A stretch of DNA of 44,335 nucleotides from assembly GCA_000310025.1 (NCBI GenBank), contig FN649738.1:1802102-1846436 (forward strand), in the 5' to 3' direction. The notes under the pieces are model-generated. The model ran no database searches and was not told where the DNA came from. It saw only the letters and a list, made by a program, of their open reading frames with translations. The position numbers and the translations under genes were made by a program. Positions within the stretch are counted from its first letter, which is position 1, and each line of letters starts with the position of its first letter. This DNA comes from Ectocarpus siliculosus (lineage: Eukaryota > Sar > Phaeophyceae > Ectocarpales > Ectocarpaceae). Shown here piece by piece: positions 1 through 44,335 of this stretch.

Positions 1-1310
1 CAAGAAAAAAGTCAAAAAGTCAACACCGCAACGCACTTCGGTTCACGTTTGCAGGCCGTGTGCATTCAAAACTGGACAATATGATCTGTTTCTGGTACGC
101 GAGCAGAGGGCATGTATATGATCACACGCCATTGGCTGCAGTTTGTGGATGTCGACGGCGTAAAGCCTCTCTCTGGCATGCGTTTTGAACTGGTCACACA
201 TGCAGCAGGCGCAAAAACGGCTCTTTTCGGCCCAAAGGCAAGAACGTCAGCAGAGCAATGTGGCAGGGTTGACGTTTTCGGCTCGTGTGCGGCCAACACG
301 ACGCAGAACGCCCTGAATTTTAGATACCTGCAGAGGGTTTGTGCATGGCCTAATGATACTGGCCTCTGTTTGGCCAGCAGACGGTGTAGTTCCTCGTTCT
401 GGCACGATCGGGGTGTGACCAGGGGGTACCCCCCCCCAATTCCTAACTGGAAATTATCAGCCGATCCAGTTTGGAAAATGGGCCTATTTTCGAACGCGGC
501 AGCTGGGATCCCAGGAAATATTCGGCGATTTGGAATTTGGGCGTTTGGAATTGGCCAAATTCCTTCGCGCAAGACGCTCAAATAATTATTTGGGCTGAGA
601 AAAGAACCCCCCCCCAAAAAAAAATCCCGAAATAATCACGACGTAAGACTCGGCCTAAGGCTGAGTCTTGCGGTGTGATTATTTCCGGATTGGATTTGGG
701 GGGGGGGTCTTTTCTGAGTCAAAAAAATAATTTGGGCGTCTTACGGGTAGGAAAATGCATTTTCCAACAGCCCAAAATTCAACAGCGCAGTTTCCAACAG
801 CGATTCCGGCCGGCTTGTTCGAAAATTGGCCCATTTTCCAACAGCGATCCTGTTGGAAAATCGCTGTTAGAAATGGAGGGGGGTACCCCCTGGTCACACC
901 CCGATCGTGCCAGAACGAGGAACTACACCATCTGCTTGCCAAACGGAGGCCAGTATCATTAGGCCATGCACAAACCCTCTGCAGGTCTCTAAAATTCAGG
1001 GCGTTCTGCGTCGTGTTGGCAGCACACGAGCCGAAAACGTCAACCCTGCCACATTGCTCTGCTGCCGTTCTTGCCGTTGGGCCGAAAAGAGCCGTTTTTG
1101 CGCCTGCTGCATGTGTGACCAGTCAAAACGCACGCCAGAGAGAGGCTTTACGCCGTCAACATCCACAAACTGCAGCCAGTGGCGTGTGATCATATACATG
1201 CCCTCTGCTCGCGTACCAGAAACAGATCGTTTGGCCAGTTTTGACTGCACACGGCCTGTAAACGTGAACCGAGTGTGTTGCGGTGTTGACTTTTTGGGCT
1301 TTTTTCTTGT
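1..1310. repeat. Large foldback (inverted repeat), two arms of about 650 bases
   Basis: Bases 1-655 are, with scattered mismatches, the reverse complement of about 660-1310. The axis is near 658, where AATAATCAC..GTAAGACTCGG faces its complement ending in GTGATTATT. Matching blocks include a purine/pyrimidine-rich segment beside the axis with G or C runs, a GGGGTACCCCC block (near 423 and 880), and the outer sequence that also forms the tandem units at 1134-1735. The open frames here (for example 112-585 on + and its mirror at 996-1250 on -) translate to the same non-repetitive protein-like string only because the DNA is mirrored, and I see no known domain. The window starts inside the element, so its outer left end is not visible. 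Confidence 0.85.
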
Positions 1311-1740
1311 TCCGCCCCGTGTTTGCTCCGTGTGTCACCCGCTACCAGTCCACAACACATGCCAGAGGGAGGCTTTCGGCCGATGACATCCACAAACTAC
1401 TGCCAATGGCGTGTGATCATACACAATCGCTCTGCTCGCGTCCCAGAAGCAGAGCGTGTTGTCCAGTTTTGATTGCACGCGGCCTGTAAACGTGAACCGA
1501 AGTGTGTTGCGATGTTGACTTTTTCTAACGTTGCCTTTTTTTTTCTGGTTGCTCCGAGCGTGATCAGTCCACAACGCATGCCAGAGAGAGGCCTTCGGCC
1601 GACGGCATCCACAAACTGCAGTCACTGGCGTGCGATTATATATATGCCCTCTGGAGGCGACCCAAAAACAGGGCACTCGGTGTCTTGTTGGTCGCACACG
1701 AGCCAAAACCGTGAACTGAAGCACGTTGTGACCCACAAAG
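1134..1740 (+). repeat. Three tandem units of about 219-227 bases
   Basis: Units begin at the shared word GCCAGAG at about 1134, 1361 and 1580, giving periods of 227 and 219 bases. Each unit reads GCCAGAG(A/G)GAGGC, then a block ending in CATCCACAAACT, then a variant of TGGCGTG(T/C)GAT, then GTAAACGTGAACCGA or a decayed form of it. The first unit is also the outer part of the right foldback arm, so the array extends from the foldback. After the third unit, AATAATCACGACGTAAGA (about 1873) repeats the sequence found at the foldback axis (about 632). This suggests that the element boundary has been duplicated. Confidence 0.8.
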
Positions 1741-2269
1741 ACCTGAATCGGCCCTTTTTTCCCCTGAGAAAAAAATCTGTCTCGAGGAACCGTAAGACAG
1801 TCGTTTGGATCCAGATAATTTTTCCCTTGCAGACCACCCCCTCTCGACCGAGAGCAAAACAAAATCTCCGAAATAATCACGACGTAAGATTCGACCTTAA
1901 TGGTAAATTATGCCGCGATTTTCGTACTCCGTTTTGGAAAGTTGACCAATCCTAGACCTCCAGAAGCGGCAGTAGAAATTACAGTATTAGAAACGGTTGT
2001 ACACCCTTCCCCCATCAGAACATTAGCAAGGCACGCATCTCCACAGAATCCAGAGTAGAGAAAGTTTGTGTGTTGTGTGCAAACGTACACATTCAGCAGT
2101 AGTTGCACACAGAGTTCAAGGTTTCTCGTCACTTGCACTGCTGCATGTACACGTCCTTCTCTCGCTGTACATCGTTTTACCTACGCTTGGTGCATGGCGT
2201 TCTTCTTCCTGCTTGTGTTTGCCCAGTGCGCTGCAGCAGTTCAGTCCAGAGACTTGAGGTGTGGGCGCG

Positions 2270-5200
2270 ATGGAGTCTCCTCTCGCGGAGGTGGCGTCAC
2301 CTCCCGTGGAGGAGCCTCCTGGAGAGGAGCCTGGAGACGCCCACGGCGACGCCTGGTCGTGCCCAATCTGCTTCATGTGGTTCGATATGCCTGTCTCTCC
2401 TCCATGCCAACACACTTTTTGCGCCGGAGTGAGTGTACCAGAGATGTGTTGCAGCGTTCCCACCTTGGAGGACAGATCACTGGCTGTTCTCATTGCAGAA
2501 GCCTGGGAGCGGTTTTTGCCAGTTCCAGGAACCACCTTGGGTATATCGTTTACTACATGCCAACTCTGCCACACTGCTGAGGTCATGCCTGCCTTTGAAA
2601 AACTATATCTCCATGCTACCTTAAGGCATCCACAATTTGCGGTGCGCTGTTGTTGACAGTGTTTGAAGTCCGTCGTGAGGGCAGCGGCACACCGACAACG
2701 TCGAAGTGGGAACACGGGACCTTCGGGACCTGCATGTCCCCTGTGTAGGTGGGTTTGAAATACGAGACAGCGGCCACATTCACTTTGCACTACAACGTAG
2801 CTTCTGGCGCCGAGATTACCCTCCGGTACGTCTTGAAATGCTGCTCGACCATTTGTTATTAGAACGGCTCTTTCTCATGTACCGCGTTTCTTGTGCTCTT
2901 CGAATAGGGAACCATTCACCCCCGAAGTCGTTCAGCCCTCGGCTCGGATCTTTGAAGAGATGCTCAAGGCGACTGTCACGTGTCGGAATGGCGACTGCGC
3001 AGCCCAATTTTGCCCGCTACGTTGGAAGAAGCACCAGGTAAATCACTCCATCCCCGTTGGATCACCCTCATTGCATTCGACGTGTGGTTGTATTCGATGG
3101 GTGGAGGTGATCGTGTTTTAGATTTTGATCGTCTTGAATATTTGAATGTTTGCTGCCCTTTTGCCGTGTGCTTTGTCGGTCTTTGCCGGTTTCAAGGGAT
3201 GAAGCGATGTAATTTGACCAAGACAATATCGGCGTTGGGTCTGCCGGGCGTTGTCGAAGGGGACGAAAAAAGTGCTCATATCATAACAAGACGTCAGACT
3301 TGTATTTCCTCGTTAGGGTGATGTACAGTAGGAAGCTCCATTCACCGGCAGTGGCCCGTGAGCTGCAACAATTGCTCATGACATAAGACGTCAAAGCAAG
3401 CCCGGACGTTGTCTGGTGGTATGAGTTCACACGAGCAGCAATCCCTGAAGGCCCTGATGAAAACTCGCTTGCTGTTGCATTGCTCTCTTTCAACAGACGG
3501 CACAAAGGGGGCGGCACCTCCTGCGGAGAGGCCAATAAGACTCATCCCCCGATAGTTCTATCCCAGGGAACTGCAGCTTCCACGATAGCCTATTCCTTCC
3601 CTAAAGTCATCGTTCAGATCCGTATTCAGCAGCTTGCACGTGCTACAACAGCTCATGATCGAGCTTTGCTGTTTCATGTGCCCTTGGCAGGAGGAGTGCC
3701 CCTCGGCGGTAGTGCAATGCATGCACCACCTGGTGGGGTGCGAGTGGAAAGGCGCCAGACGGGATCTCTCATTGCACGTGGAAGGATGCGCGTACGAGAA
3801 GATTAAAGGCTTGATTCCTCGTGTTTCGGCCTCTCTGAAGCAGATTCACGCACAGGTTCGTAACAACGTCTCTTGGTCCGTTCTTTCTAGCTGCCAGCAA
3901 ACCGTGCTCCCGGTATGGAGTACGATTGGCCGAGGTAGTAACGCATCTAGTTGGAGTGGGCATTAATCTTGCTTCGAACTTCTTCTGCCTCTGCCCAGGT
4001 GCACCAACTAGAAGCCAGAGTTATGGCACAAAACGCTGCCGTCGCGAACACTCGCGCTCTGCTGGCACATCAACGACGAGCCGGATCGGTATTTCCGGCG
4101 GTTTATGCGCTTCTTTGGCGCCCTCCCAACTGGCGATTATACCAATCTCCTAGGCCGGTAAGAAACTGAGCGTATCCAGTACCCAGTATGCTCTTCCTTG
4201 TGCCTTGATTTCGACATGTATTGCGAATCTAACACTTTGGGCTGTCAGGTGCATGATTTCACACTACGGGTGGTACCTTCTTGTTATTCGCCACACGCCT
4301 AACCTCTGTTCCGTTTTTTGTCTGCTTGCTGCAGGGCGGTGGTGTCTTGTCCAACGTGACGCTCATCTGCCTCGCGCCCATCCTTTTCTTAGCTCTGTGT
4401 GGAGCTGGGGTGTTCGGTGGAGGCGGTGGGCTGGTGGTGGAGGAACGTGCTGTATGTTTGGTAGGGGTGGCTATTTTGGGCTTTGTGGCACTTCTGGAGC
4501 ACGACAATGAGTCTCCATATCACGAGTTGCAAACTCCTTCACTGCTCAAGGGCCTGGCAATCGGCGAGTTTTTGCTAGAGGGCACTGCGCGGTCAATGGT
4601 TTACTTCGCCCTGAAAGGACTGCCTGACTGGAAAAGGACGGCCGCCCTCCTGTTCCTGCTGGCCCCGCTCTTTTACCCAACCGTTGTTCAGGCTGTCCAC
4701 CGCTTCGAGGTGAGAAAATGCAACGAGTACAGATAGCGCCCGCACGTATGAACTTAGCAGTTAAGAAAATGAGACTCGAAAAAATCAGAAGCTAAGGACT
4801 TGAGCACCATTTGTGAGCCCGGTTAAGAACCCCCACACTAAAACCTATATAGCAGCCATTTGTAGCCCACAAGAGGATGATCAGCAAAATAAGAACCCCA
4901 GCCTCGGCCGAAACCAGAGGTTCTTAAGTGCGGGCGCCATCTGTATTTTCTGTTTCAACATTCAACCAGCGAGCTTTCTGCATTTTTTGGCATCAACAAC
5001 CGACCATCCTCTTGTACGCGCCAGGTGCAAGTCAAGAACGCCCACAACCAGGCACAACGCGCACGAGCCCAACCTCCCTTGCCGCCGGTTGAGCCAGTAG
5101 CTGTTAAGACTCACGACACGGTGGTGAACGGAGTTGTTCGGGGAACAACCATGCTTTTGATGAACCCGGTGCCCGCACTTGTGGGCGAGGTCTTGGCCAA

Positions 5201-6024
5201 ACTTGGTGTCTTTGTCGTTTCCGCTGCGCTGGGGCCAGAGAAGCTGGATGCCTTTTTGGAGCACGTGTGGTGAGTTTTCGCCCTCACCCTTCCTTTGAAG
5301 GAGGACCTTGGATTCCAATATAGTTGTGGAAATTACGCCGCGTGTCGACGCCGCTAACATCTTTTGGGACACGCATGTTGTAATTTCCAACGGATGGTCG
5401 TAGGTTGGTCATGAGCGCTGGTATTGCTCTGGACGACAAAGCACGCCTCAAGAAGCGGCACGATTCCATCTTTCGGGATCTGAGAACGCCACTACCGAAC
5501 ATGACGGACCGCACAACAAGGCGGCTCATCGCTGCGGTCTGCGTGTGCCTGTTCGCCACAATCGTGACCTTTTTCAGGTGAGCACCACCGTTCTGGCTTG
5601 GAATTGAAATCGTGTGTATCCCAGCGAACGTTTGTGGACGAAGGGGAGGAGCTGGTATACAGTATCGTAACGATTTCTGAACTTGAATGGTCTTTCGCTT
5701 GATTGAAGATTGGTCCCGTTGAGATGCACGACTACACTCAAACCCGAACGGCCGCTCCCTTGTTTCGTTGTGTTTTGTCGTCACAGAGATATCTTGCAAA
5801 TGGTGGGCTACAGCCGGCTCCTTCTCTCGGTCCTGGACAGCGCTCATTTCAGATGGGAGCTTCACATAGGTCGAGTAGTGATGGGATCACTCCAACAAAC
5901 GAGAACGAACCAGGACCCCAACTTCGCCAGGACCCGTGCACGTGACCTACTCCGTTCACGCCTGTTGCTGCTGTGGGTTGTTGTGGGGTCGTCATTTTTT
6001 CTACTTTTTATGCTGACTTCGTGA
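2270..6024 (+). CDS. RING finger / TRAF-type zinc finger protein with C-terminal multi-pass membrane region (9 exons)
   Basis: Proposed exons are 2270-2428, 2660-2748, 2908-3037, 3691-3855, 3999-4157, 4335-4709, 5025-5269, 5404-5577 and 5787-6024. All junctions keep phase and give about 577 residues. Residues 31-82 form a C3HC4 RING (CPIC, CQHTFC plus AGC, then CPLC), the E2-binding fold of ubiquitin ligases. Residues 108-166 form a TRAF-type zinc finger pair (CRNGDC, WKKHQEEC, GCEWKG, HVEGC then YEKIKG). A short helical segment follows at about 177-205. Hydrophobic stretches at about 242-263, 271-288, 336-356, 482-498 and 556-575, with a weaker one at 410-428, look membrane-spanning. The likely role is a membrane-anchored E3 ubiquitin ligase with the RING in the cytosol (inference). 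The final exon could instead be spliced at the GTGAGT at 6021, because the stop codon overlaps that donor-like site. The ATG at 2270 is the first in frame with the RING. Confidence 0.87.
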
Positions 6025-7019
6025 GTCCTGTGTCCTTTGCAGCTTAGACTCGGTTTGTTTTATCTACTAAGTTGCTTCGTGTGTCGATAGGATGGACGTT
6101 GGTCGGCGTGAAATGTTGTGGATTCGAAACACACGACATCTGTTTGCTGTAGTTGTCGCGGGAAAGCACGCACAAGACGCACATGCTCTTCTTCAGCACT
6201 TGCTGTAGGTGTGTCAGGGATGCTGCTAGAGTATAGTTTAGTATCTCCTGTGTACGTTGTGACAATGTTGTTGAAAGGGGACTCACAGCTGTGACGATCG
6301 GTGCGTAGGTCAAACATGCGAAGATTTTCGATTTTCCATCTACACAGTCTACAGAAATGAGCACCACACCGAACGTGTCCCTGCTGCTGCTATTCTAACC
6401 AGAATCACCCAGAATCACTATCAAGTGTGGGAGTGAGTTATTCTGCAGCGCTTTTACTTGACAAGAATGGATGAGAGTTCAGGTGGGGCCACCACCAAGA
6501 AGAAGAGAGCGGGGCTTCCAAATGCCTGCCGAAAATAATCAACTTTGAACAACAGCCGAGCATCATGTACACGACAAGCTCGCCGGTAGCGCCGAGATAA
6601 GGATATGGCCATATGGCCTCGACCCAACATCATTGGCGGTTCGAGTGCGGACCTGCACGCATATAGAACCTCCTAACAAGAACGCCATGGAGATTCGAGG
6701 CCAAAGCTCGTGTTATTTGAAACATCGTTTTGAGAGATGAATTTGTCCTTTCACCTTGCGCTCCTTGCGCAGAGTTTTCCGAAACTGTTGCTGTGTACGG
6801 CTGTACTTGTAGTAAACTGCGGTAGTGGGATGATCGTGGCTTGAACTGGCGACTCGCGTGCACTGCCCATGGAGTCCCAAGTCAGGTCCTAGGTCCCAAT
6901 GTCCTAATGTCCCAATTTGAGATTTGAATTTTGAGAAGCTCCTGGGCTGGGTAGGTGAGTCGGTGACAATCCCGAATCGCAACAAAAGAGAGTTCTAGAT
7001 GCCTCGAACTTTTTGGACT

Positions 7020-7075
7020 TCCGCCGCGTTCCGCGTTCCGCGTTCCGCGTTCCGCCTTCCGCCTTCCGCCTTGGC
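7020..7075 (+). repeat. Short tandem repeat, unit TTCCGCG to TTCCGCC
   Basis: About seven head-to-tail copies of a 7-base unit. The first copies read TTCCGCG and the later ones TTCCGCC. It sits in the noncoding gap upstream of LENG1. Confidence 0.85.
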
Positions 7076-7374
7076 CTTCCTCCCCATGTCCCATGTCCCA
7101 CATATACCCAGTCTCTACAGTCCAGTCCTATGTCCCGAGACCCGTACTCCGTACTCACACCGTTCATCCATCAACAACCCAGCTCTTCAGGCGAGCTGAA
7201 GGTGAGGGCACTGACGAGGACGAAGAAAAATCAATCTGCCCTATGCTACCTGTAACTCCTCTTTTGTGTTCAGCACGTATCAAGGGTGACTTTTCGCGGA
7301 CCGATGATTAGACCATGAACAGTGCGTCGAGTAATTGCGAGTGCACGTCCCGCCAGCTCTGAATGTTAATATTC

Positions 7375-7475
7375 TGACTCTCTGTCTCTGTCTCTGTCTG
7401 CGTCTCTCTCCCTGTCTCTCTCGGTGTGCCCCTGTCTCTCTCTCTGTCTCTCTCTTGTCTCCCTCTCTCTCCTCT
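7375..7475 (+). repeat. CT-rich microsatellite (CTGTCT/CTCTGT)
   Basis: An imperfect run of CTCTGT and CTGTCT words lies about 150 bases upstream of the LENG1 start codon. The strand is almost pure pyrimidine with regularly spaced G. Confidence 0.85.
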
Positions 7476-7626
7476 GTCAAAGTAAGCTCGAATTTGTTTG
7501 TTGCGTTGATTGTTGACCGCTACACCCGCCAGGATTTGCGTCTCGTTAGGTACAGCAGTAGGCGGCGCCTGTCTCGTCTCATCCTCTGGATATATCAACC
7601 TCTGGATATCAACAACAACCAAGACA

Positions 7627-10600
7627 ATGAGCGGACGTTTGATTATATTGCCAAAGAAAAGCTGGCATCCCGGAAAACGGGAGAATATCGAGAAAGTCCT
7701 TCGAGATGAGAGGCTGGCTGCCGAGGAGGCAGCAGCGGCTCGGGAGAGGGCGAGGGAAATTACCCAGGAAGGAATTGTGGAAACCCTGACAAAGAAAAGG
7801 TAAGAGGGCGCATGGATTGCACAGGAGGAGTACAACCCATAATCCGCACCCCTTTCCGTTTGCGATAAGAAGGGCTCTGTACCCGTGAGTAGATGCTCAG
7901 CGTCCCGTTTGTAGACGTCACTAGGTATTCCGGTGCTGGAAGTAGACTGTAGAGCTTGCGCAAATACTTGGGGACAAGCGGTTCCCGGTTTGTGATCGCT
8001 ATGCCACATGTACGTGGGCCGAGTTGGTGTATACCCCCCATTTCTCTCATGTACCATATATATTGCAGAACTGCTGTGGCATACTTCATGGAACTTCAGT
8101 GTGGGCATCTAGCACCACGTATGTCAAAATAAATGTGCATGGGTGAGCAGGCCACTTGAATCCCACGTGCGTGAGTGATGACGAGCAATAGCTCAAGTCG
8201 CTTCAAAACCACCTGAGCGCGAGGCTCCATGACTCCTACGACGACTCGTGCGACTAACGCTATCCGTTCCATTTATAGCATAGTATGACAGCATCCTCCC
8301 GGCCCTACGAGAACCATTTCTCTATGCGCAAGGGGGGGCGCCATCTCCACCGCCGATGGAACAACAGCAACTGCTGTGGTTGGAAGGGAAAAGTGTGAAC
8401 GACCCACGATAGCACCAGCAGCATCTCCGAATTCGAGACCTCGGACGACTCCAACGAGAAGGTCGTGACGGGGGCACCATTGTTTTGGATGGGAAGGGGG
8501 GACAGAAAATCTGTAGTGTGGTACGCGGTCCTTTCTCAATATGGGGGATAGCTACATAGTTATCCTACCTCCACCAAGCACGTATGGGTCATTTTGAAGA
8601 GCATCATGATGTTTTCATGCAAGCACCACGGTGGTGAGCAAATTTTAACATGCTCCTTCCGAAGTTGGGGGATACTGTATATATGTTGGTCTTTGATATG
8701 GCAAGTTGATTAAATTTTCACCACCCAAAGGCGCATCATGGAATCATCGAACACGTGGTGCTTGCATGAAAACACTTTCACGTTCGAAATAACGATTCGT
8801 GCGAGAGAATTCGTCCTGGCGATCTGATTGAGAAGAACGGATCCGCGTTTTGCGGTATAGGCTTGCTCTTTCCCTTCCCATCCAATGGAAGGTTACCTGT
8901 CCTCTTCACGGCCTTTGTCGCCGAGGTCGGTGAAAACCCGTGCCGGTGCTACTGCCGTTGTCAATGTTGTTCCCTTCGCATCGGTGCTGAGGTTTTAGTG
9001 GCGACGGAGATGGGTGGCCCGGTTGGTCATCGAGGAAACCTTCTTCCTGGCAGGATGTTGTCTTGAATATCTTCTTCGAGGGTTTTCCACCCAGCCGTCG
9101 TTGGAGTCTTGACGCCTAGCGCTCGGCTCATTTTGGAGCGGGTTGCTTTAGAGCTCGTCGTCACATGTTTGATATTTACATTTCTTCATCAGCTTCGACG
9201 ACCCTTGTCTCGATCCTCGATTTGGCTTCAGCGGTCTTGACAAACTTGAGGGTGCCTTCAACGGTGGGCTTGGAGCGCAAGCTTTGGCGTCGTGCAAGCG
9301 AGGGATGGACACAGAGGGTTGGGGAGGAAGGTGTTGATGTGTGGTGCGATGATGTGGGAATGTCCTGGTGTGTGTTTTCCTCTGAAAACATAGATGTCGC
9401 CGTGATCGCTTTCACTCACCGTTCACTTCCGAAATAATTGTTACCATGTTCCGTACCTTTACAGTTCGCTACTGCTGTGCCCCTCAATAATTGGACGATT
9501 TGTTACAGCCGCATCCTATATCAGCTCGTGCGTCGATTCACAACAATAGTTTACATTTGTACACTATACAAGTAGTGGATGGGAAAGGAGATATGACAGG
9601 GCTACCATCTGCTGGGTTCTCTTGGAGTGCGACGGGCTGCTGCACAGCAGTCACAAGTATTCCCAAACGGGAAGACAAGCCTATACGACGCTTGTTCGAC
9701 GTAAGGGCATGGTAACACTGCCATGAACAGTGATGCTGGCCACTTTCGCAGTTTGGTTGGTATACGAGGCTCGGTGCCAAGTATCCCAACACGTATCTCG
9801 GAGAGAGGTGTGTTCTCTATTTCTGATCACAGTAGAAATCGCCACCAAACCTGACCATTTCGCTGATTTGCTGTTGCAAAGTTGAGGAGGAACTAACGTA
9901 TCACTTAACTAATTCTCGCCTCGTGCAACTTTATTAATAGGTCGGCTTCCGAGACAATCGAAGGCGAGGCAAACGCGGCCTCAGGGACGCCGGCCAGCCG
10001 GAGGCGACGAGGTCAAGACAAGCGACGAAGTCAAGACAGGGACGAGGAAGCTCTCGGAGGAAAGGGGCAAGGCTGGGGAGCTACGCTCCAGCATGTTAAC
10101 TTGTTCAGTGACGCCGAACGAGAGGCGGGAAAGATCCTTGGGCAGAACAGTGACCATCAGCGCGAAAAAAAAGAGCAGGAACTGCAAAGACAACAGCGCT
10201 CGGGGCTAGCTCCCACCGCTCTTGGTGAAGGATCGGCTGAGCTGAAAGATAAGGAGTCCCAACCTTGGTACACCCAACTACAACCACAGTCGACCGCGTG
10301 CGTGTCGAAGGTAGCGGCACGCACGGTTCGGCTGGGAAGAGAGGTGACGGGACAAGAGGCGGAAGAGGCCATCAAGAGAGATCAGGGGCGAAAGGGCCAG
10401 GCAGATCCCATGGGCTCCTTGTTTCGATCTGGGGCGCAACCGATGCGAGGGAGTCTGCCTTTGGAAAGAAGGGGAACGTCTTACCAGCCGGAAGCGGCCA
10501 CGGCAAACCTGCCTGGCGCTGCCGGGTTGTGTGTGGATGAAGCCACTTCACACAGCAACAGAGGAAAACACGCCGGGAAGGCCAAGAAAGTCAAGAAGGA

Positions 10601-11118
10601 CAAGAAGGGCAAGAGGGACAAGAAGAAACACGCCAAAGAGAAAAGACATTCCACAGAGACGCGGACACGCAGCGATCGGGATAGATTCGCCAGGAGACAC
10701 AGCGACAGTGCTGCCGGGTTATCTGGAGGCCGCGCGGATGAAGCGACGGATGCTCAACGTGAACAAAAATTGGTGAGATCACATCAATCAAATTGCGGTG
10801 ATTTTTAGCGAAGACAGTGCCATCACCTCTGGGGTGTCTTTTTGTAGCCCGCCCCACCTTACCCTTCTTCTTGGCGTGAATCATCTCACGAAAATTTGCT
10901 CTCATCGGGCGTGTTGTTGTTGATGTTCGACATCTCGTGCTGCCGCGCAGAAGGATCTGCGTAGCCGACGCTTGGCGCGTGAAGGTGGTGAACGAGAGCG
11001 ACAGATTCGACTCTTAGCTGAACGGGAGATGGCTGGCCAATCCCTTCCGGACGAGCGAACGAGGGCCTACAACAACCAGTACAACGCTCCTGCTGCTCGG
11101 CAAAATAGAATTCGATGA
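7627..11118 (+). CDS. LENG1: LENG1-like protein, CIR_N domain (3 exons)
   Basis: Exons are 7627-7799, 9941-10772 and 10951-11118, phases 2 and 0, giving 390 residues. The N-terminus ILPKKSWHPGKREN with the following Glu/Arg-rich helix is the CIR_N signature shared by LENG1 and CIR proteins. In exon 2, LQHVNLFSDAER, then a Lys/Glu-rich stretch and KESQPWY, match the middle of LENG1. Exon 3 starts with a Leu/Arg-rich helix and ends with RTRAYNNQYNAPAAR, the conserved LENG1 tail (RRYNSQFNPQLARR in animals). LENG1 is a nuclear protein associated with the spliceosome in other eukaryotes; its exact role is poorly defined. Lys-rich repeats (KKVKKDKKGKRDKKK) at about residues 250-275 look like a nuclear localisation region. 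Intron 1 is 2.1 kb and holds a foldback repeat. The ATG at 7627 immediately precedes the domain. Confidence 0.92.
8275..9066. repeat. Foldback element inside LENG1 intron 1
   Basis: The inner arms are clear. TGTTTTCATGCAAGCACCACG at about 8610-8631 is mirrored by CGTGGTGCTTGCATGAAAACA at about 8754-8774. The outer arms (about 8275-8540 against 8850-9066) are diverged but share ordered matches when one is reverse-complemented, such as TTTCCCATCCAA, CCGAGGTC, GCTGGTGCT / GCCGGTGCT and GAGATGG. This looks like an old foldback transposon carried in the intron. No transposase-like frame is visible. Confidence 0.65.
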
Positions 11119-12420
11119 AAAAGAAGAAAGTTGCGAAAACATGAGAAGAGCCGAAGACAAACAAGCTGTTATCAGATATTGCAATGAGTGTTCGCCTGTT
11201 CGCTGCACCTAAATAGTCAGCACCTATGTCAACGACGGGAGTCTGTATCTCTCAGGATTATGGCTGGTGAGTGGCTACTCAAAAAGCGTAAGTTTGCATG
11301 AGTCTGTCCAACGTGCTTGATTGCGTCACATTCGCCTGCATCACAAGGAAGCAAAATGGCCTGTAGAAGACAGATGTAGTCCTTCCTGTCCATGCCATTC
11401 GTCAGCCGCGTTTTCCCCAGCTCCAGCGTTGCTGGTGCTTTCTCCAGAGAAAAACCGAAGAAACGATTTGCGGAAGTTCGTGGCGATGACACACGGAACA
11501 ATAACTACTGAGCCAGGTTAGAGCCGCCATCACTTGAGGAGGGTGGATTTGTCCGATCCACTGCTGTGAGCCCCACCAGCACGATCACACACCGGCATCA
11601 TCGACGACGGTGATACAAGTCTGTGTCGCCACGTCGTGTACATTGATTTCCAACAAATTCGACCACACTCTTTGGACAAGGGAACGGCTGAAGCATTCTC
11701 GTGATAAAGACAAGGGCAAGCACTACCGAGATAAATAAATTACAAACTCCAATGTGTGGCATTCCTCCTACTACGTGAGTGACGGGTTGACACGTCTAGA
11801 ACACACAGACAGACGAAACGTAGAACCACACTGACGACGTCCAGAACGCACTTAATTCATAGCATCGAACAGACGACGGAACGATTGGTTTCGATGTCTT
11901 GAGCTGCAGTACCGACAAAAGAAAGTGGAGGAGAAAAAATAATTCATCAAGACGCCCTCAATCAGAGGGAAGACGGCTAGCCCCCGAAGGATGGATGGGT
12001 GCGGTATGTACACTCGACATGGTGTGCAGCATGTTGTTGTTGTCACGTACACCCCTTTGTACGAGGTGCCAGAGCAATCGTAATCATTGGCCGCGCTAAA
12101 TACTAATGACATAGGCTGGTCCACCGTGATCGGGTGATCGTGTGCAGCAAGACTGGTGTGGATACATAGAGCCAGTGCATATCCTCAATGTGCTGTGTGC
12201 TGTGTACGCGGTTTTATTTAGTCGGTACGCAAATGCATTTCCCGGAGCCCCCCTTGTTGGCCCGTCAAGCGTGTGCGGTGCTGCATACACCTCCAACCGC
12301 AGTGAGCCAGCCTGACTTCTGGTAACCGTAACTGCTGCAGTGCACTTGCACGCTTGTCTTGTTCGTTCTAACCACCGTGCTTGTCCTGTCGCCGGACGGG
12401 AGCTCAACTCACTTTCAGCG
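11119..12420. other. Intergenic stretch, no gene recognised
   Basis: This lies between the LENG1 stop and the bL32 start, two genes on the same strand. Open frames are below about 100 codons and none carries recognisable residues. It should hold the LENG1 3' untranslated region and the bL32 promoter. No repeat family seen elsewhere in the window was noticed here. Confidence 0.55.
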
Positions 12421-13774
12421 ATGGTTCTTCAGACAGCAAGGACGTTCCTGTTGGAGCTCGCGCACGTTATCCGCCCATGGACGCACGCGCCTGCCGGAAG
12501 CCAGCTTGTGAATCTGGGAGGCCTGGGGTTGGCTGATATTGGTTCGGTGACGTCTAATGGCCACGTAACCGAGGATCTCTTCGGGCCAGTTTGGTTTGCT
12601 GTTCCCAAAAAGAGGGTGAGTCGTGAGCGTTGCACGTTAGTGGAGGATCTACTGCCTTGATGACCTACATCTGCAACCAACAAGATGTTGACTGATTTTG
12701 AAAACAAGCGCAAGAGCGCACCAAAAAAGCACACGAGACCCACAAGACCAGTCGGAGCGCATCGGGAAACACAGAAATCGTTGTTTCTCGCACAGGGCGG
12801 CAGTAGAGGCTGCTCTAAACAAACATATTGCATATCATGCAGTCTACCTCCACACGCCCCCTGTGAAATCAAGATAATGTTATCGCTACTCTAAATTCAA
12901 ATCAAGAGAGCCCAGAACGGCACGCGCTCGGTACAATATCTTGCATTCCAACTTCACTTGGCTCATGATGTCAGTAGAGGATACCCTATTGCAGCGGGGG
13001 GGGGTTGTTGGCGCGCTCCAATTTGGTTCTTGGGTGGTGATATTGGGGGTCGTACTGCTGTAGTAGCGGCCTACAATCTCCGCAAATGATACCGACACCC
13101 AGTACCTTTGCTTGTGCTCGCCGCCACGACCCCATTCTCCTGATCGGCGGGTTTACTGCGAATGCAATTGATGCCATTAGCTGCTGCTGACGACCCGCCG
13201 TTCAGGTGTTCACGGTCCCGGGCGGCGAGCACAAGCAGTTAAAAAAAATTGGGCGTCGTTCTAGTTTTGTCTAATTTGCCGAGATTGTAGGCCGCTACTG
13301 TGCGTCCGTACTACCCTCGATATTTCAGCTCCAGCAGCACACCTGAACTTTCCACACACGCCGCCTCTTCATGGTGTCCTCTACTGATAACAGTAGTGAC
13401 GCTAGATTTAGTATGAAAATAGAGCCAGCGTCAGATGGAGATTGGTGACAGTCCCTTTAATACTGCTTGTACCACCCGAAATTCGCGCGTCTGAATTCCA
13501 AATGCATTTCGTTGTACGTACGGTGTTCCCGCGCACACCGCGATACACAATATATCCACACACGCTGCGAAATGAACAGTAACTTCCCCGGCGGTGTTTC
13601 CTCTGGCAGGTTCCGTTGGGCAAGAAGCGTACGAGGACAGCTGACCGCACCCCAAAGCGGGTTACACATTACAGCTTATGCACTAAGTGCGGTCAACCGA
13701 AGTTGAATCACAAGTTCTGCAACAACATCGAGCTGTGTGCCAGTGGAGAACCCTCAGCACGGAACGAGCGATAG
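12421..13774 (+). CDS. MRPL32: Organellar large-subunit ribosomal protein bL32 (2 exons)
   Basis: Exons are 12421-12615 and 13610-13774, joined at phase 0, giving 119 residues. The first about 55 residues contain no bL32 sequence and include LLELAHVIRPWTHAP, probably an organelle presequence. FAVPKKR at the end of exon 1 is the conserved start of mature bL32. Exon 2 adds the basic VPLGKKRTRTADRTPKR and the zinc-binding segment LCTKCGQPKLNHKFC. Mature bL32 stabilises the 23S rRNA/L22 region, and its mitochondrial form is processed at the residues before the VPKK motif. Three zinc cysteines are in the usual spacing, but the fourth is at CX5C rather than CX2C. I favour mitochondrial because bL32 is often plastid-encoded in red-lineage algae (inference). 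The 1-kb intron contains a dispersed repeat. Confidence 0.9.
12685..13435. repeat. Dispersed repeat, copy 1, with internal foldback (in bL32 intron)
   Basis: This aligns along most of its length with 43490-44260. Shared words include ACAAGACCAGTCGGA, GGCGCGCTC, CTACAATC, TCATGGTGTCCTCTACTGA and ATAGAGCCAGCGTC. Within this copy, GTAGCGGCCTACAATCTC (about 13063) faces GAGATTGTAGGCCGCTAC (about 13281), and TGCTTGTGCTCGCCGCC (about 13108) faces GGCGGCGAGCACAAGCA (about 13222). The middle can therefore fold into a long hairpin. No coding frame is apparent, so it is likely a non-autonomous mobile element. Confidence 0.8.
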
Positions 13775-15912
13775 TGATGCTTACTTGCCCCTCTTACAGT
13801 TTTTGCGTGGAGGAGGAGAATTGGCTTGTCTTTCATGATGGGGTACAACCACGACCTTTGGTACCCTTTCTTGACGGGCGCGGATATTGCTGTTGTCCAG
13901 TTTTTTTTCGCTGGGAATGGGGCTCGAACACCTTTTGGAGTCATTGGAACTCGTGCCCACACTGTGCGCATCACCAAGATGCATGTTACGAGCGAATGGA
14001 TAAACTGGTAGCTGCTACGCACGTAACCCAAGTAGGTAACGGAGACCATGGAAAGAGGCAAGGCTTTCAGATCAATGACAGCAAGCGAGCGGGTACATAT
14101 ACTTTCGCTCTACTACTGGGAGAGTTCAATGCGTTGTCTTGGGAGATCTCTGGGCAAGGTGAATGTCGCCGTTTTGAGTATCTCCGTTAATTTATTCTCC
14201 ACGGCTGTCCCGTGGCAGTTTAGTATGTAGTGGGCAGCGCTTTCGCTGAACTTGTGCGGACGTGTGGTGCTTGGCTCGTCGGGGTCTTGTAAATCATGTG
14301 TAAGCTACCGTGCTGAGCACGACCCATGCAGCAAGTCGCTGCTCTCGTTTGTGTTGAAAAAAACGATCGCCAGGTTCAGGTCAACATCAACGTGCATTTT
14401 TCAGTTTGTGCCCCTTAGATTGTCTCGGCCCGACGAAATGCGGATGGTACACTGCGTGCTCGAATTTTGGTATGCTGTCCTGAGCTTGCGAATTCGAATC
14501 TCTCTCTTGGTGTTTTGTCTCTGTCTTTTCCCGCATCCTTTGGACGGCGGAAGCCGACGTCCGCGCCTTGCGCACGTATGGGACCATTTACTCCTACAGT
14601 AGGCTCCTACGGTTCACAGAAGTTGTCAACGTAGAGAGAGAGAAAAGGGTTTGTGGCACGCAGTTAGCTGATTGGTAGCATGGAACAGCCTGGACAGTCG
14701 ACCGACCTTTTGTTCTCGGCCCTGCGTATGAACGAAGCTGGTGCCGCCAGAGGCGCACGATACCTGAACTATTGCCTGTGCACGGGGAGGTTGCAGTTTC
14801 ACTTGAGTGGTTTGTTGTCAGCCCTAGGTGTTCCTACTTGGAGAAGTACACCCATGTTCAAACGGCGGCTGCGTATTATGGCCAAGTTGAAAGACTTCGA
14901 CCGGAACGACACCTGGCACGCAACGTCCCTCGCATTTGCTCAAGCACATATCCCCGGAGCCTGTGTGAATTGATCGAATGTGCGCGGAGCTCGCCAGTCA
15001 CTGCATCGTTCTCACTGCTGACGGTGGTTCTTGGAGGACCCCTACAAACTTCTCGTCTTTATTGACTGCTCACAGTTACGCAAACGATTGTCTTCCGAAA
15101 CCTGTGAACCACGCTGCAAGAACACGAGGTGTCACAAAAATGTTGGAGTGTGGCTACTTGCCGGTCATGGCCTATATTTTTGCCCATGCCACCTTTTTAC
15201 TCAACACCAGCCTGTTCTCGCTCCTTCGCCCTGTGTAAGCAGGGATCGCTTGTGTGGCACTGTCTGTGATATGGCGGTCGTGTGTGCGGGTACATTCGAA
15301 TATTTGCATTTTTCTAGAACAAAGTGACCCCGCCGTGGATGACGTCACATTCCGACCAGGGATTTTGGCCAATCAAAAAGATCCCATGAAATTTGGCCAA
15401 TCAGAAAACTGCGGGCACCTTTCATCTCTCTCTCAACCATTTCTGATCCGAGTACGTCCCAACTAGTCGCGGTACTAGAGGAACATCGTGAGAGACACAT
15501 GAAAGGGGACCCAGAGCGGTAGCATGCTTTCCCTTCTACCCAAAAGGGAGGGTGTCGAAGCGTCGGTGGTCAAGCCGCACCTCCGACGAGGAGGCAACAG
15601 CTATGTCTCTTCTCCTTGTGAAGATGAGCGGCACGAAATCCCGCCATGCAATCTCTTCTCAAGGAATGTTTGGAACATCACGCAGGCCAACTTCCCTACG
15701 GTTGCGTTTGGATGGTCAATAACACGTGCAAGGCATTTTGCAGGTTCCTTGGTAAAACTGACTCTAACGTAATTTACATGTTTCGCAATTTCTTTTTTGC
15801 TGCTCATGACGGAATGCGTCCCTCAGTTCTCCCGACACAGCGCCCGCCAGCAGACCGTCCGCAACTAGCGGCGCAGGGTGAAGGTTCACAAATCGCCTAC
15901 TGCGTCCGGATT
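13775..15912. other. Gap between convergent bL32 and phytoene desaturase, unassigned
   Basis: Two genes end towards each other here, so 3' untranslated regions are expected at both sides. Several + strand frames look mildly protein-like: about 14530-14650 (TAEADVRALRTYGTIYSYS) and about 14820-14960 (SYLEKYTHVQTAAAYYGQV). I could not join them into a consistent spliced gene and recognise no family. They could be exons of a small unrecognised gene or chance frames. Confidence 0.4.
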
Positions 15913-20829
<4,917 letters not shown>

Positions 20830-20966
20830 GTTGCCAGAGGTAGTATTGGCGCTGCTGCAGACTGCAGACACACGCGCAGCCCCCAGCACCCTGCGTTGCG
20901 GGGTCGCACATGCAGGATAAAACAAAAAATATACCCCCCGCTTTTCGTGTTCGTGTGACCCCTTGA

Positions 20967-21189
20967 CTACCGTATATGACACAAGATAACACAGCCCCTG
21001 GACCGATTTTCAAAGCTCGACTACTCCACGACGAAGAGGATGCATAAATGAAACAATACGTTTTCGAACAGCTCTCGACGAGACGGTTCCAACGCCTCCG
21101 TTTTCGGCGCTGTGACTCTTCCTGCTGTTGAGAAATCGAGCTTTGAAAATCGGCCAAGGGTGTGTGTTATCTTGTGTCATATACGGTAG
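20967..21189. mobile_element. MITE-like element with terminal inverted repeats of about 55 bases, upstream of PDS
   Basis: The left end CTACCGTATATGACACAAG, continuing to about 21020 through CCGATTTTCAAAGCTCGA, is the inverse of the right end up to 21189, with few mismatches. The interior is about 110 bases and has no coding capacity. The element sits about 140 bases upstream of the PDS start codon, so it lies in the promoter or 5' untranslated region. No clear target-site duplication could be seen by eye. The size and long terminal repeats fit a miniature inverted-repeat transposable element. Confidence 0.8.
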
Positions 21190-21399
21190 TTTCTCGGTGG
21201 ACATGCAACATGACATGAATGCAGCATCGTGCATGCAGTGATTTAGTCTCGGAGGGAGGATGGGTGTTTTTTCGCGGATACTATTGCGCCGATCACAGTG
21301 TGCCTATCGTGAGCTCCGTGTGAATTATTTATTTTCCACAGCAGTTCCACAGACTAGTACAGCTGACGGTATCCTCCGCCGAAAGACTTTTACCTACAC

Positions 21400-21718
21400 T
21401 TTTTTTTTGTTGTCTTCACTTCAAATCAGCGCTCACAGCACTGTTAGTGCCGTTTACTCCAACCCGTGGTCACACAGAAGAGCCCCTCTCTACCCTCCCC
21501 TCCTGCGGTACTTTGCCTTCGATTTTTAATGCGAGAAGAGTTCAGCACTCTCTTCCCTCTGTGTACACACGAACTATCGCTATCCACTAGATAGACCAGG
21601 AGCGGAAGCGCGAGAAAAAACTGACTTTTCAAGAAAAACTCGCTTACGCCGGGATTCGAACGCCTGACCTAGGCGTCTGACCCCTAGAAGGTTTCGAGGA
21701 TACCACCTAGACCACCGG
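21400..21718 (-). mobile_element. tRNA-derived SINE, copy 1
   Basis: Read on the - strand it begins with a tRNA-like head (GGTGGTCTAGGTGGTATCC as an A-box-like part, GGCGTTCGAATCCCGGCG as B box). A tail of about 230 bases follows, containing TAGTTCGTGTGTACACAGAGG, GAGGGGAGGGTA and AGCGCTGATTTGAAGTGAAG, and ends in an A-rich stretch. The same order of blocks occurs at 29137 and 37106. The head carries an insertion (ACGCCTAGGTCAGG) relative to the others. Confidence 0.88.
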
Positions 21719-22874
21719 GGCGACCGGCTATTCATTACAGACGGACTGATTACTCCGCCTGTAGCCAGTGTACTCCACTACACAGCATGCTCCACACTAC
21801 TCGTTTTGGGCAAAACGTTGCACCTCTTCCGCTCGTACTGCTGTCAAGCCCGAACTTCAGCCAGTCAGTCTGGACTTGCAACGCGCACAATGCGCACGAA
21901 CTTCATCATGATATCATGATTCAATGCTGGGCAGGCGGACCGAAATCGTTAGACTAAACCTTATAGTACCAATGACGAATAACTTGCCTCTGCCTCCCGC
22001 GTCTATTTTTTTGGGTGTGGGATTCCGGGTTACGTCCTGTGATGTTCATCCACTCAAACCAATACACCAGGGACGTATTCATGTTTAAAGCACACTCGGG
22101 CGTGTGTGTATCCTCCAAGCAGGCCCCACTAGACTGGCAAAGGACAGTTCGATCCAAGCGAAAAATCATCGCGTGGAACTCTAGTATCAAATGAAGTGAA
22201 GGGGGGGTATAGTCTAGAAGCCGGACCATTCGACTAGTCTAATGGTTTGATTTCGGCTTCTAATTTATAGGTATCACGTCAAGGACGTACCTTGGACAAA
22301 AAACATCATTGAAGCTTGCAATCATCCATCTCGGGTCATCTCACAAGAAAAAATCCCGTTGGTTCGACCACAGCCGCATCTCACGTGTGTCCACCTTGCA
22401 AAAAGGACCAATCTGTAGCATCATTCATTCCGCCGAGGAACGACATTGACACAATTCGACCACACGCCCGCAAAGGGAGAGTGAAGACACACGAGCGAGG
22501 GTTTCTTCACATGCAGCCTGTGGGGTTGTTTCTTGGGTCGTCGCTTATCGAAGCGCCCAGACTCCTAGCTCCATCACGCTTAACAAGACGTGCACTCTAA
22601 GGCACTGCTGCAGTCGAAGGGCATGAGGCTGACAACAAAAGAGTCTTCGCGCAAGCGGAAGACAAGTGTGACCAGATTTTCCTGTTTGGAACGATGGTGG
22701 ATTTTTAACTCTAGATCTATTCTTCAGGTTGCCCTGCAGAGACAGCGCAATGGATAGCTCGGGGAGCATATCGGGCGCGTAAAAACACCTACAGTACAAA
22801 TTTCCTAGGACTCAACGCCCAAAGGGCAGAAATTAGTCTAACTGCCAGCTCCTGCTTGTGGGGAAAGCATAAAT
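21719..22874. other. Intergenic stretch, no gene recognised
   Basis: This lies downstream of the SAPS gene 3' end and beyond the SINE. Frames are short. It should hold the SAPS-gene 3' untranslated region near 22875. Nothing else was recognised. Confidence 0.5.
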
Positions 22875-25800
22875 TTACAAACCCGTGGCATCTGATGCGT
22901 CATCGGCATCACAAACATCTCCGTCATCTTCTTCGTCTTCCCCCTCGTCGTCCGCTGGTCGTGCCTCGCCCGCAGCCCCACCCGCCTTTTTCTTCTTCTT
23001 TTTCTTTTTCTTCTTCTTTTTGCGAGTTCCCACGGGCTCATCAGGTAACCACACAATGTCATCTTCAAAGCCGAGCGCTCTAGCGTAGGCGGATCTGGTG
23101 AGAGTATGCAGAACGAAGCACGTGAGGGAACACGCAGCTCTTACGAATCGGATCACACAAGGGTACCTCAAGAGCTTCGCGTGTTGACTTGACCGCGTGT
23201 CGCTTCCTCTTCATACTTTCCTTCCCGTTCCCACTCTCTGCAGACGCGAAAGAGATACTAGACTAATCCCTAGAGCGCTACCTAATCCTGTGCAAGATTT
23301 TATTGTGAATTGAAACCTACGCGACGAGAGTCGTCAAGTCGCAACGGACTTACCCATGGTCGATTCCTACGTCCTCTGGAAGCGGCTGTTGTCCCAGAGC
23401 CTCTGGCCCGTTTGCGTAATACTGAGGCACCACGGGCACCTGTCATCACCCAGAACACAAAAATTTCGAGAATACCATAAAAAATACATGTAAATATCAT
23501 GATCATTTCAAGCATATGATCGGAAGGGTACAGACCGTAAGTTCTTGAAGAATGACGCCAGAGTATCTATGAGGAACATACCCTTCGGATAATATCTTTT
23601 TGAGGCAGGCTCGAATTCTTAATTATTCTGTGGGTAACCCAACAGCGACTATTGGTCATAGTGTGGGGTAACTAAGTTTATCTTATATTGAGACACCAGG
23701 TTCTTAACTCCAAGGTAGTACTTGGTGGCGCGTTTTGTTGGGGTTTTCCACGACGTAAACGATGCATACCGTTCTCCAAGACTGCTGTTGCTAAAAAGCG
23801 CTTTCCCGGTCACTAGATGTGCGGCTAAGAAAAATACGTAATTACCAGCACACCAAGAATACTGACCTCAAAGCCCAATCCAGGCCTTTGCTGCTCAAGC
23901 GTAGCCTCCCGTAGACTTCCCAAGAAATTGCGCCACTGCTCATGGGAGTTGAGGTAGTTCCGAAGGAACTCTGTCGGGGGCATTGTATCTGCCTGGAGGC
24001 GAATGGCGTTGCAGAGCTGCAGCACAAAACCCCTGTTTCCAGCACTCTGCGCGGGAAACATGAGGGATCCAAGTGAGGGACGATGAGTCTGGCCGCATCT
24101 CTGTACTGCTGCTCGCAAGAATCGCTTGTCTGCACTGGAAAACGTAGAAGGCATGCCATACACAGCGCCAACCCCCCGTGTGCGTTCATATCTGACGGAG
24201 TGGGCTAAACTCACCTTATCGCCGTCTGCGTGAGAGTCCACGAGGCGCGCCACCAGTCGCCCCTTCGATACCACCATCCGTAACGCGCCAACGTTGTTGC
24301 ATCTCAGCACCTTGAAAACAAGCTTGTAGAAGATGCTGTGGTACAGGTTGTTATGGGGATATCGGAAGAACCAGCTGCACAACGCCTTCCATAGCTCCAC
24401 TGGCAGGGCATCCAGCTGCTGAGGATCTCGATTCACGATCTCATATACAATACCGACCAGGACATACCGAAGCATCGTGAACGGACGCTTCACTTCATAC
24501 CCTGGATGTGCCACTGCTTCCGAAGTCTCTTCCGCTTGCCTGCCTGAAGGCAGCCGGTTGCGGCACACAGAGAGTTGGGTCGGGATACTGGATGGGCGGA
24601 AAGATGACATGGGGCAACCTCGTGTGCTGGCAAGGTTAGAATAAGGGCTGCGAAGATGTGACATAGTGGTCTCACAAAGAGAGGTGGTTTCAAGGCCGAA
24701 AATACGTCTATAAAACACCAAGTCATTGCATGCAAAAACACACGCCTGCAAATTTGGATAGATTCCATCGAAGAAAGCAGCTTGATACCAGCTAGCATCC
24801 AATCCTGTCCGAAAAAGTCCACGGGTGGCGTACCTGGACCCTTGTCATCGCAGTTGGAGACTGCGACGCAAAACTTCGGCAACCAGGTTCGTAGCTGCTC
24901 ATGAAGTAGCTCTCGCACAGAGCTCAGTCGATTTGGAACCACAGTAGTTGTTGGTTGCGAGTCATACATTGACTGAACGACGGGAAGAACACACGAGCGA
25001 TGGCAGAACGCGAAGTAAGCAAACATGCTCATTTCATTAGGACCGAATCACTTTCCAAGTTGCTCACACATGGCTAACTACTTTTTGGGGCCGGAAGGGA
25101 GCTGGCCATAGCAGGCAACCGCACGCACCGTGCGTGCGTTGACGAAGACGATATTCGCGTCGGCTGCCTTTTGCGTTATTCCCAGCAGAGTTCGTGCGCT
25201 ATCTGTCCGCCGCTCTAGTGGAAGACCTTGGTCAACCGCCATGGCTGCCAGCCCGTCAACCAGTTCCTTGCAGTACCCAATGGGTTGAAGCAGCAACTCC
25301 CCATTGTCGTCGGACGATAGTCGATCCACCACCTAAGGGCGAATTGATGCGAGTGGTAGTGATGTGAACCATACACGAGGGTAGAAGCATGCCGTCATCG
25401 CTAACCGAGCAGGCACGACACATGAGAGTTCGACTATGCATCCATGTATCGCAAAACCGGCCAAGCGACTAGGCAGGCGCGCATACCTCGAGGAGAAGGT
25501 CCGCACACGCCGAGGCGTATGAATCGGAGCACTCTCGATCGAAGATGTTCTCCGCAACCCGCAGAAGAAACCGCCAGTCTGCAAGACCAGAATACAACCG
25601 CCACTTGCTTGGTGCCGATGTCTGCGAGTAAGTCGGTGCGCGGACACGTATGATACATATCAGGTCATGGCTCCAAAGGCAGCAGGTACTGAATTTCACG
25701 CGAATAAGGCGAGCGCGAGAGTTTTAGCATTTCGCCGAAACACAGAAGCGTTTACCTGGTAGGTAGCAGCTGCGCCTGTCACCGCGCCTCCCACCGATGG

Positions 25801-28439
25801 AAAGGTGAGTAGTTTGACCATTGTTTCAGAAACAGGCGAGTACTCTGCCCATCGAAGCATGGGTCCTAGATGTCGTTCCAGCGATTCGCGAGATCGCCCC
25901 AATGTCTCGAACACCTGTAGCATCATGAAAAACGAACGGCGCCGCGGTTGCAGTTCGATGCCAACCTTCCGCACACTTGGTGTATTAGCAAGGCCGAATG
26001 GGAAAGGCCTAAGCAAGTTGCACCTGGTGCGAAACTGACGCCTCCTACAATGCGTACCTCGTCTGCATACGACCTCAGCAGGTAATCCAGCACGCAACAT
26101 GCGTGGTGCAAGCTCCCTTTCGCACTCGGCCAAAAGACCTTGAGAACAGCAGCTGTTAACTCTCGTGCCTTCTTTGCCAAGAATGTCCTGTGATTATCTG
26201 AAGGTTCACTGTTTGCCAGCAGCATTGTAGCCCTGACAGCAGACGATTGAAAAAGTTGGGATACATAAGACACAGCAGTACAATATATGTTGTCGCCAGT
26301 CGCCAGTAATGCTCGTTTTGGCTCCTCTACCCTGCCGAATCTGACGCACTCTATGCCCTCGCCTACTGCAGTAGTCTTGCAACCGTCTGTTTCTGCTGGA
26401 ACAGCGCTGCGTCTTGGCGCATACACTTACGAGTTGGGAATAAACAATCTGTATGGACCGCCACCAACCACACAGACATACACAGACATCATTTTGTCGA
26501 CGTCCTTTCTGTTTATTGGGCAAGTCAGTCACCATGCGCGCCATTCCCGATTAAACTCTCGTTAAGAAGAACAAAATCAGCGAGATCGATACACAACCCA
26601 TTACAATCTGTCCAATATAGTGACTGATCATTCTTGGAGGATAAACGCTTCAGCTTCATATTCTGCACCAGTGGGTTGTGATGTTGTGAAGATGTAAACG
26701 GTTACAAATCAAACGGGCGCAACGATTGCTCACCGAATGTCGTAAGTAGGCGCAAGTGCCACTATGTATTGCTGCATGTGAACTGGAATGTCAGCACACG
26801 GCATTTTTCATTCCACAAATGCACACATACACCGACCGGCATCATTGTTTGGGCGATACGCACCGTCGTGCTGAAAAAATAACGTCAGATAGCACCTCAC
26901 CGGAACGACCGCTTCAGCTGCTCAGAAACCTCATCTCCAGGCTCCGGTCGCTTACACAACAATCCCTCGGAGCCTTTACGCGGGCTTTTCCGTACCTCGT
27001 CCTCCTCGCCGATTTGTGAAATGAACGTAACGTACAACTCGCAGGCTCCATCAACTGACAAAAACTGGATCATCTGGAGAAAGCACCGTACATACAATAT
27101 CAGGCGGCGCACAGGGTCGTGTGAAACGGAATGTAGGACCTTCGAGCAGCATGACAAATCTCGTCTACAACGGTACATACGATGTGCGGGCGATCTTCAT
27201 TGAACAGTGAATCGATACGCGAGGTGCGGGAACAATTCTCGCGTTAAAAACCTACATTCCGTTACCGCAACGTAGTACAGTGCACAGGCAAGAAGCCACA
27301 CTTGCTCTTGTTGACACTCCCCTGGTTGATTGCCGCAGAAACGAGGATGTTTCTTGGTATGTATGCTGTATCATGCATACACAATCATGTCCCTTATTTC
27401 TCCGAGAGCGGTTGTCGCATTCACGCATCAAGCCGTTTCATACTCGACGTGCAACAAGGCTCGAGATGTATGTCAAGAAACCCGCGGACGCGGGGATCAC
27501 CTACCACGATGTCAAATCATGCTGGTAGCGCAGCCAAAGCCAATTGGTCATGGGACGCCGGGAGGTGTGTGGGGGAGCACCACGGACGATGTTATCTAGA
27601 ACCGTTTTCACGGCGTCAAGCAGTACAACAATGTATATCCGCTTGCTTTCACGATACCTTCTCAGTCATGAAAGGCTCGTCCATATCCAGCATGCGCGCA
27701 ATGAGAATTTTGTCTGCTCGCCGTTTCTCCAAGAGTGCGTCTGACCCACGCACCGCAACAGGCGCAGCGTCTGCCTGCTCCTTGCCGAAGAAGACGTTCG
27801 GTTGGAACAGGTGGGCAACGGAGACCGGGCGAGATGCAAGACGACAGTAGCAAGTAAGGTGAGAGGACCGCTACATACCAGCAGGACACGCAATTATACA
27901 TTCTTCGACGCCAACCACGATTATGCAATCCAACAACAGACGAGCAGGAGAACCACACGGCGTCGACGCTCTACACGCAAACTATTTGGTTAGATTGCCA
28001 CGGGCTCGGCAGTACAGGGACGGACAGTTATCCAGCACCAGTCTCTAACGTGTTCTTGCAACCTATGTTCATCATCGTTCCAGTCAGGTTGCCCGGCCAA
28101 CCTCTGGCGCCGACTAGAGGCCTCGCGCGGAGGAAACACAGAATAATCTGCTGCTGTGTACCTGCTGTGACTAGTTTTGGTTTCCTCTGCATATAGAAGT
28201 ACTCCCTCCCCACCGCAGAGTAATGCTCTTAGACTCACTCCTACCGAAGGCAACTACGAAAATGCAAATTATCGCTGCTGTTGCGTGGCAAGAGAGAGCG
28301 CACGCCCTGTACTCGATGTGTAGAACCCACTTTCATCCGGCTGGCTCACCTGAATGGCGTCGCGAGCGTCATTGTCCATCTTGGCCCCACCATTCACGTA
28401 CGCAACAGCTGCTACCATACCATTCGGCTGAAGCTCCAT
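22875..28439 (-). CDS. SAPS-domain protein, PP6/Sit4 phosphatase regulatory subunit family (about 12 exons)
   Basis: Proposed exons in coding order are 28439-28350, 27774-27658, 27073-26901, 26340-26058, 25914-25756, 25621-25487, 25332-25129, 24972-24834, 24543-24215, 24046-23867, 23439-23354 and 23094-22875. Phases agree at every junction and give about 704 residues. Segments follow the SAPS domain order: MIQFLSVDGACELYVTFIS (N-terminal repeat), SFRFGRVEEPKRALLATGD, VFETLGRSRESLERHLGPML, SSVRELLHEQLRTWLP, ELWKALCSWFFRYPHNNLYH (the FFKYPWNNFLH region), GNRGFVLQLCNAI (GHLTRIANAI region) and SHEQWRNFLGSLREAT (EEWQEFVEGPL region). SAPS proteins bind PP6-type catalytic subunits and guide substrate choice in the cell cycle and stress responses. 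The tail is 13 basic residues (RK12), then an Asp/Glu-rich end. The domain is diverged, so PP6R-like is safer than an exact orthologue. The first two exons are the least certain; the 27774 acceptor could instead lie at 27870. Confidence 0.82.
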
Positions 28440-29136
28440 GGGTATAGCTCTCAGAAACGAGCCTCACGACGCCTTGCACGTCCTGCCGTCGTGGCGGTGG
28501 TGAGGCACGGCAAGCAGCAAGACACAACAAGCAGCACAGCAAGACAGCAAAGCTCGGGGGGGCTCGTGCGCTAAAAGTAAAATGCGCCCTCCCTGCCGCA
28601 CGTTTATTTACACTTTGCGGAGCTACCTACACAACCACCAACCGCCAGTGGTGTTCGTCAGTCGTTGTGTCGCTGACGTCAGTCGCTGGTTGTTGCGTCA
28701 GTCCGTGTCACGCATGCACTCGTGTATGTTATGCACGTACGAGTGATAGGCACACTATTTGCAATGAGTTGCATAATACATAAAGCCTTTATATGTCAAC
28801 AGTCATAGAACCAAACTAACTGTGAAGCAATCACCCCAATGGCGCGGTCAACAATCGTTGTGGTTGGCACTGATTTTTTTTCATCACGGAGAGCGAGTCC
28901 ATCACCTCGAATCGTGCCTCATCTTTTTTTCCAACTTTAAATAAATATGACCAACGATTCCATCTCTTCTTTTTCGTTGTGAACGTATATGCATAACTAC
29001 TCATAATCTCACAGAAAGACTACCCGTTCAAGATTCGCGATACGAGCGCGGTCGAAAGGGATGTTGTATGTGTGCTGAAGTTTTTTTCGTATGTAAAATA
29101 TGTATGTACAATGTACAACAAATAGGTCGCCCAAGC

Positions 29137-29484
29137 AAGGTGGTCTATCTAGTTGGTACCTTTGAAACCTTCCTACCGTATATTAGAGGTCGTCAGGTCA
29201 GGGGTTCGAATCCCGGCGTAAGCGAGCTCTTCTTGCAAAGTGAGTTTTTCTCTCGCTTCCGCTTCTGGCCCAGTGGGTAGCGCTAGTTCGTGTGTACACA
29301 GAGGGAAGAGAGAGCAGAACTCTTTTCGCATTAAAAATCGAAGGCAAAGTACCACAGGAGGGGAGGGTACTAGAGAGGGGCTCTTCTTCTTCTTCTCGTG
29401 TGTGACAACGGTTTAGAGTAAACAGCACTAGTGCTGTGAGCGCTGATTTCAAGTGAAGACAAAAAATGAAGAAATAAATAAATG
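29137..29484 (+). mobile_element. tRNA-derived SINE, copy 2
   Basis: The head GTGGTCTATCTAGTTGGTACC and the exact B box in GGGGTTCGAATCCCGGCG (29210-29227) give an internal RNA polymerase III promoter. The tail carries the same blocks as copies 1 and 3, in the opposite genomic orientation. The 3' end is A-rich (GACAAAAAATGAAGAAATA). The head is disturbed around the anticodon arm (CTACCGTATATTAGAGG), so it is not a functional tRNA. Confidence 0.88.
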
Positions 29485-29687
29485 ATATGCAGATTATTAA
29501 ACCTATCAACCAATCATCACCAATCAATTTATTAATGTTTCCTTTAGTATTTCTGTACTCCAAAAGATCAGATTGTCACTTGAGGAACACTAACGACAGC
29601 GGTAGTATCACGTGTTCAAGAGGGTGTCGAGAGAGACGCGGTAAACGAAACGGAACAATTCGACGTGTAGGCAGACATGCATTCATA

Positions 29688-29881
29688 CAGTAGAGGGCCC
29701 TGTTTAATGCCGGGTGAATAGTGCCGGTGCCCGGTATAGTGCCGGTGTTTCTGGGGGCACACTACAGTAAATTAATTCCCAGTCATTCAATACTTTGAAT
29801 ACTTTGAATAGTGCCGGTCCGGTATAGTACCGGTGAATTTCTGGACACATAACGGCACTCACTAAACAGGGGCCTCTGTTG
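29688..29881. mobile_element. Short TA-flanked inverted-repeat element (mariner/pogo-type MITE candidate)
   Basis: The left end CAGTAGAGGGCCCTGTTTA matches the inverse of the right end, CAACAGAGGCCCCTGTTTA, at 16 of 19 positions. The element is directly flanked by TA on both sides (29686-29687 and 29882-29883), the target duplication expected for Tc1/mariner/pogo transposases. The interior repeats TAGTGCCGGT and GGTATAGT(G/A)CCGGTG. No coding frame. Confidence 0.72.
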
Positions 29882-30727
29882 TATGCGTATGTAGGAAAAG
29901 GTCAAAAATGGTAGCTGCATACATACCGGTTTTGGAGACGTTCTTTATTGGTAGTTTTCCCGGCGTGTCAACGGGTTTACATCCCTACGTATATACGTCT
30001 TGTTTGGCGTTTCTCACAGCAGACTTTGCCTACCTACATATTTATGGCAAAACATCGTATCGTGTGAACAAAACATGGGTACGTTATACATAGCATCCGC
30101 GACAACCTCCAAAAAAAGTGACCCCTCAGCCCCCGTTCCGCCCCCAAGAATGAACGTACTTTGCGCGCACCAGGGGTGCACAACAAAAATGCTGTTGATG
30201 TGGCCCTCGCCACGAACAGAGCCAACAGGTAATACAAGACGCTCGTTTGCCTCGGGCGTTGTCCAACCCTGGCGCAACCGGTTTCGTCATAGACACGCTT
30301 GCTTCAAGTCGGCTACACAACAAGTACTGTTTGCCTCAACACAGAAATCGATGGAGTAAAGCTAGCCTAAGCATCTGTTCTGTTCCGCGGCGCCCTCGCC
30401 TGCTCGTTTATTACCAACTTCCCCCGGTGCGCTCCAACTCTTGCACGCACGTCTCTCTCACACACACTCACGTACGAAGGGTCATGTGAAGTTGGCAACA
30501 CTGGCCTCGCGCATGGTCATCCATAGGATAGCATCAAGCTGCTGGGGACGGCACACACCACTACTGCGTACATGGCTGATTTTCCTCTCGTGGAAAAAGA
30601 AAACGGGCGGGGCATCTTGACTGCTTCCACCTAGTTAGCGCGTTTCACTTCCACTCATACCATACCCGAGGGAACCGAAAAACGGATTCCGTGATAGAGG
30701 CGGTCAGCAAAAAATGCAGAGGTGCTT

Positions 30728-33700
30728 TCACTCCATGAAAATGATGCCGTGCCTCTTCTTGCCGCTGGAGAGCTTCAATTCGTCCTTCCCGTCGAATGTA
30801 GACAGGTCTACAACGAAGCCCTCATCCACAATCTTTTGGTCGTTCAACTTCGCACCACCACCCTTGATCAGCCTCCGCACTTCACTCTTTGTCTTGGCCA
30901 GCTCTAGTCGAATGAAGAGATCGACAACGGCCATACCAGCTTCGGCCTCGGCGCTCTCTATTTTCGCCCTGCATGGATATACGCATGCGATGGGTGCGGG
31001 ATTCGGGAAAGGGGAAACAGAGGGACGGCTACATAAAGAACTTCACACAACGTTTCGTTTTGAGATCAACGCACGTGTCTCTCGGGCGCTTCTCTCAGTC
31101 GCTCACATCGCAGCACATCACACGCTCCCGACCGCTGATACAGGCCGGCAGTTGGATTCGGCAATCTTGCACTGTTTTCTCAAGAGCATTATATCGGGGC
31201 CATTCAAGACATACTACCATCAGATCGCTTACTAGACTATTTCGTGCTAACTGTCCGATCCCTGCCAACTCGACGATCCATGTGACAGCAGTGAACAATG
31301 TTACAGCGGCCGTGTTGTTATACACAGCTACTACGTGCGTTTCGTACAACAAGCGAAACACACACATACGGTGCAACAGTACGGCGGGGGATGAAATGCA
31401 GCGAAGCACAAGGTTCAACCATATACTACGCGGTGAAAACATAACTTCCGCCCAGGCCTGTTGTACACACAACACACGCACTGCTGTGTCATTTCAGAGG
31501 GTGCAGGCGCGGAGGCGACATCCTTAGAGACCAGTGGTGATGCTGCTGCTGCTGCTGCACAAAAAGGTCGTGGTACCGATTCTGTGTTTTTCCTGTGTTG
31601 CCCCCAGCCTCTAATTGAAGAGGATCCTGACTTGGGCAGAAAGGAGAAATCGCGAGATTGGGAGTATCTCCTGTCAGATAGACTTTGGCAGAACCACGGG
31701 GTTGCACGCTACTGCCCCGGCTGAAACACCGGGGTCAATCAGCATAGGAGACCACCGCGTGGGTACGCAAAACACAAGCGAGGAAGGAGTACTGTAGAAT
31801 TGGACAGCGTAGGACGGTTGCACCTAAACCACACGTGAAAGAGACAAGCACCGGACTGACAAAAAATGCCAGAGAATAAACAACGCGACAGTAGAAAACA
31901 GATGCCAAAGGGAGAAGAAGGAGAGAAGGCCGGGGTAGACGTGAGCTTGCTAAGAAAGCGGCACATGGCTGCCCGGGCGACACAGCGTAGCCACTCCACA
32001 CGGGTTACAACGTCCGGACTGCGGCCGTAAAGGGAGCCGAGGGTACGGACGAGACTACAACGTCTTGTACGAGGCCAACGAGGCTTGGCATCTGTGTGGC
32101 ATTCTACGGCTGCAGGAAGCAAGGAAGGCCGGAAGAACGGACTGTTCAGCAGCAGGGTTCAGGGTCTTCTGCTGTGGGAGCGAGATAGGCGGGCAACCCG
32201 GCGTGGGGCTAGCCGTGAAAGAGTCGATGTGCAGCACCGCCACCCATACTACCAAAGTATGCTGACGAGCGCCTGATGGCCATGCGGTTTGACGTGTCGG
32301 GCCAAACCGGAGCGGTAAACTTCGTACACACCTTGGCAACCAAAGGTTCACAAGGGTAAAACAATCTAAGCGTTCTGGATAGGTTCGAGAGCCTCGTACA
32401 GCGGATCCCATCAACAACGTGTGTATATTGCCGTGTGCCACGGCTGCTTCCCCAATTGATTCTTATTTCAAGTGCCGTTTGTGTCTTGGTACGATGGCGT
32501 CACGAACGGGGGGGTAGAAAGGTACTACAGAAGTGTACTGATGCTGAACACTCCAAAATCCTCCAGCCTGGCGAACCAACAATAACCCATCTAAACAACA
32601 GAAAAGAAAAATGGCCCGCATGCATACATTTCGACCAGATCTCTCTAGCCGGCAAGACACATGGCATATAACTTTTCGAATGCCCCCACAATCAATCCCT
32701 GTACTCGTTCGTGGTGCTTCTTCAAAGTTTGCTCTGCACCACCATCAGTGGTTTGGTTGTGAAAAATCGGGCTCAAAATAAGTTGCCGCCCGGGAGTATA
32801 TATATCATATATGTACCGATAAATATGTGTACCTGGCATATATTTGAAAAGTTTGCCTCTTGCTATGCATCTCCACGTTCATTGCGCTGATCCATATCGC
32901 GTGTCATCGCAATCTGGCCAACAGTACTTTTATTTTACTCTTCTACACTTCGCAGCGGGCCCAGCGAAAAAAACTGCTGTTGTAAACAAGTCTGGGCGCA
33001 TACACCTACGGTGTTGAACATCTTGTGTGCATTGTATTGTTTCGGATTCGAATATATTCGGGTCTCGTTGGAAATCTGCCGTCGCAAGAGAAACATCGCT
33101 GAAGCTCATTTTATCGAATTCTCACTGGCAACTGGCTGTTTGCTCGAGCTGGCTTCAATGTACGGTACGTGCGCGATGTTGTTTGATAATAAATATGCCC
33201 ACCAATAGTAAGACACACAACCCTTCTCTGGCAATGCGCATGCATGTGGTAATGCGTCACCCGCGGGAGGTTTGACACCCACGTCCCTAAGGGAGACCAT
33301 GTACATTTTACGGATGTACATACGTGAAGCATGCGGTGCGGGTGTGGTAAACAAACCCACAAAAATCCAGAAAAATGGATGCAACCAATGAGCTCCGTTA
33401 TTTTTATCGAGACAGACAAGGCATGATCCAAGAGCGAAATGGCACAATGGGTGGCCGGTTTTACGTCAGGTCAGATCATCACGAAACTGGTGTGGTAGTT
33501 AGCTCTCTGGGCGTAGCGAGTCTTGAGGTGTGGAGGTGTAGAGATGGGTGAATTCTAGGTGCGAGTGTCGGATGCGAACGAGATCTGCATGTGGGCGAAA
33601 AATACATAGTGCGGGTCGTTTGTTCACTTTTCTTGCGATGCGGACACGCGGACGTCAGCCTCGAAAAAACAAAAAATGTGGTGCACATGCATACCAACGG

Positions 33701-36700
33701 GCATATTGATCGAAACAGAGACACAGGCATGAGCGAGCCAAGAGCGATATGGCACAATACGTGGCCGGTTTTACGTAAGATCATCAGGACACTGGTGTGG
33801 TAGTTAGCTTTCTGGGCGTAGCGAGTCTTGGGTGAGGAGGCGTAGAGATGGGCGAGTGTGCTCTAGGTGCGAACACCGGCACACCCACTGCCATTAATTG
33901 CGACCAATTTCGGTCGGCAAAAGGACAATCATCGCCATCCGTGTGTAGTCTAACCCACCAATGATCGTTCGTTGTGATCTAGTGTGGGAGATGCACTACA
34001 GGGTCATGCGCATCGGGCACAGTGATCGCAATCCACAACAGAGAGATATATGTATGCTACTCGGGGTGTGTGCCATGCAGGCGCAGCTGATTCAACGCCG
34101 TGGTTGTGTCCGTGTGTGTGACCCGTGTTGGTGGAAAGTGTGCGTGTATGCTATGTGCCAGGCGCTGCGTGCCTCCCCCTAGTTCTAGGGGCATACTTGC
34201 TGGCACACAGCAGTGTAGGACATACAGCAGTGTAGGACACACAGCAGTGTGGGCCATACAGCTTCATTTGATCAAAGTATGGAAATTTCGAAGAATAATT
34301 TCTTTATTGCTTTTTTCGGGATAGCGCTGACTGAAACCCCAATTTGTAATTGGGGAATTGAGGTGATGGACGCGAACCCGAGCTGGGAGTAGTATGCAGT
34401 AGAGGGAGAGACTACCAGGAGGACGGGATTCCTGGCACCCGTGGGCGTGATTACCGAAACAACGGAGTTTCCCCCCCGGGGAGGGGATTGTTTTCGTTTC
34501 TGAAACCACACCCCCCGGGGGGAAATTGACGTACCGCGGGGGGTGTGGTTTTTTTTTCTAACGCTACCCCGGGGGGAAGCCCCCCCGGGGGGTTGTGAAA
34601 AATAATGATGGTCCACACACCACACACACAAGAGAGTGGCAAAACTGAGATGGATAGGTTTACGAGCAAGGTTTCAACAAGCAGAGGGAGGAGTAAGTAA
34701 GAGCAACGAAGGCGAAGAGAAAAAAGACAGCAAAAGGTACCATTGCCTAAGCTCATGCACAAGAATTCGCAGTTTGTCCGCAGGAATAAGCTATTTTTGT
34801 GGTTCGGTTCTACCTTGAGTTGTGAGATAGATCCAAAAATTAAAACGATTATTTTTCCCATTGTGCGCAAGGTTTCGTCAGCATGCTATGGTACGTTTCG
34901 GCTGACTCCAGGGATGATAAATGCAAGAAATAGACAAGAAAACGAAAGCATTTCACCCATAAAACAACGGCGAGGGCCACATGACAAACGGTACACCTAA
35001 ATCTCACTCGAAGCGTAGATCTGCAAATTAATTTTCCGTCCCATATCATGCTTTTTGTGCTCCGCGATGCAACAAAATCGACTCAGAAAATAAGGGAAAC
35101 ACTTCCTCCCCGGGGGGAACTCGTGGGAAACTGGTACCCCGGGGGGAAATTGAAGTACCCGGCGTGTGGAGACCACCTTCATAAAGGTAGAAACTCCCCA
35201 ACGTCTGTCGAGGACGATTCCCTCTTTTCACAATGGCGTTGACGTGAGATGTTAGGGTGTCTGCTTTTGGTTGTAAAAGACACGGGTACAAAACCCGCTT
35301 GTCACCAAAGTTTCTTCCGGAAAACGGAAAAAGAAAAACGGTGGGTGGGTCAAGGGAGGACACACTGCCTATCGAACTCGGAATTTCTGATAACGTGGCG
35401 GACGTAGCGAATCCGTAAAACACGTACAGAGGATTGTGAGGAAAGTGAATCGCCCCGCCGCCAGCCGGTCGGCTTGTGGTTACCCCAAGAAGTTTTCTCT
35501 TGCCTGGGAAACAAGAGAAAGTCTCGAAAAAAGGGGGGGGGAATGTGGAGACCACCTTCATAAAGGTAGAAACTCCCCAACGTCTGTCGAGGACGATGCC
35601 CTCTTTTCACAGGCGGGATCTTTTTTTTTTGTCGAAAACGATCTACCCCGGGGCTAATTCAACGAAACCATGCTTCCAAGCCGAAAAGGTAATGGGGGGG
35701 GGGGGGGGGGGGGTACTCATAGTCGTGCATGCCGTAGTCGTTAGACCATTGACCTCGCATCCCTACGAAGCCGGGACGGAGCACGCCGGGTTCTCACCGG
35801 ACCAGGCTCTCACATCACCAAGCGCGAAGCTCCGTGAGGTATTTGGCGAGTCGCATGAAGGGGGAGCTGCATCCTGCTAAGGGTGTTCGGCATCTTGTGC
35901 TTACTTCCTTGCGTACGGATGACAGTTGCGTATGACTTAATTTATTTTCTGGTGCTTTCACTTCCAGAGACAGTTGTAAGCACTGTGTAACTGCCTCGAG
36001 GATGCTTGACCATTTTAACACAACGTGGTGCGATCACCCCCCTTGCGCGGAGTGAGGGTTCTCCACCCCGCACAACATGATCTACTCAACCACCATTATG
36101 GTTACCGCAAAAAAAAACAGAGGAAAAAAAAAAACGGTAACCTGGTTGCCGAGTTCACGAGGTGAATTGGCTTGTTTTACAACGTCGTTGCCAAGCGACG
36201 AAAACCCAACCCCGATGGCAAACACGGTAATGGGGGGGGGGGGGGAATCTGTACTAAGGGGGGGGGAACTCCCTAATTTACGGTAACTGAACGAAAACAA
36301 CGAGAGATTGCTGACTTTCGCAACAGACAATAAAACCCATCACGAACAACTTCAGCACGCGCAAAGGGGGAGTTCCAAACACGTAAAACGGCGTCCCGGG
36401 GTACCGAGCGAGCGAGTTCAAATGTATAGACTACCAGGCGCACAATGACGCGGCAGGCATACCCCAGCAGCCGCTGTCGACCTCGGTCCGACTCGCCCAC
36501 AACAGCGCCGGGCCAAGCAGAAACAGCAGCAGTTAGACGACAGGGCTTGCAGAGTATCGCAATGGCGCATTGTCAACTGTTTCCAACACAATCTTGGCGA
36601 GCGAACAAACCAGCCACCTAACGCAGCACCCGAACCCGCGAGAGTGTTTACCCAAGCTATCCTTCAAGCAGGGGAGGCAGCACATCCGGTGGCGACACGG

Positions 36701-39700
36701 ATACCACGTGTGCTGGATGGTGTGAGACCCCGGAGTCAAGAGTAGCAGTCGAGGCAACTCTTGTCGCGCGACGGGAGGCGCGCAAAAAGATCAAAAACGA
36801 CCCAGCAACATTAAACATTCACGCTGCGTTCAAGGCAGCGCGTACAGCAGTCTGTGACGGTATCCATGCTTATCTGGGGAGGTATGCGGCAAGGAATGCG
36901 ACATGTTAGGCCTGAATATACACCTCGAGTCATCGGTAGGCGTTGGCGGGAGGCAATCCGGGGGACTGCAGTTCGGACACCCCGTCACCGAGGAGGTGAA
37001 ACAACAACCGGTGGCACCATCCACCGGATTTTTGGTATGTCTTGAGGTCGGTACCAATACTGGCGGAGACTAGAAGGGAAGCCCGGGGGATGCGCAACTG
37101 GAGGATTTTTTTTTTTTTTTTGTTTTTACTTCAAATCAGCGCTCACAGCACTAGTGCCGTTTTGCTCCAACCCGTGGTCACACAGAAGAAAGAGCCCCTC
37201 TCTACCCTCCCCTCCTGCGGCACTTTGCCTCCGATTTTATTGCGAGAAGAGTTCAGCAATCTCTTCCCTCTGTGTACACACGAACTAGCGCTATGCACTA
37301 AATAGGCCAGAAGCGGAAGCGAGCGAAAAACTCACTTTGCAAGAAAAGCTCGCTTACGCCGGGATTCGAACCCCTGACCTGACCTCTAGAAGGTTTCGCG
37401 AATACCAACTAGACCACCGACTATGGTTCTATCTGGCCATGGATCCTTCCCAGCGGAAGTAAGCACAATCGACAATCCCGACGAACCCATCTTCCTTGTT
37501 CACTTTTATACCACCCTCGCCGACGTGTGGAACAGAGGGGAGGTCTCACAATACTGGAAATAAATCAACCACCAAAGTGCTGTAGGTAGTCAGATCGATC
37601 GAATTGCAAATATTTACTTCTCTCGCATACTGGCAGGGCTCACGAAGAACAATAGTGGCCAACCGCCGCGGCGACTACTGCGAAGCTCACGACATCCTAA
37701 TCGACGAACAGTGAGGCTTCAGACCTGGTCGATTCAAGGTCGTGCTGGTCATAGTAGCAGCATACGTCGGCTCCAGGAGTTGGGGCGGAGGCAAAAAAAA
37801 CTGTACATGTACTTCGTCGTGGAAGGAGCTGGCCCGACATGGGGTGCCGGACGAGATAGATTGGAATAATGAGTTAATTCCACAACGGCATGCCGGCCCG
37901 GGTACGCATGCACGACTGGGAGCTCTGGCTGGTTCCAGGTCACGCAGGGACTTAGTACTGTTCAACGTTTTCTTCGTGGTGGCGATCGGGATCACTCTTG
38001 TGCGATTCAGCTAGGATGACGCTACTCTCGAGGAACCTCGAGGAGGAGGGCAATATGGTGAGAGGGCGGGGACTGAGGCATTGCTGGAACAAGAGCGAAG
38101 GGCAGCAAAGGGAATTTTGTTTGTCGACGACGCCAGCGTTGTATCGGGCTCATCCGAAGGGTTGGCAAGGACGATTACAGCTACATATCGTGGAACAGTT
38201 TGGAGCCTGTGGCCTGACAGTGCCTGAGACCAAGACAAATACTTTCTTGGTGCGGATACCGGAGAAGAAGCGGCAGCCGAAGAACTAACGATACCGTCTC
38301 TTGATCTTTGTGTTTCTCTTTGATATTTCAAAATACATGGTAGTTAGTCTGTGTCCACGGAAGGTGTCCGCGTCAGTTGGACCAGTACGGATACTGAGCA
38401 GAAGTTGGAACGGTCTGTGATGGGAACGAAGACAACATCTTGAGATCGATTTAGTGCGGATGGCGATATCAGCGGCCGCAAAGGTTGCACCAAGTTCATC
38501 ACATGGATCTGAGAGTTTACAGATATCCGCCCGTCGGATCGTGTCAGATTTACCTTGGAAGAGCTGCATTGGATCCCCCAACCCCTCCAGCGAACACTTG
38601 CTTGACAGTCTGGTGGATCTCCTTCAAGCACGCTTCCCCGTGAAGCAACTTGGTTGTTTCATCCGCGAGTACAATCTGGTCGCAAGGGTTTTGTGAAAAC
38701 AGCGCATACATTGACCACCACAGACAAGACACTCAGTTCGCGTTTGTTGGTCAGATACAACCGCTCCATCGAAAATGTAAGCTAGCCGTGTTGCGGGCAA
38801 AGAATAGCGCATGGGTGACTGCACACTGGGCACAGTACAAGGTGTTGTTATGTTGATGTGCTCCGTGATATGTTGGTTCCGTACCTTGGCCTCGTTGATC
38901 CCTGCCCCCGTGAGCTGCTCCAGTTTGAGTATTTCATCCATGGACAGCTCGGTGAACAGCTTCAAAAAACGAATGACATCAGCGTCATCCGTGTTACGCC
39001 AGAACTGTCACACGTGGCAGACGGATTGAGCTAGTTGAGACGGTGCTTGGATGACAACAAATCACAGCATCGTCTCGTGTCGGAAAATGGACGCAATGCT
39101 CGGCTTCGCTGGCGTCTGCAATCAGCTTGACTCTCACAGGGGTGTGCCTGCAGATCGTGTGTTTACCTGCCAGTAGTCGTACTCTGGAAGTTTTTCTGCG
39201 TTCAACCATATGGCGCCAGCAGCTGACTTCCCCATCTTCTTGCCCTCAGATGTGGTGATAAGAGGAGCAGTCAGAGCAAACAACTCTGCCTTTTCCACTC
39301 GCCGCCCCAAATCCACGCCGTTCACCATATTGCCCCACTGGTCCGAGCCGCCCATCTGCAAGACGCACCTAAAACAACCAGCGCAGGGTCAAAGTGTTGT
39401 TAATGTCTGCAGAGGTGCGAGATCATACCCCCCTTCCCAAAACGGGGCACAGGGAACACGGATATCGGAATTATTGTCAGATTGGACACCCACACAAAAT
39501 ATCGTTCCTGCAAAACAATTGTGGCCTCCCAGCCTCCTCCTTTTGGGTCAATACGCCGCATCAAACTTGCTCAATAAAGTTTGCCAACAGACCATGTGAA
39601 ACGTGGAACACAAACTCTTCGGTGGCACAGGTGCTGTATGCTACCGGTTCAACCGATGTAGGCATTGCAACCATCATCTGGTGTCTCGCATGCAAAAAAA

Positions 39701-42700
39701 ACGGCAGCGGATCCTCGTGCACCCTGTGTATTGAGCAAGATAGAGTGCCACAGAGGCAAGCTGCCGTTGACCGCACCTCAAGAAGAAAGCTTTCCAGAGC
39801 ACTCTCGAGGGTGCAGATTGCGCGACGAGCACCACCTGCGCTAACCGACCTAGCACATGTGAATGATGTGTGCTCGTCAACAGCTTCCTTCAAAACCAAA
39901 CTTATACTACTCCTCTTCCCGTACACCACCATTCGTCTTCCTGCATCCAATGATTGTACTTTTTGCCTCCGAGTGCCTGCGGGCCGCACGCGCGCGTTAA
40001 ATTGTTCCGTGTTCTATGCCTGAATCCTGCTGCATGTGGTAGTTAGGACACAACGACATGGAAAAGGGAACAGGGAACTCAGAGTTCTCTGTTCTCTGTT
40101 CCAGTTTCGGTCTAGAGGGATAGTACACGCCCTCTGCTGTACTACCTGCACCTACTTTACAGTTAAGGGAGAATACACCTCACCCGTAGCGACGGTAGAG
40201 TTCGGTGAAGTCGTACGCCTGCAGCAGCATATAGTTGAACTCCAAGAAGGTCAGGGGCTGCTCACGTTCCAACCGTAGGCGAACACTATCGTACGTCATC
40301 ATGCGGTTGATCGTGAAATGCGGGCCGTACTCTCGCAGAAAGTCGAGGTACGATAACTGGTTCAACCACTCGTTGTTATTGACGAGCTTGGCGTCCGTAG
40401 GGCCGTCCCCGAACGTCAGGAACTTGGAAAAAACGCTGGCGAGTCCGTCAATATTCCGCTGCAATCAAGGGGCCAGCCGTCGTCACATAGGAGGAGCAGG
40501 TCAAAGAGTGATTGGGCGGTACTTCCAACAGCAGTGGCTTTCCGTGACAAGACAGCACAACAATGATTCGTTCGAAGCACTGCATACACACTTTTCGTCT
40601 CTCCGCGCACCAAGCACCACGACACCAGATTGCGTCGTGGGCACCGCAAAAGTTAAAGTGGACGCTCTGGTCGCGGTTATAGTTAGTATAGTCACATCTG
40701 AATGATCTTCTGCATCTGTTTTCTTCCTTTATAGGACTCTCTACCGGGCAACACGGTCTTCTCATTGTGGGTGAGTTTAGATGAAAGTCTATCCGTCTCT
40801 TATTGTCGTTGAAATTTCAGGCGTACTCGGGACCAGCATGTGGCCCGCAGTGCACTGAGTCATTCCCACCTGGATTGCTGCATCATCGAGGAGCTGCCGA
40901 GCTTCGTCCTTTCCCGACGGATCTCCGATTTTGGTTGTACCCCCCCCTACAAGTACTATTGGCTGGTGGCCTGCCTTCTGAAGGTGTCGCAAGATCATAA
41001 TCTGTAACAGACTCCCAACATGGAGACTTCCACGAGAGAAGGCGTGCGGTGGTTTGGAAGGGAAGGCGTCTCGCATAAGAAACATCTGTACTTGGAGAAG
41101 CAACGGGCGCAAGTATAGCTTGGACTCTCAAAACCTTCATTTATACGAGAGGTTTCGAACAAGAGAGGGTAACGCCCCAACCAAACGAACTCGCATCAAA
41201 CCTGATGTTCTCTGTACCAAATGAGAGAGGATTATCGTAACCAGAACTTGGACTGCAAATATTTACTCAAAATCGCAACCAAATCACGAAGGGCTGTTAG
41301 AACGCTTCCCCCAACTGGAGCAGGGGATCAGGAATCGCACTTCAATATTGCGCTCAATTGTACAATAGTCATGTTGCATCCGAGGGCGTGCTGTTAGATC
41401 TTTCTAATAACCGAACAAACATATGGAAGCTGTGATTTGGACGAAGCACTCAACGATAGCCAATGCCGACGAGGGGGGGGTGCCGTGGTCGTTAGACCAT
41501 TGACTTCACATCTCTGCAATTCCGGGACGGAGCGATTTGCCCGGTTTTCGCCGGCTCAGGCTACGTTTTACAAGGGTGCTGTGCCAAACTAGATATGACA
41601 TGGGTTGATGGAGATCCCAGCGAATCAAATGTGTCGCATTCGGTAGGCACACTTATACTTCAACTGCCGCGAGGGACTTCGATCATTACGCGGTTGTGCA
41701 AAAAAGGCGGACCACATTCAGCGAACACGTCACTTCGTGTGTGATACACTTAGAGTAATTTCTGCCCATTATAATACAGGTAGAAAGTTCAGATGGAACA
41801 ACGTATAAGATTGTTCTCTAGGGCGTTCCAACTATCCAGTGCTCAGCGGACATGTAATGGGGTGTGAACTCTAGGGCCGAAGACCACAAGCTCACAGGAC
41901 ACACGGCATAAACTACTCCCTCCCTAACAGCATTTTTACAGCTCCATGCCCCAAGAGCCAACCCTACCTGGACCAATCCATCCTCGAACCTCACAGGCGG
42001 GGGTATTTTCGGTCTCAGTTTCATCGGGACGCACAAGTGAAGAAAATAAGCGTCCTCCCTCCACCAACCATGTTTGTATACGTGTTTCATGGAAGTCCGC
42101 TTCGCGTTCGTCGACCAGTTATCCCGAATTTAATCTAGCTGGGCCTTACGACGGTGGTAGGACCGTTGGACAACCAGGAGTTCTCGGCATTGCCGTCGAG
42201 TGCTTAACATACGAAATATTTTGCTACCCCCAAGTACGGTGGCGGTTGCAGGGCTACGCCTTGCGGGTTGATGGAACCACACCACACAGGTCGTCGAGTT
42301 ACTGTTTGAATGCCGTGCATGCGCGCCTCATGAAGTCTGGTGGGGCTGGTGTGTGATTAGGGCAGTAGTTACCCGTTGCGCAGGGTATGATAGTAACAGC
42401 TGTGAGTTCTCGAGATTTTTTGTCCAAGCTCGATTGAACGTAGCATCTCAGGAGTCCCACCGTCGTACCACGAATTATTTCCTTTACAGACTCTTGGCCA
42501 TCGCAAGCTACTCTCCTCTCTTGTATCCGAATTCTCCATCACATCCTTTTCCTTCGACGCAACAATTACGATGATACATTCTGTGGCACCTGTCCGCCGT
42601 TGCGTCGAAACCAAGGTAGGCCTTAACGACCTCGCCGGCCCGCAATTTCTCGTCAAGTCCTTCGACGTTTGTGCACTGGTGATAGAACCCTCGTTCAACA

Positions 42701-43170
42701 AGCGTCTGCAGGAACGGGGACTCGACGCTCACAGCTTCATTCGCCTCGGCCATGACGCTCGCAGGAACTGCGACTGTCTCCGACTCGACCGCCAGCAAAC
42801 GGCCTACCCTCGTGCGGCTCAGGCCCTGTGTTAACGAAACAACGGAATACCAGTCCAAGCGATCATGATGTGCAAGGGATCCCTCGGGCGGAGTGGGCTC
42901 ATGAGGGCAAAGTGTCATCAAAGGGTCATGCAAGATGAAAATAAAGTCAGGCTGCAAGACAGCCCCACAGTTGGCTGCCAGTTGAGACTTTTCCCGCGCC
43001 AAACAGCCGCTCACACAGTCGACGTGTTGTGACGCGAAGAACCCAGCCAACGCCAACGAACAACGAAAGAAAAAACAAAGATCTATATACAAGCAGTCTT
43101 ACATAGCGGCAGCAGGATTCGGAACATTGCGCTTGCAGAGATTTTGCCGCGCTATGCGACAGGTGCGCAT
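30728..43170 (-). CDS. Tyrosyl-tRNA synthetase, bacterial/organellar type (7 firm exons plus a putative first exon)
   Basis: Firm exons in coding order are about 42825-42590, 41026-40870, 40458-40184, 39368-39167, 39004-38885, 38675-38554 and 30968-30728. Phases agree and give about 450 residues. A possible first exon, 43170-43103, encodes a basic leader ([15 protein letters not shown]..) suited to an organelle presequence. Using it needs a slightly later acceptor in the next exon, so the N-terminus is tentative. The enzyme attaches tyrosine to tRNA-Tyr. SLHVGSLLQ is the HIGH-class motif, and [36 protein letters not shown] and the KMSKS-class GKKMGKS follow in the bacterial order. [18 protein letters not shown] and [13 protein letters not shown] belong to the anticodon domain. 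The last exon is the C-terminal S4 RNA-binding domain ([19 protein letters not shown]). The bacterial type implies mitochondrial and/or plastid use; the cytosolic enzyme is different. The last intron is about 7.6 kb and packed with mobile elements. Confidence 0.93.
31995..32450 (+). mobile_element. Decayed LINE, 5' part: apurinic-type endonuclease fragment
   Basis: Translated + strand pieces in shifting frames match the endonuclease of non-LTR retrotransposons: NVRT near 32005, LQEARK near 32110, [10 protein letters not shown] near 32201, then [18 protein letters not shown] at 32263-32316. Stops and frameshifts between these pieces make it inactive. After the RIPS block near 32410 the homology stops abruptly. 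Confidence 0.8.
33432..33880 (+). repeat. Tandem duplication, period about 310 bases
   Basis: GAGCGAAATGGCACAATGGG (33432) recurs as GAGCGATATGGCACAATACG (33742). Both are followed by GTGGCCGGTTTTACGT, CACGAAACTGGTGTGGTAG or CAGGACACTGGTGTGGTAG, and GGGCGTAGCGAGTCTTG. Two copies, of which the second may be truncated. Confidence 0.85.
34198..34262 (+). repeat. Minisatellite, unit CAGCAGTGTAGGACATA-like, about 3.5 copies
   Basis: CAGCAGTGTAGGACATA, CAGCAGTGTAGGACACA and CAGCAGTGTGGGCCATA follow one another, a 17-base period. Confidence 0.85.
34465..34600. repeat. Cluster of CCCCGGGG palindromes
   Basis: Four or five C-run/G-run palindromes (such as CCCCCCGGGGGG) lie within about 130 bases, spaced by AAATTGA(C/A)GTACC-like words. 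Two more with the same following word GAAATTGAAGTACC are at 35107 and 35137. The runs can pair with one another into hairpins. Confidence 0.75.
35165..35612 (+). repeat. Direct repeat of about 70 bases, 379 bases apart
   Basis: 35165-35232 and 35544-35611 are nearly identical, sharing TGTGGAGACCACCTTCATAA, AACTCCCCAACGTCTGTCG and CTCTTTTCACA with one visible change (GATTCC against GATGCC). The 310 bases between have no coding frame. They lack the TG..CA ends of a classic LTR element. Confidence 0.85.
35693..35820 (+). repeat. G-run plus CGTTAGACCATTGAC repeat, copy 1
   Basis: A run of about 20 G is followed by GCCGTAGTCGTTAGACCATT and a block with GGGACGGAG and CCGGGTT, then CACCGGACCAGGCT. 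The same blocks in the same order follow a G run at about 41474-41565. Confidence 0.7.
36285..37100 (+). mobile_element. Decayed LINE, middle part: end of endonuclease and linker
   Basis: Homology resumes with [15 protein letters not shown] (from about 36290), the segment that normally follows the endonuclease catalytic core. Then come [20 protein letters not shown] at about 36645-36705 and a [15 protein letters not shown] / [13 protein letters not shown] linker at about 36775-36865. Frames shift repeatedly and stops are frequent. The piece is cut at about 37105 by SINE copy 3. Confidence 0.75.
37106..37419 (-). mobile_element. tRNA-derived SINE, copy 3, inserted into the LINE
   Basis: On the - strand the head reads GGTGGTCTAGTTGGTATTCG, then GGGGTTCGAATCCCGGCG, the cleanest copy of the tRNA-like part. 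The tail is the same as in copies 1 and 2 and ends in a long A tract (T tract at 37106-37121 on +). LINE homology continues on both sides, so the SINE inserted after the LINE. Confidence 0.9.
37430..38290 (+). mobile_element. Decayed LINE, 3' part: reverse transcriptase fragment
   Basis: Pieces in several frames match the reverse transcriptase of non-LTR elements: [14 protein letters not shown] near 37515, then EQ-stop-GFRPGR near 37705, [15 protein letters not shown] near 37772-37817 (needs a frameshift), LARHGVP near 37831, [16 protein letters not shown] at about 38117-38165 (the YxDD catalytic box) and [17 protein letters not shown] at about 38198-38250. In-frame stops and frameshifts show it is dead. 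The clade was not determined. Confidence 0.82.
41474..41565 (+). repeat. G-run plus CGTTAGACCATTGAC repeat, copy 2 (in TyrRS intron)
   Basis: GGGGGGG, then GCCGTGGTCGTTAGACCATT, GGGACGGAG, CCCGGTTTTCGCCGG and CTCAGGCT, in the same order as at 35693. It lies in the 1.56-kb intron between the first and second firm TyrRS exons. Confidence 0.7.
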
Positions 43171-44335
43171 GTTTCGCAGGTGTAAACACGCTTGATCAAA
43201 AGCTGGTATAAATCATTCGGACTGGCAGATTGGTCCACGGCCAATCGCTCGAGTGACATGAGGGCCAGCCCGAATAGCGACTGCGAGTTCATATTACACC
43301 CACCCAGCCTCGGCAAACGTCACAACACACAAACTCGCATGAAAAAGTGGACTGAGATACAATGGCATGGAACCGGAATACCCTAATCCAACCCAGTCAG
43401 ACCAAAGCAGAGCGGGTGCAGCACTTTTCTCCACCGGTGCAGTAGTCGAAGAGCACTCGAGTAATGGCCTGCAGACAAAATAATATTAATGTTGACTTAT
43501 TTTGAAAGCAAACGCAAGAGCATCAGAAAAATGCACATGAGACTCACAAGACCAGTCGGAAGGCATCGCGAAAAACAGAAATCGTTGATTCTTGCAAGGG
43601 GCTGCTCAAAACAGACATTTCACGTGCCTACCTCCACAAGCCTATTTTGAAAACAAGATAAAATTTCACACCCTTTCTAAATTGAAGTCCAAAGAGCCAA
43701 AACGGCAGGCGCTCAAACAAGGTCGGTGTAGCGAAGTATCTTATGTATTGTACTAATATCACTACAGAACACCCTGTACCAGGAGGGGGGGGTGTTGGCG
43801 CGCTCAAATCTGTTTCTGTGGTAGTGATATCGAGGGTCGAAGCAGTGGCCTACAATCCCCGCATATCTCAATAAATTAGACCGACACCCAGTGTCTTGTA
43901 CAGCTTGTGTTCGCCGCCACTGACCCCAATCTCCTGAACTGCAGGTTTACAGCAGTAGCTGATGCCACTAGCTACTGCTGACGACCTCCGGTCAAGGGTT
44001 TACGGTCGGTGGCGGTGAGCACGGCTGTGACAAATGTTGGATTCCCCTTGGTTCCGGCGCAGATTTCGGACTGTTTTCAGAGGGTGCTCCGACCTTCGAT
44101 ATTTCAGCCCAGTAGCAAACCTGAACGTGCCAGCAACGCACGCCGCCTCTTCATGGTGTCCTCTACTGATGACAGTAGAATCCAACAGGTACTTCCGGCG
44201 GGAATGTTGTTTTCTCTCTTTAAAATTGGATTGAAGTATGAAGATAGAGCCAGCGTCAAAATCACTTGTTAAAAATTAAGTACATATATAATGACTTAGC
44301 AGACCACGCGCTGGCTCGAGGGGGGGGGTTCCGGG
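43171..44335. other. Region upstream of TyrRS to the window end, no gene recognised
   Basis: It should hold the TyrRS promoter near 43170-43490. The dispersed repeat at 43490-44260 takes up most of the rest, ending in an AT-rich stretch and a G run. Frames are short. Confidence 0.55.
43490..44260. repeat. Dispersed repeat, copy 2
   Basis: This parallels 12685-13435 in the same orientation. It begins TGTTGACTTATTTTGAAAG against ATGTTGACTGATTTTGAAA and ends ATAGAGCCAGCGTCA in both. The inner hairpin is less complete here (GGCCTACAATCCC lacks its partner), and about 30-45 bases are inserted near 44185. The two copies differ often enough to be old. Confidence 0.8.

Follow-up and report, generated by a model that had tools for sequence, protein, structure and literature searches.

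The gene predicted at positions 2270-6024 on the forward strand of the Ectocarpus siliculosus stretch analysed here (44,335 nucleotides, hereafter the window) probably specifies an E3 ubiquitin ligase of the RING type, 577 residues long and embedded in a membrane, in which a RING, two zinc fingers of TRAF-type spacing and a coiled coil are followed by a polytopic membrane domain. The evidence best supports a single gene that carries the RING, both fingers and a multi-spanning C-terminus. Given the spliced model, a RING and predicted membrane spans are present in one chain. The architecture looks uncommon, although the pairing of RING modules and membrane segments is in itself familiar.

Gene model and coding signal

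Reassembly of the exon chain from the raw sequence gave the features in Table 1. Its nine exons are joined over eight introns of 134 to 653 bases, all of which are GT-AG (8/8) with phases that agree, and the spliced chain holds 577 open codons followed by the stop TGA. The open frame that contains the start Met begins at 2258 and has no Met ahead of this one. Splicing is needed to keep the chain open, since readthrough of any of the eight introns meets between 1 and 15 in-frame stops. Both the in-phase exon chain and the phase agreement at 4157/4335, which a sequence-only reading of this DNA had used to tie the two halves together, are borne out. At this junction the donor is CCG/GTAAGA and the acceptor is TTTTTGTCTGCTTGCTGCAG/GGC (the slash marks the splice site); both are good, the acceptor having a good pyrimidine tract. 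Nine AG acceptors were listed between 4171 and 4500, and two of them, 4335 and 4443, preserve frame and phase, with pyrimidine tracts of 10/14 and 5/14, respectively. The richest tract among the nine is that of 4393 (13/14), but this acceptor is out of phase, with stops. Acceptor 5404, further downstream, has a poor pyrimidine tract.

Once joined, the 1031 bases of the membrane half have a period-3 strength of 11.7, a value that none of 2000 shuffles equalled, and the eight introns joined have 1.0, with 837 of 2000 shuffles as high. For each of the four membrane exons taken singly, no more than 5 of 500 shuffles gave as high a value. When open frames of at least 60 codons that pass a coding-like filter are ranked by period-3, the frames at 4257-4733 and 4893-5270 (+), which hold exons 6 and 7, come second and third. 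Two results count against this pattern. The RING half has a weak period-3 of 2.2 (86 of 2000 shuffles as high) and therefore rests on its domain matches instead, and the intron at 2749-2907 alone reaches 2.8, with 5 of 500 shuffles as high. A tblastn search of the gene against its own window gave a single match outside the gene (E 0.27), which indicates that there is no second copy in the window.

Table 1. Positions in the window of the exons of the predicted gene and of the intron between its two halves
Feature	Position	Strand	Content
Exon 1	2270..2428	+	Start Met and first five RING ligands, residues 1-53; Pfam RING match from residue 31
Exon 2	2660..2748	+	End of the RING (CLK...CPLC)
Exon 3	2908..3037	+	Linker and beginning of TRAF-type finger 1
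Exon 4	3691..3855	+	End of finger 1, finger 2 (3718-3789), beginning of the coiled coil
Exon 5	3999..4157	+	Second part of the coiled coil (until about 4064), then linker
Intron 5	4158..4334	+	Separates the two halves; retention would give a stop after three codons and a soluble 237-residue form
Exon 6	4335..4709	+	Clear TM1 (4356-4415), clear TM2 (4446-4502), marginal TM3 (4635-4697); hydropathy, period-3
Exon 7	5025..5269	+	Marginal TM4 (5175-5231); hydropathy, period-3
Exon 8	5404..5577	+	Clear TM5 (from 5522); hydropathy, period-3
Exon 9	5787..6024	+	Clear TM6 (5962-6018) at the far C-terminal end; TGA stop (6022-6024); hydropathy, period-3

RING, TRAF-type fingers and coiled coil

A complete C3HC4 RING with canonical spacing (C-x2-C-x11-C-x-H-x2-C-x2-C-x24-C-x2-C) is found by pattern at residues 31-82, and all eight zinc ligands are present. 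Two Pfam RING models score over their cut-offs, PF13445 with 39.5 bits (cut-off 25.2) and PF00097 with 32.4 bits (cut-off 21), and the remaining RING models listed score under theirs. The RING is followed by two fingers with TRAF-type spacing, C-x(4-6)-C-x(10-12)-H-x(3-4)-C, at residues 108-129 and 136-159, in which 8 of 8 metal ligands are present by pattern. The Pfam models zf-TRAF (17.5 bits) and zf-TRAF_2 (20.5 bits) both remain below their cut-off of 27, and Sina_ZnF, which aligns over the fingers too, is also below its own; the fingers are thus divergent. The sequence-only reading had described the RING and the TRAF finger as textbook, a description that fits the RING and not the fingers. 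Among PDB sequences the best match is TRAF6, over residues 28-139 (E 5.6e-8), followed by the RINGs of TRIM proteins and BRCA1. A match to rad18 (19.9 bits, cut-off 175) was set aside as due to chance or to the RING alone. At E up to 1, no Pfam match to MATH/TRAF-C or to a B-box was listed over the 577 residues. A search of the last 343 alone, at E up to 10, listed no MATH/TRAF-C either; at this threshold the HMMER filters remove most matches above about 0.1.

The earlier reading did not include the coiled coil, which lies after the fingers at about residues 164-203. Its heptad a and d positions are occupied by I164, I168, V171, L175, I178, V182, L185 and V189, a pattern equalled by 0 of 2000 shuffles of the stretch, where the score is a simple a/d hydropathy and the stretch was picked by eye before the test. 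The heptads are strong from 164 to 189 and weaker from there on as far as L203, where Q and T occupy d positions. They stay in register over the exon 4/5 junction (residue 181/182), which provides independent support for that splice.

Membrane half and rival explanations

The last 343 residues contain six hydrophobic segments by hydropathy, four of them clear and two (TM3 and TM4) marginal. These residues give six non-overlapping windows with a mean hydropathy of at least 1.6, a count that 9 of 2000 shuffles of them also reached. None of the 246 six-frame blocks of the window reaches six (one block has 5), where stops had been removed and the blocks overlying the gene itself retained. A rough insertion-energy scan retains four segments, at residues 242-261, 272-290, 481-499 and 558-576. 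The last hydrophobic segment stops one residue short of the C-terminus. Basic residues show no clear sorting between alternate loops, so that any topology drawn from these segments is tentative. AlphaFold2 run on exon 6 alone gave helices with low confidence (mean pLDDT 50.8), a model that is too poor for use.

The claim of a multi-spanning C-terminus of over 300 residues holds, with 343 residues and four clear segments. Of the five or more passes that had been proposed, four are clear, and a fifth and sixth are marginal and possible. Clear helices do occur in three exons (6, 8 and 9), as had been stated, but the membrane part covers four. For the joined protein, on which the sequence-only reading had recommended a domain and transmembrane prediction, the Pfam search gives a RING that passes and fingers that fall below the cut-off, and the hydropathy and insertion-energy scans give four to six segments. 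The proposed membrane E3 ligase is the natural reading of the joined gene model, and the earlier interpretation is supported in part.

The membrane half matches no family in Pfam at E up to 10 over the last 343 residues. Its one match among PDB sequences, to a ketose reductase, is at chance level (E 0.38), and a match to PhnI (E 0.049), which lies in the linker, was likewise attributed to chance. A viral origin was rejected because one scan of viral contigs for each half, RING and membrane, found no relative. A prokaryotic origin of the membrane half was rejected in the same way, on one scan of prokaryote genomes with this half; both kinds of scan need short exact peptide words and reach only close relatives. 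Since no relative of the same architecture appeared in the viral-contig and prokaryote scans, the joined model stands without support from conservation.

The absence of any relative of the membrane half from Pfam, PDB sequences, viral contigs and prokaryote genomes (apart from the chance-level PDB match) would also fit two neighbouring genes that the model has fused, one for a soluble protein of RING, TRAF fingers and coiled coil that would end near 4169 and another for a membrane protein. Such an arrangement agrees with the unequal period-3 strength of the two halves and with the stop met three codons beyond donor 4157, which makes a soluble product possible. It is nevertheless unlikely, and a separate gene for the membrane half is disfavoured. 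The open frame from 4257 has no Met ahead of its first hydrophobic helix, so that a gene beginning at 4335 would be without an ATG; the gap between the halves is just 177 bases; and the splice sites at 4157/4335 are good and agree in phase. The three poly-A-like words that were scanned, AATAAA, TGTAA and ATTAAA, are all absent from 4158-4334. The same stop can be read in terms of one gene with two products, a membrane ligase when intron 5 is spliced and a soluble RING-TRAF-finger protein when it is retained, and retention would indeed preserve the RING, the fingers and the coiled coil. However, the splice sites of intron 5 look strong, and some truncated product results from the retention of any intron, and this explanation is considered very improbable.

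There is also a slim chance that the locus is a pseudogene, or that the protein is a scaffold without ligase activity in which the RING is structural and partners are merely recruited to the membrane. A scaffold role does exist among RING proteins, for example in ZFPL1, but ZFPL1 has a variant RING (PMC4021871), in contrast to the eight intact zinc ligands found here, and the 577 codons run without a frame break.

Known ligases, proposed role and surroundings

The order of RING, zinc fingers (here of TRAF-type spacing) and coiled coil is also that of the TRAF family (TRAF2-TRAF6 and the Dictyostelium proteins TrafA-TrafE). TRAFs have been termed cytoplasmic adaptors (PMC6158389), and their layout has been given as RING, fingers, coiled coil and TRAF-C (PMC10181826). 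The Ectocarpus protein differs in that two fingers were found and a predicted multi-spanning membrane domain stands in place of a Pfam MATH/TRAF-C match. TRAF7 is also described as being without a TRAF domain, and TrafE as being recruited to damaged compartments (PMC10181826). TRIM13 and TRIM59 also have a RING, a zinc-binding motif and a coiled coil, followed by a hydrophobic C-terminal region (PMC4021871); the term "TRAF-type" is absent from the main text of that paper. The two TRIM proteins have B-boxes, whereas the protein described here has fingers of TRAF-type spacing. TRIM13 has few hydrophobic segments, compared with the four to six of the present membrane part. TRIM13 and TRIM59 represent a parallel design, and membrane RING ligases are common. 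The front of the protein is TRAF-like, but because neither a MATH match nor a B-box was found, the protein is assigned to neither the TRAF nor the TRIM family.

SYVN1/HRD1, AMFR and MARCH6/DOA10, polytopic ligases that act in quality control, also combine a RING with membrane spans. Table 4 of a human catalogue puts all three in its transmembrane row and none in its ZnF_TRAF row (PMC2198940). That table, which according to its authors is not exhaustive, holds 46 transmembrane RING genes and 8 with TRAF-type fingers, and none of the 8 is among the 46 (PMC2198940). A survey of Arabidopsis lists the TRAF-like and the membrane-anchored RING groups separately (PMC6118397). Among the PDB chains searched, no sequence match to SYVN1, AMFR or MARCH6 was obtained outside the RING. 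The RING of SYVN1 and AMFR also differs in position from that of the present protein. The titles and abstract starts among the matches listed from open-access PubMed Central include no RING-TRAF-finger protein with several membrane spans, which is no proof of absence from print. The peroxisomal proteins PEX2, PEX10 and PEX12, in which the RING is C-terminal, were rejected as identities since no PEX match is among the Pfam matches listed and the RING placement differs.

If the predicted membrane ligase is made from one transcript, as the gene model suggests, a working mechanism can be proposed. By eye, the N-terminus shows no signal sequence, and the RING and fingers would therefore face the cytosol. 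The periplastidal E3 ligase ptE3P was set aside as an identity on the same feature; no matching paper on it was found in open-access PubMed Central text. In TRAF6 the coiled coil and the fingers bring RINGs together. Here these parts may keep the protein oligomeric, thereby pairing the RINGs, and the RING would bind a charged E2. The membrane domain may anchor the enzyme in an endomembrane, for instance the ER or an outer membrane of a complex plastid, and probably selects substrates in or near that membrane.

It is possible, although doubtful, that the protein represents a class of algal E3 ligases that has yet to be described. In such a class a membrane domain that belongs to no known family would hold the TRAF module of RING, fingers and coiled coil permanently in an endomembrane, possibly that of a complex plastid, and the module would serve receptor-free TRAF-like signalling or quality control at the membrane. 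TRAF proteins generally reach membranes via receptors or damage. A TRAF-like ligase with its own multi-spanning domain would, if the proposal is true, couple the module to membranes differently, and the membrane half, which has no Pfam match and one chance-level PDB match, could define a new domain family.

Ten open frames of the surroundings were scanned against Pfam; at E up to 0.01 six of them have a match, which for two stays below the cut-off. ARAGORN found no tRNA. The frames at 18431-18799 and 18935-19333 (-) match the Pfam flavin amine oxidoreductase family, the second alone above the cut-off, and the second also matches a chloroplast phytoene dehydrogenase in the PDB (5mog, E 4.3e-43). 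These are pieces of a plant-type phytoene desaturase (18431-19333, -), a gene that by eye continues on both sides, at least from about 20,400 down to 16,800. The phytoene desaturase together with the intron-split genes points to the nuclear genome of a photosynthetic eukaryote. Pieces of a tyrosyl-tRNA synthetase are spread over about 10 kb (30731-41127, -), with the catalytic part at 40183-40464 and 40792-41127 and an S4-like C-terminal part at 30731-31042, all on the reverse strand; either very long introns or two genes would account for this spread. The exon at 40183-40464 (-) comes first in the period-3 ranking of open frames described above. The match of a 339-codon open frame at 23828-24844 (-) to SAPS, the SIT4 phosphatase-associated protein, falls below threshold (19.8 bits, cut-off 25.6). 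Upstream of the predicted ligase gene, positions 14-1728 hold nested inverted repeats with one pair of arms at 184-442 and 870-1128 (96% complementary) and a second at 14-194 and 1344-1524 (87% complementary). Three direct copies of 107 bases lie in the same span, at 1124, 1351 and 1570, and the whole may be a palindromic mobile element.
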